From contig WHTQ01000002.1 in NCBI GenBank assembly GCA_009377645.1, positions 1 to 64,000 on the forward strand: 64,000 nt of DNA. Direction: 5' to 3'. The notes beneath the pieces are model-generated. The model made no database searches and was not told where the DNA came from. It saw nothing but the letters and a program-made list of their open reading frames with translations. Positions 1 to 64,000 of this stretch are shown piece after piece (the first letter of the stretch is position 1; the number at the start of each line of letters is the position of its first letter). The position numbers and the translations under genes are program-made. This stretch comes from Micromonosporaceae bacterium (GTDB taxonomy: Bacteria; Actinomycetota; Actinomycetes; Mycobacteriales; Micromonosporaceae).

Positions 1-119
1 GCAGAGCCGGCGGGGACGGCGGACTAGAAGCCCTTCGCGTCCTCAAACGGCGCCTCTCCGACGTCATCTACCAAGCCCTACGCGCCGACCTCAACGCCCG
101 GGAACCAACCGCCGCTTGA
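1..119 (+). CDS. IS110-family-like transposase, C-terminal fragment (runs off the left edge)
   Basis: Frame through gcc at 6-8 reads AGGDGGLEALRVLKRRLSDVIYQALRADLNAREPTAA*, which resembles the conserved IS110 transposase C-terminus (..EALRALKRRLSDVVY..L..). Absent from the ORF track because its start lies outside the window. Confidence 0.7.
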   Translation, partial: RAGGDGGLEALRVLKRRLSDVIYQALRADLNAREPTAA

Positions 120-283
120 CAGAGGAGCAATCCACAGTCCCTCTGTGGGGCTGCACAGCTCTAGACCGCTGGCATGTGGGACGCGCCTTAGCTTGATCGC
201 GATCGGACGAACGTCGAAGCCGTACGTGAGGCAACTCGCGGAATCGCAAGTCTAGTCTGGGCAGGGTGTTAGATGTGTGCGAA

Positions 284-610
284 TTATGGCGTCGTGACAG
301 TGGCTCGTATGCCGCGGGAGACGGTGATCTCGCCGGTCCTGGTCAGCTCGGCGACGGCGCGGTGGGCGGTGCCTGCGGCGACGTCGTAGCGTTCCATCAG
401 CTCGGCGTGGGTTGGTAGTGGGTCGCCGGGCTTGAGTGCGCCGCAGGTGATCGCGGCTCGGAGGTCGGCGGCGATCCGCAGGTACGGTGCTGAGGTCTCG
501 GTGACCGGCTCGGGCGATGCGAGGAGCGCACCTGCCTTGTCGATGGTGATCGGCGGGGGTGGCATCCGGCTGGCGAGTATCCCGGCGGCGCGCTGGTGGC
601 TCCATGGCAG
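284..610 (-). pseudogene. 3' remnant of a second tyrosine integrase with fused GntR-type wHTH
   Basis: Reads HQRAAGILASRMPPPPITIDKAG..PVTETSAPYLRIAADLRAAITCGALKPGDPLPTHAELMERYDVAAGTAHRAVAELTRTGEITVSRGIRATVTTP. This is near-identical to the C-terminus of the integrase at 10843..12411, but no catalytic domain lies upstream. Confidence 0.8.
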
Positions 611-618
611 TCCGTGGG

Positions 619-990
619 TTACGGAAGTGGCTGCTGACGTCGTCCGGTCGCGTGGTCGGGGCCGAGGATCCATTCGAGGGTGCGGGCGATTCCGCGTGCC
701 CAGTCTGGGTGGATGGTGTCGGTGAGGCCGAAGATCGGGTCTTCGACGTTGTAGGTGATCGCGGTGGTGGCGACGCGTACCTGCTGCTGCGCGGATAGGG
801 TCGCGGGACGGAGCTGGCGGGTGAGGGGGTCGTTGTCGACCATGCCGGCGATCCAAGAGGGTGTGGCAAGCACGGCGGCGAGGTAACGGTCGTCTTGTGC
901 GGCGTGGTAGCGGCGGACGGCTTCGTCGAGCATGGTGGCGAACTCCTCGAAGGAGACGCCGAGCCGGTCGAGTGGCACTGCGGTTCCCAT
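619..990 (-). CDS. hypothetical protein, mobile-element-associated
   Basis: 123 aa ORF MGTAVPLDRLGVSFEEFATMLDEAVRRYHAAQDDRYLAAVLATPSWIAGMVDNDPLTRQL..; protein-like composition. Confidence 0.5.
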   Translation of the reverse strand: MGTAVPLDRLGVSFEEFATMLDEAVRRYHAAQDDRYLAAVLATPSWIAGMVDNDPLTRQLRPATLSAQQQVRVATTAITYNVEDPIFGLTDTIHPDWARGIARTLEWILGPDHATGRRQQPLP

Positions 991-1753
991 TGGTCGAGGG
1001 TCCCAGGAGAGTACGACACCAGGTTAAGACTGGCCACCGGCCACGCAATGACGACCGTTATCGGGCGGGGCGTCGATCGCCTGTTGATCTGCTACCATAC
1101 GGCGAGGAGCACGTCTGCACGTCCTGTGACCATCCGGTCGAGGGCCTCGGCCCCGACCAGAAGGGGTGCAGTGTGCCCGGTGTCGAGCTGTCGCAGGCTT
1201 TGGACGCCCGCGCCTTCCTGCTCGCGGCCAGCGTACTTGTGTTGGGTAGAGTCCTCATCGTCTGGATCGCCTTGCGCGGTACGCAGCCAGCCGACCGCCC
1301 AGAGATTCTCAAGGCATTGGCTAGCGTGTTTGCGTGGCGACGACGGTAGAGCCGACTCGCCCTGGTCAAGCATGACGCCGTCATCCACGCTGGGCATCGA
1401 GGTCGGGGTGGGTAGTGGCGCGCCGGTGGTGCCGTGGCTGGTGGTCTGTGGCAGCTGGAATGGTCGAGGCGTTCGCTGTGCGGATCCGGCCCGCCGGTAC
1501 GGTTTGCGGCCAACGCCGTCGCGTTGAGGCACAAGATGAAAGAGGGCTGGAGTCGATGCCGGAGGACCGAGTCGAACCGCGACCCGGCCGGCATCCGGTA
1601 CGGCCTCCTGCCCGTGCCTGGTCTTGCACGCGTGAGCGGTAGTGCGCTCTTCCTCAACAGCGGCACGCGCTGGTTGGGAACCCGCTACGATAACGGGCCA
1701 CCAGGTCATTCAGGCCAGCGATGGGCGGGGGCTGGGCATTCGGTATAGGGCGT

Positions 1754-2146
1754 TTAGGCCGGTGGTATCGCGATGATCGGTCCGCCGCCTTCCAGGCCCG
1801 CGTAGAGCGCCGGCTGGGCGGTGAGGATCGGGCGGTCGCCGTCGATCGCGGCCAGCACGGCGGACGCGGCGTCGAGGCGGCCAACCGTGTCGTAGGCTGC
1901 GGCCAGCGCTCTCCAACTGTCAGGCGCCACCGGTGTGACCGCGGTGGCAGGATGCGCGACCAGGTAGTCCAGCAGGTCGGTATCGGTGATGGCGCGATTG
2001 GCCTCGACCAGGCACAGCACCGGTAGGCCGACCGCGGCCTGCTCGGCGTCTACTTCTCCGATGACCTCGCCGACGTCGATCGATCTGCGGGTGAAGGCGA
2101 TGATCGCGGAGGCGTCTAGCAGGACGTGGACGGGCCGGCCGCTCAC
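1754..2146 (-). CDS. PIN-domain toxin (VapC-like)
   Basis: GTG start at 2146 overlaps the antitoxin stop (GTGA). Reads VSGRPVHVLLDASAIIAFTR..IGEVDAEQAAVGLPVLCLVEANRAITD..AASAVLAAIDGDRPILTAQPALYAGL, with spaced acidic residues typical of PIN ribonucleases. Confidence 0.75.
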   Translation of the reverse strand: MSGRPVHVLLDASAIIAFTRRSIDVGEVIGEVDAEQAAVGLPVLCLVEANRAITDTDLLDYLVAHPATAVTPVAPDSWRALAAAYDTVGRLDAASAVLAAIDGDRPILTAQPALYAGLEGGGPIIAIPPA

Positions 2147-2355
2147 GCGGTGCGCGGTGGTAGGCCGATCTGCTCGCGCAGGCGCGTCCACCGTTCCGGG
2201 GTCCACCGTGCGTGGGCTTCGGCGAGGCGCTGGCGGGCGCGGGCCTTGCCGTCCTCGGTGATGGTGATCCCGGCCGCGTCCAGCAGCGCGGACACGTCCG
2301 CGTCGGAGCCGGGTCGGGGCTGGTTCACGCCTCCCAGGATAGCCGGTCGGGTCAT
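2143..2355 (-). CDS. putative cognate antitoxin
   Basis: 70 aa ORF directly upstream of and overlapping the PIN toxin. Confidence 0.6.
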   Translation of the reverse strand: MTRPAILGGVNQPRPGSDADVSALLDAAGITITEDGKARARQRLAEAHARWTPERWTRLREQIGLPPRTA

Positions 2356-2448
2356 GGTTCCGCACCGGTCGCCGACTGGGAACGAAACCAGCCCTCAGCC
2401 AGCCAGAGAAGCTCCACAGGATTCCCAGGTCCGGTAGTCCAGCCCGGC

Positions 2449-2679
2449 TCAGGCCGGCTTGACGTAGGTTCCGCGCTGCGGCACGGTGACGACCAGGCCG
2501 CGCTCAACCAGCAGCGCGACGGCACGTCGGGCGGTACCGCGGGAGACGCCATGCTCCTGCTGTAGCCGTGACTCGCTCGGGATCGCTGCGCCGGACGCGA
2601 TGCCGCCAGACTTGATCTCCGCTGCGAGCAGATCGGCGACCTGCACGTAGAGCGGCGTCGGCGACATCGGATCAACCAT
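2449..2679 (-). CDS. GntR-family regulator (DNA-binding domain only)
   Basis: 76 aa: MSPTPLYVQVADLLAAEIKSGGIASGAAIPSESRLQQEHGVSRGTARRAVALLVERGLVVTVPQRGTYV, canonical GntR wHTH. Confidence 0.85.
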   Translation of the reverse strand: MVDPMSPTPLYVQVADLLAAEIKSGGIASGAAIPSESRLQQEHGVSRGTARRAVALLVERGLVVTVPQRGTYVKPA

Positions 2680-2719
2680 GATCCAACCGTAGAACGAGCA
2701 TAAACGTGCAGGTCATGCG

Positions 2720-2755
2720 GTACGTTCTGTACGTCCTAGACGTGCTGAACGTTTT
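2720..2755. promoter_or_regulatory. four tandem 9-nt units (consensus NNACGTNCT) between divergent GntR and XRE genes
   Basis: gtacgttct gtacgtcct agacgtgct gaacgtttt, contiguous at 9-nt period; a further aaacgtgca lies at 2702-2710. Confidence 0.6.
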
Positions 2756-2841
2756 CAGTTAGGGTGTCTGGTATTCCCTGGGGTCGCCGCTGCGCGACGC
2801 CCGGCGGTTTCACACCTGGGCGAGTCAAGGGAGGTACGACC

Positions 2842-3684
2842 GTGGAAGTGGAGGCGACGACGGGTCGAGTGGTGGTCGACGGGCCGACGCTGCGTTCGGC
2901 CCGGGTCAGCCAAGATGTGCCGCTGCGGCGGATCGCCCGTACGGCCGGGATGAGCCACGGCCACCTGAGCAAGGTAGAGCACGGTGAGCACGGGCGGCCG
3001 GTCACGCCGGCGATCTTGTATGCGTACGAGAAGTGCCTCGGTATCAAGATCGCCGAGGCCGTCGGGTCCGGGGAGCTGGCGCAAGAGCACCGACCCAAGC
3101 AAGGCAAGGACTGGCGGCCCGGTCAGCTCAGCGACTTTCAGCGGCGGGCGTGGCGCTCGCAGGTGGCCGCGGTGGGCGCCGGCGGGTCGGTCGGGATGCC
3201 GCTTGACCGGCTGTTACACAGCGCCGGTCAGGTCAGGGTCGCCCGGCCGGTCACCGACGGGCTGCGGGTCCCGCTGGAGCGGGTCGCCGCGGTGCTGGAG
3301 GAGGCGGGAGACCTAGCCGGGGCGGTGGCGCATGCGCTGCTGTGGTGGGTGATCCGGCTGCGGGCCGACGTGGACGCCGACCCGCTGGTCCACGCGGTAA
3401 TGGCCCGGTTGGCCCGCCGGGCAGCCCGCGAGGCGTACACGGCCAGCCGGCACGAGTCCGCTCGAGTGCTGTGGCTGCTGGCGCTGGAGGCCGCCACCGC
3501 CGCCGACCATCCAGACCTGCGCGCCCTGGTGCTGGCCGACATCGCCGCGCACCATGTCGACGTTGGATACCACGAAGACGCGCTGATCACGCTGCGGGCA
3601 GCCGAGGGCGACGAACGCATCAGCGAGGAAACCCGCGCCGCACTCAAGACAGTGCGGTCCGGGCTTGAGCCGGACCCGTCGTGA
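2842..3684 (+). CDS. XRE-family helix-turn-helix regulator
   Basis: GTG start after gggaggt; LRSARVSQDVPLRRIARTAGMSHGHLSKVEHGEHGRPVTPAILYAYEKCLG is an HTH; alpha-helical C-terminal region. Confidence 0.8.
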   Translation: MEVEATTGRVVVDGPTLRSARVSQDVPLRRIARTAGMSHGHLSKVEHGEHGRPVTPAILYAYEKCLGIKIAEAVGSGELAQEHRPKQGKDWRPGQLSDFQRRAWRSQVAAVGAGGSVGMPLDRLLHSAGQVRVARPVTDGLRVPLERVAAVLEEAGDLAGAVAHALLWWVIRLRADVDADPLVHAVMARLARRAAREAYTASRHESARVLWLLALEAATAADHPDLRALVLADIAAHHVDVGYHEDALITLRAAEGDERISEETRAALKTVRSGLEPDPS

Positions 3685-4267
3685 TCGGGCTGCCGCGCGA
3701 GCATTGTGAAAGTCGGGGTTCCTCGGCGCTTGTAGTCCACGCCAATATCGAGCAGGAGGTGGTCCCTACGAGGCGGTGGCATTGCCGTCTCAGCGCTGTC
3801 TACCAGGTACTTTACCGCCGCAAGCCGTAGCTCCACGGTCATCGCGCGGCGGTAGTTCGCTCCACGAATGGCTTTACGAAGTGACTGGCGTCAGCTCTGG
3901 ATCAGTGGTCCCTGCGTCGGTGGCTCGCGACGCACTAACCGCCCATGCTCGTCTCCCCGGGGGTCGGTGATCCGGGCCTGAGCTGCGAACCTCCCCGTAT
4001 CGTGATCTTGTGGCGAGGCTTGTCCGGGTGCGGCACACCCGGGACCGGCGGTGGCGGGTGGAGGTCCGCGCCGACGGCCTGGTGGACTGATCCACCTCGT
4101 CGCCCTGGTGCTGCGCCGAGCCTCCCTGGAACAGGTAGGCAAGCGGCTAGCCGACGAAGGCATCACCGGCGAGGAGCTGGTCGAGGACTAGACCCCCTCA
4201 CGGTCTCGGGGCCAGCGATCGACAGGTCACCGGCTCTGCCGTCCTGATACACCTGTACGATGCGTCT

Positions 4268-4444
4268 GTGGATGCGACGGAGGCGGAGCTGGTCGGGCGG
4301 ACGCCCCGGCCGCCCATGGTCGCGGTGATGCTGCTGGACGAACAGTTGCCGGCAGCGCTGCTGGTCTGGGCCCGGTCCGAGGACGGCTGGCGGGCCGGGC
4401 TCTGCTACCCTACCGCCGCTGGCACAGCCCAGCGGCGCTGGTGA
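4268..4444 (+). CDS. small hypothetical protein
   Basis: GTG-start ORF VDATEAELVGRTPRPPMVAVMLLDEQLPAALLVWARSEDGWRAGLCYPTAAGTAQRRW*, overlapping the next ORF by GTGA. Confidence 0.5.
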   Translation: MDATEAELVGRTPRPPMVAVMLLDEQLPAALLVWARSEDGWRAGLCYPTAAGTAQRRW

Positions 4445-4626
4445 CCACGTGGGCGCCAGCGGTGCGGGTCAGCCCCCACCCGGTGGCCGACTACCGCCGC
4501 GTGCCACGGGTTCGCGTTAGCGGTGATCCGAGCCACTGGCCGGCCCTGCCGCCGGCCTACCCCGGCGCCGGCGAGCAGTGGCTGGCCTCCCACCAGCACC
4601 TCGTCTTCGGAGACACGCCGAGGTAG
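4441..4626 (+). CDS. small hypothetical protein
   Basis: 61 aa ORF whose GTG overlaps the upstream stop. Confidence 0.5.
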   Translation: MTTWAPAVRVSPHPVADYRRVPRVRVSGDPSHWPALPPAYPGAGEQWLASHQHLVFGDTPR

Positions 4627-4672
4627 CGATGCGGCCGGCGGTCGGGTTCTGGGCGCCCGCGCGGTGTGTGGG

Positions 4673-6505
4673 ATGCTGATGCACGGTTGTTCGTTACGGT
4701 CAGGAGTTGAGTTGGGTTCGAACGCCGAATACACGCCGCTCTTGCGCGGGATTGGCTTCGCCGGGTATCGGTCGTTTGCGACCTGGCAGGAGTTTCTTTT
4801 CCCGACCAAGGTGACGGTGTTAGCCGGGATCAACAACAGTGGAAAGTCGAACGTTCTGCGGTTCCTTCAAGCTGTTATGCCTACGCTCGCCAGCGGTCGA
4901 ACGTTGAACCAGCCGGGCCCCAGACGTCCAGAACTAGACGATCTCGATCGTCCGCGCGGCTTCAAACGGACCTCGACACTGGAGGTCGGCGTCCCTGTCA
5001 GGCTCGGAACGCTCGGCGAACGCCAGGACCTTGCGAAGAGCCAGGGACGCATCCGCACTCGGTCACTCGTTAACTTCCAAGAAGGCGTGATGTCCCTGCT
5101 TCGTGGAGACGACGGCGAATTTTGGTCGCGCTACGCTCTAGTCGATGGGAAGCTCGTCCCCGTACCTTCCCATGTCGAGCAGGCGGTCTCACGGTGGCCG
5201 AACTGGAACCAGAATTTCCGAGGTGCGCTCGACCTTCTAGGCGGGACTGTAAACCCCAAGGAGGTGATGCAACGCATACTCACCTCAATCGGAGGCTTTT
5301 CGTCACTTCCTGCCGTCGTCACGATCACAAGCGCGCGCCGTGTGGAGGCGACCGACGAAGTTGAGCCCGACTGGCTTTCGGGCCGCGGCATCATTCGGGC
5401 CTTGGCCTCGATCCAGAATCCGCCACACGACAAGTGGGACGACTCGCAGCCGCGGTGGGCTGCGATCAACCGGTTCGTGCGGGTCGTCCTTGGCGACTCG
5501 GATGCCTCGCTAAACGTCCCGTACGACTTCTCGACCATCCAGGTCGAGACACCTCAGCGCGTTCTTCCGCTCTCCAGCCTCGGCGGCGGTGTGGAGCAAG
5601 TCATCGTACTGGCTGCGGCAGCCACAGTGACCACCGGGTCGCTCGTCTGCGTTGAGGAGCCGGAGACGAACCTCCATCCATTGCTCCAAAAGAAGCTGGT
5701 CCGATACCTCACTAACGAGACGGACAACCAATACGTTATCGCGACGCATTCCTCTCACTTGCTTGACGACGAACGTGCGACCGCCTACCACGTGCGTCTC
5801 ACCACCGGCGGCAGCGTCGCCCACCTCGCACGACGCCCACACGAACTGGTCGAAATCTGTCACGACCTTGGATACCGCCCGTCGGACCTGCTCCAGGCGA
5901 ACTGCGTCATTTGGGTCGAGGGACCATCCGACCGAGTCTACATCCATCACTGGCTTGAGCTGCTCGATCCAACCCTGACCGAGGGCATCGACTACTCGCT
6001 CATGTTTTACGGCGGCAAACTCCTCGCGCATCTCTCCGCTAGCGAGGAAGCACTCGCGGAGTTCATTAGCCTTCGGCGCCTCAACCGGGCAAGCGCGGTC
6101 CTCATTGACTCCGACAAGACCGGCAGTAACAAGCGCCTCAACGCGACAAAGACCCGGATCAGAGACGAGTTTGCGGCGGACCATCCTGCCCCCGGGTTCG
6201 CTTGGGTCACGAAGTGCTACACGATCGAGAACTACATTCCTGCCGACATCCTGCGGGCAGCCGTGAAGCAGGTCCACCCCTATGTCGACCACGAGCCTGC
6301 GGGCCAGTGGCAGAACCCATTACCAAGCAAGAAGGACGGTACTACCCTCGACAAAGTCGGTATCGCAGCCGCAGTCGTTCCGATGCTGGAGTCGAAGCAC
6401 CTCGACGTATTGGATCTGCGTAAGCAGGTTACGGCATTGCGCAACTTCGTGCGTGCAGCAAATGGTCACTCGGTCGCGCCAGACCTGGTTGGGGAAACAG
6501 GTTGA
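4673..6505 (+). CDS. OLD-family ATP-dependent endonuclease (AAA ATPase plus TOPRIM)
   Basis: Walker A region VLAGINNSGKSNVLRFLQA, CVEEPETNLHPLLQKKLVRYL, VIATHSSHLLD, and TOPRIM motifs WVEGPSDRVYIHHWLELL and LIDSDKTG. True start may be 4673, 4679 or a nearby alternative codon. Confidence 0.85.
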   Translation: MLMHGCSLRSGVELGSNAEYTPLLRGIGFAGYRSFATWQEFLFPTKVTVLAGINNSGKSNVLRFLQAVMPTLASGRTLNQPGPRRPELDDLDRPRGFKRTSTLEVGVPVRLGTLGERQDLAKSQGRIRTRSLVNFQEGVMSLLRGDDGEFWSRYALVDGKLVPVPSHVEQAVSRWPNWNQNFRGALDLLGGTVNPKEVMQRILTSIGGFSSLPAVVTITSARRVEATDEVEPDWLSGRGIIRALASIQNPPHDKWDDSQPRWAAINRFVRVVLGDSDASLNVPYDFSTIQVETPQRVLPLSSLGGGVEQVIVLAAAATVTTGSLVCVEEPETNLHPLLQKKLVRYLTNETDNQYVIATHSSHLLDDERATAYHVRLTTGGSVAHLARRPHELVEICHDLGYRPSDLLQANCVIWVEGPSDRVYIHHWLELLDPTLTEGIDYSLMFYGGKLLAHLSASEEALAEFISLRRLNRASAVLIDSDKTGSNKRLNATKTRIRDEFAADHPAPGFAWVTKCYTIENYIPADILRAAVKQVHPYVDHEPAGQWQNPLPSKKDGTTLDKVGIAAAVVPMLESKHLDVLDLRKQVTALRNFVRAANGHSVAPDLVGETG

Positions 6506-6932
6506 GCCCCTTAGGCGCAGGCCCGCGCTGTAACTGCCGAGGGAACTCGCCCAGCTTGCGGGACCACACTCGTGCCCGGCCTACCCGGTGTCTCGATGGC
6601 CATGGCCTGCTGCGCTGCCGCCAACGCCGCCGTCGCTACCTGGATGCCTGCCTCCCCCACCCATACCGACCGGTGAAATGGAGCGGTAGCAGTCCAGCCA
6701 GGCTGGAGACCACCGGCGTCCCCAGCGATGGCTCCCCACAGAAGCTGCCTCACAGCCCGTTTCAACCGCTCGGCCGGCCGCGCCCTGGGGACACCGATAG
6801 ATATCTCACCCAGCGTCGGCGACCGGGGGGTGCGTGGCGGGCGCTGCGGTTGAAGCTGATAGCCGAGTAGCTCGCGGCGTTTCACAAGCGCGAGCCGGCC
6901 ACGGACCCGCTGCGGATGTTTGGTGCCGTCGA

Positions 6933-7604
6933 TCAGCTGCGACGGGTGCCTACCTGCTGGGCGTGCAGGTCTGGGGTGGGTGTTGGTGCGCCGTTGGTGC
7001 CGTGGCTGGTTGCCCACCACTGGGCGAGCTGGTCGAGGGCGTCGGCGGCGGACAGGGTGGGGCGGAGGTGGTCGGCGCGGCCGCCGCGGCGGTGGGCGGC
7101 TAGTGAGCAGTCGCTGAGGGCGGTGCGGAGGCGGCGTTGGACGCCGGGTAGGTGCCGGTCGTGCCAGTCGAGTGCCCGGGTGGGGGTGGCGTCGGGGCCA
7201 GTGTAGGCGGCTAGCCAGCCGCCGCGTAGGGCAAGCAGTTCTTCGATGGCGGCGGGGTGCCAGGGCCAGCATTCGCCGAGGCTGTCGAGGCTGCCGGGGT
7301 AGTGCAGGTACACGTGGGTCAGCCAGTCGGCCAGGTCGGCGAGCGCGACCCGGGCCGTGGCCGGATCGGTCAGGGTCAGCCAGGAGGCCGGGGCGCCAGC
7401 GGCCGGGTCCGCGCCGTTGGTGGTGTGTTGGTCGGCGATGGCTTGGACCCGATCCACGATGTCGATCAGGACCCGGTGGGCGTGGTCGGCGGATTCCTGC
7501 GCCTGCCGGATGCCGTCCTGGTGGGACTCGAGGCGGCGTTGCAGCTGTTCGACCTCGGTGGCCAACGCGGCCAGCCCGGCTGGGTGGGGCTGCTCAGTGC
7601 TCAT
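6933..7604 (-). CDS. hypothetical mobile-element protein, possibly DUF4913-like
   Basis: 223 aa; LADWLTHVYLHYPGSLDSLGECWPWHPAAIEELLALRGGWLAAY resembles element-borne actinobacterial proteins. Family assignment uncertain. Confidence 0.55.
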   Translation of the reverse strand: MSTEQPHPAGLAALATEVEQLQRRLESHQDGIRQAQESADHAHRVLIDIVDRVQAIADQHTTNGADPAAGAPASWLTLTDPATARVALADLADWLTHVYLHYPGSLDSLGECWPWHPAAIEELLALRGGWLAAYTGPDATPTRALDWHDRHLPGVQRRLRTALSDCSLAAHRRGGRADHLRPTLSAADALDQLAQWWATSHGTNGAPTPTPDLHAQQVGTRRS

Positions 7605-7884
7605 CGGTGGCTGCTTGTTCGTCGGCCCACTTGGCGTCGTGGCGGGTGAGGGGGTCGTGCTCGGCTGGTGGTGGGGTGAGCCGGTCGAGGCAGTCCCGCA
7701 CCCGTTGGGCGGCCACGGCTAGATCGGTGGCCTGCCACTGCCGGTGCGGAGGATGCACGGCGGTCGTGGTGGTGGGTGCGGAGACCCACCCGAGGCGCTG
7801 CTCGGCATTGGTGGCCTGGTCAGCTGGCCGAAACGGTGGCATCTCGCGGCGGCCGTCGAGCGCTTCGCGCATCGTCTCGACCAC
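7594..7884 (-). CDS. hypothetical mobile-element protein
   Basis: 96 aa ORF overlapping the downstream ORF, same strand as the coupling-protein module. Confidence 0.5.
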   Translation of the reverse strand: MVETMREALDGRREMPPFRPADQATNAEQRLGWVSAPTTTTAVHPPHRQWQATDLAVAAQRVRDCLDRLTPPPAEHDPLTRHDAKWADEQAATDEH

Positions 7885-7905
7885 CCGGTTCAGCGACTCG
7901 ACCCG

Positions 7906-8553
7906 TCACCCACCGGCCGTCCCGGCGGCGGTGTCGGTGGTGGGGCTGGTGCGGTGGTCACGGATGCTGGCGGCGGTCTCGCGCAGCTGCCGGGCCTGCA
8001 GGGTGTCGTCGGCGGGGTCGAGCTGGTCGGCACTGGCCAGGATCTGGTCTTCGACGTGCTGGCGCTGCTGGGCGGCCGTCTGTCCGGCTTTGGTGTGCGG
8101 GGGCTCGGCTGGTGATGGCGTGTCGGAGCCGAGCGGGTCGGGGGTGAGCCTGGTGCGCCGGTACGCCTTGGCGGTGGTCTGGTGCGTGGCGGCGTGGTGC
8201 GCCCGGGTGTGGTCGGGGTATTGGCCGGTGCGGTACAGCTGCCCGGCGCGTTCGGCGATCTCGTGCGGCAGGGGCGCCGCCTGGCCCAGCTGCTGCGCGA
8301 CCGGGTCGGTCTGCCCGGCTACGGTCTGCCGGTTGCTGGTGGTGGGGGTCCAGCCGGTGACCTGTTCACGTAGGGCCTGCGGGTCGACGGCGGCGACGTG
8401 GTCGTGCAGGTAGGTGTGTTCGTGGTCGGCCAGCTTGCCGGCGGCGTGGTCGGCGTCGAGCTGCCAGCGCCGCTGCTGCAGCTGGTGGTACTCATGGCGG
8501 GTCATCTGGTGGTAGTCGGCGTCCCAGCCGGACGGCTGGTGGAGCTGGGTCAT
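7906..8553 (-). CDS. hypothetical mobile-element protein
   Basis: 215 aa, rich in Gln/His/Thr; ATGA overlap with 8550..9503. Confidence 0.55.
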   Translation of the reverse strand: MTQLHQPSGWDADYHQMTRHEYHQLQQRRWQLDADHAAGKLADHEHTYLHDHVAAVDPQALREQVTGWTPTTSNRQTVAGQTDPVAQQLGQAAPLPHEIAERAGQLYRTGQYPDHTRAHHAATHQTTAKAYRRTRLTPDPLGSDTPSPAEPPHTKAGQTAAQQRQHVEDQILASADQLDPADDTLQARQLRETAASIRDHRTSPTTDTAAGTAGG

Positions 8554-9503
8554 TGTGCCGCTCCTTCAACGAGGGTCGGTTCCGGCCGCGGGCTGCCGGT
8601 GCTGGGCTGGTCCGGGCCGGCGGCGGTTGGCCAGCCGGGCTGCTTGGGCGGTTGCCGCTGCCGTGGTGCGGTGGTGGTGGGTGGCTGGTGGCGTAGGGCG
8701 CGGCGGACGGTGCGGCGTTGCCAGGCCAGCTGGACCCGGCCGATGCTGGCGGGGATACCGCGGCGTACGACCATGACCCGGCGGGCGGGCAGGTTGGCCA
8801 GCTGCGCAGCAGTGAGCACCGGGACGCGTTTGGTGGTGGAGCCGGTGATCTGCCCGTCGCGGTCGCGTGTGTAGGTGATGTCTTCCCGCTCCCCGGACAG
8901 GGCCTCGAAGGCACGTAGGTCGTCGGGGTCGCGCATCCCGCCGAAGACGAGGATGGTGGAGGCGTTGTTGACGATCGCGGCGCCGACCTCTCCCCAGCGT
9001 TGCCGCAGCTGCGCCCGGGACTGGGCGCCGATGTGGATGGTGACGTTGCGGCCGCCCATGTCGGCGGTCCACCGGTCCAGCGGGACGGGGCAGATCAGCG
9101 CGGCCTCATCCAGCGCAAGGGTCAGCGGTGGGTCGAGCCGGCCTCCGTGGTCGGAGGCGATCCGGCGGGCGGTGCGGGCGATCTCGGCGGTCAGGGCGGT
9201 GACCAGCGGTGCCACGATCGCGTCCTCGGCGCCGAGCAGGTACAGCGTCCCGGCGTCGGCCAGGAACGCCTCGACGTCGAGCATGGCCTCGTCGGTGCCT
9301 TCGGCGCTGGCGGCGGCGGTGTCGGTAAGCCACGCCAACGCGGGCCGGATCGAGGCGGTGATCGCGGTTTGGGTGCGGTCGTTGGTGGCGAAGAACCCGC
9401 GGGCGACCTCCCGGAAGATCTCCGGCTGGGGTGAGCGGTCCAGGGAGCCCGCGATTCTGGTAAGAATCACATCGGCAGCTCGACCACGGTTCGTCAGTGA
9501 CAA
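8550..9503 (-). CDS. TraG/TraD-like conjugation coupling protein, C-terminal part (N-terminal ATPase region missing)
   Basis: ALDEAALICPVPLDRWTADMGGRNVTIHIGAQSRAQLRQRWGEVGAAIVNNASTILVFGGMRDPDDLRAFEALSGERE.. resembles a TraM-recognition/TraG C-terminal domain. No Walker A upstream; the junction at ~9500 is with an integrase 3' remnant. Confidence 0.75.
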   Translation of the reverse strand: MSLTNRGRAADVILTRIAGSLDRSPQPEIFREVARGFFATNDRTQTAITASIRPALAWLTDTAAASAEGTDEAMLDVEAFLADAGTLYLLGAEDAIVAPLVTALTAEIARTARRIASDHGGRLDPPLTLALDEAALICPVPLDRWTADMGGRNVTIHIGAQSRAQLRQRWGEVGAAIVNNASTILVFGGMRDPDDLRAFEALSGEREDITYTRDRDGQITGSTTKRVPVLTAAQLANLPARRVMVVRRGIPASIGRVQLAWQRRTVRRALRHQPPTTTAPRQRQPPKQPGWPTAAGPDQPSTGSPRPEPTLVEGAAQ

Positions 9504-9555
9504 CGGCTCGCTTGCCGCGGGAGACAGTCACCTCGCCGGTCTTGCTCAGCGGCTA
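9495..9555 (-). pseudogene. short third copy of the integrase-GntR 3' end
   Basis: Minus strand reads LSKTGEVTVSRGKRAVVTDEP; compare LSRSGEIAVSRGQRATVTS at the intact integrase and LTRTGEITVSRGIRATVTTP at 284..610. Confidence 0.75.
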
Positions 9556-9734
9556 CGGCACGGGCTCCGGCGTCATCGTCTCGTGCTGGCTGTGTCGTCA
9601 GCCCGACATGGGTGGTGGTAGTAGGTCTCCGGACTCCGAGCGTTCCATGGACAAGACCGCACCTCTCGAGCCTCCACAACTGGTGGTGACCCATAGCGGC
9701 GTCTGGGGGATGCACGGCGTTTACGTACCTCGTG

Positions 9735-10139
9735 CTACTTCCGCTCGGTGGCCGAAGGCGGTCTAATACTGGCATCCTCGCCGACGGTAACGCTCACCTC
9801 GTTGTCTCCTTGTTTTACTCCGCGCCCGGCTTGCGCGGTAACCTTCTTTAGCGGCTTCTTGCTAAGCGTAGGAAACATTGGCTCTGACTCGCCAGTGCTT
9901 ATGCGATCTATTACTCTCGCAACACAGAGTCGCTTCTGCACGTGACCTACGCGCAGTCGGATCTTAACCAGGCTAACGGAGCCCAGCGTTTCTTGGGACT
10001 CTGGATCTTTCACCTCAACGACACGATAGAGATCAACGATGTCGCCCTCCGAAACATGGTTGTCCGTTCCCGCATTGAAGGCGAGCTGGTACTCATCCAC
10101 TATAGTGGCGAGTTTACATGAGACTCTATTGTCGGTCAC
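9735..10139 (-). CDS. small protein resembling the FlgT C-terminal domain
   Basis: 134 aa; KLATIVDEYQLAFNAGTDNHVSEGDIVDLYRVVEVKDPESQETLGSVSLVKIRLRVGHVQKRLCVARVID follows the NAG..GV..GD...V.R....DP.TGE.LG pattern. ATGA overlap with the upstream gene. Confidence 0.55.
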   Translation of the reverse strand: MTDNRVSCKLATIVDEYQLAFNAGTDNHVSEGDIVDLYRVVEVKDPESQETLGSVSLVKIRLRVGHVQKRLCVARVIDRISTGESEPMFPTLSKKPLKKVTAQAGRGVKQGDNEVSVTVGEDASIRPPSATERK

Positions 10140-10846
10140 TCTCGCACCTCCGGGCTAGTTATCCTACTTATCGGCGCAGCAGGCTCTTCAATGGGTTGTG
10201 TGGACGGTCCTATGTCGTACTCGCAACGCGCTAGAACCACACCCCAAGGGGGAGACGTATCGAAAGGCGCCCTAAATAGAAGGTGCCTCCAGAAGGGTTC
10301 AGCGAGGGCTTCCACGCATCGAAGCAAGACGGTTCCTGATTCGTCGTCGATCTCATGAGCTTCAACAACTCCCTTCGTTTCTCTGGCATACTCGTCGACG
10401 ACTCTGTATCGGGCGCCCACCTCATTGCCGTGCAAGCGCCTAGCGATAAGCACGACCGCGCCATCAGCCTCACCTATCGCGACTAGTGGAGGCGGCTCGC
10501 CTTCTAAAGCTAAGAGCATACCTCGAATTCGCGCGTAGCCCTCTTTGATCCCGGCTTCCCACTTATCACGTGCCTCTTTGGAGGCGGCTGCCAAAGAGCC
10601 ACGTAGTTCCTCCACACTAATCTCCGCTTGCGCGACTCTCGCTAAGAGGCTGCGATAGGTTCTGATCCGGCTTACCCATTCAAGGGTCTTTCGGGCCACT
10701 GGCGGACCTCCCCCGACCACGAGCGCGATCGCCATCACGATCCAAAAAGCGGCAGCCTGGTCTATCGCCACAGCGCCAATGTAGAGTCCCGCGATGCCGG
10801 CTAACGAGACCGCAGCGCTCCAGAAGCGAATGAGAAAGGCCTTCAC
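10136..10846 (-). CDS. membrane-anchored hypothetical protein, integrase-linked cargo
   Basis: GTG at 10846 overlaps the integrase stop (GTGA). VKAFLIRFWSAAVSLAGIAGLYIGAVAIDQAAAFWIVMAIALVVGGG (two TM segments), then a helical segment and soluble C-terminus. Confidence 0.6.
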   Translation of the reverse strand: MKAFLIRFWSAAVSLAGIAGLYIGAVAIDQAAAFWIVMAIALVVGGGPPVARKTLEWVSRIRTYRSLLARVAQAEISVEELRGSLAAASKEARDKWEAGIKEGYARIRGMLLALEGEPPPLVAIGEADGAVVLIARRLHGNEVGARYRVVDEYARETKGVVEAHEIDDESGTVLLRCVEALAEPFWRHLLFRAPFDTSPPWGVVLARCEYDIGPSTQPIEEPAAPISRITSPEVRE

Positions 10847-12411
10847 TGCGTCGGCCGCCTTGCGGATATCGAGGAACCACAGGTGGACGTGACAGTGGCC
10901 CGCTGGCCGCGGGACACCGCAATCTCGCCGCTCCTGCTTAGCTCGGCGACGGCGCGGTGGGCGGTGCCTGCGGCGACGCCGTACCGTTCCATCAGTTCGG
11001 CGTGGGTGGGTAGTGGGTCGCCGGGTTTGAGCGCGCCGCAGGTGATGGCGGCGCGGAGGTCGGCGGCGATCCGTAGGTATGGCGGCGACGTTTCGGTGAC
11101 TGGGGCCGGGGGCAGGATGATGGCGGCGTCCTGGTCGAGGGTGACCGGTGCCGGGGGCATCCCCGCGGCCAGTGAGCCGGCGGCGCGCTGGTCGGCCTCC
11201 GAGCGCCACGCGCTGTAAACCCGGAGCGTGGTCGCTCCGCCCCCGCCGTGGCCGAGCCGGCCGGCGACCGTCCGGACGTCGACCCCGGCGGAGATCAGCT
11301 CGGTCGCGGAGTAGTGCCGGAGCTGGTGGAGGTGCATGTCCCAGCCGAGCCGGGAGCACATCCGGGTGTACCGGCGGGTCACCGAGTCAGGTTGCAGCCA
11401 GCGGCCGCCGTCCAGGTCCCGGGAGAAGACCCGAGCGGTGGGGGACAGCTCGATCCCGAGCGCGTCGGCGTGCTCGTCGATCCGGCGCCGGTAGGCGCGG
11501 AGCAGGGCGAGGGTCTGCTCGTCGAGCGCGATCCGGCGTTGCTGGTGGGTCTTGAGGTCCTTCTCCCAGGTGTGGCCGTTCCGCTGGGCGATGCTGCCCC
11601 GGAGCACCAGCACGCCTGTAGTGAAGTGGACCCGCTGCCAAGTCAGCGCACACAGCTCCCCGCGCCGCGCGCCGCTGACCATGGCCAGCCAGACGAACAT
11701 CCCCCAGTCCGGGTCCTTCCACGCTTCGGTCACGATCCGGGCCGCCTGCTCGGCGGTCGGCGGGTCCGGGTTCGCGGTCGGGGCCGGCGGCGGCTCGGCC
11801 TGCTCGGCGATGTTCACCCCGAGCCACCCCCACCGCACCGCGCGGCCGAGCGCCCCGGACAGCACCGAGTGAATCTGCCGCACGGTCGAGGCGGCCAGCG
11901 GCTCGCAGACGTGCTCCGGCTCGCGTCGCCGGCGGCCGTCGCAGTGGGCGCGGCAGCGCCGTAGCATCGCGTAGAACGACTCCAGCGTCTCCACGTTTAA
12001 CCGGTCCAGGGAGAGCTCGCCCAGGACCGGCCGGATGTGGTGCGCGATGTAGCTCTCGTACCCGGCCCGGGTGTTCTGCTCGACCTCGATGACGGTCAGC
12101 CAGCGGTCGAGCAGCTGGTCGACGGTGGCGCGTGTACGCGGACTACGGCGCTGGTCGACCTCGGCCAGCAGCCGGGTCCGTTCCTGCTCGGCGTCCCGGG
12201 CCGCAGTCGACCCGGCGGGGATGGTCTTAGTCAGGTAGTGCTTCCGCTTCGAGACCGGGTCGACGCCGGCGTACACCCGCACGCGCAGTGATCCACTGGG
12301 GAGGGTCTCGACCTCGCCGCGGGTGCGGCGCCGGTGGGTGGCGGCGCGGGCCATGGAGCCAGGATAGCCCACACTGGCTCCATGTATAGCTCCACGGGAA
12401 CTCGAAATCAC
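10843..12411 (-). CDS. tyrosine site-specific integrase with C-terminal GntR-type winged-helix domain
   Basis: SAM-like N-domain; catalytic motifs SGARRGELCAL..W, LHQLRHYSATELISAGVDVRTVAGRLGHGGGGATTLRVYSAW; then PYLRIAADLRAAITCGALKPGDPLPTHAELMERYGVAAGTAHRAVAELSRSGEIAVSRGQRATV (GntR wHTH). Adjacent to tRNA-Met. Start may be downstream at MARAATHRRR. Confidence 0.9.
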   Translation of the reverse strand: MISSSRGAIHGASVGYPGSMARAATHRRRTRGEVETLPSGSLRVRVYAGVDPVSKRKHYLTKTIPAGSTAARDAEQERTRLLAEVDQRRSPRTRATVDQLLDRWLTVIEVEQNTRAGYESYIAHHIRPVLGELSLDRLNVETLESFYAMLRRCRAHCDGRRRREPEHVCEPLAASTVRQIHSVLSGALGRAVRWGWLGVNIAEQAEPPPAPTANPDPPTAEQAARIVTEAWKDPDWGMFVWLAMVSGARRGELCALTWQRVHFTTGVLVLRGSIAQRNGHTWEKDLKTHQQRRIALDEQTLALLRAYRRRIDEHADALGIELSPTARVFSRDLDGGRWLQPDSVTRRYTRMCSRLGWDMHLHQLRHYSATELISAGVDVRTVAGRLGHGGGGATTLRVYSAWRSEADQRAAGSLAAGMPPAPVTLDQDAAIILPPAPVTETSPPYLRIAADLRAAITCGALKPGDPLPTHAELMERYGVAAGTAHRAVAELSRSGEIAVSRGQRATVTSTCGSSISARRPTQ

Positions 12412-12431
12412 CGTGGATCAACGCTGTGACC

Positions 12432-12508
12432 TGGTGGGGCGGACGGGACTCGAACCCGTGACCTATCGATTATGAGTCGACTGCTCTAACCTGCTGAGCT
12501 ACCGCCCC
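12432..12508 (-). tRNA. tRNA-Met (anticodon CAT), CCA encoded
   Basis: Reverse complement GGGGCGGTAGCTCAGCAGGTTAGAGCAGTCGACTCATAATCGATAGGTCACGGGTTCGAGTCCCGTCCGCCCCACCA; folds as a cloverleaf. An Ile2 (lysidine) identity is possible but less likely. Confidence 0.9.
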
Positions 12509-12763
12509 GCCCACCCACCGCGACCGGTTCAGGACTGACGATCAGGCTATCAGCCTCGGCGGCGGCAACCACGGCTGTCTCGACGCCAACCTGACGTCGG
12601 CGCCGTGGGTCCGTTCACCTGCGGTGTCGTCGCGGTTGACGGGTCGCGTACGCTGGGTGTGGTTTGCACTACCTGCCCCCCGCGGGTGGCCCGGGTTTCG
12701 GTCCCCAGAGACACGGGAGCGGCAGCCGGTAGGTGTGTCAAGGAAGCCGGAGGGACCCGAAAC

Positions 12764-13456
12764 GTGCGAGTCCGGACGGCGGCGAGGGCCCTGGCCGGCA
12801 GCCGGCGTGCCCGGGTCACGCTGGCGATCGCGGCGGTGCTGCTGTTGCTGGTCGGCACCCAGCTCGTCATCAAGTTCGGCCCGGTCGGCACCGGTCTGGT
12901 GGTCGGGCCGATGATCGCGCTCATCCTGATCTTCCTGGCCCGCCGGGCCGGCCTGTCGTGGGACGACCTCGGGCTGGGACGTCGCGCCGTGCGACGAGGT
13001 GCCCGGTGGGCGGGGATCGCCGTGGTGGTGGTCGCGGCCGTACTGATGGCCGGGGCGGCGGTGCCCTGGATCCGGTCCGCCTTCCTCGACGTCCAGTATC
13101 GGCTGGACGCGGGCTCGGCGCTCGTGACGGCGCTGCTGGTCATCCCGCTGAGCACGATCCTGCTGGAAGAGGTCGCGTTCCGGGGGGTGCTGTTCGGCTT
13201 CCTCCACCAGCGCCAGCGGACTACCTGGGCGTTCGGGTTCTCGTCGATCCTGTTCGGCCTGTGGCATGTCCTTCCGTCCCTACCGACCAACACGTTCGGG
13301 AGCGTGGCCGCCGTGGTGGGTGTCACCGCGCTGCTCGGGCTGCTCCTGTGTGAGCTGCGGCGGCGCAGTGGCAGCCTGCTGGCGGCGGTGGGCGGCCACT
13401 GGGCGGCCAACGGGCTGGGCGTGCTGCTGGCCGCCCTGCTCTGGAGCTGGACCTGA
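12764..13456 (+). CDS. CPBP-family intramembrane metalloprotease
   Basis: Motifs EEVAFRGVLFGFLHQR, FGFSSILFGLWHV, GGHWAANGLGV in a multi-TM protein. Confidence 0.85.
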   Translation: MRVRTAARALAGSRRARVTLAIAAVLLLLVGTQLVIKFGPVGTGLVVGPMIALILIFLARRAGLSWDDLGLGRRAVRRGARWAGIAVVVVAAVLMAGAAVPWIRSAFLDVQYRLDAGSALVTALLVIPLSTILLEEVAFRGVLFGFLHQRQRTTWAFGFSSILFGLWHVLPSLPTNTFGSVAAVVGVTALLGLLLCELRRRSGSLLAAVGGHWAANGLGVLLAALLWSWT

Positions 13457-13515
13457 GCCAGAGCAGGGCCGGCTGAGCTGGACCTGAGCGAGCGGCGCCG
13501 GGCGGCCGGCGTCGG

Positions 13516-14952
13516 CTATCGGCGACGGCCACCGTTACGAGCGCCCCGCCGGCCGCCGGCCGGAGTCCGGGCAGAGAAGCCGGCCGCGGTCGCGGAACCA
13601 GCCGAGCCAGCGCCGCGCGGCCTCCCGCCGGCCGACGTCGCCACATGCGGCATCGCGACCCCCGGCTTCCCGCCCTGGCGGGGGCGGCGCCGCCCCCGGG
13701 ACGGCGCACTGGCCACGGCCGGCGCCTTGGCCGGTGGGGTGACGAAGGTACGCTCCCCCGGCGCGAGCCGGGCGAGCAGCGGGTCGCCGGGGCGCAGCCG
13801 GGTGGTCGTGGGCTCGATACCGGCCGCCCGGGCGACCTTGCGGACGTCGCCGACCTGCTGGTCGGTCATGAGCGTGACCACCGTACCGGTGGCGCCGGCC
13901 CGGGCGGTCCGGCCGGAGCGGTGCAGGTACGCCTTGTGCTCGACCGGCGGGTCGGCGTGCACGACGAGCGCGACGTCGTCGACGTGGATGCCCCGGGCGG
14001 CGATGTCGGTGGCGACCAGCGTCGTGGCACTGCCGCTGGCGAAGGCGTGCAGGTTGCGGGTACGCGCGGCCTGAGCCAGGTTGCCGTGCAGCTCCAGGGC
14101 CGGCACGCCGGCAGCGACCAGCCGGCGGGTCAGGGCCTTCGCGCCGTGCTTGGTACGCGTGAACACGAGGGTGCGACCGGGCGCCGCCACGAGATCGACC
14201 AGGACCGCCAGCCGGTCATCGTGGTTGACATGTAACACATGGTGCGACATCGTCACCATCCGCGACAGCGACGGGGCGTCGGCGTGGTGGGTGACCGGGT
14301 TGGTGAGGAACCGCCGCACCAGGACGTCGACCCCGGCGTCGAGGGTGGCGGAGAACAGCAGCCGCTGCCCGGATCGCGGAGTCTGGTCGAGCAGCTCCCG
14401 CACCACCGGCAGGAAGCCGAGGTCGGCCATGTGGTCCGCCTCGTCGAGCACAGTGATCTCGACCGTGTCAAGGCGGGCGTGACCGGAGCGCAGATGGTCG
14501 GCCAGCCGGCCCGGGCAGGCAACCAGCACATCCACCCCCGCGCGCAGGCCGGCGACCTGCGGACCCGGTCTCACCCCGCCGAAGACGGTGCAGGTCCGCA
14601 GGGACAGCGCCCTGGCCAGCGGTGCGATCGCCGCCTCGATCTGGGAGACGAGCTCGCGGGTGGGAGCCAGGATCAGCGCACGTGGACGCCCGGCCCGCCG
14701 CGGCGAGCCGCTGGCCGCCAGGCGGGTCAGCAGCGGCAGTGCGAACGCGTACGTCTTGCCCGAGCCGGTCCGGCCCCGGCCGAGCACGTCCCGGCCGGCC
14801 AGCGCGTCGGGCAGGGTAGCCGCCTGGATCGGGAACGGGATCGTCACGCCCGCAGCGGCGAGCGCCTCGACCAGCCGGGCGGGCACGCCGAGATCGGCGA
14901 AGGTGGTGGTGGAACCGGCCGAAGCCGTGGTACGAGGGCGACGAGGCGCCAT
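13516..14952 (-). CDS. DEAD/DEAH-box RNA helicase
   Basis: GRTGSGKTYAFALPLL, APTRELVSQ, VLDEADHMADLGF, LFSATLD, HRSGRTARAG. Confidence 0.92.
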   Translation of the reverse strand: MAPRRPRTTASAGSTTTFADLGVPARLVEALAAAGVTIPFPIQAATLPDALAGRDVLGRGRTGSGKTYAFALPLLTRLAASGSPRRAGRPRALILAPTRELVSQIEAAIAPLARALSLRTCTVFGGVRPGPQVAGLRAGVDVLVACPGRLADHLRSGHARLDTVEITVLDEADHMADLGFLPVVRELLDQTPRSGQRLLFSATLDAGVDVLVRRFLTNPVTHHADAPSLSRMVTMSHHVLHVNHDDRLAVLVDLVAAPGRTLVFTRTKHGAKALTRRLVAAGVPALELHGNLAQAARTRNLHAFASGSATTLVATDIAARGIHVDDVALVVHADPPVEHKAYLHRSGRTARAGATGTVVTLMTDQQVGDVRKVARAAGIEPTTTRLRPGDPLLARLAPGERTFVTPPAKAPAVASAPSRGRRRPRQGGKPGVAMPHVATSAGGRPRGAGSAGSATAAGFSARTPAGGRRGARNGGRRR

Positions 14953-15127
14953 GGATACTCCGAACGTGGAAGCGGTCCTGCCCGGTGTACACATCAGCGG
15001 ATCGACGCAGATCGTCGACATCGAAAGGCGACCCGAGGCAGAACGGAACGGGCCGCCCGGCCAAGTGTACGCGGCCGGCGGCTGACGCTTGCATCCTGTA
15101 CCTAGGTACGGGTCTATCGTCGAAACT

Positions 15128-15484
15128 ATGGACGAGACGGCGGTCCCGCTGGACGGGACATGGGTGCCCCAGGCGTGCACGTTGCCGACGGTGCGCCGCC
15201 CGCTGCGGCGCTCGGAGTTCGACGGGCTGTTCACCAGCGCGGTGCGGTCGGTGGAGCGGGTCGACCAGCTGCGGCTCCGGCTGGAGCTCGTCCCGGAGCC
15301 GGCGGTGGCGGCCCGGGCGGCGGACCTGCTGGTCCGGGAGACCGAGTGCTGCTCGTTCTTCACGTTCACGCTCACCGCGACCGGTGGGCGGGTGTCGGTG
15401 GAGGTCGCGGTGCCGGCCGGGCACGTGGACGTGCTCGACGCGCTGGCCGACCGCGCGGGTGCCGGCGCGGGTGCCGGGTCATGA
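15128..15484 (+). CDS. hypothetical protein with CC motif, coupled to MerR
   Basis: MDETAVPLDGTWVPQACTLPTVRRPLRR..LLVRETECCSFFTFTLTATGG; stop overlaps the MerR ATG (ATGA). Confidence 0.65.
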   Translation: MDETAVPLDGTWVPQACTLPTVRRPLRRSEFDGLFTSAVRSVERVDQLRLRLELVPEPAVAARAADLLVRETECCSFFTFTLTATGGRVSVEVAVPAGHVDVLDALADRAGAGAGAGS

Positions 15485-15978
15485 CCGGCGGGTTGCGGTC
15501 GGGGCAGGTGGCCGCGGCGGCGGGAGTGAACCCACAGACCCTGCGCTACTACGAACGCCGTGGACTGGTCGACGAGCCGGACCGGACGGTGGGTGGGCAC
15601 CGGGTGTACCCGCCGGAGACGGTCACCGTGCTGCGGGTGATCAAGGCCGCGCAGCGGCTCGGGTTCACCCTGTCCGAGGTCGCCGAGCTGCTCACCGCCG
15701 GTGCCCACCAGCACGACCCCCAGCACGGCGCCCACCGGCACGGCTCCCGGCGCGAGTCCGGGCTGCAGAGCCGCACGCAGGCGAAGCTGGCCGAGGTGGA
15801 GCAGAAGATCGCGGACCTGTCGGTCATCCGGGACACCCTGCGCCGGGCGGTCGCCGCCGGCTGCGACGACCCGATCATCTGCGCCAACGACCCACGCTGC
15901 CCGCTTCCGTTCGCCGAGCTCGCGCAGAGCGACCAGCCGGCCGCGGCCGGGACCAGCTCGGGACGGTCGCCCACGTGA
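15481..15978 (+). CDS. MerR-family metalloregulator-like protein
   Basis: [68 protein letters not shown]-terminal [18 protein letters not shown]. Confidence 0.88.
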
Positions 15979-16147
15979 CCATCGCCCGTTCGGTCGCCCT
16001 GTTCGTGATCGCCGCGATCGCGGAGGTCGGCGGTGCCTGGCTGGTCTGGCAGGGCGTACGCGGTTCCGCCCCGACCGGTGGGACCTGATCGGCGCGGTGC
16101 TCTGCCTGCTCGGCGTCGCGGTGATCATGTACGCACCGCGGCCGTGA
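15975..16147 (+). pseudogene. YnfA-family membrane protein, internally deleted and frameshifted
   Basis: [30 protein letters not shown] in frame 1, then [27 protein letters not shown] in another frame. The middle of the family is missing. Confidence 0.8.
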
Positions 16148-16185
16148 CGGCGGTGGCCGGCCGGGTCCCGGCCGGCCACCGCCGT
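16147..16185. terminator. bidirectional terminator-like hairpin, 16-bp perfect stem, 7-nt loop
   Basis: acggcggtggccggcc gggtccc ggccggccaccgccgt, between convergent genes. Confidence 0.75.
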
Positions 16186-16202
16186 CGTCCAGATCGGACC
16201 GC

Positions 16203-19200
16203 TCAGCCGCTGACCGGATCGGACGGTGGCGAGTCGCCGACCGGGTTGGTGGCCACGATGACGTAGTCCGCGCCCACCGGGCCCGGCGACGGGTCGGTCC
16301 AGTCGGTGCTGGTCACGCCCGTGGCCACGACCGATCCGTCTCGCGACACCGTGTACGAGGCCGCGAGCCGGCTGCCCGACCACCGCAGCGTCAGCTGGTC
16401 GCCGTCCCGCTCGGCAGCCACCGAGGTGACCGCCTCCGGAGCGGCCGGGGCGGCCGCGCCGTCGCCGCACTCCGGGGTGTCTGGCAGCGTCCAGACCGGC
16501 GAGAACCGCACCTCGTCCGGGATGCTGGCCGACGGGTAGACCACGAACCGGTCGACCAGCGCACCGTCCTCACGGGACTTGACCAGCAGCGTGTGGAAGC
16601 CGGGCTCGAGGTCGAACCCGATCGCGGACTGCCGGTAGAACCAGTCCCCGACGCTGAGGTTGACGGTCGCCGGGGTGCTGTCGTCCATCGAGACGAAGAC
16701 GCTGTCGTTCGAGCCGGACTCGCCGAACCCGAGCACCACCACGAAGTACCGGCCGGCTTCGGCGACCTCGAGGTCGTAGCGCCCCCACAGGTCCGGGTTG
16801 TTCTTGAACTCGGACCCGCGCGGGACCGTGGCCACCCGGCCACCGAACCGGTCCAGCCGGTCGACCAGCTGGTACTCGCCGCTGCGCCCGCTGTACCGCT
16901 CGGCCTCCACGACCGCGCCGTCCGGGCCGACGGGGTGCACCAGCGAGCAGCCCGGCACCGCGGTGACCGCCCGGGACGGTTCGCTGTCCCCGGCGTCGTT
17001 GGCCGCCACCACCCGGTAGGTGTACCCGGTGCCGTCGACGACTCCAGTGTCGGTCCAGGTCAGGTCGGTGACGCCGTCGGCCACCACCGCCAGCGACTCA
17101 TCGGTCAACCCGCCCCGCAGGATCCGGTACGAGTCGGCCCGCGCCGCCTCGGTCCAGGCCAGCGTTACCGACCCGGCATCCCGCTCGGCGGACAGCCCTT
17201 GTGGAGTGTCCGGCGGAGTGTTCAACGGGGTCGCCAGCACCTCGGCCGACAGGTCACCGGTCCCGACCTGGTTGGTGGCCCGCACCGCGTACCGGTACGC
17301 CAGTCCGTTGGTCACCGAGGTGTCCGCCCAGCCGGTTTCGGTCACTCCGGTCGCCACCGGCTGGAGGTTGTCGTCGCCGACCGCCCGCAGCACCTCGTAC
17401 GTCGCCGCGTCGCGCACCGGCAGCCAGGACAGCTCGACCAGCCGGTTCGAGGCCCCGGCGATCAGACCCTCCGGCGCGGCCGGTAGCTGGGCACCGGCGG
17501 TCGCCCGCACCGCCTCGGACGGCGAGCTTCTCCCCACCTCGTTGACCGCCACCACGCGGTACGGGTAGGTCCGGCCGTCGACCACGTCACCATCCTCGTA
17601 GGAGGGTACGCTCACCTGCGCGATCTGCTTGCCCCGCCGCAGGACGCGGTACCCGGTGGCGGTGTCGGTCGGCTCCCAGGACAGCGCGACGGCGCCGGCG
17701 TAACCGGTCGCGGTCAGCCCGGTGGGCCGGGCCGGGGCCGCGGCCGGCGCGCCGTACGAGAGCACCAGCTCGCCGCCGGCTGCCAGCGTCACCACCACCA
17801 TGCCGTCCCGCAGCTGCGCCGGCACCGGCGCACCGTCCAGTGTCACCTCGAGCAGCGGTCGGCCGGGCGAGGCCGCCAGCGTAAGCTCGACCTCGCCTTC
17901 GAGCGCCGCGACCTCGACCACCTGCCGCGCCGGGTCCGCCACCTCGGCGGCCAGCGTCACTGGTGCCGACGCCGACCCGAGCTGGGTTCCCTGCCAGGCG
18001 GCGGAGACGCCGTCGTGGACCGCCCAGCCGGCCAGCCCGCCACCGGTGGTGCGCACCCAGCCGAGCCCGGCCTCGACGGCCAGGCCACCCGCCGCGGCGC
18101 TCTCACCCGACCGCGGCGCCACCACTGTGTCGACGTAGCCGTCGTGGGAGACCCGGGCGGCCAGCACGCCGGCGTCGCCGAGGTCCTCCAGCCGCGGTCC
18201 GGTGCCGTCGACGGCCGAGGGCACCAGCACCGACAGCTGCTGCGCCGAGGTGCCGTGCTGGGTCACCCGCAACCCGGTCGTCTGCTCGACGTCGGTGGAC
18301 GGGTCCGGGTAGCCCTCGAACCCGGTGTCCTCGCCGGTCCCGTACGGGTTGAACTGGTCGGTCACCAGGCTGGTCCCGGCCGAGGCCGGCAGGGTGAGCG
18401 CGTGCAGCTGCGCGGCCCCGCCCCAGGGTCCGGGCGAGGTGGTCCAGCTGCGCCGGTTGGCCACACCGGACAGTTCGCCGCGCACGTGCCAGTAGCCGTC
18501 CCAGGTCTTCGCCGTTTCGGCGGCCATCCGGTCCAGCACGACGAAGTAGTCGGAGCCGGGGAAGGCGACCGCGCGGGTGTGCGAGGCTGCCTGGTCGTTC
18601 CAGTAGGCAGCCGACTTCTCGGCGAATCCGAACCCGCCGGACAGGAACCCCCGGGTCGGCTGCGGGTCACCCACGGCGGCGCCGTCGGCGGTCACCACGT
18701 TGTGGTGCTCCGGACCCTTCCACTCGTCCCGGCCGCCGAACCGCAGCGGCCCGTACCCGTTGTCCCGGGCCAGGATCGCGTCCTCGCCGTCGACGAGCAG
18801 CTGCAGGCCGTCCGCGTGGTCGTGGTTGTTGCTCATCGCCACGCCGGTGAAGTAGCCCCAGCGGGTTCCCGGCTCGCCCATCCGCCAGTCGCTGCGGAAG
18901 ATGGTGTCGCCGCCCCGCGGCCCGGCGTTCAGGTCGATAGTTCCCCGGTGGTCGTCCGGGGCCACCTCGGCGATCGTGGAGTCGTAGAGCGCGATCTCCT
19001 CCGGCCAGCCGTAGAACTGGTCCCGGGCCCCGGTCCAGTCGTCCGGGTAGCGGGCGGCATTCAGGTCACTGGCGAAGAACTGCCACTGGAACAGCTCGCC
19101 GAGGGTGCCGGTGTCGCTGAGCCCGGTCGGGGTCTCGGCGTACGCCGAGGCGACGGTGTTCAGCCAGGTCACCTTGTACCAGGCGTCGTCCAGCGGCGGC

Positions 19201-20138
19201 GTCAGGCCGCGCGGGTTGACGGTTTGCAGCTGCCACTCGAACGCCGGCTGCAGCGCCGGGAACAGGTCGACACCGGAGACGTTGCGATACTGCCACAGGA
19301 ACGGCGTGCTGTTGATGATCGTGAAGATCCAGTAGTAGCCGGCGCCGTCCCGGTGGATGCCGTCCTTAGTGAACATGTAGCGGAACACCCGGTTCAGGTT
19401 GGCCAGGCCACGGTCGAGGTACGCCGGCGCGTTCGGGTCGGCCGAGAACGCCAGCGCCCACGAGCCGAGCGCGGCGCCGGCCTTCGAGCGGTGGTTGTGG
19501 CTACGCACGCCGGGGTTGTTGGCGAGATAGTCGTCGAGCCAGTCCGCGCCGCGCTTGACCGCCGCCCGGATCGCCGCGTCCTGCTCGGCCGACAGGTCGG
19601 CGGCGACCCAGTCGTACGCGAGCGCGTAATTCGTCATCTGCAGCGCGACGTACTGGTCGGTCGGGACGATCGTGTCGTACGCCGCCGCCAGGTTCGCCAC
19701 CGCGGCATCCAGGTAGCGCTCCTCCCTGGTGATCAGCCAGGCGAACGCGGTCGCCTTGGCGGCCTTGGTCTTCACGTCGTCGGACGGATCCACGGTGCCG
19801 GCGGCCACCGCCGCGTCGGCGTCGGCGATCAGCCGGCTCCACGCCATTGCGTAGTGGCCATGCGGGTCGGGAGCGGCGCCGCCGATCCGGGCCCGGAGAG
19901 TGTCCACACCGGCGGCGTCGGTGTAGAGGCTAGGGTGGACCTCCGCGTCCGGGAGCACTCCCTCGGTCGGGATGGTGATGCCTTCCCACGACTCCTCGTC
20001 CGGGTCACTGCCGACCGACTCCCCGGGCACCAGCGGCGGGCTCTCCGCCTGTGCCGGCACCGGCGCCGCCAGCAGGGTGGCCAGCAGGACCAGCACCCCG
20101 GCGGCCCCGACGGCTGATTTCGTCCAATGTAGCTTCAC
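16203..20138 (-). CDS. secreted heparinase II/III-family polysaccharide lyase with fibronectin type III repeats
   Basis: Signal peptide; alpha-toroid region HNHRSKAGAALGSWALAF.., SNNHDHADGLQLLVDGEDAILARDNGYG; repeated FN3-like PPAAPARPTGLTATGYAGAVALSWEPTDTATGYRVLR.. modules. Confidence 0.8.
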   Translation of the reverse strand: MKLHWTKSAVGAAGVLVLLATLLAAPVPAQAESPPLVPGESVGSDPDEESWEGITIPTEGVLPDAEVHPSLYTDAAGVDTLRARIGGAAPDPHGHYAMAWSRLIADADAAVAAGTVDPSDDVKTKAAKATAFAWLITREERYLDAAVANLAAAYDTIVPTDQYVALQMTNYALAYDWVAADLSAEQDAAIRAAVKRGADWLDDYLANNPGVRSHNHRSKAGAALGSWALAFSADPNAPAYLDRGLANLNRVFRYMFTKDGIHRDGAGYYWIFTIINSTPFLWQYRNVSGVDLFPALQPAFEWQLQTVNPRGLTPPLDDAWYKVTWLNTVASAYAETPTGLSDTGTLGELFQWQFFASDLNAARYPDDWTGARDQFYGWPEEIALYDSTIAEVAPDDHRGTIDLNAGPRGGDTIFRSDWRMGEPGTRWGYFTGVAMSNNHDHADGLQLLVDGEDAILARDNGYGPLRFGGRDEWKGPEHHNVVTADGAAVGDPQPTRGFLSGGFGFAEKSAAYWNDQAASHTRAVAFPGSDYFVVLDRMAAETAKTWDGYWHVRGELSGVANRRSWTTSPGPWGGAAQLHALTLPASAGTSLVTDQFNPYGTGEDTGFEGYPDPSTDVEQTTGLRVTQHGTSAQQLSVLVPSAVDGTGPRLEDLGDAGVLAARVSHDGYVDTVVAPRSGESAAAGGLAVEAGLGWVRTTGGGLAGWAVHDGVSAAWQGTQLGSASAPVTLAAEVADPARQVVEVAALEGEVELTLAASPGRPLLEVTLDGAPVPAQLRDGMVVVTLAAGGELVLSYGAPAAAPARPTGLTATGYAGAVALSWEPTDTATGYRVLRRGKQIAQVSVPSYEDGDVVDGRTYPYRVVAVNEVGRSSPSEAVRATAGAQLPAAPEGLIAGASNRLVELSWLPVRDAATYEVLRAVGDDNLQPVATGVTETGWADTSVTNGLAYRYAVRATNQVGTGDLSAEVLATPLNTPPDTPQGLSAERDAGSVTLAWTEAARADSYRILRGGLTDESLAVVADGVTDLTWTDTGVVDGTGYTYRVVAANDAGDSEPSRAVTAVPGCSLVHPVGPDGAVVEAERYSGRSGEYQLVDRLDRFGGRVATVPRGSEFKNNPDLWGRYDLEVAEAGRYFVVVLGFGESGSNDSVFVSMDDSTPATVNLSVGDWFYRQSAIGFDLEPGFHTLLVKSREDGALVDRFVVYPSASIPDEVRFSPVWTLPDTPECGDGAAAPAAPEAVTSVAAERDGDQLTLRWSGSRLAASYTVSRDGSVVATGVTSTDWTDPSPGPVGADYVIVATNPVGDSPPSDPVSG

Positions 20139-20153
20139 GACTGCACACTCCGT

Positions 20154-20768
20154 TCAAAGTCGAGCACGGCCGGCGGTCACGAGACCCAGCCAGACCGGCA
20201 GAGAGATACCGAAGAACGGCACGATGGTGGGCAGCACCGCACAGGTCAGCCCGAACCCGGCCACGACCACCAGCAGCACCAGCGAACCCAGTGGCCGGGC
20301 CACCGCCAGCCCGGCCGCGGCGCGCAGCCACTCGCCCATCGACGCGTCCCGGTCGAACGCGGCGGCCGCCGGCAGCATCAGCACCACCAGTGCCACCGCC
20401 GCCGCGACCGGGATCGTCGCCATCCCGAACAGGAACGCCACCGGCGTGTCCTGGCTGCCGAGGAACAGCAGATTGGTGGCGAGCACCACGACCACCAGCG
20501 TCGCCAGCACGCTGGCCGGCAGGCTCCGGCGCCAGGTCGCGGCGAACTCGCGGAAGGTGCCGGTGAACGCCCGGTGGTCGTCCCCGGCGAGCCAGCCGTG
20601 CAGCGCCCGGCCGGCGGCCACCCACGCCACTAGCCAGGTCACCACCGGCAGCGCCAGCAGGAAGCCGGCCACGCCGGCCAGCGCCAAGTTCGCCGGGTAC
20701 GCGAGCACCGCCAGCGTCCGCTCCTCCCAACGCCGCCGCGGCCGGCTCGGTGTCGCGCTCATCGTCAC
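20154..20768 (-). CDS. multi-TM membrane protein, possibly YesL/DUF624-like
   Basis: 204 aa with about five TM segments inside a polysaccharide lyase operon. Confidence 0.5.
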   Translation of the reverse strand: MTMSATPSRPRRRWEERTLAVLAYPANLALAGVAGFLLALPVVTWLVAWVAAGRALHGWLAGDDHRAFTGTFREFAATWRRSLPASVLATLVVVVLATNLLFLGSQDTPVAFLFGMATIPVAAAVALVVLMLPAAAAFDRDASMGEWLRAAAGLAVARPLGSLVLLVVVAGFGLTCAVLPTIVPFFGISLPVWLGLVTAGRARL

Positions 20769-22747
20769 CCGACCCCCGGCTGGGACCGGGCGGCGAAGCC
20801 CTCACCGGTGATGTCCGCGCCGGCGCCGAGCGCGGCGGTCGGGTCCCCACCGGCCAGGTCCAGCGCGACGGTCTCGCGTACCCCGGCTCGGTCCACATCG
20901 ACCACCACCGCCGGGCCGGCTGCCCGCACCGTCACCGTCGACGGCGCCCGGTCGTGCCAGGCCAGCGGCTCGCACACGGTGACGATCCGGACCGTCCGGA
21001 CCGGCCCGGTGGTCCGCCGGAGGGTGTGCTGGACCTTCTCGATGACCAGGCTGGGCGTACTCGAGGTCGGGTTCGCCGCCACCGGAGTGGCCACCACCTC
21101 GTCGGCCGTGCCGGCCGGCTCGAGCGGCGTGACCCGCAGCCGCCCGGACCCGGCCGCCGCCTCCCACCGGCCGTCGGCTTGCGGCTCGGCCGGGTGGTCG
21201 GTCTGCAGCAGCCAGGTCCACCGGCGCGGCAGCCCGGCGGCTAGGTCGTCGACCAGCACCAGGGTCCCCCGCGGCGACATCACCAGGTGCCGGTCGAGCC
21301 GCTGCACGCCGAGCGCCGGGTCGTACATCGCCGCCGCCTCGCTGACCCCGTGCACCCATCCCTGGCCGAGGGTGGAGGTCCGGATCCGGGCCACGTGCTC
21401 CCGGCTCAGGCCTTTGTAGACGTGGTAGCGGTCCTCGCCCGCGAACCCCTGACCGTCCACCAGCACGCTGTTGTGGTGGGCCGTCCGCTTCCGGTTGGAG
21501 TAGCCCTCATCGACGGCGAGGTAGGTTCCGTGCCCGAGCAGCACGAAGCTGCCGGCGTCGGGGTGGTGGTGTCCGGCGTTGAGCGTCGTCCAGCCCCGCT
21601 CGTAGGCGATCCGGTGCGCGGCCTGCCAGGCCTTGTGGCCGCCGCCCGGCGCGGCCTTGAACGACACCAGGCAGGCGCCGGCCGACCACGAGGTGCGCCC
21701 GGTGACCAGCCCGAGGTCCGGGAACACCCGGGCCAGCGGGAGCGACTCCGGGCCGTGCGCCGGCACCGATGGGTCGTACCAGAGCAGCTCCTGGTACGCC
21801 TCCGGGCGTACGCCCGGCTTCACCCCGCTCTCGTACGCCTCCCGCCAGAAGAACTCGTCGGCGACCTTGCCGGCCAGCCACTGCGCCTGCGGGATCCGGT
21901 ACTCGGCGGCTAGCTTGTAGTACAGCGCCACGCTGTGGCCGCTGCGCCGGTCGTGGCAGTCGCCGTGGTCGACGATCCGCTGCAGGTCCGGAGCGGCCTG
22001 GTACAGCCGGTACCAGAAGGTCTTCCGCAGGTACGGGCTGTCGGGGAACCAGTCGATCCCCTCGGCCGCCCGCAGCACGTCGAGGTAGGTCACGATCCAC
22101 GGCACGCCGTAGCGCCAGTAGACGACACCCTCGCAGTTGGACCCATCCTCGGGCAGCATCGCCAGGACGGTGGCGAAGTTCTCCTTCGCGCGCTCGCTCC
22201 ACGCCCGGGCGCTCGGGTGCTCGCCGGCCAGCACGTACCCGGCCGTCGCCAGGCCCGCGTAGCAGATCCAGTTGTGGTTCTGCCAGTAGGACGAGGACCA
22301 CCACCGGCCCTCGGAGGCCACCGCGAACTCGTAGAGCCGGGTGCCCTGCCGGATCAGCTTGTCGCGCAGCGCGCTGCGCTCGCCGTCCGGCAGCGCGTCC
22401 CCCGCCCACGCGTACGCCAGCGACAGCCCGTGGCACAGCCAGCCGGCGTCCAGGTCGTGGTCGGGCAGGTTGGCCTTGCCCCAGTGTGGGAACGACACCG
22501 GCGGCGCCAGCCAGCGGCGCAGCTGTTCGGCGTACTGCCGCTGGCCGGTCAGCCGGTACGCCAGCGCCAGGTTCGCCGCGGCCGGTCCGAAGTAGGTGAT
22601 GCTCGCCGTCGGGTGCTCGGCCGGCAGCGCCACCGCCCGGTAACGCTCGCATTCGTCGAGCAGCCGTCGGAACTGGCCGGCGCGCACGTCGCGGACCTCC
22701 CGGGCCAGCTGCTCCAGCCGGCCGGTCAGCAACAACCGATCGGTCAT
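20765..22747 (-). CDS. heparinase II/III-family protein
   Basis: YWQNHNWICYAGLATAGYVL.., TLNAGHHHPDAGSFVLLGHGTYLAVDEGYSNRKRTAHHNSVLVDGQGF. Confidence 0.82.
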   Translation of the reverse strand: MTDRLLLTGRLEQLAREVRDVRAGQFRRLLDECERYRAVALPAEHPTASITYFGPAAANLALAYRLTGQRQYAEQLRRWLAPPVSFPHWGKANLPDHDLDAGWLCHGLSLAYAWAGDALPDGERSALRDKLIRQGTRLYEFAVASEGRWWSSSYWQNHNWICYAGLATAGYVLAGEHPSARAWSERAKENFATVLAMLPEDGSNCEGVVYWRYGVPWIVTYLDVLRAAEGIDWFPDSPYLRKTFWYRLYQAAPDLQRIVDHGDCHDRRSGHSVALYYKLAAEYRIPQAQWLAGKVADEFFWREAYESGVKPGVRPEAYQELLWYDPSVPAHGPESLPLARVFPDLGLVTGRTSWSAGACLVSFKAAPGGGHKAWQAAHRIAYERGWTTLNAGHHHPDAGSFVLLGHGTYLAVDEGYSNRKRTAHHNSVLVDGQGFAGEDRYHVYKGLSREHVARIRTSTLGQGWVHGVSEAAAMYDPALGVQRLDRHLVMSPRGTLVLVDDLAAGLPRRWTWLLQTDHPAEPQADGRWEAAAGSGRLRVTPLEPAGTADEVVATPVAANPTSSTPSLVIEKVQHTLRRTTGPVRTVRIVTVCEPLAWHDRAPSTVTVRAAGPAVVVDVDRAGVRETVALDLAGGDPTAALGAGADITGEGFAARSQPGVG

Positions 22748-25224
22748 CGGTCGGTCCGCAGCCCCGGCCGCAGCGCCTCGGTGCCCCGCTCCTTGGAGTA
22801 CGAGTCGAGGTTGCCGTTCTGGCCGACCGGGTCCAGGATGATCAGGGTCACCACCCCGTCGGCCTGGGCGCGCACGTACTCGGTGACATCGACCTGGATC
22901 CGCTCTACCTGGTCCAGCGGGCCTGCCATGGTGAACGTGCCGATGCCGGCGGCGTCGGCCGGTTCGCGCGCCGGTGCGGTGTTCCAGGTCAGGTCGTCCT
23001 CGGTCCAGGTGTCGTCGTCGACCTCCAGCACCTGGTAGTCGTAGGACGCGCCGTCCGGGTTGCTGGCGGTGAGCTTGGCGCTGACCTCCAGGGTGGCGCT
23101 CTCGACCCCGGCCGGATCGTCGACCTCGAACCGGTAGTAGGCGATCCGCTGGATGCTGCCGCTGGCGTTGCGCTTCCACTTCAGCAGCGTGGCGTCCCCG
23201 AACGTCGCGTCCGGCGAGCCGTTGTCGATCATGCTGTCGTCGGTCGGGGCCAGCAGGTCGCCGGCCGGCGGGTCCCCACCGCCGCCGTCGCCGGGCGGCG
23301 GCGGTGCGACGTCGAGCCGGATGTCCTCGTCGTTGCTGCGGATCGTGTTGCCGGTCATGGTCACCGACTCGCCCGCCTCCAGCAGCACCCCGCCGGTGTT
23401 GTTGATGATCGTGTTACCGGTGATGGTGACCTCGGTGGGCACCCCGGAACCGACCCCGCCGGCACCACCGTCGCCCGGATCGACGCCGAGGTGGATCCCC
23501 CAGAACCCGTCGCCCCGGTTGGCCGACACCACGTTGTTCCGGACCACCGTGCCGGGTGCGTTGAGGACCTGGATCCCCCGGCCCCGGGCAGGCCCGGCCA
23601 GGCCGATGATGGTGTTCCGCTCGATCAGCGTGTCGGGCGTACCCATGTGGACCTTGATGCCCTCCCGGGCGGCGCGCACGATCTGGTTGCGGTGGATCCA
23701 GTTCCCGGGCCCGGAGGCGTCGTGGTTGGAGGGGGCCGACCCGCCGGTGTTCCCGAGCGCGATCGCCGCCGCCCGCATCCGGTCGAACTGGTTGCCCCGC
23801 ACCTCGTTTCGGTACTCGTCCTCGCCGTGCAGGTCGACCGCGTCGAGCGCGATCTCGCTGAACTGGTTGCCGGCCACCAGGTTGTTGTGGGTAACGAACT
23901 GCAGCACCACCCCGTGCCGCAGGTACGGGCCCTCGAACGTGCTGTCCCGGACCACGTTGTGCCGGGAGTCGTCCGGGAAACCCAGCCGGTCGACCTTGGC
24001 GATCCCCTGGATGCTGACGCCGTAGCCGCGGCCGCCCCCGCCCACGCTGGTGGCGTCCCGGAAAAGGCACTCCGAGACGACGACGTCCCGGCTGGACGCC
24101 ACCCGGATCCCCATCCGCTCGAACCGCTCCACCGTCACCCGCTCGATGTAGATCCGCTGCGAGGGTCGGGTCACCGCGTCGGAGAGGAAGATGCCGTACT
24201 GCGGCCCGCCGCCGGCGTCCGCGTTGGTGTCGTCGCTGAACGGTCCGTCGAAGGTGGACGTGACGGTCAGGTCGGAGATCACCAGGTCGGTGACGCCGAA
24301 CCCCCGCACCACCTTGCCGTTGCCGTCGGCCTCGGTGAACGAGGAGCGCACGATCGTGTCGTCCTGGCCGGCTCCGCGCAGGTTGACGCCGCTGCGCAGG
24401 GCGATCTGCGAGGAGGCGTCGGACGGCACGCCGCTGTGCAGGTTGTAGGTCCCGGCCGGCAGGAAGACCTCGTCACCCGGCTCGGCGGCGTCGATCGCGG
24501 CGTTGATCGCCGATGTGTCGTCGTGCGGGCTGTCAGCCGGGTCGGCGCCGAAGCCGGTGACGTCCAGCCGGTCCCCGGTGACCTGGTTGCGCGGCGGCAG
24601 CGGGTGCGGAGAGCCGTCCGGTTCGGTCAGGCCGGGCGCGGTGAACGGCTCGGCGTCCGGGTCGGGCTCGGGAATGTTGTCGGCGAACGAATGCACGACC
24701 GGCCCGTCCGGGTTGGGTGGGTAGAGCCGGACCTCGGTGAGGCTGTTCCAGCCGCTGTTGGTGTTGCCGAAGCCGAGGTAGCGCAGGTAGCGGCCGGCCA
24801 CGCCGATCGGGGCAGGTGCGGCGTCGAACTCGACCGGTTCCAGGTCCAGCGCGGTGCCGCTGCTGGCGCCGCCGGTCAGCACCGGCCGCCAGGTCTGGCC
24901 GTCGTCCGAGACCTGCAGGTCGAAGAAGGACTGGCGCACGCCTCCCTGGTGCCAGGCGATTCCGGCGTACCCGATCTGGGTCACCGCGCCCAGGTCGTAC
25001 CGGATCCACTGTGGGTTGTCTTGGTCTACGGTCTGTGCCGACCATCGGGTGGACAGCAGCCCGTCGAGCGTCCCTTCCGGAAGGTTCCCGTCGCTGCCGG
25101 AGGCGCGCACCTCCACCACCGGCAGCGGGTCGGGAGGATCGGGCGGGGTTTCCTGGGCGGCGGCCGCGCTGGCCATGCTCAGCACCAGCGCCGCCCCACC
25201 GGTCAGGGCAAGGGTTCGCTTCAT
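22744..25224 (-). CDS. secreted right-handed beta-helix protein with N-terminal F5/8C-like module and C-terminal DNRLRE-like domain
   Basis: Signal peptide MKRTLALTGGAALVLSMASAAAA; discoidin-like WSAQTVDQDNPQWIRYDLGAVTQIGYAGI; repeats such as HNVVRDSTFEGP..NLVAGNQFSEIALDAVDLHGEDEYRNEVRGNQF; C-terminal APTDDSMIDNGSPDATFGDATLLKWKR. Confidence 0.8.
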   Translation of the reverse strand: MKRTLALTGGAALVLSMASAAAAQETPPDPPDPLPVVEVRASGSDGNLPEGTLDGLLSTRWSAQTVDQDNPQWIRYDLGAVTQIGYAGIAWHQGGVRQSFFDLQVSDDGQTWRPVLTGGASSGTALDLEPVEFDAAPAPIGVAGRYLRYLGFGNTNSGWNSLTEVRLYPPNPDGPVVHSFADNIPEPDPDAEPFTAPGLTEPDGSPHPLPPRNQVTGDRLDVTGFGADPADSPHDDTSAINAAIDAAEPGDEVFLPAGTYNLHSGVPSDASSQIALRSGVNLRGAGQDDTIVRSSFTEADGNGKVVRGFGVTDLVISDLTVTSTFDGPFSDDTNADAGGGPQYGIFLSDAVTRPSQRIYIERVTVERFERMGIRVASSRDVVVSECLFRDATSVGGGGRGYGVSIQGIAKVDRLGFPDDSRHNVVRDSTFEGPYLRHGVVLQFVTHNNLVAGNQFSEIALDAVDLHGEDEYRNEVRGNQFDRMRAAAIALGNTGGSAPSNHDASGPGNWIHRNQIVRAAREGIKVHMGTPDTLIERNTIIGLAGPARGRGIQVLNAPGTVVRNNVVSANRGDGFWGIHLGVDPGDGGAGGVGSGVPTEVTITGNTIINNTGGVLLEAGESVTMTGNTIRSNDEDIRLDVAPPPPGDGGGGDPPAGDLLAPTDDSMIDNGSPDATFGDATLLKWKRNASGSIQRIAYYRFEVDDPAGVESATLEVSAKLTASNPDGASYDYQVLEVDDDTWTEDDLTWNTAPAREPADAAGIGTFTMAGPLDQVERIQVDVTEYVRAQADGVVTLIILDPVGQNGNLDSYSKERGTEALRPGLRTDR

Positions 25225-27086
25225 GATGGATCTCCAGGGGTGAGTAAATAGCGGTCCGAGGCACCATCGGGCCGGTGGACCGTCACGGCCTGCGAGGTGA
25301 CCTCGAGCGAAAGTGGAACGGGAACGCCTGCCGGGTGCCCGGCCAGCCACAGCGTGGCGAACACGGCCGCCGGGGCGGAGGCGGTCCAGTCCAGCCAGCG
25401 GATCGGCCGCGACGGGTCGTCGGCCGGCGCCCAACCCGGGACCACCGCCAGCTCGGAGGCGACGCTGCAGGCATGCCAGCCGGCCAACGGCACCGCCCCC
25501 TCCCAGTCGGTGCGCCACCGGCCGGCCTCGGCCCGGACCGTCACCGGCACCGCCGGCCGCAGGTGCACGGCCAGCGCCCGCTCCCGGTCGGCGCGCAGCT
25601 CCAGCACGTCGAGCAGCCCGCCGTCCGGCAGCCCGCCGTCGAACACCACCAGGTGGCGCCGGGCGAACACGCCGGGATAGGCGTGGTCGGCGGCGGCGAC
25701 CACCGCCGCCGGCGGATCGCCGGTCCACCGCAGCAACCGGCCGGCACACTCGGCCTGCTCGGCCCCGTCCACCGAGAAGGTGGGGTGGGCGCGGGTGGTG
25801 CGGTAGACATCGTGCCGCATCCGGCTGCCGTACGGCACGACTCCCGGGTCCGGCTGCCAGGCCACCCGGTCCCCGTAGAGGTAGAGGGCGAGCTTGTCCA
25901 GGTGGCCGTGGGAGCCGCCGTGCGGGCCGAAGTCGAGCACCGCCAGCCAGCTCGCGTCGGGCGGCCGCAGCACCGCGTACCCGGCCTGGCCGAACACCAC
26001 CGAGCCGGGTCGGCCGCTGCCGCGGGATGGCAGTGGTGGCCCGGCGAACCAGCCGGCCGGGCCGTCCAGCAACCCGGCGTCGTCCGTCCCGGCCAGCACC
26101 TCCCGGCACCAGCCGGCCAGCCCGTCCAGCGCCCGGGTCGCGACCAGCTGGCCGGCCAGCGCCACCACCTCGGCCAGCTCGCAGATCTCGATCCGGCGAT
26201 GCACCGGCCCGCCCCGGCCGTCCCGCTCGGCGGCGGCCGGGCGGCGGTACGGGCTGTCGTGCAGGGCCGGCAGCACGCCGTCCGGGGTGGCGATGCTCCC
26301 CAACACGTCGATCATCCCGGCGATCCGCCCGGCCACGTCCGGCGGCAGGTCGGCCGGGTCGGTCCCCCGTAGCCCGTACAGGTAGGCCAGCAGGACGAAG
26401 GCGTGGTAGTAGGTCGAGCCTTCCCACTCCCAGCCGTCGTCCAGCACGGCCACCCGGGCGTGGGCGTGGATGCCGGCCGGCCCGTCGATCCAGCCCGCCG
26501 GCGGCGGTGGCGCGCCCAGCCGGGTCAGCGCCCCGGCGGTCAGGGCACCGGCCGCGTTGAACCAGGCCACGTAGTTGCTCCGCAGCTGGGTCCGGCCGCG
26601 GGCCGCGGCGGCCGTGTCGTGCAGGCCGGTGAGCAGCGGAACCGCGTCGCGCACCAGCCGGTCGGTCCGGGCCGGGTCGAGCACCTCGCGCAGCGTCCAG
26701 ACGCCGATCGCCACCCCGGCCGCCCAGATCGACTCACTGAGCGCCTGCTGGAACAGCCGGCCCGGCACCATCCACTCCCGGGCGCCCTCGTGGTCGGCCG
26801 GCACCGTGGCGTAGGCCCGCGCGTAGCTGGCCAGCCAGTCCAGCGCCCGGTCGGCCGCGGCGGCGTCGCCGGCCGCGGCCGCGGCCGCGGTGGCCAGGGA
26901 CCGGATCTGCCGAGCGTTACGCTGATGCTCCAGGGCCAGCCACCCCGACCCGTACGGCTCGCCGGTCCACCGGCACCCGTGCGGGCACGGGTATCTGTCG
27001 GCCACCGGCGGGTCGAGCTCGGTGCCGTGGGTGGGGCAGACATAGTCGTGCCACCACCCGCCGCGGGCCCAGCCGGCGACCGTCAT
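25221..27086 (-). CDS. heparinase II/III-family protein
   Basis: WEWEGSTYYHAFVLLAYLYGLRG.., LDFGPHGGSHGHLDKLALYLYGDRVAWQPDPGVVPYGSRMRHDVYRTTRAHPTFSVDGAEQ. Confidence 0.82.
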   Translation of the reverse strand: MTVAGWARGGWWHDYVCPTHGTELDPPVADRYPCPHGCRWTGEPYGSGWLALEHQRNARQIRSLATAAAAAAGDAAAADRALDWLASYARAYATVPADHEGAREWMVPGRLFQQALSESIWAAGVAIGVWTLREVLDPARTDRLVRDAVPLLTGLHDTAAAARGRTQLRSNYVAWFNAAGALTAGALTRLGAPPPPAGWIDGPAGIHAHARVAVLDDGWEWEGSTYYHAFVLLAYLYGLRGTDPADLPPDVAGRIAGMIDVLGSIATPDGVLPALHDSPYRRPAAAERDGRGGPVHRRIEICELAEVVALAGQLVATRALDGLAGWCREVLAGTDDAGLLDGPAGWFAGPPLPSRGSGRPGSVVFGQAGYAVLRPPDASWLAVLDFGPHGGSHGHLDKLALYLYGDRVAWQPDPGVVPYGSRMRHDVYRTTRAHPTFSVDGAEQAECAGRLLRWTGDPPAAVVAAADHAYPGVFARRHLVVFDGGLPDGGLLDVLELRADRERALAVHLRPAVPVTVRAEAGRWRTDWEGAVPLAGWHACSVASELAVVPGWAPADDPSRPIRWLDWTASAPAAVFATLWLAGHPAGVPVPLSLEVTSQAVTVHRPDGASDRYLLTPGDPS

Positions 27087-27847
27087 CGGAACTGCAGCCC
27101 CCCGTTGACATCGAGCACCTGGCCGGTGATGTACGACGACTGCGGCGAGGCGAGGAAGGCGACCACTCCGGCGACGTCCTCTGGGGTGCCTTCCCGGCCG
27201 AGCGGGATCCCCGCGACGATGCCGGCGCGCGCCGCCGCCGGGGTGAACGTGTCGTGGAACGCGGTCTGGCCGATGAACCCGGGTGCCAGGGCGTTGACCG
27301 TCACCCCGTCGGCGGCCAGCTCCTTGGCCAGGCCACGGCCGAAGCCGATCAGCGCCGCCTTGGCCGTGGCGTAGGCGACCGAGCCGGCTCCGCCACCGTT
27401 CTCCGCGGCCAGCGACGACATCAGCACCACCCGGCCGGCGTCCGAGCCGCGCAGGTACGGGATGGCCGCGCGGGTGGTGAAGAACGCGCTGGTCACGTTC
27501 ACGTCCAGGACCTTCGCCCACTGCTCATCCGGCATGTCGGCGATCGCGGAGCGGCCGACCAGGTGCCCGGCGTTGTTTACCAGGATGTCCAACCCGCCGA
27601 ACGCGCGGACGGCGGCCGCGACCGTCGCCGCCGCCTGGTCCGGGTCGGTCAGGTCGGCGGGCAGCGCGACCGCCCGCCGCCCGCCGCCGGCGATCTCCTT
27701 CGCCACCAGCTCGGCACCGTCCCGGCTGGTGGCGTAGTGCACCGCGACGTCGGCACCGCACGCGGCGAGCGCGCGGGCGATGGCGGCACCGATCCCGCTG
27801 CCCGCTCCGGTGACGAGTGCCCGACGTCCGGCCAGATCGATCTCCAT
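27083..27847 (-). CDS. SDR-family oxidoreductase
   Basis: TGAGSGIGAAIARALA, NNAGHLVG, YATAKAALIGFGRGLAKELA. Confidence 0.9.
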   Translation of the reverse strand: MEIDLAGRRALVTGAGSGIGAAIARALAACGADVAVHYATSRDGAELVAKEIAGGGRRAVALPADLTDPDQAAATVAAAVRAFGGLDILVNNAGHLVGRSAIADMPDEQWAKVLDVNVTSAFFTTRAAIPYLRGSDAGRVVLMSSLAAENGGGAGSVAYATAKAALIGFGRGLAKELAADGVTVNALAPGFIGQTAFHDTFTPAAARAGIVAGIPLGREGTPEDVAGVVAFLASPQSSYITGQVLDVNGGLQFR

Positions 27848-27861
27848 GCGTGTCCTCTCCC

Positions 27862-28782
27862 TCACTTGATTCCGGCCTGGGTGAAGCCCTGGATGAAGTA
27901 CCGCTGGGCGAGCAGGAACAGCAGGACCATCGGGACGGTGGCCAGCGTGGTCCCGGCCATCAGGTGGTGCCAGGCGGTGTTCTCCTGCTGCTGGAACACG
28001 GCCAGCCCGACCTGGATGACGCGCAGCTCGTCGCGGGTGGTCACCAGCAACGGCCAGAGGAAGTTGTTCCAGCTCTCCTGGAAGGTGAGCAGCGCGACGG
28101 TCGCCACCGCCGGCTTGATCAGCGGCGTGTAGATCTGGGCCCAGATCCGGAGCTCGCCCAGCCCGTCGATCCGGGCCGCCTCCTCCAGCTCCCGCGGCAG
28201 CGACAGGTAGAACTGCCGGAACAGGAAGATCGCGAACGGGCTGAGCCCGCCCGGGATCAGCAGCGCCCACCAGGTGTTGAGCCAGCCGCTCCCGCCCTGG
28301 CCGAACAGGTCGTTGCCGCCGGACAGCGGCATGAACCGCACGATCAGGAACTGCGGGACGATCTTCGTGTAGGTCGGGATCATCAGCATCGCGATGAACC
28401 CCAGGAACAGCAGCTCCCGGCCGCGGAACGGGATCCGCGCCAGGGCGTAGCCGGCCAGCGATCCGAACAGGAGCGTGATCAGCGTGTGCCCGGTCGCGAT
28501 GATCAGGCTGTTGCGGAAGTAGGTCGCGAACGGCGCCGCCTGCATGGCGCCGGAGTAGTTGCTCCACACCCACTCGTCCGGCCAGAAGGTGGGCGGGAAC
28601 GAAGCCAGCTCCGCCGGGCTCTTGACCGAGGTCAGCAGCATCCAGACGAACGGGACGATCATCGTGACCGCGCCGAGGGCCAGCAACAGATGTAGCCCCA
28701 CCCGCACCAGGAGGCGACGCCGGCGGGCCTGCGCCGCGGTCGGCGCGGGCCGGGCGCGGATCGCCGGGGCCGTCGCGGTCAT
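27862..28782 (-). CDS. carbohydrate ABC transporter permease (MalG-type)
   Basis: EAARIDGLGELRIWAQIYTPLIKPAVATVALLTFQESWNNFLWPL (EAA loop). Confidence 0.9.
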   Translation of the reverse strand: MTATAPAIRARPAPTAAQARRRRLLVRVGLHLLLALGAVTMIVPFVWMLLTSVKSPAELASFPPTFWPDEWVWSNYSGAMQAAPFATYFRNSLIIATGHTLITLLFGSLAGYALARIPFRGRELLFLGFIAMLMIPTYTKIVPQFLIVRFMPLSGGNDLFGQGGSGWLNTWWALLIPGGLSPFAIFLFRQFYLSLPRELEEAARIDGLGELRIWAQIYTPLIKPAVATVALLTFQESWNNFLWPLLVTTRDELRVIQVGLAVFQQQENTAWHHLMAGTTLATVPMVLLFLLAQRYFIQGFTQAGIK

Positions 28783-29735
28783 TTCTCGTCACTCCTGGTC
28801 AGCCGGCGGTTGACGATCGTGAGGAAGAGCAGGAACGCGAACAGTACGACCGACTGCGCGCACGCCATCCCCATCCGGAAGTCCTGGAACGCGCTGCGGT
28901 AGACCTCGTAGGTCATCATCGTGGTGGCGTTGGCAGGTCCGCCGTCGGTGAGCACGTAGACCAGGTCGAAGACCTGGAACGCCCCGATGATCGAGACGAC
29001 GAACACGAAGAACGTCGCCGGCTTGAGCATCGGCAGTGTGATCGCGAAGAACTGGCGCACCGGCGACGCCCCGTCGATGGCCGCCGCCTCGTACAGGTTC
29101 TCGTCGACGTTCTGCAGCGCCGCCAGGTAGATCAGCATCTTCAGCCCGATCCCCTGCCAGACCCCGACCACGATCACCGACCACAGTGCCCAGTCCGGGT
29201 CCGCCAGCCACGCCCGGCCGGGTACGCCGAAGAACGACAGCACGCCGTTGAGCGGGCCGAACTGGGGGTTGTAGATCCGCAGCCAGACCATCGCGATCGC
29301 CACGGTGGCCGTGACCTGGGGCAGGAAGAACGCCGCCCGGTACGCGGTGCGCAGGCGCAGCTTCTGGTTGAGCAGCACCGCCACCACGACCGCGATCCCC
29401 ATCGAGAACGGCACGGTGAAGAAGGTGTAGACGACGGTGTTCCAGGTGGCCTTCCGGAACACCTGGTCGTGCCAGATCTCAACGTAGTTGCCGAACCCGA
29501 TCCAGCGGGGGGCGGCGAAGACCCGGTAGTCGGTGAAGCTCAGCACCAGCGTCGCCAGCACCGGAACCGCGATCCAGATGGCGGCGTGGGCGACCGCCGG
29601 CGCCACCATCAGCCAGCCGGTGCGGCGCAGCCTGCGCCCGGCGGCCCGGCGCCGCCGCGGTCCCGGCGGGCGGGCGGGGGTACCCGCCGCGCCGGGAGCC
29701 GCGGTGGCCGGTCCGGTCGTGGTCGTCGTGGTCAC
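28779..29735 (-). CDS. carbohydrate ABC transporter permease (MalF-type)
   Basis: YEAAAIDGASPVRQFFAITLPMLKPATFFVFVVSIIGAFQVFDLVYVLTDGGPANATTMMTYEVYRSAF. Confidence 0.9.
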   Translation of the reverse strand: MTTTTTTGPATAAPGAAGTPARPPGPRRRRAAGRRLRRTGWLMVAPAVAHAAIWIAVPVLATLVLSFTDYRVFAAPRWIGFGNYVEIWHDQVFRKATWNTVVYTFFTVPFSMGIAVVVAVLLNQKLRLRTAYRAAFFLPQVTATVAIAMVWLRIYNPQFGPLNGVLSFFGVPGRAWLADPDWALWSVIVVGVWQGIGLKMLIYLAALQNVDENLYEAAAIDGASPVRQFFAITLPMLKPATFFVFVVSIIGAFQVFDLVYVLTDGGPANATTMMTYEVYRSAFQDFRMGMACAQSVVLFAFLLFLTIVNRRLTRSDEK

Positions 29736-29740
29736 CGGTG

Positions 29741-31048
29741 CTACCGGCCCATCGCCGCCCGGGCCGCCTCAGCCAGGTCGTCGAGCGCCTGTTGCGGGGT
29801 CTTCTGCTCGAGCAGGGCCGACTCGATCGCCGGCGAGAAGTCGCCGCGGATCTCCAGCCACTGCGGCGGGCCACCCTCGCGCTGCGCCACGTCCAGGTTC
29901 TCCATCGCGAACTGCACCAGCGGGTTGCCCTGCACGTACCCGCTGTCCAGCAGCTCCGTCAGTGCCGGCACGTTGCCGCGCTGCTCGTTTGCGGCCAGCG
30001 ACGGCTCGGGCCCGGCGAGGAACTGGGCCAGCGCCAGCGCCGCCTGCTGGTTCTCGGAGCTGGCCGACACCGTGGCCAGTGTGCCGCCGAAGAACATCCC
30101 CGGCTGCGTACCGTTGATGAGGAACGGCTGAATCTGGTCGGCCAGCTCCGGTGCCGCCTCCTGGAGCTGGATCCAGAGGTTGTTGTGGCACACGGCCATC
30201 GCCGCCCGGCCGTTGAGCAGCGGGTGCACGTCGGCGTCGGTGTTCGAGAACCCGATGTCCTCGACCTGGTCCTGGTTCATCAGGCCGGTGATGAACTCCA
30301 GCGCCGCCACCCCCTCGGCCGAGTTGAAGGTCGGCTCGGTGGCGCCCTCGTTGAACAGTGAGCCGCCCGCCGAGAACAGGAAGACCTCGTACATCTGCCG
30401 CAGGTCCATTGACAGCATGTCGAAGCCGGCCCGCTGGAGGGTGCCGCTGCCGTCGCGCTCGGTCAGGGCCACGGCGTAGTCGCGCAGCTCCTCCCAGGAT
30501 GCCGGCGGTTGCTCGTACCCGGCCTCGGCCAGCAGGTCCATCCGGGCGCACCCGAACCGGGTGTCGAGCATGATCGGCAGTGCGTAGAGCGATCCGTCGA
30601 CGGTGCCACCGGCGACGATCTGCGGGGTGTAGTCGCCGGCCAGCGACTCGGCGGTGACGCCGAGGCTGTCCAGCTCGGCGAGCACCCCGTTGGCGGCGAA
30701 CGCCTCGACCCAGCCGACGCCCATCATCATGACGTCGGGTATCAGGCCGCCGGCGACCGCCGTGGTGAGCTTCTCGTTGAGAGTGCCGTAGGTCTGGTAG
30801 TCGACGCTGACCGTCACCTCCGGGTACTCCTCATAGAACGCCGGCAGGATCTCCTCCTCGAGCAGCCGGTTTCCCTCCGTACCTTCGTAGATCGGGGTGA
30901 GCATGGTCAGCTCACCGCTGACGTCACCATCGTCCTGGTTGCCGTCCGTATCTCCGTTTCCACACGCCGTGAGCACGAGCGACAGCGCTGCGGCCGCGGC
31001 GAGCAAGCCAACCCTCCCCCGGTGCCTGTGGATCTTCATGCGCTGCAC
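29741..31048 (-). CDS. extracellular sugar-binding lipoprotein
   Basis: Lipobox-like LSLVLTACGNGD; solute-binding protein fold motifs; upstream of two permeases. Confidence 0.9.
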   Translation of the reverse strand: MQRMKIHRHRGRVGLLAAAAALSLVLTACGNGDTDGNQDDGDVSGELTMLTPIYEGTEGNRLLEEEILPAFYEEYPEVTVSVDYQTYGTLNEKLTTAVAGGLIPDVMMMGVGWVEAFAANGVLAELDSLGVTAESLAGDYTPQIVAGGTVDGSLYALPIMLDTRFGCARMDLLAEAGYEQPPASWEELRDYAVALTERDGSGTLQRAGFDMLSMDLRQMYEVFLFSAGGSLFNEGATEPTFNSAEGVAALEFITGLMNQDQVEDIGFSNTDADVHPLLNGRAAMAVCHNNLWIQLQEAAPELADQIQPFLINGTQPGMFFGGTLATVSASSENQQAALALAQFLAGPEPSLAANEQRGNVPALTELLDSGYVQGNPLVQFAMENLDVAQREGGPPQWLEIRGDFSPAIESALLEQKTPQQALDDLAEAARAAMGR

Positions 31049-31087
31049 TCCCTCCGGGCAGTCAACCGGTTCGCTTTAAAGATCACT

Positions 31088-31105
31088 GGTGTAACGTTGC
31101 AACGA
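31088..31105. promoter_or_regulatory. candidate LacI-family operator 1
   Basis: ggtgtaacgttgcaacga in the divergent intergenic region between the binding protein and LacI. Confidence 0.55.
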
Positions 31106-31187
31106 CCATAAGCCTGAGTTGCTACCGCGTCAAGAGGGCGTTCTGCCGACCTGTCCGCGGAGCTGTGGCGCAGTGGCGGGGCAGGTT

Positions 31188-31205
31188 GATACATCGTTAC
31201 ACCGG
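31188..31205. promoter_or_regulatory. candidate LacI-family operator 2
   Basis: gatacatcgttacaccgg; its reverse complement shares GGTGTAACG with operator 1. Confidence 0.55.
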
Positions 31206-31248
31206 TAGGTAGGGTGTGATCCGTCGGACGAGCAGCAGAATGGACGCC

Positions 31249-32304
31249 ATGGCAGAGATCACCATCCAGCAGGTCGCGCAGGCGGCGGGGGTGTCACCCA
31301 GCACGGTGTCCAACCTGCTGAACGGCCGCGCGCACCGGATGCTGCCGGCGACCCGCCACCGGGTCGAGAAGGCTATCGAGCGGCTCGGCTACCGCCCCAA
31401 CCGGGCGGCGCGCCAGCTGCGGACCGGCCGGACCCAGACGATCGGGCTGGTGGTGCCGTCGGTCGGCAACCCGTTCTGGGGCGCGTTCGCGCGCCACCTG
31501 GAGTCCGCCGCGCTCGCCGAGGGCTACCACGTGCTGCTGTGCAACAGCGAGCGCAACCCGGAGCGGGAGCGCCACTACATCGACGAGCTGTGGTCCGACG
31601 GGATCCGGGGGGTCGTGCTGTGCTCGTCGCTGCCGTCCCTCGACCACGTCCGGCCACTGATCGAGCGCGGGCTCCAGCTGGTGACCTTCGACCGGGCCGC
31701 GCAGGCCGCCGACCCCGAGTCGCTGGTCAGCATCAGCGTCGACAACGTGGTCGGCATGCATCTGGCGACCACCCACCTGATCGGGCTCGGGCACCGCCGG
31801 CTGGCCTTCGTGTCCGGCGCCCTCGGCAGCGTCAACCGGAAGGACCGCTACCGCGGGTTCGTGGACGCCCTGGAGCTGGCCGGGCTGCCCGCCGACAGCG
31901 CGGCCGTGTGGTCGGGCGCCTCGGCCGAGTGGTTCGGCGACGTCGAGGCCGCCGAGCTGGGCCGGGAGGCCGCCCGCGAGCTGCTGTCCGGTGACCGGCC
32001 GCCCACCGGGATCGTCGCGGTCAACGACATGTGCGCGCTCGGCGTGTGCCGGGGAATTCGCGACGTCGGGCTGCGGGTCGCCCACGACGTGTCGGTGGTG
32101 GGCTTCGACGACATCGTGCTCGCCGACCTCTACGACCCGCCGCTGACCACCGTGCGCCAGCCGTCGCCACAGCTGGCCACGTCGGCGTTCGCCGAGCTCA
32201 AGGCCCGGGTCGAGAACCCCGGAACCACCCCGGGCCGCTCCCTGCTGGTGCGCCCGGAGCTGGTGGTGCGGGAGTCGACCGCTCCCCCACCTTCACACCC
32301 CTGA
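31249..32304 (+). CDS. LacI-family transcriptional regulator
   Basis: ITIQQVAQAAGVSPSTVSNLLNGRAHRMLPATRHRVEKAIERLGYRPNRAARQLRTGRTQTIGLVVPSVGNPFWG. Confidence 0.92.
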   Translation: MAEITIQQVAQAAGVSPSTVSNLLNGRAHRMLPATRHRVEKAIERLGYRPNRAARQLRTGRTQTIGLVVPSVGNPFWGAFARHLESAALAEGYHVLLCNSERNPERERHYIDELWSDGIRGVVLCSSLPSLDHVRPLIERGLQLVTFDRAAQAADPESLVSISVDNVVGMHLATTHLIGLGHRRLAFVSGALGSVNRKDRYRGFVDALELAGLPADSAAVWSGASAEWFGDVEAAELGREAARELLSGDRPPTGIVAVNDMCALGVCRGIRDVGLRVAHDVSVVGFDDIVLADLYDPPLTTVRQPSPQLATSAFAELKARVENPGTTPGRSLLVRPELVVRESTAPPPSHP

Positions 32305-32310
32305 GAGAGG

Positions 32311-32383
32311 CTCCCCCGAGAGGACTCGAACCTCTAACCTGCCGGTTAACAGCCGGACGCTCTGCCGATTGAGCTACGGGGGA
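32311..32383 (-). tRNA. tRNA-Asn (anticodon GTT)
   Basis: Reverse complement TCCCCCGTAGCTCAATCGGCAGAGCGTCCGGCTGTTAACCGGCAGGTTAGAGGTTCGAGTCCTCTCGGGGGAG. Confidence 0.93.
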
Positions 32384-32630
32384 CCGCTTGTCCCGCCGGC
32401 GCGCGTCCGGTAGGACCGCGACCAGGGTACCGGACCGGACCCGGTCAGTGGCCACAGGGTTTGCCCACCGGCGCCGCCGGTGACCGGCCGAGCGGCTGGT
32501 CGGAACAGGTCATATGCCCCGAGATGACGGGATCAGCGGTATCCTGGCCCCGGGAGCCACGACGTTCCGGACCGGTGGAAGATGGGTAAGTCGGGGGCTG
32601 AGGGACGAAGCAGACTCGGAAGGAGTCGTC

Positions 32631-32945
32631 ATGCGCGGCAAGCTGTGGTTTCTGGGCGGAGTAGCGGTGGGCTTCGTGGTCGGCGCCCGGGCGGGTCGGG
32701 AGCGCTACGACCAGCTCGTCGCCACCGCCCGCCGGATGTGGGACCACCCGACCGTCCAGGAGGCGGCCGGCGTGGTGCAGGCACAGGCGAACCGGCTGTA
32801 CGAGGAGGGCAAGGAGACGGTGACCGAGAAGCTGAGCCACACCAAGCTCGGCGAGCGGTTCAGCCACCCGCCGGGGCCCACCGACGAGGCCGGGTTCACG
32901 AGCGACCGGGACCCACTCGGCAACTCGGCCCAGCGCCCGGCCTAA
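32631..32945 (+). CDS. YtxH-like small membrane protein
   Basis: MRGKLWFLGGVAVGFVVGARAGRERYDQLVATARRMWDHPTVQEAAGVVQAQANRLYEEGKETV. Confidence 0.65.
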   Translation: MRGKLWFLGGVAVGFVVGARAGRERYDQLVATARRMWDHPTVQEAAGVVQAQANRLYEEGKETVTEKLSHTKLGERFSHPPGPTDEAGFTSDRDPLGNSAQRPA

Positions 32946-32975
32946 CCCGCCCAGCCCGGCATCCGGGCGGGCCGG

Positions 32976-33983
32976 TCAGCCCGCGCTGGTGAACGCGGCG
33001 TCGAAGGCCGCCGCCGGTGGGTCGAACGCGAGCCGGCGCACGTAGGCCAGCGCGTCCGGCGCCCCCACCAGCCGGTCCATGCCGGCATCCTCCCACTCGA
33101 CCGAGATCGGTCCCGCGTACCCGATCGTGTTCAGCGCCCGGAAGCAGTCCGCCCACGGCACGTCCCCGTGGCCGACCGACACGAAGTCCCAGCCCCGGCG
33201 CGGATCGCCCCACGGCAGGTGGCTGCCCAGCCGGCCCCGCCGCCCGTCGGCCGCCCGCAGCCGGGTGTCCTTGCAGTCGACGTGGTAGATCCGGTCGGCG
33301 AACTCCAGCAGGAACCCGACCGGATCGACGTCCTGCCACAGCATGTGGGACGGGTCCCAGTTCAGCCCGAACGCCGGGCGGCGGCCGATCGCCGCCAGGG
33401 TCCGCACGGTGCTCCAGAAGTCGTACGCGATCTCGCTCGGGTGCACCTCCAGCGCGAACCGGACCCCGACCGCGTCGAACTCGTCCAGGATCGGGTGCCA
33501 CCGGTCGGCGAAGTCCCGGAACCCGGCCTCCACCAGCTGCTCCGGCACCGGCGGGAACATCGCCACCGTGTGCCAGATCGAGGACCCGGTGAAGCCGACC
33601 ACCGTGTCCACGCCGAGCGCCGCCGCCGCCCGGGCGGTGTCGGCCAGCTCCCGCGCCGCCCGCTGCCGGACCCCTTCCGGGTCCCCGTCGCCCCAGATCC
33701 GGGCCGGCAGGATCGCCCGGTGCCGCTGGTCGATCGGGTGGTCGCAGACCGCCTGCCCGACCAGGTGGTTCGAGATCGCCCACACCCGCAACCCGTACGC
33801 GGCCAGGATCTCCCGCCGGCGCGGGACGTACCGGTCGTCGGCGAGCGCCTTGTCGACCTCGAAGTGGTCGCCCCAGCAGGCGATCTCCAGCCCGTCGTAG
33901 CCCCACTGGCTGGCCAGCCGGCAGACCTCCTCGAACGGCAGGTCCGCCCACTGGCCGGTGAACAGCGTGACCGGTCGTGGCAT
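32976..33983 (-). CDS. sugar phosphate isomerase/epimerase (xylose isomerase-like TIM barrel)
   Basis: [19 protein letters not shown].., [19 protein letters not shown].., [16 protein letters not shown].., [19 protein letters not shown]. Confidence 0.88.
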
Positions 33984-34014
33984 GGGTCCAGGATGCACCA
34001 ATCCACCCGGCCCG

Positions 34015-35259
34015 TCAGCGCGAGCGCCAGGTTCCCTGTGCCACCTGCGGCACGAACGTGTCCAGCGCCGGGTCCGGGAGCGCGACCGTGGCGCCGAGCT
34101 GCGCCGACCGGTAGGCCGCCATCAGCAGCGTGGTGACCACCAGCCCGTCGTGGCAGGTCTCGGCCGGCTGCTCACCGCGCCGGAACGCCTGGACCATGTG
34201 CCGGTCCTCGTCCACATAGCCGTACGTGTAGGGCTCGTCCCCGATCACCGGCATCAACCCCTGCTCGGCGTTCTGCTTCTCGATCAGGTCCTCGCCCGGC
34301 TCCCCCTGCAGCGCGCGGGACAGGAACACCCGCGCCTCGGTCTGCAGCGAGTCGACCGCCATCGAGTACTCCGGGCCGAGCAGCTCGAAGTGCAGCCGCA
34401 GCCCGGCACCGACGAAGCTCCAGGAGGTGGTGGCCTCGACCAGCACCTGCTCCCGGTCCGGGTTCTCGAACGTGACCACCGCGTGGGCATAGTCCTCGGA
34501 GGGGTGGCGCCGGTAGTCCAGCTCGCCCGGGTAGCGCGCCGCCAGCTCGTCCGCGTACCGTGCCCGGGACCACTTCAGCCCGGCCACCGTGGCCGACACG
34601 CTCTTCGGGGTGAGGGTGGCCTTGTCCACCCCAGGCGGGGTGAGCAGGTGCCGGCCGGCCTCCACCGAGTGGCACATCATGTCCAGCAGCACGCCGCCAC
34701 CCTGCCGCTGGCCGTCCCAGAACCAGCTCCGGTGCGGTCCACTGTGCTCCTCCGCGCACCGGGCCAGGTAGGGCGACCCGGCCAGCGCCGCCCCCCGGGC
34801 CCAGGTGACCTCCTTGGCCCGGTTCAGCGCCGGCGCGAACACCTGGTTCTCCAGGTAGCCGTGGCTGAGCCCGGCCTCCTTGAACGCGGTGAGGATCCGC
34901 TCCGCCTCGGCGACCGTTCGCGCCAGCGGCTTCTCCACCGCCACCCCGCGCAGCTGCGCCCGCCCGGAGGCGACCTCCTCGCAGATCGTCTCGATCTGCT
35001 CCACCCGGACCTGGTTCGGGGTGGTGACCCACACCGCGTCCACCGCCGGGTCGCGGACCAGCTCCCGCAGGTCACTGTGGACCTGCGGGTCGCCGACCTG
35101 CAGCCGCCGGCAGGTCCCGGCGAGCTCCTGCGCGGTCGCCTGGTTGCGCCCGAACACGCCGGTGATGTCCGCGTCCCGGATCGCCGGCCATCCCCGCACA
35201 TGGAAGTCGGCCACGAACCCGCTGCCGACGAAGCCGACTCCAAGCCGTCCGTTCGTCAC
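34015..35259 (-). CDS. Gfo/Idh/MocA-family oxidoreductase
   Basis: [19 protein letters not shown]..; [40 protein letters not shown]. Confidence 0.9.
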
Positions 35260-35280
35260 GTCTCCTCCTCGTTGCATCGC

Positions 35281-36288
35281 TTACCCCGTTCTGCGCTGGG
35301 CGGCCGCGTAGGCCCACGCGAGCCCCAGCACGATCACGCCGAAGACGACCTGCTTCATGGCCTGGGTGGCGTTCAGGAAGGTGAGCATGGTGTTGAGCAC
35401 GCCCAGGATCAACGCACCGAAGATGGTTCCGGAGTACGACCCGACGCCGCCGAACAGCGAGGTACCGCCGATCACCGCCGCCGCGACCGACGGCAGCAGG
35501 AACTCCTCGGCCAGCCGCAGGTCGACCGACCCGACCTGGCCGGCGATCAGGACGCCGGCCACCGCCGCCAGCAGGCCGCTGATCGCGTAGACCACCAGCA
35601 GCACCTGCCACTCCCGGACCCCGGCCAGCCGGGCCGCGGTCGGGTTGTCGCCGACCGCGTAGATCATCCGGCCCAGCCCGGAGCGCCGCAGCCCGAGGAT
35701 CACCACCACCGCCACCGCCGCCCAAACCAGCGCGTTGTAGGGGATCAGGTGGCCGGCGAACGAGCCGCCGCCGACCGTACGCAGGAACGGCGGCACCGCG
35801 GTCACGCCCCGGAAGATGGTCGGCGCCCACTGGCTGAGCAGCCCCAGCAGGATCGCCGACATCGCCAGCGTCATGATCAGCGGGTGCACCCGGAACACCC
35901 CCACCCCGACCCCGTTCACCGCCCCGATCAGGGCGCCGACCAGCAGGCCGACCACGATCGAGTACGCGAGCCCGGTGCCGGCCTGGCTGCCCACCACGTA
36001 CCCGGCCAGGGTGGCCACCATCGCGACCGAGATGTCGATCCCGCGGGTGAGCATGAGGACGGTCTGGGCGGCCGCCAGGATGCCGACCGGCGCCGCCAGC
36101 AGCAGCGTGTTCCGTACCCCCCGGACGCTCAGGTAGCCGGGCTCGATCGCGACGGTGACCACCACCAGCAGCGCCAGCACCGCGCCGAGCACGAGCAGCG
36201 GCCGCTCGGACAGGTAGCCGGCCCAGCCAGCCTCGGCCGGGCGCGCGCCGGCCCGGTCGTCCCGCACAGAGGTCTCGGTCTCGGTCAT
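35281..36288 (-). CDS. ribose-type ABC transporter permease
   Basis: RGIDISVAMVATLAGYVVG.., AVGDNPTAARLAGV, AAAVIGGTSLFGGVGSYSGTIFGALILGVL. Confidence 0.9.
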   Translation of the reverse strand: MTETETSVRDDRAGARPAEAGWAGYLSERPLLVLGAVLALLVVVTVAIEPGYLSVRGVRNTLLLAAPVGILAAAQTVLMLTRGIDISVAMVATLAGYVVGSQAGTGLAYSIVVGLLVGALIGAVNGVGVGVFRVHPLIMTLAMSAILLGLLSQWAPTIFRGVTAVPPFLRTVGGGSFAGHLIPYNALVWAAVAVVVILGLRRSGLGRMIYAVGDNPTAARLAGVREWQVLLVVYAISGLLAAVAGVLIAGQVGSVDLRLAEEFLLPSVAAAVIGGTSLFGGVGSYSGTIFGALILGVLNTMLTFLNATQAMKQVVFGVIVLGLAWAYAAAQRRTG

Positions 36289-37301
36289 TGGGTTCTCCAT
36301 CGACGCAGCTGCAGCAGGCCCGCCACCACCATCACCGCCACGATCACCCCGCCGCGGACCACCTGCGCGGTGTTCGGGTCGATCCCCATCGCGGTCAGGA
36401 TCGGGCTCAGGGTGAAGAAGATGATCCCGGCACCGGCGGCACCGACCACCGACCCGACGCCCCCGCCGAGCAGGATCCCACCGAGCACCACCGCGGCCAG
36501 GCTGTTCAGCGTGCCGTTCACGGCGTTGTCGAACCGCGGGTCGCCGGAGTTGGCGATCGCGGTCAGGGCGACCCCGGCCAGCCCGGCGAACCCACCCCCG
36601 GTCGCGTACGCGGTGACTTTCGCCCGCACCACCCGCACGCCGGACAGGTAGGCGGCGTGGTCGTCGCTGCCGATCGCGTAGATCGACAGGCCGGTCCGGG
36701 TGCGGGTCAGCCACGCCGCGAACAGCAGGGTCGGGACCGCGATCGCGATCAACGACGGCCCGAAGTTGGTGCCGATCCCGGTGGTGGAGCCGGTGAACGC
36801 GTACCGGAGCTGCCCGCTGGTGCCACCGCCGGGCGACGGGAGGACCATCAGCGCCACCCCCGTGAAGATGAACAGCGTCGCGAGCGTCACCACGATGTCC
36901 GGGATCCGCGAGACCGCGATCACCCACCCGACGAAGCCGTTGAGCAGCGCCGCGCCGGCCACCACCGCCAGCGCGATCAGCACCGTCACCTCCGGCGGCT
37001 GCCCCTCCATCAGCGCCGCCGCGGTGGAGTTGGACAGCACCATCAGGCCACCGGCGCCGAGGTCCACTCCCCCGGAGATCACCACCACGCCCTGGGCGAG
37101 CGCCAGGTAGACCGAGGGCAGGCTGTTCTTGGCGATCGAGGTGATCTCGAACTCGCCGAACTCCGGGATCAGCGTCGTGTACCAGCCGATCAGGGCCAGC
37201 AGCAGCAGCCACACGCCGGCGGTCCAGCCCCGCCGCCGTACCCACCGGCGCACCGACGCCGCCCGGCCCCGGCGGACCGGCGCGCTGGTCTCGCTGCTCA
37301 C
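36285..37301 (-). CDS. ribose-type ABC transporter permease
   Basis: GGVDLGAGGLMVLSNSTAAALM.., AIGSDDHAAYLSGVRVVRAKVTAYATGGGFAGLAG.., AAVVLGGILLGGGVGSVVGAAGAGIIFF. Confidence 0.9.
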   Translation of the reverse strand: MSSETSAPVRRGRAASVRRWVRRRGWTAGVWLLLLALIGWYTTLIPEFGEFEITSIAKNSLPSVYLALAQGVVVISGGVDLGAGGLMVLSNSTAAALMEGQPPEVTVLIALAVVAGAALLNGFVGWVIAVSRIPDIVVTLATLFIFTGVALMVLPSPGGGTSGQLRYAFTGSTTGIGTNFGPSLIAIAVPTLLFAAWLTRTRTGLSIYAIGSDDHAAYLSGVRVVRAKVTAYATGGGFAGLAGVALTAIANSGDPRFDNAVNGTLNSLAAVVLGGILLGGGVGSVVGAAGAGIIFFTLSPILTAMGIDPNTAQVVRGGVIVAVMVVAGLLQLRRWRTQ

Positions 37302-38815
37302 GCCACCTCCTGCAGACCGTGGGCGGCGCTGAGCAACGTCGCCTCGTCCGCCGCGGCGGCCGGCAGCTCCTGCACCACCACCCCGCCGTACATGACCAGC
37401 ACCCGGTCACAGACCAGCGGCACCTCGGTGAGCTCGCTGGTGTAGTAGAGGATCGCCGCCCCGTCGCCGGCCAGCTCCCGCAGCAGCTGGTACAGCTGCT
37501 CCTTGGTGTGGATGTCGATGCCCCGGGTCGGGTCGAAGCACAGCAGGGTGCGGAACCCGGCGGTCAGCCACCGCCCGACCGCCACCTTCTGCTGGTTGCC
37601 GCCGGACAGCCGGCGCACCTGCCGCTGCGCCCGGGTGTCGATCGCCAGCCGCGCCACCGTCCGGCCGACCAGCGCCTGCTCGTCGGCGGCCAGCGAGAAC
37701 CAGCGCGAGAACCGGTTGTAGAGCGCCGAGGCCAGGTTGTCGTGCAGCGACTGCCGGGGCAGCAGCGCGTGCAGGCGGTCGGCGGGCACCAGCACGACTC
37801 CCTTGCGGACCAGGTCGTACGGGGAGCGAGGCCGCACCGGCTCGCCGCCCACCACCAGCTCGCCGCCGTCGAACGGGCGGTTCCCGGAGAGCACGTCGAA
37901 CAGCCGGTCCTGCCCCTGCCCTTCCAGCGCCACCACGCCCACGATCTCGCCGGCGTGCACCCGCAGCGACACCCCGCGCAGGTGCTCGCGGGAGGTCAGC
38001 GAACGCGCCTCCAGCGCGGCCACCGCGCCCTCCGGACGCTCGCTCGGCCGGTCCGGCACCGCCGGGACCTCGGCCGCACCGGCGGCCGACTGCGCGACCA
38101 CCTCGCCCAGCATCGGCTCCACCAGCCGTCGCTCCCCGCCCTCCCCGGGGACCACAGTGGCCACCGTCCGTCCATCCCGGAGCACCGTCGCCTCGTCGCA
38201 CACCCGCAGCACCTCCCGCAGCCGGTGGGTGATGAACAGCACCGACCGGTCCCGGCCCCGCCAGTGCGTCATCACCGAGAACACCAGGTCCACCTGGTCG
38301 CCGGGCAGGGCGGCGGTGATCTCGTCGAGCACCAGCAGCTGCGGGTCGTGCGCCAGCGCCCGGGCGAGGTCGAGCAGGCGCAGCGCCGGCAGCGGGAGGT
38401 CCCGGGCGTACGCGTCGAGGTCCAGGCCGCCCAGCCGGAGCCGGTCCGCCCAGCCAGCGAACCGGCCCCGGTCGATGCCCGCCAGCCGCAGGTTCCGGTC
38501 GACGGTCAGGTCGGGGGCGAACGTCGGGTCTTGGAACACGGTCGCCACGCCCGCCGCGAACGCGTCGGCCGGTCGCTTCGGGCGCACCGGCACGCCGCGC
38601 AGCTCGACCGTCCCGCCGTCGGCGGGGAGCACCCCGGCCAGGATCTTGACCAGGGTGCTCTTGCCCGCTCCGTTCGCGCCCAGCAGGGCGTGGATCTGTC
38701 CCGGCCGGATCGTCAGGTCCGCTCCGGCCAGCGCCGGGACACTGCCGTACCGCTTAGTGACCTCCCGCGCCGACAGCAGCGCTGTGCGGCCCACCGCGTC
38801 GCTGGCTTCGGTCAT
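37298..38815 (-). CDS. ribose-type ABC transporter ATPase with two nucleotide-binding domains
   Basis: ALLGANGAGKSTLVKILAGVLP, LVLDEITAALPGDQVD, then a second half VVALEGQGQDRLFDVLSG..LSGGNQQKVAVGRWL. Confidence 0.9.
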   Translation of the reverse strand: MTEASDAVGRTALLSAREVTKRYGSVPALAGADLTIRPGQIHALLGANGAGKSTLVKILAGVLPADGGTVELRGVPVRPKRPADAFAAGVATVFQDPTFAPDLTVDRNLRLAGIDRGRFAGWADRLRLGGLDLDAYARDLPLPALRLLDLARALAHDPQLLVLDEITAALPGDQVDLVFSVMTHWRGRDRSVLFITHRLREVLRVCDEATVLRDGRTVATVVPGEGGERRLVEPMLGEVVAQSAAGAAEVPAVPDRPSERPEGAVAALEARSLTSREHLRGVSLRVHAGEIVGVVALEGQGQDRLFDVLSGNRPFDGGELVVGGEPVRPRSPYDLVRKGVVLVPADRLHALLPRQSLHDNLASALYNRFSRWFSLAADEQALVGRTVARLAIDTRAQRQVRRLSGGNQQKVAVGRWLTAGFRTLLCFDPTRGIDIHTKEQLYQLLRELAGDGAAILYYTSELTEVPLVCDRVLVMYGGVVVQELPAAAADEATLLSAAHGLQEVA

Positions 38816-38834
38816 CTCGTCCCGGTCCGCCGCA

Positions 38835-39893
38835 CTACTCACCCGGCCCCTTGCAGTCCAGGACGTCCTGCTGGGTGTAGGTCGTCCACGGCGCGATCTC
38901 GATCGTGGCGGACTCTCCCTGGGCCAGCTCGGGCAGGTAGAGGTTCTCGAGCGCGGGCAGGTCGTCGACGTTGTTGAAGACCTCCGGCGTGAGCAGCGTG
39001 TCCTGCGGGTGCTCGGCGGCACCGGTCAGCAGGTCGGTCGCGATCGCGGTCGCCACCCCGCCGACCGGCGGCGGGTTGGTGACGATCGCGCCCACCAGGC
39101 CCTCGCCCTCCAGCTCGATCAGCTGCTGGATGAACCCGTTGTTGTCGGCCCCGACGATCGGCACGTACGGGTGGCCAGCGGCCTCGAACTGCTCCACCAC
39201 CGTGTAGTCGATGCCGGAGGTCCAGATCCCGTCCACCTGGGTGGTGGAGAGGATGTCCAGCGCCTGCTGCGCACCGGTCGACGGGTCCCAGCCGGTGAAC
39301 ACCTCGTTGGCGATGGTGATGTCCGGGTAGTCCGCCAGCGCCTGTTGGAAGCCCTCGTCGCGGTCGGCGTCGGCCGGGTGACCGTCGAAGCCGCGCATGT
39401 AGAGCACGTCACCGGAGCCGCCGAGCTGCTCGAACAGCCACCGGGCGCCCAGCTCCGCGTACGCCACCTGGTCGTTGGTCACGTTGTAGGCGGCCTCGGC
39501 GGTCACCGCCTGGTCCACCGAGATGACCAGGATCCCCTGCTCGTCCGCGGCCGCGATCACGTCGTCGAGCGCGGTCCGGTCGGCCGGGTTGACGATGATC
39601 GCGTCGACCCCCTGCGAGATCAGGCCCTCCAGGTCGGAGATCTGGCCGCTCGCGTCGGTGTCCCGGTTGGCGAGCACCACGTCGTCCACCACCCCGCTGA
39701 CCCGGGCCTGCGCGTTGATCGCGCACACCATCTGCTCCCGCCACTGGTTGCCGACCAGCGTGTTGCTGACCGCGATGGTGAAGGTCTCGGCACCGTCCCC
39801 GTCGCCCGAGTCGTCCCCTCCGCCGCAGCCGGCGAGCACGAGCGCGAGCACCATGGCTCCCGTACCAACCTGGAATGATCGTCTTATCACCAT
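38835..39893 (-). CDS. ribose-type ABC transporter substrate-binding protein
   Basis: Lipobox VLALVLAGCGGG; QISDLEGLISQGVDAIIVNPADRTALDDVIAAADEQGILVISVD. Confidence 0.9.
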   Translation of the reverse strand: MVIRRSFQVGTGAMVLALVLAGCGGGDDSGDGDGAETFTIAVSNTLVGNQWREQMVCAINAQARVSGVVDDVVLANRDTDASGQISDLEGLISQGVDAIIVNPADRTALDDVIAAADEQGILVISVDQAVTAEAAYNVTNDQVAYAELGARWLFEQLGGSGDVLYMRGFDGHPADADRDEGFQQALADYPDITIANEVFTGWDPSTGAQQALDILSTTQVDGIWTSGIDYTVVEQFEAAGHPYVPIVGADNNGFIQQLIELEGEGLVGAIVTNPPPVGGVATAIATDLLTGAAEHPQDTLLTPEVFNNVDDLPALENLYLPELAQGESATIEIAPWTTYTQQDVLDCKGPGE

Positions 39894-39936
39894 ATCGTCG
39901 CTCCTCTATCCGGGATGTCTGCTCGTGTGTCTGGTG

Positions 39937-41142
39937 TCATGCCATCTGCTCGAAGGCGAGGTCGCTGGCGAGCACGGCGGCGCCGGTCACCCCGGCCCGC
40001 GGCCCGAGCTCGGTGAGCACGACCGGCAGGTTGCTGGTGGCCAGCGGTAGCGAGCGGCGGTAGACCACGCTGCGGATCTCCGCCAGCAGCAGGTGGCCGA
40101 GCTGGGCCAGCCCGCCACCGATCACGATCATGGACGGGTTGGCGAAGCTCACCAGGCCGGCCAGCACCCCGCCGACCGCCTGCCCGCCGGCTCGGATCAG
40201 CTGGATGCAGGTGGCATCCCCCTCGGCCGCACCCTCGCCGACGTCCCGGGCCGACAGTGACCCGTGCTCGCCGAGCCGGTCGGCCAGGGCCGCCGAGGCC
40301 CCAGACCGCGCCACCGCCGCCGCGTCCCGGGCCAGCGCCGCCCCACCGAACACCGCCTCCAGGCACCCGACGTTGCCGCACGCGCACACCGGCCCGTGCG
40401 CGTCCACCTGGATGTGGCCGATGTCCCCGGCGCAGCCGTCGGTCCCCCGGTAGACCTCACTGGACAGGTAGATCCCGCAGCCGATGCCGGTGCCGATCTT
40501 CACGAACATGAAGTCGTCTACGGACGGCACCACTCCGGCGTGCCGCTCGCCGATCGCCATGATGTTGACGTCGTTGTCGACCACCGCCGGGCAGCCGTGC
40601 TCGCGGGCGAGCAGGTCCCGCACCGGGAACCGGTCCCAGCCGGGCATGATCGGCGGTGAGACGGGAACCCCGTCCCGGAAGCTGACCGGGCCGGGAACCC
40701 CGATCCCGATCGCGTCCAGCCGCTCGTACGCCCCGTCGATCTTTGCTTTTGCCAGCAGCTCGTCGACCCGGTGCAGGATCGCCTTGGGTCCGGAGCGGAT
40801 GTCCGCCGGCTCGGAGTAGGCCGCGACCGGCTCCAGCCGGCCGTCGGTGACCTCCACGTCGATCGAGGTGGCGCCCAGGTCGACCGCCGCGAACCGCAGG
40901 TGCCGGCTCAGCTCCACCAGGGTCGACCGGCGCCCGCCCCGGGAGGCGGCCGGCCCGGCCTCGGCCACGTAACCGGCGGCGACCAGCCGCTCCAGCTCGG
41001 CGACCAGCCGCGGCCGGGGAACGTCCAGCGCGTCGGACAGCTGCGCCCGGGAGACCGGGCCCTGGTCGCGCAGCAGCCGCAGCAACCGGAGGTGGAGGGG
41101 TCCTGGCGGGCGCATCGTCAGCTCGGCTCCGTGGTGGGTCAT
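39937..41142 (-). CDS. ROK-family regulator
   Basis: N-terminal HTH (LLRDQGPVSRAQLSDALDVPRPRLVAELERLVAAGYV), then GTGIGCGIYLSSEVYRG..GDIGHIQVDAHGPVCACGNVGCLEA. Confidence 0.92.
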   Translation of the reverse strand: MTHHGAELTMRPPGPLHLRLLRLLRDQGPVSRAQLSDALDVPRPRLVAELERLVAAGYVAEAGPAASRGGRRSTLVELSRHLRFAAVDLGATSIDVEVTDGRLEPVAAYSEPADIRSGPKAILHRVDELLAKAKIDGAYERLDAIGIGVPGPVSFRDGVPVSPPIMPGWDRFPVRDLLAREHGCPAVVDNDVNIMAIGERHAGVVPSVDDFMFVKIGTGIGCGIYLSSEVYRGTDGCAGDIGHIQVDAHGPVCACGNVGCLEAVFGGAALARDAAAVARSGASAALADRLGEHGSLSARDVGEGAAEGDATCIQLIRAGGQAVGGVLAGLVSFANPSMIVIGGGLAQLGHLLLAEIRSVVYRRSLPLATSNLPVVLTELGPRAGVTGAAVLASDLAFEQMA

Positions 41143-41220
41143 CGCGGATGGGCACCTGGGTCTCAGCCTACGACCTTCGGTTGTGCCTGTCCACGACTTG
41201 CAGGTCGAACCACCGAAACT

Positions 41221-41234
41221 TTCGTCCGAACGAA
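41221..41234. promoter_or_regulatory. candidate ROK operator (inverted repeat)
   Basis: ttcgt ccga acgaa, just upstream of the ROK gene. Confidence 0.35.
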
Positions 41235-41268
41235 CAGAAGTCCCGAGGGCGCCTTTCCCGCGGTGTGA

Positions 41269-43830
41269 TCACCCCGGCGGCCGGGGCGGACCCGCCACCC
41301 CCTTACCGACCGCCTCCAGGAAGTTCAGGTCGAACAGGTCGGTGGCCGGTCCGCCGGCCGGGGCGGTGAACACCAGGTGCAGCGCGAACGTCTCACCCGG
41401 GTCGGCGACGGGGGCGGTGACGGTCACCCATTCGCCACCCGTGTCGCCGACCGGAGCCGAGCCGAGCAGCGCGCCGTCCGGAGCGTCCCGCCGCAGCTCC
41501 ACCACCCCACCGGGGCCACTGGAGCGGACCCGGAACCGGACCTGCCCGGTGTTGAGCAGGTTCACCGGGTGGTACGCCGCCCAGTCGCCGTGGTCCAGGC
41601 CGGTCAGCCGCTGCCCGCCGCCCTCGACCGGGTCCTGGGCCGGTCCGATCAGCACCCCGTCCGCGTCGGCGAAGAACTCCGCCTGCTTGCGCTTGGGCTG
41701 CAAGGTCAGCTGGTCGAAACCGGACAGCGACGGCAGCGCGCCGGCTCCCTGGTCGGTGAAGCGGGCGCTGATCACCCAGGACAGGTCCAGATCGGAGTCG
41801 TGCCCGGCGTCCGGGATCTCGAACCGGCCGTCACAGCCGGTTTGCTGGCCGATCGGGTGCGCGTGCTCGTCGTGGCCCTGCGCCGAGTTCAGCGTGACCA
41901 GCTCGCACCTGATCCGGCCCGGTGCCCGGCCCTCCTCCGGGTCGGTGACCCGGACCCGGAACCGGACCCGGTCGCCGAAGTCGAAGAACCCGCCGTCGAC
42001 CGGCCGCTGCAGGTCGACGATCGGAGCGGTGTTGCCGACCACCACCGTGACCGCGGACCGGCCGACCCGCTCCCGCGCGTCGGTGACGGTCAGGGTCGCC
42101 GAGAACACCCCGGGGTCCTGGTAGACGTGGGTGGGGTGCGGCTCGGTCGAGGTGGTGCCGTCGCCGAAGCTCCACTGGCGCGAGACGATCTCACCGCCCG
42201 GGTCCGGGTGGTGGGTGCCTTCGCTTTCGAACGCCACCGCCAGCGGCGGCTGCCCGGACTGTGGCTGCGCCGCCGTCCGAGCCACCGGCGAGCGCCCGTC
42301 GGCCACGAAGTCCACCCGGGACAGCTTCGCCTCCGGGTGCTCGACGAAGAACCCGCCCCCGTACTCCAGAACGTAGAGCGACCCGTCCGGGCCGAACTCC
42401 ATGTCCATCGGGTGGTGCCAGTCGGCGTCCGGCAGCATGTCCAGGATCTCCGACACCTGGCCGTCGTCGCCGAGGTGGAACAGCTTCAGAAAGTCGCGCG
42501 CCCACTCGTACAGCACCGGGATGCCGGAAAGCTCCGGTGGGAAGGCGGTCGGGAACCGCTCCGCTACCGCCGGGTCGAACTTGTACGCGGGACCGCCCAT
42601 CGGCCCGCCCCCGGTGGGCTCCCCCGGGAACGGCCCCAGCTCCGGGAACAACGGGTTGACGAAGCCATTGTGCCACCAGACGTTCGCCGGCACCACCGGC
42701 GGCAGCTCCCGCAGGCCGGTGTTGCGGGGCGAGTCGTTGACCGGTGCCGAGCAGTCGAACGGCTCGCCCGACTCCTCGGTGTCGAAGTCGAAGTCGACGT
42801 ACGGGTCGCCCGGGCCGACGCAGTACGGCCAGCCGTAGTTGCCCGGCTCGGTGATGTGGTTCCACTCGACCGTCGCCCGCGGCCCGCGCGCCGGGTCCGG
42901 CTGGTTTGCGTCCGGCCCGTAGTCGCCGAGGTAGACCGCGTCGGTGACCGGGTCGACCGAGAACCGGAACGGGTTCCGGAAGCCCATCGCGTAGATCTCC
43001 GGACGGGCCAGCTCCGGGTCATGCTCGCCGGCCGGGAACAGGTTGCCGTCCGGGATCTCGTACGAGCCGTCGTCGGTGACCCGGATCCGCAGCAGCTTGC
43101 CGCGCAGGTCGGCGGTGTTCGCCGCGGTCCGCTGCGCGTCGAAGCCGGGGTTGCGGAACGGCCGCTCGTCGATCGGGGCGAACCCGTTGGACTGGAACGG
43201 GTTCGTGTCGTCACCGGTGGACAGGAAGAGGTTGCCCTGCGAGTCGAAGTCGATGTCACCACCGTTGTGGCAGCACAGCCCCCGCTCGATCGGCAGCTCC
43301 AGGATCACCTGCTCCGAGTCGAGGTCGATGTGCGGGAAGGTCGGATCGTCGACGAACCGGAACCGGGAGAGCTGGTTGTGGCCGAGGTACTCGTCGAACA
43401 CGCTGGTGTCGCCGCCCGGCTCCACCTGCTCCGGCGCGGCGTCGGTCGGGAAGCCCTCGATCACCGGGGAGTAGTAGATGTAGACCCAGTGGTTCTCGGC
43501 GAAGTCCGGGTCCAGCGCGATCCCCTGCATCCCGTCCTCGGAGAACTCGTAGACGGGCAGTGACGTGATGATCCGGGTGCTGGCGGTCTGCGGGTCGAAC
43601 AGGCGGATCTGACCCTGCCGGTTGGTGTGCAGCACCCGCCGGTCCGGCAGGACCGCCATCGACATCGGTTCGCCCACCTCGCTGGTGAGCGTGACTTTCT
43701 CGAAGTTCTGCCAGTCCGGCGGCGGAGGGTGGCCCTCGTGCGCGGCGGCTGGACCGGTGGTGAGCAGCGCCGGCAGCGGCAGCAGGGCCACCGCCCCGAA
43801 CGCGGCCAGCCGGGTTCGGATCGATGACAT
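41269..43830 (-). CDS. secreted glucose/sorbosone dehydrogenase-like beta-propeller with PKD and CBM6-like modules
   Basis: Signal peptide; MSMAVLPDRRVLHTNRQGQIRLFDPQ.., GLCCHNGGDIDFDSQGNLFLSTGDDTNPFQSNGF; PKD QWSFGDGTTSTEPHPTHVYQDPGVFSATLTV; CBM6-like C-terminus. Confidence 0.88.
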   Translation of the reverse strand: MSSIRTRLAAFGAVALLPLPALLTTGPAAAHEGHPPPPDWQNFEKVTLTSEVGEPMSMAVLPDRRVLHTNRQGQIRLFDPQTASTRIITSLPVYEFSEDGMQGIALDPDFAENHWVYIYYSPVIEGFPTDAAPEQVEPGGDTSVFDEYLGHNQLSRFRFVDDPTFPHIDLDSEQVILELPIERGLCCHNGGDIDFDSQGNLFLSTGDDTNPFQSNGFAPIDERPFRNPGFDAQRTAANTADLRGKLLRIRVTDDGSYEIPDGNLFPAGEHDPELARPEIYAMGFRNPFRFSVDPVTDAVYLGDYGPDANQPDPARGPRATVEWNHITEPGNYGWPYCVGPGDPYVDFDFDTEESGEPFDCSAPVNDSPRNTGLRELPPVVPANVWWHNGFVNPLFPELGPFPGEPTGGGPMGGPAYKFDPAVAERFPTAFPPELSGIPVLYEWARDFLKLFHLGDDGQVSEILDMLPDADWHHPMDMEFGPDGSLYVLEYGGGFFVEHPEAKLSRVDFVADGRSPVARTAAQPQSGQPPLAVAFESEGTHHPDPGGEIVSRQWSFGDGTTSTEPHPTHVYQDPGVFSATLTVTDARERVGRSAVTVVVGNTAPIVDLQRPVDGGFFDFGDRVRFRVRVTDPEEGRAPGRIRCELVTLNSAQGHDEHAHPIGQQTGCDGRFEIPDAGHDSDLDLSWVISARFTDQGAGALPSLSGFDQLTLQPKRKQAEFFADADGVLIGPAQDPVEGGGQRLTGLDHGDWAAYHPVNLLNTGQVRFRVRSSGPGGVVELRRDAPDGALLGSAPVGDTGGEWVTVTAPVADPGETFALHLVFTAPAGGPATDLFDLNFLEAVGKGVAGPPRPPG

Positions 43831-43869
43831 GAGTCGGGTCTCCTCGGGAGCGGGTGGTTGGGGGGAGCG

Positions 43870-44862
43870 TCAGCCGCGCAGCGCGCGCATCGCCTGGTAG
43901 CTGCGGTCCGCGGCGCCCAGCGACCCGCCCAGCTCGTCCGGCGTGTCCGGGGCGTTGTCCTGCTCCCAGAGCGAGAAGCGCTGGCCCGGCCGGCCGACCT
44001 CCCGGTAGAACGCGGCGTAGTCGATGTCGCCGGCGCCGAACTCCACGAAGTCGAACCCATTGGGTAGGTCCTCGCGGCGCTCGCCGTCCTTGGCGTGCAG
44101 CAGTGGGAACCGGTGCTGGTTGGTTCGGACAAAGTCGGCCGGGTCGAACCCGGGGGCGATGTGCTGACCGACGAAGGCCCAGAACACGTCCAGCTCGAAG
44201 AAGACCAGGTCGGGGTCGGTCTCGGCCAGCAGCACGTCGTAGAGCCGCACGTCCGGCGCGTCGGCCGCGAACCGGAACTCGTTCTGGTGGTTGTGCTGGT
44301 ACCACTTCAGGCCGCGACTGCGCGCCTCGACGCCGAAGCCGTTGAACTCCTCGGCCGCGGCCTGGTAGCCGGCCACCGTCCGGTTGTCCGGTGTCACCGG
44401 CTCGTTGGCGGTCCCGATGTACGGCAGCCCGAGGATCTCGGCCTGGTCGAGCTCCTGCTGCAGGTTGGTGCGGAAGGCGTTCAGGCCGCGATGGGCGCCG
44501 ATGCCCTGCAGACCGTGGTCGTCGAGCAGCGTTCGCAGCTGTGGGATGGTCAGGCCGGGCTCGGCCGGCGAGTTGTAGTCGAAGAACTCGAAGTACCGGT
44601 AGCCGACCCGGGACAGCTCCGCGAAGACCACGCGGAAGCCCAGCTCGGAGACCGCGTCCCGGATGCTCCACTGCTGGATGCCGATCTTCCCCGGTGGGAT
44701 CAGATGCCCCCTGGCGGGCCTGCCGGACCCGGCGGTCACCGGCTGACCGGTGCCGGCCAGGGTGGCCGCGCTGACCGCGACCGTGGCACCGGCCGCCCGG
44801 AGCAGTCCCCGGCGGCTGAGGTTTGGGAGGTTCATGACGGCTCCTTGGTCGAGGGGTTCCAC
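43870..44862 (-). CDS. secreted (Tat-like signal) sugar phosphate isomerase/epimerase-like TIM barrel
   Basis: SRRGLLRAAGATVAVSAATLAG signal; IGIQQWSIRDAVSELGFRVVFAELSRVGYRYFEFFDY.., WYQHNHQNEF.., FELDVFWAF. Confidence 0.85.
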   Translation of the reverse strand: MEPLDQGAVMNLPNLSRRGLLRAAGATVAVSAATLAGTGQPVTAGSGRPARGHLIPPGKIGIQQWSIRDAVSELGFRVVFAELSRVGYRYFEFFDYNSPAEPGLTIPQLRTLLDDHGLQGIGAHRGLNAFRTNLQQELDQAEILGLPYIGTANEPVTPDNRTVAGYQAAAEEFNGFGVEARSRGLKWYQHNHQNEFRFAADAPDVRLYDVLLAETDPDLVFFELDVFWAFVGQHIAPGFDPADFVRTNQHRFPLLHAKDGERREDLPNGFDFVEFGAGDIDYAAFYREVGRPGQRFSLWEQDNAPDTPDELGGSLGAADRSYQAMRALRG

Positions 44863-45047
44863 AGGAGGTCAGATGGCTGGCACGGCACGCAGTGTGTCGC
44901 GCCGGTCACATGGTTCTGTCGCCGACTCTAGGAGCTTCCGTTCCGGATGTCCAGATCTAGCTACGCTCGAAACCTATCTTCTCGATGATCGAGCAGAAGT
45001 TCGCTCCGTAACGCCCAGGAATGTCGTAACTACCCGGACCGCCGCCG

Positions 45048-45872
45048 TCAGCCCAGCAGCAGCCGGGCCATCCGGCGAGCGGCCACCGCCAGGCCGAGCA
45101 CCACCGCCGCCAACAGGTATGCCAGGTGCCAGAGGTGCCCCCAGCCGACCGTGCCGGTGGTGATCGACCGGATCAGCTCCACCCCGTGGTAGAGCGGGCT
45201 GACCTGCACCAGCACCTGCATCGCCACCGGATAGCTCGCCACCGGCACGAACGTGCCCGAGAACAGGAACACCGCGAACTGCACGATGCCCACGTAGTCG
45301 AAGTCCTGCCAGCTGCGCATCAGGGTCGCGAACGCCATCCCCAGCGCGCCGAACGCGAACCCGACCAGCAGCGCCGCCGGAAACGCGGCCAGCGCCCGCA
45401 CCGGGCTGGTCACATCCAGCACCACCATCACCACCAGGAACGCCCCGGTATACATCGCGCCGCGCAGCATCGCCCAGCCCAGCTCCCCGAACGCGATCTC
45501 GACCGGGGTGACCGGCGTGTTCAGCACCGAGTCGTAGAGCTTCGCGAACTTCATCTTGGCGAAGAAGTTCATGGTCGACTCGGCGATCGCGCCGTTCATC
45601 GCGGCGGCGGCCAGCAGCGCCGGGGCCAGGAAGGTCAGATAGGGCACCACCCGGCCGTCGGGCAGCTCCATGTCCCCCACCAGCGCGCCCACCCCCCAGC
45701 CGATCGCGAGCAGGTAGAGCAGCGGCTCGGCGAACCCGGAGACCACCAGCCACCAGTACGTGCCGCCGGTGCGGAACGCGACCAGGTTGCGCTCGGTCAC
45801 CGCGGCAGCCCGGCGCGCCCGCAGCTCGTCGCCGGCCAGCACCCGGGCCACCGCCGTCGTCACCATGATCAT
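45048..45872 (-). CDS. ABC-2 type transporter permease
   Basis: TM-rich; YDSVLNTPVTPVEIAFGELGWAMLRG.., SGTFVPVASYPVAMQVLVQVSPLYHGVELIRS. Confidence 0.9.
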   Translation of the reverse strand: MIMVTTAVARVLAGDELRARRAAAVTERNLVAFRTGGTYWWLVVSGFAEPLLYLLAIGWGVGALVGDMELPDGRVVPYLTFLAPALLAAAAMNGAIAESTMNFFAKMKFAKLYDSVLNTPVTPVEIAFGELGWAMLRGAMYTGAFLVVMVVLDVTSPVRALAAFPAALLVGFAFGALGMAFATLMRSWQDFDYVGIVQFAVFLFSGTFVPVASYPVAMQVLVQVSPLYHGVELIRSITTGTVGWGHLWHLAYLLAAVVLGLAVAARRMARLLLG

Positions 45873-45880
45873 CGACCGCC

Positions 45881-46645
45881 CTATGTCGCAAGCCGCCGCC
45901 GGAACCGGGCCATCGCCAGGACGAACCCGACCCCGACCCAGAGCCCGAGGTATCCGAGATGGACCGGCACCGGCCAGGCGGTGCCGATCCCGAGCACGGC
46001 CGCGCGGCACAGCTCGACGCCGTGCCACAGCGGCAGCGCGTACGCCAGCGGGCGCAGCAGCTCCGGCAGCTGCCCGACCGGGAAGAACACCCCGGAGAAC
46101 AGCACCATCGGCAGCAGCGCGAACCGGAACATCACCGCCTGCAGGTTGGCGCTCTCGATGGTGGCCGAGAACGCGAACATCGGCGCCGCCACCGCCAGCC
46201 CGACCAGCACCGCCACCAGCGGAGCCAGCCCCGCCCAGGCCGACGTCACCGCCCCGAACGGGATCATCACCAGCAGGAAGGCGGCGGCCGCGACCGCGAT
46301 CCGGAACCCGATGTAGCCGAGCTGGCCGGCGATCATGTCGCCCACCCGGAGCGGGGTGGCGGCCATGCCGTAGTAGATCCGCTGCCACTTGAAGTTGCCC
46401 AGCACCGGGAAGCTCGACTCGATCATCGCGATCTGCACGCCGGTGAAGGCCACCAGACCGGCCCCGATGAACTGCTGGTAGGGCAGGTCGAGGCCGCCCC
46501 CGCGGTCGACGTACTCCCCGACCGCCAGCCCCATCCCGAGGAAGAACAGCACCGGCATCACGAACGAGCTGAACACCGTGCCGCGCCAGAACCGCCGGTA
46601 GCCCACCAGCTGGTACTCCAGCACCGCGACGCTCGGATGCGCCAT
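45881..46645 (-). CDS. ABC-2 type transporter permease
   Basis: YYGMAATPLRVGDMIAGQLGYIGFR.., SGVFFPVGQLPELLRPLAYALPLWHGVELCR. Confidence 0.9.
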   Translation of the reverse strand: MAHPSVAVLEYQLVGYRRFWRGTVFSSFVMPVLFFLGMGLAVGEYVDRGGGLDLPYQQFIGAGLVAFTGVQIAMIESSFPVLGNFKWQRIYYGMAATPLRVGDMIAGQLGYIGFRIAVAAAAFLLVMIPFGAVTSAWAGLAPLVAVLVGLAVAAPMFAFSATIESANLQAVMFRFALLPMVLFSGVFFPVGQLPELLRPLAYALPLWHGVELCRAAVLGIGTAWPVPVHLGYLGLWVGVGFVLAMARFRRRLAT

Positions 46646-47592
46646 CAGCCGGTCTCGACCAGAGTCCGGCCGGTCAGGTGCAGGAACACGTCCTCCAGGC
46701 TGGCCCGGCGCACCAGCACACCGGACGGGGACAGGTTGCGCGCATACACCTCGGCGGCGGCTGCGTCGCCATCGTCCGCGTACAGCAGGATCCGGTCCGG
46801 CAGCAGCTCCAGCCGCTCCCCGATCCCGGCCAGCTTGTCCGCGAACGGCTCCAGCGCCGTCACGCCGAACCGAAGCTCCACCACCTCCCGGGTAGCGTGC
46901 TGCTCGATCAGCTCCCGGGGCGAACCCTCGGCCGCGATCCGCCCGCCGTCCATCACCACCAGCCGGTCGCACAGCTGCTCGGCCTCGTCCATGTAGTGGG
47001 TGGTGAGCACCAGCGTGGTCCCCTGCCGCTTGAGCCGAAACAGCCGCTCCCACACCAGGTGCCGGGCCTGCGGGTCGAGCCCGGTGGTCGGCTCGTCGAG
47101 CAGGACGATGTCGGGCTCGTTCACCAGCGACCGGGCGATCGTCAGCCGGCGCCGCATCCCGCCGGACAGTTGGTCGACCTTGCTGCCGGCCCGGTCCGCC
47201 AGCTGCACGAACTCCAGTAGCTGGTCGGCCCGCCGCCGGGCGGTGGCCCGCGGGATCCCGAAGTAGCGCGCGTAGGTGGTCAGGTTCTCCCGGGCGGTCA
47301 GCTCAATGTCGAGGTTGTCCTCCTGCGGGCACACGCCGAGCCGGGCCCGGATCGCCGGCCCCTGCCGGAGCGGGTCCATCCCCAGGATGGCCAGCTCGCC
47401 ACCGGTGGGCGCGGACACGCAGCCGATCATCCGCATGGTGGAGCTCTTGCCGGCCCCGTTCGGCCCGAGGAAGCCGAACGCCTCGCCCTTGCGAACCTCC
47501 ACGTCGATGCCGTCCACCGCCGTGAACTCGCCGAACCGCTTGACCAGCCCACGCGCCCGGATCAGCGCCTCGCCCCCGTCCATGACCACCAC
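46645..47592 (-). CDS. ABC-2 type transporter ATPase (DrrA-like)
   Basis: LGPNGAGKSSTMRMIGCVSAPTGG, LSGGMRRRLTIARSLVNEPDIVLLDEPTTGLDPQARHLVWERL. Confidence 0.93.
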   Translation of the reverse strand: MVVMDGGEALIRARGLVKRFGEFTAVDGIDVEVRKGEAFGFLGPNGAGKSSTMRMIGCVSAPTGGELAILGMDPLRQGPAIRARLGVCPQEDNLDIELTARENLTTYARYFGIPRATARRRADQLLEFVQLADRAGSKVDQLSGGMRRRLTIARSLVNEPDIVLLDEPTTGLDPQARHLVWERLFRLKRQGTTLVLTTHYMDEAEQLCDRLVVMDGGRIAAEGSPRELIEQHATREVVELRFGVTALEPFADKLAGIGERLELLPDRILLYADDGDAAAAEVYARNLSPSGVLVRRASLEDVFLHLTGRTLVETG

Positions 47593-47696
47593 CCTGCTAC
47601 CTCACGCGCGCTTCATGTCAAGCTCCGGGTGACAGTAACCCGGGGGTACGACAGGCACCCAGGGGTTTTCCGGACCGGACACCGGTACCCAGGTGC

Positions 47697-48036
47697 CTAC
47701 CCGCCGGCGCCGGGGGTGGGCAGCTCGCGGAGCACGGCTTCGAGGCCAGCCGCGGTCTCGGCACGATCGCCCTGGCTGACCTCAACCCCCTCCGCCCGGA
47801 GCAGGTCGTGAGCTGCCCAGATCTCCAGCCCGAGCGCCCGCGCGAACTCGCGGAGAGTCACCCGGCCGCTCCGGTACGCCTTTCAGCGCGTCCCGCTTAC
47901 GCAGCTCGCGGAGTGCGAAGTCGACGAGCTGTCGCAATGCCGTGGACCGGTCCTCGTAGTGGTCCCTGGCGTACGCGTCGAGCCTGCCGAGCAGGTCTTC
48001 GTCCATCGTGGCGTTCAGCCGGACCGCGTTACTCAT
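47697..48036 (-). pseudogene. ribbon-helix-helix protein with UPF0175-like C-terminus, single-base frameshift
   Basis: MSNAVRLNATMDEDLLGRLDAYARDHYEDRSTALRQLVDFALRELRKRDALK, then, one base out of frame, AYRSGRVTLREFARALGLEIWAAHDLLRAEGVEVSQGDRAETAAGLEAVLRELPTPGAGG*. Confidence 0.7.
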
Positions 48037-48053
48037 GCCAGCTCCTCCTGCGG

Positions 48054-48572
48054 TCAGCCGGCCGGGTCCTGGGCGGCGCGGTGCCCGGCCACCAGCGCGT
48101 CGGTCGCCTCCCGTACCTCCGGCCGGTCCGGGTCGGTGCCCGGGTCGTAGCGCACCGCCCAGGTCAGGCCGTCGGTCCCGGGCACCCGCCGGGCCACCAC
48201 CCGCACCCCGCCACCCGGTACGCGGTGGTGTGACGTGAACGACACGGACCGGGTGACCCGGGTCCGGACCACCTGCGGCAGGTCTCCGGGATCGGGCAGG
48301 TGCACGGTCACCGGCGGCCGGTCCGCGGTGACCGCGTACCCCTCCCGCTGCGCCACCGGCTCCCCCGCGGTGACCGTGAGCGCTCGCCCGGACCACCCGG
48401 CCTGGTGGATCTCGTGCCAGCCGAGCCGCCGGTCGGCACCGGGTAGGAACAACCCGGCGGTGCTCGCCACCACCACGCCACCGGTGTCGGTGCCCGCCCA
48501 GCCGACCACCCGCTCGTCCGGGTTCAGCGGCGGCCGCAGCTCCGCGGGCAGCCGCCGCCGCCTGAAGATCAC
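48054..48572 (-). CDS. hypothetical protein
   Basis: 172 aa, conserved-looking ORF immediately downstream of dnaG. Confidence 0.65.
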   Translation of the reverse strand: MIFRRRRLPAELRPPLNPDERVVGWAGTDTGGVVVASTAGLFLPGADRRLGWHEIHQAGWSGRALTVTAGEPVAQREGYAVTADRPPVTVHLPDPGDLPQVVRTRVTRSVSFTSHHRVPGGGVRVVARRVPGTDGLTWAVRYDPGTDPDRPEVREATDALVAGHRAAQDPAG

Positions 48573-48573
48573 C

Positions 48574-51402
48574 TCAGAGCCCTCCAGTGGCCCGCTCGCG
48601 CAGCGCCCGGGCGTGCTGCTCCAGCGAGAACAGGTCGGCGGCCAGCGACAGGTAGGTCGCCTTGTCGGTCACCGGGTTGACCCGCTGCACCTTCGACTTC
48701 AGCTCCGCCACCCGCGCGTCGACCGTGACCAGCTCCAGTTTGGCAAGGGTTACCCCCAGGTAGTGCGGGTCCGGGTCGCCGTCGCGCCGCAGCGGCTCCA
48801 CCGCCAGCTCGTTGACCAGCGCGCTGGCGCCCAGGTCGACACAGGCGTCGCGTACCCGCTGCACCCACACCGGGCCGGAGGTGGCGCTGGCGCACCCACC
48901 CGCCTCCTCGATCGCGGTCCGGATCGCGGCATGCAGCGGGTGATGGTAGGCCGCCACGCCGAGCGCGTCGAACACCGGACCGGCCAGCACCGGCTCCTGC
49001 AGCGCCAGCTTGAGCGCCTCCCGCTCGACCAGCGTGGCCGGGTTGACCGTACCGGGGCGGGGGCGCGGCGGGGGCGGCGGCTCGGCGCCTCGGGCCGCCG
49101 CGGTGGCGACCGCCCGCAGCACCTGCTCGACCGGCAGCCCCAGGTCGCCGGCGAGTGCCCGGGCGAACTCCGGCCGCTTCTCCCGGTCCTTCACTTTCGC
49201 CACCAGCGGCGCCGCCCGCCGCATCGCCTCCACCCTGCCGTCCACAGTGTCCAGGTCGTAGCGCGAGATCACCTGCCGGAGCGCGAAGTTGACCAGCGGC
49301 TCCCGGCGCGCCACCAGGTCGCGTACCGCCGCGTCGCCCTTGCTCAGCCGCAGCTCGCACGGGTCCTGGTTGTCCGGGCTGACCGCGATGAAGGTACGCC
49401 CGACGAACCGCTGGTCGGACTCGAACGCGCGCAGCGCCGCCTTCTGCCCGGCCGCGTCCCCGTCGAAGGTGAAGATGATCTCGCCGGTGAACGCGTCGGT
49501 GTCCATCAGCAGCCGGCGCAGCACCCCCACGTGGTCGGTCCCGAACGCGGTGCCGCAGGTCGCCACCGCGGTCGGCACGCCGGCCAGGTGGCAGGCCATC
49601 ACGTCGGTGTAGCCCTCCACGATCACCGCCCGGCCCTGCCGGGCGATCTCCCGCTTGGCCTGGTCGATGCCGTAGAGCACGTGCGACTTCTTGTAGAGCG
49701 GGGTCTCCGGCGTGTTCAGGTACTTCGGACCGTCCTCGTCCTCGCGCAGCTTGCGGGCACCGAACCCGATCACGTCACCGGAGATGTCCCGGATCGGCCA
49801 CAGCAGCCGCCCCCGGAACCGGTCGATCCGGGAACCGGACCTCGCCTCCCGGGACAGCCCGGCGGTGATCAGCTCCTGGTCGGTGAACCCGCGCTGCCGC
49901 AGGTGCCGGGTCAGCGCGTCCCAGCTCTCCGGCGCGAAGCCGCAACCGTACCGCTGGGCCGCGTCCCGGTCGAAGCCCCGCTGGGCCAGGAACTCCCGCG
50001 CGCCCCGGGCGGCCGGGGTGAGCAGCTGCTCGGCGTAGAACTCGGCGGCGGCGGCGTGCCCGGCGACCAGCCGCTGCCGCTGCCCCTGTCCGGTGCGGGT
50101 GGGCGCCGGGCCGGCCTCCAGGTAGCGCAGCTGCACCCCGGCCCGGCTGGCCAGGTGCTCGACCGCCTCCACGAAGGTCAGGTGGCCGGCGTCCATGGCG
50201 AACGTGATCGCGTCGCCGCCTTTCCCACAGCCGTGGCAGTTGCCGGTGAGGATGTTGTCCTCCAGCACGAACGCGTGCGTGCCCGGAACCACCGGGCAGA
50301 AAACCTCCTCGACCTCGCCCAGATCCTCGATCGCCTCGACGCTCCACCCCCGCCGCTCGAACGACTTCTGATGGCCGAGGAACCTTCGCTGGTGCTCTGA
50401 GATAAGGAAGAACCCCTCTGGCAGATCCGATCCCATAAACGTCAACCGGTACACCGGCGTGGTGTAGCCGTGCTCGCCATTCGGCCGCTGGTAGTCGGCG
50501 AACCCGGTCCGGATATACTCGCGGATTCCGTAGGTACCGACGCCGATCCGCGTGCACAACGCCCGGACGTACTCGAGGTGCTCACGACGTGACGAGTTGA
50601 GCGAGATGCACCCGTCCGCGGCGACGTCGCCGTCAGCGGCGAAGTAGCCCGCCAACCAGCCGAGCAGATATGACTGCGACTCGTTCAAGGACGGCAGGTC
50701 GGTCTTGAAGTACGCGGGGAGATCGGCGACGATCACGGCGTCAGACCTGCTGTAGGTATGGTTGAGCGGGAACCATTTCAACAGCTCGGTGTCCTTGGTT
50801 CCGTAGAGCATCGCCTGGCTTCCGCGGTTGGCCAGGGTGCCGTCACCGAACACGATGCCCCGCGCGATCCCGAACGGTGACAGCCGGATCTCATGACCGC
50901 CATCGCGCGTTGTCAGCGACCGAGGAAACACAGACGCCAGCCGGTGGCCCGGCCGCAGCTGCTCGGTGGTTCGTTCCACCAAACGCTTGCGACCACCGCC
51001 GCCGCGGGCGAACCACCGGTGGTTGGCCGTGGTACGGATCGTCTTCTTCAGCCCGTTCCGGGTCAGCTGAAGCCGCACTACCGGCTGCTCGCCGAAGGAG
51101 TAGAACGGGGCGTCCACCCATCTGCCACCCGTCGTCATCACCCGGTGAGTTCCGCCAGCGAGTGAGCGGATCTCCCGTACGCCAGCCTCGGTGATCACCC
51201 GAGTGTCTCCGGCAAGACAGAACCACACATTCTTGTCGATGCGTACGGTGAACGACGGGGTCTTCTCGTCGTGGAACGGGCACAGCCCCTTCATGGTCTG
51301 CGCGCCGCCCGGTTTCAGGGTCACCTGCTCCGAGACCACGTCGACGATCGAGGTGCGCTCGCGTACCTGCGCGATGTCCTCGTCCCGGATCCGTCCGGCC
51401 AC
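48574..51402 (-). CDS. dnaG: DNA primase DnaG, interrupted in frame by an intein
   Basis: CPFHDEKTPSFTVRIDKNVWF..(intein)..CHGCGKGGDAITFAMDAGHLTFVEAVEHLASRAG.., TOPRIM AVIVEGYTDVMACHLAGVPTAVATCGTAFG, FDGDAAGQKAALRAF. Confidence 0.95.
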   Translation of the reverse strand: MAGRIRDEDIAQVRERTSIVDVVSEQVTLKPGGAQTMKGLCPFHDEKTPSFTVRIDKNVWFCLAGDTRVITEAGVREIRSLAGGTHRVMTTGGRWVDAPFYSFGEQPVVRLQLTRNGLKKTIRTTANHRWFARGGGGRKRLVERTTEQLRPGHRLASVFPRSLTTRDGGHEIRLSPFGIARGIVFGDGTLANRGSQAMLYGTKDTELLKWFPLNHTYSRSDAVIVADLPAYFKTDLPSLNESQSYLLGWLAGYFAADGDVAADGCISLNSSRREHLEYVRALCTRIGVGTYGIREYIRTGFADYQRPNGEHGYTTPVYRLTFMGSDLPEGFFLISEHQRRFLGHQKSFERRGWSVEAIEDLGEVEEVFCPVVPGTHAFVLEDNILTGNCHGCGKGGDAITFAMDAGHLTFVEAVEHLASRAGVQLRYLEAGPAPTRTGQGQRQRLVAGHAAAAEFYAEQLLTPAARGAREFLAQRGFDRDAAQRYGCGFAPESWDALTRHLRQRGFTDQELITAGLSREARSGSRIDRFRGRLLWPIRDISGDVIGFGARKLREDEDGPKYLNTPETPLYKKSHVLYGIDQAKREIARQGRAVIVEGYTDVMACHLAGVPTAVATCGTAFGTDHVGVLRRLLMDTDAFTGEIIFTFDGDAAGQKAALRAFESDQRFVGRTFIAVSPDNQDPCELRLSKGDAAVRDLVARREPLVNFALRQVISRYDLDTVDGRVEAMRRAAPLVAKVKDREKRPEFARALAGDLGLPVEQVLRAVATAAARGAEPPPPPRPRPGTVNPATLVEREALKLALQEPVLAGPVFDALGVAAYHHPLHAAIRTAIEEAGGCASATSGPVWVQRVRDACVDLGASALVNELAVEPLRRDGDPDPHYLGVTLAKLELVTVDARVAELKSKVQRVNPVTDKATYLSLAADLFSLEQHARALRERATGGL
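50239..51219 (-). other. 327-aa intein with LAGLIDADG-type homing endonuclease inside DnaG
   Basis: N-terminal CLAGDTRVITEAGVREIRSL (block A), TTANHRWFAR (block B), GIARGIVFGDGTL and YLLGWLAGYFAADGDV (LAGLIDADG-like), EVFCPVVPGTHAFVLEDNILTGN followed by C+1 (blocks F/G). Confidence 0.93.
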
Positions 51403-51478
51403 CGGCCACCTCCTCGCCGTCCATCTTCCCTCGCCCCGCCGACGGTCCCCGTCCGGGTGGCACCGCTATCGTGCCGGC

Positions 51479-52354
51479 ATGCCGTTCTTGGTGGTGGGCG
51501 AGAGCCTGGTCGACCTGATCGGCGTGCCGCCGACCGCCGTGCCCGGCGGCAGCCCGCTGAACGTGGCGGTCGGGCTGGCCGCCGCCGGACACCGGGTGCG
51601 GCTGGCCAGCGAGCTGGGCGACGACCGGTTCGGCCGGCTGGTACGCGGGCACCTGGCCGGCCACGGCGTGGACCTCGCCGACCTCACCACCGCCGCAGCC
51701 ACCAACCTGGCGGTCGCCCGGCCGGACCCGGACCGCGGGACCGTCGACTACGAGTTCCGGCTGGCCTGGCGGTGGGCCGGGCAGCCGTCCCTGGCCGGCG
51801 TCGACTGCCTGCACATGGGCTCGCTCGGGGCGGTGCTGGAGCCGGGCGCCACCGCCGTCCGCGCCACCGTGGCCGCGGCCCGGGCGGCCGGCGTCCCGGT
51901 CTCGTACGACCCGAACGTGCGGCCGGCGCTGCTGGACCGGGACCCGGACGCGCCGGCCCGGATCGAGGCGCTGGTCGCCGCCGCCGACCTGGTCAAGGTC
52001 AGCAGCGACGACCTGGCCTGGCTGTACCCGGGCACCGGCGACCGGGCCGCCGCCGAACGGTGGACCGGGCGGGGACGGCGGCTGGTGGTGGTCACCCGGG
52101 GCGACCGGGGCGCGGTCGCGTTCCAGGGCGGGTACGCGGTCGAGTGCCGAGCCCCGGCGGTGAGCGTGGTCGACCCGGTCGGCGCCGGGGACGCGTTCAC
52201 CGCCGGGCTGCTGTCCAGCCTGGTCCGGGCCGGCGCGCTGCCGGCACCGGGGCGGGACGCGCTTACCCGCGCGCTGCGGCACGCGGTCGAGGTCGCCGCG
52301 GCCGCCTGCACCCACCGCGGCGCCACCCCACCGCCGGACCCGGGTCTCAGCTGA
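51479..52354 (+). CDS. PfkB-family carbohydrate kinase
   Basis: VVGESLVDLIGVPPTAVPGGSPLNVAVGLAAAGHRVRLASELGDDRFG.., DPVGAGDAFTAGLLSSLV. Confidence 0.92.
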   Translation: MPFLVVGESLVDLIGVPPTAVPGGSPLNVAVGLAAAGHRVRLASELGDDRFGRLVRGHLAGHGVDLADLTTAAATNLAVARPDPDRGTVDYEFRLAWRWAGQPSLAGVDCLHMGSLGAVLEPGATAVRATVAAARAAGVPVSYDPNVRPALLDRDPDAPARIEALVAAADLVKVSSDDLAWLYPGTGDRAAAERWTGRGRRLVVVTRGDRGAVAFQGGYAVECRAPAVSVVDPVGAGDAFTAGLLSSLVRAGALPAPGRDALTRALRHAVEVAAAACTHRGATPPPDPGLS

Positions 52355-53606
52355 GCAGGTCGGCCAGCGGGACCGCCGGGTCGGCGAGCTTGCCCGGGTC
52401 GACCGGCTGCCCGGACCGGACCAGCCGCTCGACCTCGTCGCCGACATCCCAGACGTTGACGTTCATCCCGGCCAGCACCCGTGATCCCGGGTCGAGCCAG
52501 AACGCCACGTACTCCGGGACCTTCCCGTCCACCAGCGCCGGGTCCCCGCGGTAGACCACCCGTTCGTAGCCGCCGGGCTCGACCCACCCGCGCAGCTCCA
52601 TCCCGAGGTCGTACTGGTCGGTGAAGAAGAACGGCACCGGGTCGAACTCGACCGGCTGGTCCAGCATGGAGCGTGCGGCGGCCGGGCCGCCGTCCAGCGC
52701 CCGGGACCAGTGCTCCACCCGGACCGGCCGGCCCACCAGGGTGCTCGGGGTCCGGGCCACGTCCCCGACCGCGTAGATGTCCGGGTCGGAGGTGCGCAGG
52801 CACGCGTCGGTCAGCACCCCGTCGTCCACCTCCAGCCCGGCCGCTACCGCCAGCTCGGTGGCGGGCGCCACGCCGATCCCCACCACCACCAGGTCGGTGG
52901 GGAGCTCGGTGCCGTCGGCCAGCAGCACCGTGCCGACCTGGCCGCCGGCGCCTCGCAGCTCCTGCACCGTGGCCCCGAACCGGAACTGGACGCCGTGCGC
53001 CCGGTGCAGGTCCCGGTAGTGTGCGGCCACCTCGTCCCCGAGCGCGGCGTGCAGCGGCAGCTCGGCCAGCTCCACCACGGTTACCTCCGCACCGTAGCCG
53101 CGGGCGGCGGCCGCGGTCTCCAGCCCGATCCAGCCGGCGCCCACCACGACCACCCGCTTCGCCCGCCCGTCCCGCAGGTCCGCCAGCAGCGCGTCGGACT
53201 CGTCCAGGGTGCGAAGGTAGCGCACGTTGTGCAGGTCCTGACCGGGCACTCGCAGCGGGCGCACCCGGGAGCCGGTGGCCAGCAGCAACCGGTCGTAGCG
53301 CAGGTCCTCGACCCCGTCCAGGGTCACCGTATGGGCGGCCGCGTCCAGCATCGTGGCCCGCTGGCCCAGCCGCAGCTCAATCCGCTGCTCGGCCCACCAG
53401 GCCGGCTCGTGCAGGTAGGCCTGCTCGCGCGGCTCCGCCCCGGTCAGGTAGCCCTTGGACAGTGGGGGCCGCTCGTACGGTGGCTCGATCTCCTCGCCCA
53501 CCAGCACCACCCGGCCGGTGAAGCCCTCCTCGCGCAAGGTCTCGGCCGCCTTCCCGCCGGCCAGCGATGCCCCAACGATCACAAAGGTACGCTCGTCCGC
53601 AGTCAT
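52347..53606 (-). CDS. FAD/NAD(P)-dependent oxidoreductase, ferredoxin reductase type
   Basis: FVIVGASLAGGKAAETLREEGFTGRVVLVGEE..PYERPPLSKGYL.., VVVVGAGWIGLETAAAARGYGAEVTVVE, YAVGDVAR. Confidence 0.92.
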   Translation of the reverse strand: MTADERTFVIVGASLAGGKAAETLREEGFTGRVVLVGEEIEPPYERPPLSKGYLTGAEPREQAYLHEPAWWAEQRIELRLGQRATMLDAAAHTVTLDGVEDLRYDRLLLATGSRVRPLRVPGQDLHNVRYLRTLDESDALLADLRDGRAKRVVVVGAGWIGLETAAAARGYGAEVTVVELAELPLHAALGDEVAAHYRDLHRAHGVQFRFGATVQELRGAGGQVGTVLLADGTELPTDLVVVGIGVAPATELAVAAGLEVDDGVLTDACLRTSDPDIYAVGDVARTPSTLVGRPVRVEHWSRALDGGPAAARSMLDQPVEFDPVPFFFTDQYDLGMELRGWVEPGGYERVVYRGDPALVDGKVPEYVAFWLDPGSRVLAGMNVNVWDVGDEVERLVRSGQPVDPGKLADPAVPLADLLS

Positions 53607-53616
53607 ACCGCCTAGC

Positions 53617-54864
53617 CTACGGCTTCCCGTCCGGGCCGGCGGGCCGGTGCAGCCGCTCGTACCAGGCGATCGCGGCCGGGTCGGTGAGCGAGGCGACCTG
53701 GTCGACCACCACCCGCAGCCGGGCCGGGTCGTCCGCAGCCGCCTTCCACATCGGCGCGAACACCGGGTCCAGCCCGTCCGGCGCCCGCCCGGCGAGCGTC
53801 TCGACCAGCCGGGTCAGGATCTCGCGCTGCCGCGCGTACCACGGCTCGACGCCCCGCCGGCGCATCACGTACCGCAGCGCGATCCCCTTCAGCAGCGCGC
53901 ACTGCACCCGCACCTCCCGGGGCACCACCAGGTCGGTGGCGTACCGCCGCAGCGGGCCGCCGCCGACGGTGGCCCGGGTGGCGCCGACCGCCGCCGCCAC
54001 GAACCGTCCGGTGAGGACGCTGGTGAACCGCTTCAGCACCACCTGGGCGCCGTGGCTGCCGTCGTAGTCGGGCAGCGGAGCCAGCACCGGGTCGGCCAGC
54101 AGCCCGGCGAGCCCGGCGGCCAGGGTGGACGGTGGCTCGGGCGAGTACGCCTCCGCCACGTCCGCGCACAGCGCCGCCCGCTCGTCCGGGTCGTCGCGCA
54201 GCGCCGCCAGCGTGACGAAGCCGCCGTGGATGCCGTCCTCGACGTCGTGCACCGAGTACGCGACGTCGTCGGCCCAGTCCATCACCTGCGCCTCCAGGCA
54301 CCGGCGCGGCGGGTCGCCGGCCGGAGCCGGGTCGCGCAGCCAACCGAACACCTCCGCGTCATCCGGGTACGCGCCGAACTTGCGCTGCCCGCCCCGCCGG
54401 AACCAGGGGTACTTGCAGGCGGCGTCCAGGCTGGCCCGGGTCAGGTTCAGCCCGGCGCCCGGCACCTTCGCCTCCAGCCGGGTCAGCACCCGCAGCGTCT
54501 GGGCGTTGCCCTCGAACCCACCGCACGGCTGCGCGACCACGTCCAGCGCGTCCTCTCCGTTGTGCCCGAACGGCGGGTGGCCCAGGTCGTGGGCGAGCCC
54601 CGCGGTGTCGACCAGGTCCGGGTCGCAGCCCAGCCGCTGGCCGATCTCCCGGGCGATCTGCGCCACCTCCAGCGAGTGGGTCAGCCGGGTCCGCAGGAAG
54701 TCGTCCGCTCCGGCAGCACTGTGGACCTGGGTTTTCGTGGCCAGCCGCCGGAACCCGGCCGAGTGCAGCACCCGCGCCCGGTCCCGCTGGAACGGGCTGC
54801 GCTCGGCGCCGCTGTCCTTGGCCGGCTCAGCCCGGAACCGCTGCGCATCCGGGTCGTCGCTCAC
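53617..54864 (-). CDS. dgt: deoxyguanosinetriphosphate triphosphohydrolase-like protein
   Basis: FRRLATKTQVHSAAGADDFLRTRLTHSLEVAQIAREIGQRLG.., AHDLGHPPFGHNGEDALD, MDWADDVAYSVHDVEDGI (HD motif). Confidence 0.93.
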   Translation of the reverse strand: MSDDPDAQRFRAEPAKDSGAERSPFQRDRARVLHSAGFRRLATKTQVHSAAGADDFLRTRLTHSLEVAQIAREIGQRLGCDPDLVDTAGLAHDLGHPPFGHNGEDALDVVAQPCGGFEGNAQTLRVLTRLEAKVPGAGLNLTRASLDAACKYPWFRRGGQRKFGAYPDDAEVFGWLRDPAPAGDPPRRCLEAQVMDWADDVAYSVHDVEDGIHGGFVTLAALRDDPDERAALCADVAEAYSPEPPSTLAAGLAGLLADPVLAPLPDYDGSHGAQVVLKRFTSVLTGRFVAAAVGATRATVGGGPLRRYATDLVVPREVRVQCALLKGIALRYVMRRRGVEPWYARQREILTRLVETLAGRAPDGLDPVFAPMWKAAADDPARLRVVVDQVASLTDPAAIAWYERLHRPAGPDGKP

Positions 54865-54958
54865 CCCGCGATCGTATCCGGCTGTTCGCCCGGCGGCCCG
54901 ATGTCGTACCCCGCCCCTACCCTACGGAACATGCGTACGACAGCTCCCGCAAAGAAAT

Positions 54959-54978
54959 GTGGCCCCCGAGGGGGCCAC
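54959..54978. terminator. terminator/attenuator-like hairpin
   Basis: gtggccccc ga gggggccac: self-complementary 20-mer upstream of the NYN pseudogene. Confidence 0.5.
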
Positions 54979-55052
54979 CCAGCCGCGCGCAGCGGCTTCG
55001 CACAAAGCCCACGCTACCCGCCCAGGACCGCCACGTCAACGGAGATCGCCCG

Positions 55053-55320
55053 GTGAGCGACACAGTCTTCTACATCGACGGCCACAACTTGTATCACGGC
55101 ATCCGGAGGAAGTTCGGCCGGAAGTACCTATGGCCTGCAGATCGCCCCGAGCCGCCGGGTCGTCATCGCATACCCGCCGGGTCGGCACAGCCCACGAAAC
55201 ACCTTCGACGGGCGGGTGACCGCGTTCCAGATCCCGGAGCAGCACTTCGCCGCCGCGCAGCTGCCCCAGCAGGTCACCCGGGGCGGGCGCAGCTACCGCC
55301 GGCCGGACAAGTGGCGATGA
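55053..55320 (+). pseudogene. NYN-domain protein, internally deleted and frameshifted
   Basis: VSDTVFYIDGHNLYHGIRRKFGRKYLW in one frame; (Y)GLQIAPSRRVVIAYPPGRHSPRNTFDGRVTAFQIPEQHFAAAQLPQQVTRGGRSYRRPDKWR* in another. Confidence 0.7.
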
Positions 55321-55328
55321 CGCGGCCG

Positions 55329-58013
55329 TCAGCGGCTGTCGGAGCCGGCGGACGTGCTGGCGGCGCGGCCGGCCTCCAGCCGGGCCACCGGCACCCGGAA
55401 CGGCGAGCACGACACATAGTCCAGCCCGGCGTCGTGGAAGAAATGCACCGACTCCGGGTCCCCGCCGTGCTCCCCGCACACGCCGATCTTCAGGTCGCTC
55501 CGGGCGGCCCGGCCCTCCGCGACCGCGATCCGCACCATCCGGCCGATCCCGTCCTCGTCGATCGACTCGAACGGCGAGACCCCGAAGATGCCCTTCTCCA
55601 GATACCGCGTGAAGAACGAGCCCTCCACATCGTCGCGGGAGAAGCCCCAGCCCATCTGGGTCAGGTCGTTGGTGCCGAACGAGAAGAAGTCGGCCGCCTC
55701 GGCGATCTGCCCGGCGGTCAGCGCCGCCCGCGGCACCTCGATCATCGTGCCGATCAACGCCGGGACATCCACACCGGATGCCTCCGCCACGTCCCGCAGC
55801 ACCGCCTCGGCCTCCTGCCGGACCGTCTCCAGCTCCTGCACCGCCCCGACCAGCGGCACCATGATCTCCGGCCGCGGATCCCCGCCGGCCCGCTTGACCT
55901 CCGCCGCCGCCTCGGCGATCGCCCGCACTTGCATGTCGAACAGCCCGGGAATGACCAGCCCCAGCCGGACTCCGCGCAGCCCCAGCATCGGGTTCTGCTC
56001 GTGCATCCGCCGGACCGCGGCCAGCAGGGTCCGGTCCCGACCGGGGTCCTCGCCCCGCTCCTCGGCCAGCGCCACCCGCACCGCCAGCTCCTCCAGCGGC
56101 GGCAGGAACTCGTGCAGCGGCGGGTCGATCAGCCGCACCGTCACCGGCAGCCCGTCCATCGCCCGGAAGATCTCCACGAAGTCGCCCCGCTGCAGCGGCA
56201 GCAGCGCGGCCAGCGCCGCCTCCTGCTCGCCCCCGCCCTCGGCCAGGATCAGCCGCTCCACCAGCTCCCGCCGGTCGCCGAGGAACATGTGCTCGGTGCG
56301 GCACAGGCCGATCCCCTCGGCCCCGAACCGGCGCGCCCGGGCGGCGTCCTCGCCGGTGTCCGCGTTTGTGCGCACCCCCAGCCGGCGGGCCCGGTCGGCG
56401 TGACCGACCAGCCGGTGCACCGCCCCGACCAGCTCGTCGGCCTCCGGGCTGACGGTGCCCTCGAAATACTGCACCACCGGCGAGGGCTGGACCGGGATCT
56501 CACCCAGATAGACCCGGCCGGTGGAGCCGTCGATCGAGACCACGTCGCCCTCGGCGACGGTCTGCCCGGCGACCGTGAACCGCCGCCCGGCCACGTCCAC
56601 GTCCAGCGCCTCCGCACCGCACACGCAGGTCTTGCCCATCCCCCGGGCCACCACCGCGGCGTGGCTGGTCTTCCCGCCCCGGCTGGTCAGGATCCCCTGC
56701 GCGGCGATCATCCCCGGCAGGTCGTCCGGGGTGGTCTCCTTGCGCACCAGGATCACCCGCTCGCCGGCGGCCGCCTGCTCGGCCGCCCGGCCGGACTCGA
56801 AGACCACCTTCCCGACCGCCGCGCCGGGCGAGGCGGCCAGCCCAGTGGCCAGCTGGGTCGGGGCGCCGGCCAGATCGAAGGTGGGGAACATCAGCTGCGC
56901 CAGCTGCGCCCCGCTCACCCGGTGCAGGGCCTCGTCCAGGTCGATCACTCCCTCGTCGACCAGGTGCGTGGCGATCGTGAAGGCAGCCGCGGCGGTCCGC
57001 TTGCCGACCCGGGTCTGCAGCATCCACAGCTTCCGGCGCTCGATCGTGAACTCGATGTCGCACAGGTCCCGGTAGTGCCCCTCCAGCGTCGCCATGATCG
57101 ACATGAGCTGGTCGTACGAGGGCTTGTCCAGCTGCTCCAGATCCTGCAACGGCACCGTGTTCCGGATCCCGGCCACCACGTCCTCGCCCTGCGCGTTGGC
57201 CAGGTAGTCCCCGTAGACCCCGCGGGCGCCGGTGCTCGGGTCGCGGGTGAACGCCACCCCGGTGCCGGAGTCCGGCCCGAGGTTGCCGAACACCATCGTC
57301 TGCACGTTCACCGCGGTGCCCAGGTCGGTCGGGATCCGCTCCTGCCGGCGGTAGAGGATCGCCCGCTCGGCGTTCCAGGACTGGAACACAGCCCGCACCG
57401 CCATGTCCAGCTGCTCGCGCGGCTGCTGCGGGAAGTCCCGCCCGGTGTGCTCGGAGAAGATCTTCTTGTACCCGTCGACCAGCGCGCGCAGGTCGCCGGC
57501 GTCCAGGTCCAGGTCGTCGCCCGTACCCTTGGCCGCCTTGGCCCCGTCCATCGCCTGGTCGAACCGCTCCCCCGGGACCTCGCAGACGGTCTTGCCGAAC
57601 ATCTGGATCAGTCGCCGGTAGGAGTCCCACGCGAACCGCTCGTCCCCGCTCTGCCGGGCCAGCCCGACCACGCTCCGGTCGTTCAACCCGACATTGAGGA
57701 CGGTCTCCATCATGCCCGGCATCGAGAACTTGGCTCCGGACCGTACCGAGACAAGCAGCGGGTTTCCCGGGTCGCCGAGCCGCCGGCCCATCGCCTGCTC
57801 GACCACGGCCAGCCGGTGGCCCACCTGCTCGGCCAGCTCCGGCGGCTCGGCGCCGGTGCTCAGATAGGCCCGGCACGCCTCGGTGGTGATCGTGAACCCG
57901 GGCGGCACCGGCAGGCCCAGGTTGGTCATCTCCGCGAGGTTGGCACCCTTGCCACCAAGCAGGTCCTTCTGGTCCTTGTTGCCTTCGGCGAAGTCGTACA
58001 CGTACTTCGGCAT
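55329..58013 (-). CDS. ppdK: pyruvate, phosphate dikinase
   Basis: KYVYDFAEGNKDQKDLLGGKGANLAEMTNLGLPVPPGFTITTEAC.., GGKTSHAAVVARGMGKTCVCGAEAL, GIGLCRTEHMFLGDRR, GVCGEHGGDPESVHFFHDAGLDYVSCSPFRVPVARL. Confidence 0.96.
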   Translation of the reverse strand: MPKYVYDFAEGNKDQKDLLGGKGANLAEMTNLGLPVPPGFTITTEACRAYLSTGAEPPELAEQVGHRLAVVEQAMGRRLGDPGNPLLVSVRSGAKFSMPGMMETVLNVGLNDRSVVGLARQSGDERFAWDSYRRLIQMFGKTVCEVPGERFDQAMDGAKAAKGTGDDLDLDAGDLRALVDGYKKIFSEHTGRDFPQQPREQLDMAVRAVFQSWNAERAILYRRQERIPTDLGTAVNVQTMVFGNLGPDSGTGVAFTRDPSTGARGVYGDYLANAQGEDVVAGIRNTVPLQDLEQLDKPSYDQLMSIMATLEGHYRDLCDIEFTIERRKLWMLQTRVGKRTAAAAFTIATHLVDEGVIDLDEALHRVSGAQLAQLMFPTFDLAGAPTQLATGLAASPGAAVGKVVFESGRAAEQAAAGERVILVRKETTPDDLPGMIAAQGILTSRGGKTSHAAVVARGMGKTCVCGAEALDVDVAGRRFTVAGQTVAEGDVVSIDGSTGRVYLGEIPVQPSPVVQYFEGTVSPEADELVGAVHRLVGHADRARRLGVRTNADTGEDAARARRFGAEGIGLCRTEHMFLGDRRELVERLILAEGGGEQEAALAALLPLQRGDFVEIFRAMDGLPVTVRLIDPPLHEFLPPLEELAVRVALAEERGEDPGRDRTLLAAVRRMHEQNPMLGLRGVRLGLVIPGLFDMQVRAIAEAAAEVKRAGGDPRPEIMVPLVGAVQELETVRQEAEAVLRDVAEASGVDVPALIGTMIEVPRAALTAGQIAEAADFFSFGTNDLTQMGWGFSRDDVEGSFFTRYLEKGIFGVSPFESIDEDGIGRMVRIAVAEGRAARSDLKIGVCGEHGGDPESVHFFHDAGLDYVSCSPFRVPVARLEAGRAASTSAGSDSR

Positions 58014-58101
58014 TGCTGCAGCCTCCCGCGGCGCGCGATCCAGGTTTCGGGGCCAACTCTAGACGAGCGCCGGCCGGGCACTCGTGGTCCCACCGCCTGT
58101 C

Positions 58102-58470
58102 TCACTCCGCGGAGATCCCTACCGCCCCCGAGCCGGAGCCGTTCCGCGACCGGGCGACGCCGCCGCCCGCGCGGATCGCCGCCGCGTCCTGCTGCGCCCG
58201 CGCGTGCAGCTCCTCGGCGGTCTGCAGCAGCCTCGCCAGCCGGTTCGCCAGCGACGGGCGCTCCTCGGCGCAGCGCCGGAGCTGGTCGACCTCCAGCTGG
58301 GCGTCGCACAGCTGCGTCTGCAGCACCTCCACCGAGTCCAGCTGGCACAACGCCTCCTCCAGCCGGGCGGTCAGGTCGTCCAGGCACCGCTCGACCTGCC
58401 CGCGGTCGTAGCCCCACAGGACGATCTCGAAGTCCGGTACGTTGCCCTGCTTCCCGTTGCGGTCCCCCAT
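58102..58470 (-). CDS. DivIVA-like coiled-coil protein
   Basis: PDFEIVLWGYDRGQVERCLDDLTARLEEALCQLDSVEVLQTQLCDAQLEVDQLRR. Confidence 0.65.
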   Translation of the reverse strand: MGDRNGKQGNVPDFEIVLWGYDRGQVERCLDDLTARLEEALCQLDSVEVLQTQLCDAQLEVDQLRRCAEERPSLANRLARLLQTAEELHARAQQDAAAIRAGGGVARSRNGSGSGAVGISAE

Positions 58471-58611
58471 GATGCTGCCCCTTCCCCCGCTTCCCCGTAC
58501 ATCTCTCGCTGCCCCCGGCACCGGGCCCCGACCACCCGACCCGTCGTCCGGCCCTTCGCCCCTCTCATTGTGATACCGCGAAGGATCTGATCATCTACGC
58601 GAAACGCCTGG

Positions 58612-59211
58612 TCAGGGGGTCAGTGTGGCGAACACGACCGGCTCCGCCGGCGGGCCCGGCCCGGCCCGGTACGAGGGCACCAGCCGCAGCGACGCCGCAC
58701 CGCTCCCGCCCGGGCGCCGGTCCACCGAGGAGTAGGCCGCCACCCGTTCGACCGTGAACCGGGCCCGGGTCTGGTCCGCGCGCAGCACCGTGATCTGGTC
58801 GCCCGGCACCAGCCTGCCCAGCCGCCCGAAGACCGCCGGCTGCCCGTCCGGCCCGGCGATGGCGCCGACGATCACTGCGCTGCCCGGCTCTCCCGGGCTG
58901 GTTCCCCGCCCGTACCAGCCGGCCCGCCCCACCGGCGGCGCCTCCAGCTCGCCGGACCGCAGCTGCAGCGGCACCACGTCAGTGTCCACGCCGATCACCG
59001 GAATCACGATCCGCACCGGCACCGACCGCCCCATCCCGGGTGGCTCCGCCCGGGCCGGCCGGGAGCCCGGCTCGGTGTGGAGCACGGCGGTGGTAGCCAC
59101 GCCAGCGCCGGTCGCGGCCAGCCCGACCGCCAGCAGCGCCACCGCGACTCGCCGCGGCCCGGCCGGCCGGAGCGCGTCGATCATCCCGCTCACCCACTGC
59201 CCGGTCCACAT
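58612..59211 (-). CDS. class F sortase-like protein lacking catalytic His/Cys
   Basis: TM anchor; VRIVIPVIGVDTDVVPLQLRSGELEAPPVGRAGWYGRGTSPGEPGSAVIVGAIAGPDGQPAVFGRLGRLVPGDQITVLRADQTRARFTVERVAAY..SLRLVPSYRAG..VVFATLTP. Confidence 0.8.
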   Translation of the reverse strand: MWTGQWVSGMIDALRPAGPRRVAVALLAVGLAATGAGVATTAVLHTEPGSRPARAEPPGMGRSVPVRIVIPVIGVDTDVVPLQLRSGELEAPPVGRAGWYGRGTSPGEPGSAVIVGAIAGPDGQPAVFGRLGRLVPGDQITVLRADQTRARFTVERVAAYSSVDRRPGGSGAASLRLVPSYRAGPGPPAEPVVFATLTP

Positions 59212-59394
59212 CTCCCTCGCCTCGTTCCGCTTAGTACGATAAAGTCGAGATTACGAGGATTACGAGCTTCGCTCGCGTACATTCGCTATGACCAATACCC
59301 GCCGGCGGGCCGCCGGGCTCGGGGGTGTCGGGCCGCTCCGACCGGTCTGCGAGGGTTGCTGCGACGGCAACGCGATTGTGCGAGGATCGCCGGC

Positions 59395-59922
59395 ATGAGT
59401 CTTGAACGTCCCGTCGCCCCGGACCCGTACGCACTCCTGCCGGCCGTCCCCACGTTCGTGCTCGCCAGCACGGACGTCACCGACGGCCGGCCGATAGACA
59501 AGCGGTTCGCACACGGCAGTGCCGGCGGCCAGAACCTGTCCCCGCAGCTGTCCTGGAGCGGCTTCCCGGAGCCGACCCGCAGCTTCGTGGTGACCTGCCT
59601 GGACCCGGACGCCCCCACCGGCAGCGGCTTCTGGCACTGGTCGATGGTGAACGTCCCGGTCACCGTCACCGATCTACCGACCGGCGCCGGCGAGCCGGAG
59701 GGCGCCTTCTGCGTGCGCACCGACTTCGGTGAGCGGGGCTACGGCGGGCCGGCGCCGCCGGCCGGCGACCGGCCGCACCGCTACATCTTCGCGGTGCACG
59801 CCGTCGACGTGGAGCGGCTGGACGTCACCCCCGACACCCCGCCCGCGGTGGTCGGCTTCAACCTCGCCTTCCACACGCTGGCCCGGGCGTTGATCCGGCC
59901 CACCTTCCAGGTGCCCGGCTAA
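59395..59922 (+). CDS. YbhB/YbcL-family (PEBP-like) protein
   Basis: NLSPQLSWSGFPEPTRSFVVTCLDPDAPTGSGFWHWSMVNVP.., YGGPAPPAGDRPHRYIFAVHAVD. Confidence 0.92.
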   Translation: MSLERPVAPDPYALLPAVPTFVLASTDVTDGRPIDKRFAHGSAGGQNLSPQLSWSGFPEPTRSFVVTCLDPDAPTGSGFWHWSMVNVPVTVTDLPTGAGEPEGAFCVRTDFGERGYGGPAPPAGDRPHRYIFAVHAVDVERLDVTPDTPPAVVGFNLAFHTLARALIRPTFQVPG

Positions 59923-59957
59923 CGGCCCGGGCTGGAGCGGTCAGCGGGGCCCCCTGC

Positions 59958-61331
59958 TCAGTCGAGGCGCTCCCGCAGGTAACCCTCGACCGAGTCCAGA
60001 CCGACCCGCTCCTGCGCCATGCTGTCCCGGTCCCGGATCGTCACCGCGCCGTCGGTGAGCGTGTCGAAGTCGACGGTGACACAGTAGGGCGTGCCGATCT
60101 CGTCCTGCCGGCGGTAGCGGCGGCCGATCGCCTGGGCGTCGTCGAAGTCGACCGACCACCGCTTGCGCAGCGCGGCGGCCAGGTCGCGAGCCTTCGGTGA
60201 CAGGTCGGGGTTGCGGGACAGCGGGAGCACCGCCACCTTGACCGGGGCGAGCCGACGGTCGAACCGCAGCACCGTCCGCTTGTCCACGCCGCCCTTGGTG
60301 TTCGGCGCCTCGTCCACGTCGTAGGCCTCCAGCAGGAACGCCAGCACGGCGCGGGTGAGGCCGGCGGCCGGCTCGACCACATACGGCACCCACCGCTCGC
60401 CGCTGTCCTGGTCGAAGTAGGACAGGTCCACACCGGAGTGCTTGGCGTGGGTAGTCAGGTCGAAGTCGGTCCGGTTCGCCACGCCCTCCAGCTCGGCGAA
60501 CTCCGAGCCGCCGAACTGGAACCGGTACTCGATGTCCACTGTGCGCTTCGAGTAGTGGGACCGCTTCTCGTCCGGATGCTCGAAGTAGCGCAGGTTGTCC
60601 GGGGACAGGCCGAGGTCCACATACCAGTCCCAGCGCTGCTGCAGCCAGTACTCGTACCACTGATCATCGGTGCCCGGCTTGACGAAGAACTCCATCTCCA
60701 TCTGCTCGAACTCGCGGGTTCGGAAGATGAAGTTGCCGGGGGTGATCTCGTTCCGGAACACCTTGCCCACCTGGGCGACCCCGAACGGTGGCTTCCGGCG
60801 GGCGGAGGCCATCACGTTCAGGAAGTTGAGGAAGATCCCCTGCGCGGTCTCCGGGCGCAGGTAGTGAACGGCCTCGTCGTCCTCGACCGGACCGAGAAAG
60901 GTCTTCATGAGACCGTTGAACATCCGCGGCTCGGTGAAGCTGCCGCGGTTGCCGCAGTGCGGGCAGGTCAGCTCGGACAGGCCGGTCGGCGCTCGGCCAT
61001 GCTTCTCGGCGAACGCCTCCTCCAGCTGGTCGGCCCGGAACCGCTTGTGGCAGGACAGGCACTCGGTTAGCGGGTCAACGAACGCGTCCAGGTGACCGGA
61101 GGCAGCCCACACCTCCCGGTTCAGCACCACCGCCGAGTCCAGGCCGACCACGTCGTCCCGCTCCTGGACCATCGACTTCCACCACTGCCGCCGGACGTTT
61201 TCCTTGAGTTCGACCCCGAGCGGGCCATAGTCCCAGGCGGACCGGCTGCCCCCATAGATCTCACTGGACGGGAAGACGAAACCCCGGCGCTTGGCCAGGT
61301 TGACGATCGCGTCAATGCGGTCTGCGGCCAC
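59958..61331 (-). CDS. glyS: glycine--tRNA ligase
   Basis: [37 protein letters not shown].., [16 protein letters not shown].., [25 protein letters not shown]. Confidence 0.96.
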
Positions 61332-61442
61332 GATGGCTCCTTCGTACGGGCACCGCCGGCTGGCTGCCGGCGCAGTCTTGAGATCAATGGGGGTACGCCC
61401 AGCGTACGGTGATGGCGCCGGACGCCGCACCCGGGTTCCCGG

Positions 61443-62078
61443 CTACCCCGGCTGCACGGTGCCGCACACCTCGAACCGGCCGGTACGCGAGCTCTGGTCC
61501 ACCGGGAAGATCAGCCGCGCGCTGGCGCCACCGGCGTAGGTCACGAACACCGGCACCGTCATCTCGCCGCCACCGGGCTCCAGCCCGCCGTTGCCCGGTT
61601 CGATCTGCAGGTCCCCGACCTGGTAGGACTCAATCGCCGGCTCCGCCGAGGCACGGCTGGTGAACGCCGGCAACGACTCGGCCCGCCGATCCTGCTCACA
61701 CCGCTGGTCGTAGGCCTGCTCCCAGTCCTCCTCCGCCACCGCCGCCAAGTAGTCGGCGACCGCCCGCTGCGCCTGCTCGTTGATCGCCTGCTCGCCGAGG
61801 ACCAGCAGCCCACCGACCGCCACCACACCGACGCCGCAGCAGACGGCCAGCACCGCGCCGGCCAGCCCCAGTCCGAGCCAGGTGCGGGCCCGGCGGCCCT
61901 CGATCGGGGCGGCGACGAACGGTGGCTGGACGCCGGGTCCCGGTGGTGGATCGGGAACCGGAGGCGGCCCAGAGGGCGGGGGCGGCCAAGCGGCCGGCGC
62001 AGCGTCAACGGGCCAGGCAGCGTCACCGGCCGCGGCTGCCCTGGCTGGCGGGGCCGCCCCGAAGTCGCGGTCAGTCAT
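61443..62078 (-). CDS. membrane protein with Pro-rich N-terminus, hypothetical
   Basis: Pro-rich leader then LGLGLAGAVLAVCCGVGVVAVGGLLVLGEQ TM and soluble domain. Confidence 0.7.
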   Translation of the reverse strand: MTDRDFGAAPPARAAAAGDAAWPVDAAPAAWPPPPSGPPPVPDPPPGPGVQPPFVAAPIEGRRARTWLGLGLAGAVLAVCCGVGVVAVGGLLVLGEQAINEQAQRAVADYLAAVAEEDWEQAYDQRCEQDRRAESLPAFTSRASAEPAIESYQVGDLQIEPGNGGLEPGGGEMTVPVFVTYAGGASARLIFPVDQSSRTGRFEVCGTVQPG

Positions 62079-62415
62079 GCCGGTCCTGCTCGGACCGGTC
62101 ACTGACGCGGACGCTCACCTCGCCGCCCGGCGGGGCGCTGGCCAGCACCTCGTACCCGGATGGTTGGTCGAGCGAACGGGCCAGCAACGGCGTGGCCGTG
62201 ATCTTGACGTCGAAGGCGCCCAGCGCCCGACGGTACGAACCGACCGAGTCCCACCGGGTGACCAGGCACCAGTGCGCCGGGTCGTCGACCGCCCGGACCA
62301 GCTCGCCACCCTGGTATCCGGGCCGGGCCGCCAGCGCGGCGAGCGCGGCGTGCGCCTGCTCGGTGAACTCGGTGGCGCCGTCCGCCGCGACGACGAACCG
62401 GTTGAGCGCGAGCAC
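62071..62415 (-). CDS. antibiotic biosynthesis monooxygenase-like protein
   Basis: VLALNRFVVAADGATEFTEQAHAALAALAARPGYQGGELVRAVDDPAHWCLVTRWDSVGSYRRAL. Confidence 0.78.
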   Translation of the reverse strand: MLALNRFVVAADGATEFTEQAHAALAALAARPGYQGGELVRAVDDPAHWCLVTRWDSVGSYRRALGAFDVKITATPLLARSLDQPSGYEVLASAPPGGEVSVRVSDRSEQDRHD

Positions 62416-62478
62416 CCGGCCTCCCCTAGGGTGGAGTGAGATGGTCAGAGCACACCCGAGCCTAGCGAAGGTCCGCAG

Positions 62479-62748
62479 GTGACGACGAGCAACAACAACC
62501 GGCCGGACTGGCTGGCCCCGCTCACCACCCTCAACCCGACCGTCGTCGTGCTCGGCACGCTGGCGCTGTTCCTCGGGGTGCTGCTGCTGCCCGACCCGGT
62601 CGGGGCAGCGCTGGTGCTGGTCATCGCCGCCGGGCTGGGCTGGTTGCTGAGCCGGACCTGGCCGGTGCTGGCCCCGAGCGCCCGGGCGATCCGGCTGGTG
62701 GTGATCGGGCTGCTGGTCGCGGTGGCCGCGCTCAAGTTCCTGACCTGA
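62479..62748 (+). CDS. small membrane protein
   Basis: 89 aa with two to three TM segments. Confidence 0.7.
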   Translation: MTTSNNNRPDWLAPLTTLNPTVVVLGTLALFLGVLLLPDPVGAALVLVIAAGLGWLLSRTWPVLAPSARAIRLVVIGLLVAVAALKFLT

Positions 62749-62772
62749 CGCCGTCTCCGACCCATGCGAGTT

Positions 62773-62787
62773 TGGCAATCATTGTCA
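62773..62787. promoter_or_regulatory. Zur-box-like palindrome
   Basis: tggcaatcattgtca (TGnnAATnATTnnCA) just upstream of znuA. Confidence 0.65.
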
Positions 62788-62808
62788 TCTGGGTGGAGGC
62801 TGGGTGGC

Positions 62809-63765
62809 ATGCTGAGACGACTCGTCGCGCTCGCCGCGACCCCGTTACTGGCGGTGCCCGCCGCCGCATGTGCCAGCGGCTCGGCCGCCGAAGACCCCGA
62901 TGCCGTCCAGGTGGTGGCGGCCTTCTACCCACTGGAGTTCCTCGCCGGGCGGGTCGGGGGCGAGCACGTCTCGGTTACCGGGCTGACCCCGCCCGGGGCG
63001 GAGGCCCACGACCTGGAGCTCAGCCCGTCGCAGGTCGCCGAGGTCTCCGAGGCCGACCTGGTGGTCCACCTGGCCGGGTTCCAACCGGCGGTGGACGACG
63101 CGGTCACCGCCTACGCCACCGGGTCCAGCCTCGACGTCGCCACCGTGGTGCCGGCCCTGGACCACAACGACGAGCAGGCAGAGCAGGCGGAGCCGGACGA
63201 CCACGCAGACGACCACGGAGACGACGACCACGGGGACGACCACGGCGGCGCGGACCCGCACGTGTGGCTGGATCCGGACCGGTTCGCGACGATCGCCGGT
63301 GCGGCGGCGGAGCGGCTGGCGGAGCTGGACCCCGACCACGCGGCCGCCTACCGGGCCAACGCCGACGCGCTCGGCGCGGATCTGGCGACACTGGACGCCG
63401 AGCTCGCGGAGGGGCTGGCCAGCTGCGAACGCCGGGAGATCGTGGTAAGCCACGCCGCGTTCGGCTACCTCGCCGACCGGTACGACCTGGAACAGATCGC
63501 GGTCACCGGGCTGTCCCCGGAGGACGAGCCCACCCCGCAGCAGCTGGCCGGCGCGATCGACCAGGCGCAGGCGCACGGTGCCACCACCATCTTCTTCGAG
63601 GTGCTGGTCAGCCCGGCGGTGGCGGAGGTGATCGCCGACCAGGTGGGAGCCACGACCGCGGTGCTCGATCCGATCGAGGGACTCGCCCCGGGCGCCGACG
63701 ACGACTACCTTTCTCTCATGCGCAGCAACCTCACCGCCCTCCGGGAGGCGCTGGGATGCCGGTGA
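62809..63765 (+). CDS. znuA: zinc ABC transporter substrate-binding protein
   Basis: VVAAFYPLEFLAGRVGGEHVSVTGLTPPGAEAHDLELSPSQ; His/Asp-rich loop DDHADDHGDDDHGDDHGGADPHVWLDP. Confidence 0.92.
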   Translation: MLRRLVALAATPLLAVPAAACASGSAAEDPDAVQVVAAFYPLEFLAGRVGGEHVSVTGLTPPGAEAHDLELSPSQVAEVSEADLVVHLAGFQPAVDDAVTAYATGSSLDVATVVPALDHNDEQAEQAEPDDHADDHGDDDHGDDHGGADPHVWLDPDRFATIAGAAAERLAELDPDHAAAYRANADALGADLATLDAELAEGLASCERREIVVSHAAFGYLADRYDLEQIAVTGLSPEDEPTPQQLAGAIDQAQAHGATTIFFEVLVSPAVAEVIADQVGATTAVLDPIEGLAPGADDDYLSLMRSNLTALREALGCR

Positions 63766-64000
63766 GCCCGCCGGTGCTGGCGGTGCGGGCGCTGTCGGCC
63801 GGCTACCCCGACCGCCCGGTGCTGCGGGACGTGTCGCTGGCCGTCGCGCCCGGCGAGGTGCTGGCGATCCTCGGCGCGAACGGCTCCGGAAAGTCCACAC
63901 TGGTCCGGGCGGCGCTCGGGCTGCTGCCGGTGACCACCGGCACGATCAGCCTGTTCGGCACCGCGCTGCCCCGGTTCCGGCAACGGCACCGGATCGGGTA
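63756..64000 (+). CDS. znuC: zinc ABC transporter ATPase, 5' part (runs off window)
   Basis: VLAVRALSAGYPDRPVLRDVSLAVAPGEVLAILGANGSGKSTLVRAALGLLP. Confidence 0.88.
   Translation, partial: MPVSPPVLAVRALSAGYPDRPVLRDVSLAVAPGEVLAILGANGSGKSTLVRAALGLLPVTTGTISLFGTALPRFRQRHRIG

Follow-up and report, generated by a model that had tools for sequence, protein, structure and literature searches.

A putative mobile intein carrying both Cys1 and a class 3 Trp-Cys-Thr triplet interrupts the zinc ribbon of a Micromonosporaceae DnaG primase

Class 3 inteins are defined by a Trp-Cys-Thr (WCT) triplet, and the Cys at position F:4 is their first nucleophile (PMC5222942, PMC3196547, PMC7664689). The strict definition excludes inteins starting with Cys1 and was the one applied in a survey that counted 1701 inteins of class 3 (PMC7891396); as that survey was defined by the absence of Cys1, a clan of inteins having both Cys1 and WCT falls outside its count. 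Class 3 inteins are usually followed by Ser or Thr at +1, the Cys+1 exception as of 2016 being Bvi IcmO (PMC5222942). The class 3 inteins MP-Be DnaB, Msm DnaBi1, Mch DnaB1 and Bvi IcmO have Trp B12, Cys F4 and Thr G5 in common with the DnaG intein described here and several class 3 inteins are, like it, found in replication proteins of Actinomycetota, or else in phages. They lack Cys1 and most have Ser or Thr at +1, whereas the DnaG intein has Cys1, Cys+1 and a penultimate Gly. Inteins with mixed motifs, including the Nsp-JS614 TOPRIM intein with WCT and Cys1, were reportedly placed in class 3 by Tori and Perler in 2011. The Nsp-JS614 TOPRIM intein is 312 amino acids long compared to 327 for the intein in our window. 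One Nocardioides genome (G860) contained exactly one match to the intein family and this lay in DnaG at the same Cys; this is probably the Nsp-JS614 TOPRIM intein, DnaG being a TOPRIM protein. An orthologue of the intein in the window has probably, then, already been studied biochemically. The class 1 homing inteins TliVMA, PI-PfuI and PI-SceI share with it the HINT and LAGLIDADG domains and Cys1, though at only ~11–17% identity. PI-SceI also has Cys+1, and we know of no WCT triplet in any of the three. Inteins in RtcB from two genomes (G174 and G256) carry WCT plus Cys1, are 44–50% identical to the DnaG intein with the same catalytic residues and likewise lie just before a Cys belonging to a metal-enzyme motif, CHHNY, but their host differs, being the RNA ligase RtcB.

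In the window, that is the whole stretch of 64,000 nucleotides analysed, positions 48574..51402 on the minus strand form one open frame of 942 amino acids (GTG start, stop codon counted in), in which DnaG is broken in-frame by 327 residues. All features given below are on this strand. The N-extein, 51220..51402, comprises DnaG residues 1–61 with the zinc half-site CPFH at 41–44 and ends in NVWF. The intein, 50239..51219, runs from CLAGDT to NILTGN and forms residues 62–388 of the precursor. The C-extein, 48574..50238 with the stop included, supplies the remainder of the zinc ribbon (CHGC), the RNA polymerase/Toprim core and the DnaB-binding domain. Pfam recognised the CHC2 zinc ribbon (PF01807) in two stretches, together with DNAG_N, Toprim, DnaB-binding and LAGLIDADG_3 domains, and the precursor scored above the cut-off for TIGR01391. 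A dGTPase gene is found near dnaG and the host assembly has one dnaG copy. The zinc ribbon is thus interrupted between NVWF and CHGC. In dnaG alleles from the same genus the protein is unbroken at this point, VFY being followed directly by CHGC or CFGC, and empty alleles also occur in genomes of the same family. When an empty allele was aligned to 1D0Q, the junction Cys was the first Cys of CFGC and, by counting, Cys61. In the 1D0Q ligand assignment Cys61 is the third zinc ligand. The +1 Cys of the C-extein (50236..50238) corresponds to it, and both this alignment and the split PF01807 match agree with a CxxH..CxxC ribbon of the CHC2 type. The original prediction, that zinc is bound by the +1 Cys itself and that the ribbon needs splicing, is borne out by this alignment. 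Since the intein ends right before the third ligand, the zinc site as read from the sequence can form contiguously only after splicing. DnaG is essential in bacteria and only a single copy of the gene is present here, hence splicing should be needed for viability.

Several lines of evidence indicate that the insert is a genuine intein. The insertion keeps the reading frame and relatives have the corresponding empty allele, blocks A, B, F and G are present with a terminal Asn and a Cys at +1, and the predicted fold is HINT. Matches to splicing-domain models were weak and under the cut-off (PF14890, E=0.006; TIGR01445, E=0.015), and a search of the PDB by sequence gave no significant match; the identification is settled by the homologues, the invariant motifs and the fold. 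The N-terminal part of the precursor was modelled using AlphaFold2 with a 33-sequence alignment, giving a pLDDT of 83 and a pTM of 0.72, with low confidence at the zinc half-site and the junctions (near residues 41–60 and 391–393). Compared with PDB structures, this model matched the HINT/homing-endonuclease inteins TliVMA (E=1e-13), PI-PfuI (5e-12) and PI-SceI (3e-10), with the DnaB, RecA and GyrA inteins further down. The endonuclease domain was recognised over the cut-off by PF14528, LAGLIDADG_3 (E=6e-6), and has two motifs with acidic residues, the first around Asp126 (GIVFGDGTL, 50827..50874) and the second, the YLLGWLAGYFAADGDV region lying within the LAGLIDADG_3 match, around Asp196 (50623..50670). 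These acidic residues are lost in some relatives. An intein in DnaG bearing a LAGLIDADG endonuclease, as originally predicted, is supported by the empty alleles, the splice motifs, the two LAGLIDADG motifs and the fold. Relatives whose endonucleases have decayed might suggest an inserted domain that does not splice, or an intein that has decayed within a non-functional primase, but the frame is open in a single-copy gene, the splice residues are retained in all 64 inteins found at this site and, for most close pairs, dN/dS is low in both domains. We consider such an explanation very improbable, and the intein is probably active judging from its sequence.

The class to which the intein belongs is less straightforward. 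It has Cys1 in block A (51217..51219), invariant in all relatives examined, the segment of residues 64–69 spanning T64, H67 and W69 (51013..51030), Cys308 at block F position 4 (50296..50298), which is the C of the WCT triplet and the predicted first nucleophile, and a block G of I-L-T325-G326-N327 (50239..50253) providing the T of WCT, the penultimate Gly and the terminal Asn. With W69, C308 and T325 the intein therefore has the Trp(B12)-Cys(F4)-Thr(G5) signature of class 3 alongside the Cys1 of class 1. C1, T64, H67, W69, C308, T325, G326 and N327 were found in 64/64 of the inteins at the zinc-ribbon site, these being 63 in DnaG and one in a plasmid relaxase/primase. For 43 distinct relatives on phage contigs, C1, T64, H67, W69, C308 and N327 were again invariant (43/43), with T325 in 36 and Cys at +1 in 41. 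The +1 Cys was present in 35/35 of the inteins compared. By the triplet the intein would be assigned to class 3, by the strict requirement for no Cys, Ser or Thr at position 1 it would not, and Cys+1 departs from the usual Ser+1 or Thr+1. Similarly, Cys1 satisfies the class 1 requirement for Cys, Ser or Thr at this position and the invariant Gly does not conform to the usual penultimate His. The original prediction noted this Gly correctly, but reading it as an anomaly did not hold up as it is a constant feature of the family and is also known in a mycobacteriophage RDF intein, where changing Gly to His raises precursor accumulation (PMC5050341). The original prediction also implied plain class 1 chemistry and overlooked the WCT triplet; this likely misreading of the splicing class is now corrected. 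The splicing chemistry, as far as the motifs allow, seems to combine features of two known types and not to be the standard one. The most useful point to emerge is that Cys1 and Cys F:4 are both strictly conserved.

Given Cys1 and a Cys+1 atypical of class 3, the first step could be of class 1 type at Cys1. Cys1 would then make a linear thioester, Cys308 would replace the Asp at F:4 as a helper and the WCT triplet would be a relic or precursor of class 3. Conservation of Cys1 at the zinc-ribbon site and among the phage relatives would be unexpected for an idle residue, the +1 residue is Cys as in class 1 inteins, and many class 1 inteins have a catalytic Asp at F:4 (PMC7891396). However, Trp B12 and Cys F4, by which class 3 is defined, show no more variation than Cys1, Thr G5 is likewise constant at the site, and the class 1 inteins of RecA, GyrA and NrdJ in the same genome do not have the W-C-T triplet. 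We regard class 1 chemistry as rather unlikely. It is a little more doubtful still that Cys1 and Cys308 are both needed, either as a three-thiol relay from Cys1 to Cys308 to the +1 Cys or as two interchangeable first steps, in which case published class 3 counts would, through their definition, have passed over a large clan with Cys1 plus WCT and, as the relay in DnaG would end on a zinc ligand, zinc status could set the rate of primase maturation.

The most likely account from the sequence is instead a splicing route dependent upon Cys308, with homing by the intein's own endonuclease. Taken as a whole, an intact mobile intein, active or recently so, at a widely used DnaG site, with splicing started by Cys308 and a homing endonuclease, is given a probability of roughly 0.7. 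We infer the order of the chemical steps to be as follows. Cys308 would attack the Phe61-Cys62 peptide bond first, as in the class 3 route, and the N-extein would then be handed to the +1 Cys, the zinc ligand. Asn327 would cyclise after this transfer, and an S-to-N shift would join CPFH..NVWF to CHGC to give the complete zinc ribbon. Cys1, always retained, may share in the first step. The endonuclease activity and the vehicles are also inferred: the LAGLIDADG domain would cut empty dnaG alleles, leading to homing, and phages and plasmids in which this intein family occupies the zinc ribbon of a primase would be plausible carriers.

Splicing of the class 3 intein DnaBi1 is blocked reversibly by zinc, which binds its initiating Cys F:4 (PMC7360933), while H2O2 produces a C48-C118 disulphide (PMC6195587, PMC7360933). 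By analogy with this mycobacterial DnaB, priming by DnaG might plausibly be gated by zinc or redox state, as originally suggested. Zinc or oxidants acting on Cys308, Cys1 or the +1 Cys would hold the DnaG precursor unspliced and priming would pause under metal or redox stress. The window intein does have the F:4 Cys of DnaBi1 and its +1 Cys is itself a zinc ligand, but its cysteines are C1, C204, C222 and C308, the splicing domain having no further ones, and none of these is a counterpart of the DnaBi1 partner Cys48. Furthermore, the intein is absent from most relatives, as expected for a selfish element, and there is no sign of regulation in the sequence. Conditional splicing of this kind is thus a tentative suggestion and an unlikely one, although zinc control of a primase would be notable if true.

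The distribution of the intein was examined in related genomes, across species, and in phages. Ten of 355 genomes of the family have the intein at this Cys of DnaG, and the nine besides the window intein are 55–78% identical to it; the remaining matches were two relatives in RtcB and one distant relative elsewhere. Within the window's own genome, a weak match on a second contig was considered as a second copy and rejected as spurious since it lay inside an alpha/beta-hydrolase-like frame. When 84,980 species genomes were scanned, 32 loci were found, every one in DnaG and at the same Cys, in Micromonosporaceae, Nocardiopsis, Nonomuraea, Nocardioides, Streptomyces, Actinoallomurus and others, plus Azospirillum. 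For Nocardioides the count was 26 of 216 genomes, 25 reading through at the site and one ending at a contig edge. Eight of 82 genomes of the Azospirillum family (Azospirillaceae) had the intein, seven in DnaG and one in a plasmid MobF relaxase/primase, while an even sample of 396 genomes of the phylum gave one other DnaG case only. The related actinomycete dnaG genes, where the original prediction had proposed to look, thus do have inteins at this Cys. In the literature on the exact site, only DnaG as a listed intein host was found.

Scanning viral contigs yielded 57 relatives. Four of these (L089, L091, L093 and L138) precede a CxxC Cys close to the N-terminus of primase proteins, their hosts being annotated by PHROG as 'DNA primase' or 'primase/helicase', with the CHC2 model matched only weakly and in L089. 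Other viral hosts include PAPS reductase and a DUF5906 protein. In a MobF relaxase/primase (L178) encoded on a 101 kb plasmid of Skermanella rosea, NZ_CP086115.1, the same CHC2 Cys is preceded by this intein. These phage and plasmid inteins, placed before the CxxC Cys of the primase zinc ribbon or its equivalent, are 42–48% identical to the DnaG intein and differ in their hosts, which are phage primases/helicases or the MobF protein. On the evidence of these sequences the DnaG zinc-ribbon Cys is a recurrent intein target, and the family of this intein is already widespread, with members in many bacteria and phages and in at least one plasmid. The suggestion that the site is an uncommon homing target is not supported, as inteins are found at this Cys in dozens of species from two phyla, as well as in phage primases and a plasmid relaxase/primase.

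DnaGs with the intein are interspersed with empty ones and a single clade was rejected (AU p ~1e-64). The extein tree requires nine changes of occupancy on the best tree, with at least seven forced by well-supported branches. The Actinocatenispora intein groups with Nocardioides inteins (support 98.7) while its DnaG stays with the Micromonosporaceae (AU p ~1e-33 against joining Nocardioides). However, an AU test on the intein tree did not reject a Micromonosporaceae intein clade including Actinocatenispora (p 0.41), which leaves transfer of the intein into Actinocatenispora as a suggestion. Omitting Actinocatenispora, the Cys codon at +4 was TGT in 9/9 occupied and 2/20 empty Micromonosporaceae alleles, a link which on independent pairs was 5:0 (p 0.06) and is suggestive of very short co-conversion. 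No long co-conversion tract around the site was seen in window-by-window identity. The GC content of the intein is 64.5% compared to 73.8% for the C-extein.

Purifying selection is apparent from the dN/dS of close pairs, ~0.05–0.10 in the splicing domain for most pairs and 0.04–0.16 in the endonuclease domain. The endonuclease has decayed in some copies (L025, L043, L045 and L056), the splice residues never being lost, and natural mini-inteins of 145–154 amino acids (L050, L171, L172 and L173) have no endonuclease and retain the splice motifs. The simplest account of the patchy distribution seen in these sequences is a selfish homing element. A single site in an essential replication gene thus offers a natural series, from empty to full, endonuclease-decayed and mini-intein alleles, that covers two phyla and has phage and plasmid relatives at an equivalent site. 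Because this series is well sampled, the homing cycle and the co-conservation of Cys1 and the internal Cys are directly testable.

A few further observations were made. Two Winogradskya DnaGs (L022 and L025) are near-identical, but dS is 0.73 in the intein endonuclease and 0.14 in the splicing domain, as if the endonuclease part had recombined. The DnaG and the intein recorded for 'Glycomyces fuscus' (L026) are nested in Nocardiopsis in both trees and the record may be misnamed. In one single-contig genome (G006) dnaG is split into two overlapping frames, either by a frameshift or a sequencing error. On viral contigs, the intein L110 is followed directly after LTGN by a second intein-like start, CLPAEEEIVTRDGIKPIGELAGTVQ, possibly giving two adjacent inteins.

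Other inteins were also present in the same genome as the window. RecA has two, one in the P-loop, starting CLTAD and ending SHN between GPEAGGK and TTLAL, and a second starting CMSY and ending VHN between VMFG and SPETTSGG (contig C153, L051 and L054). More were found in GyrA, ribonucleotide reductase and a radical SAM protein (contigs C190, C153 and C61; L052, L053 and L055). The radical SAM intein is followed at +1 by the third Cys of the CxxxCxxC Fe-S motif, so that here too a metal-ligand Cys forms the junction.
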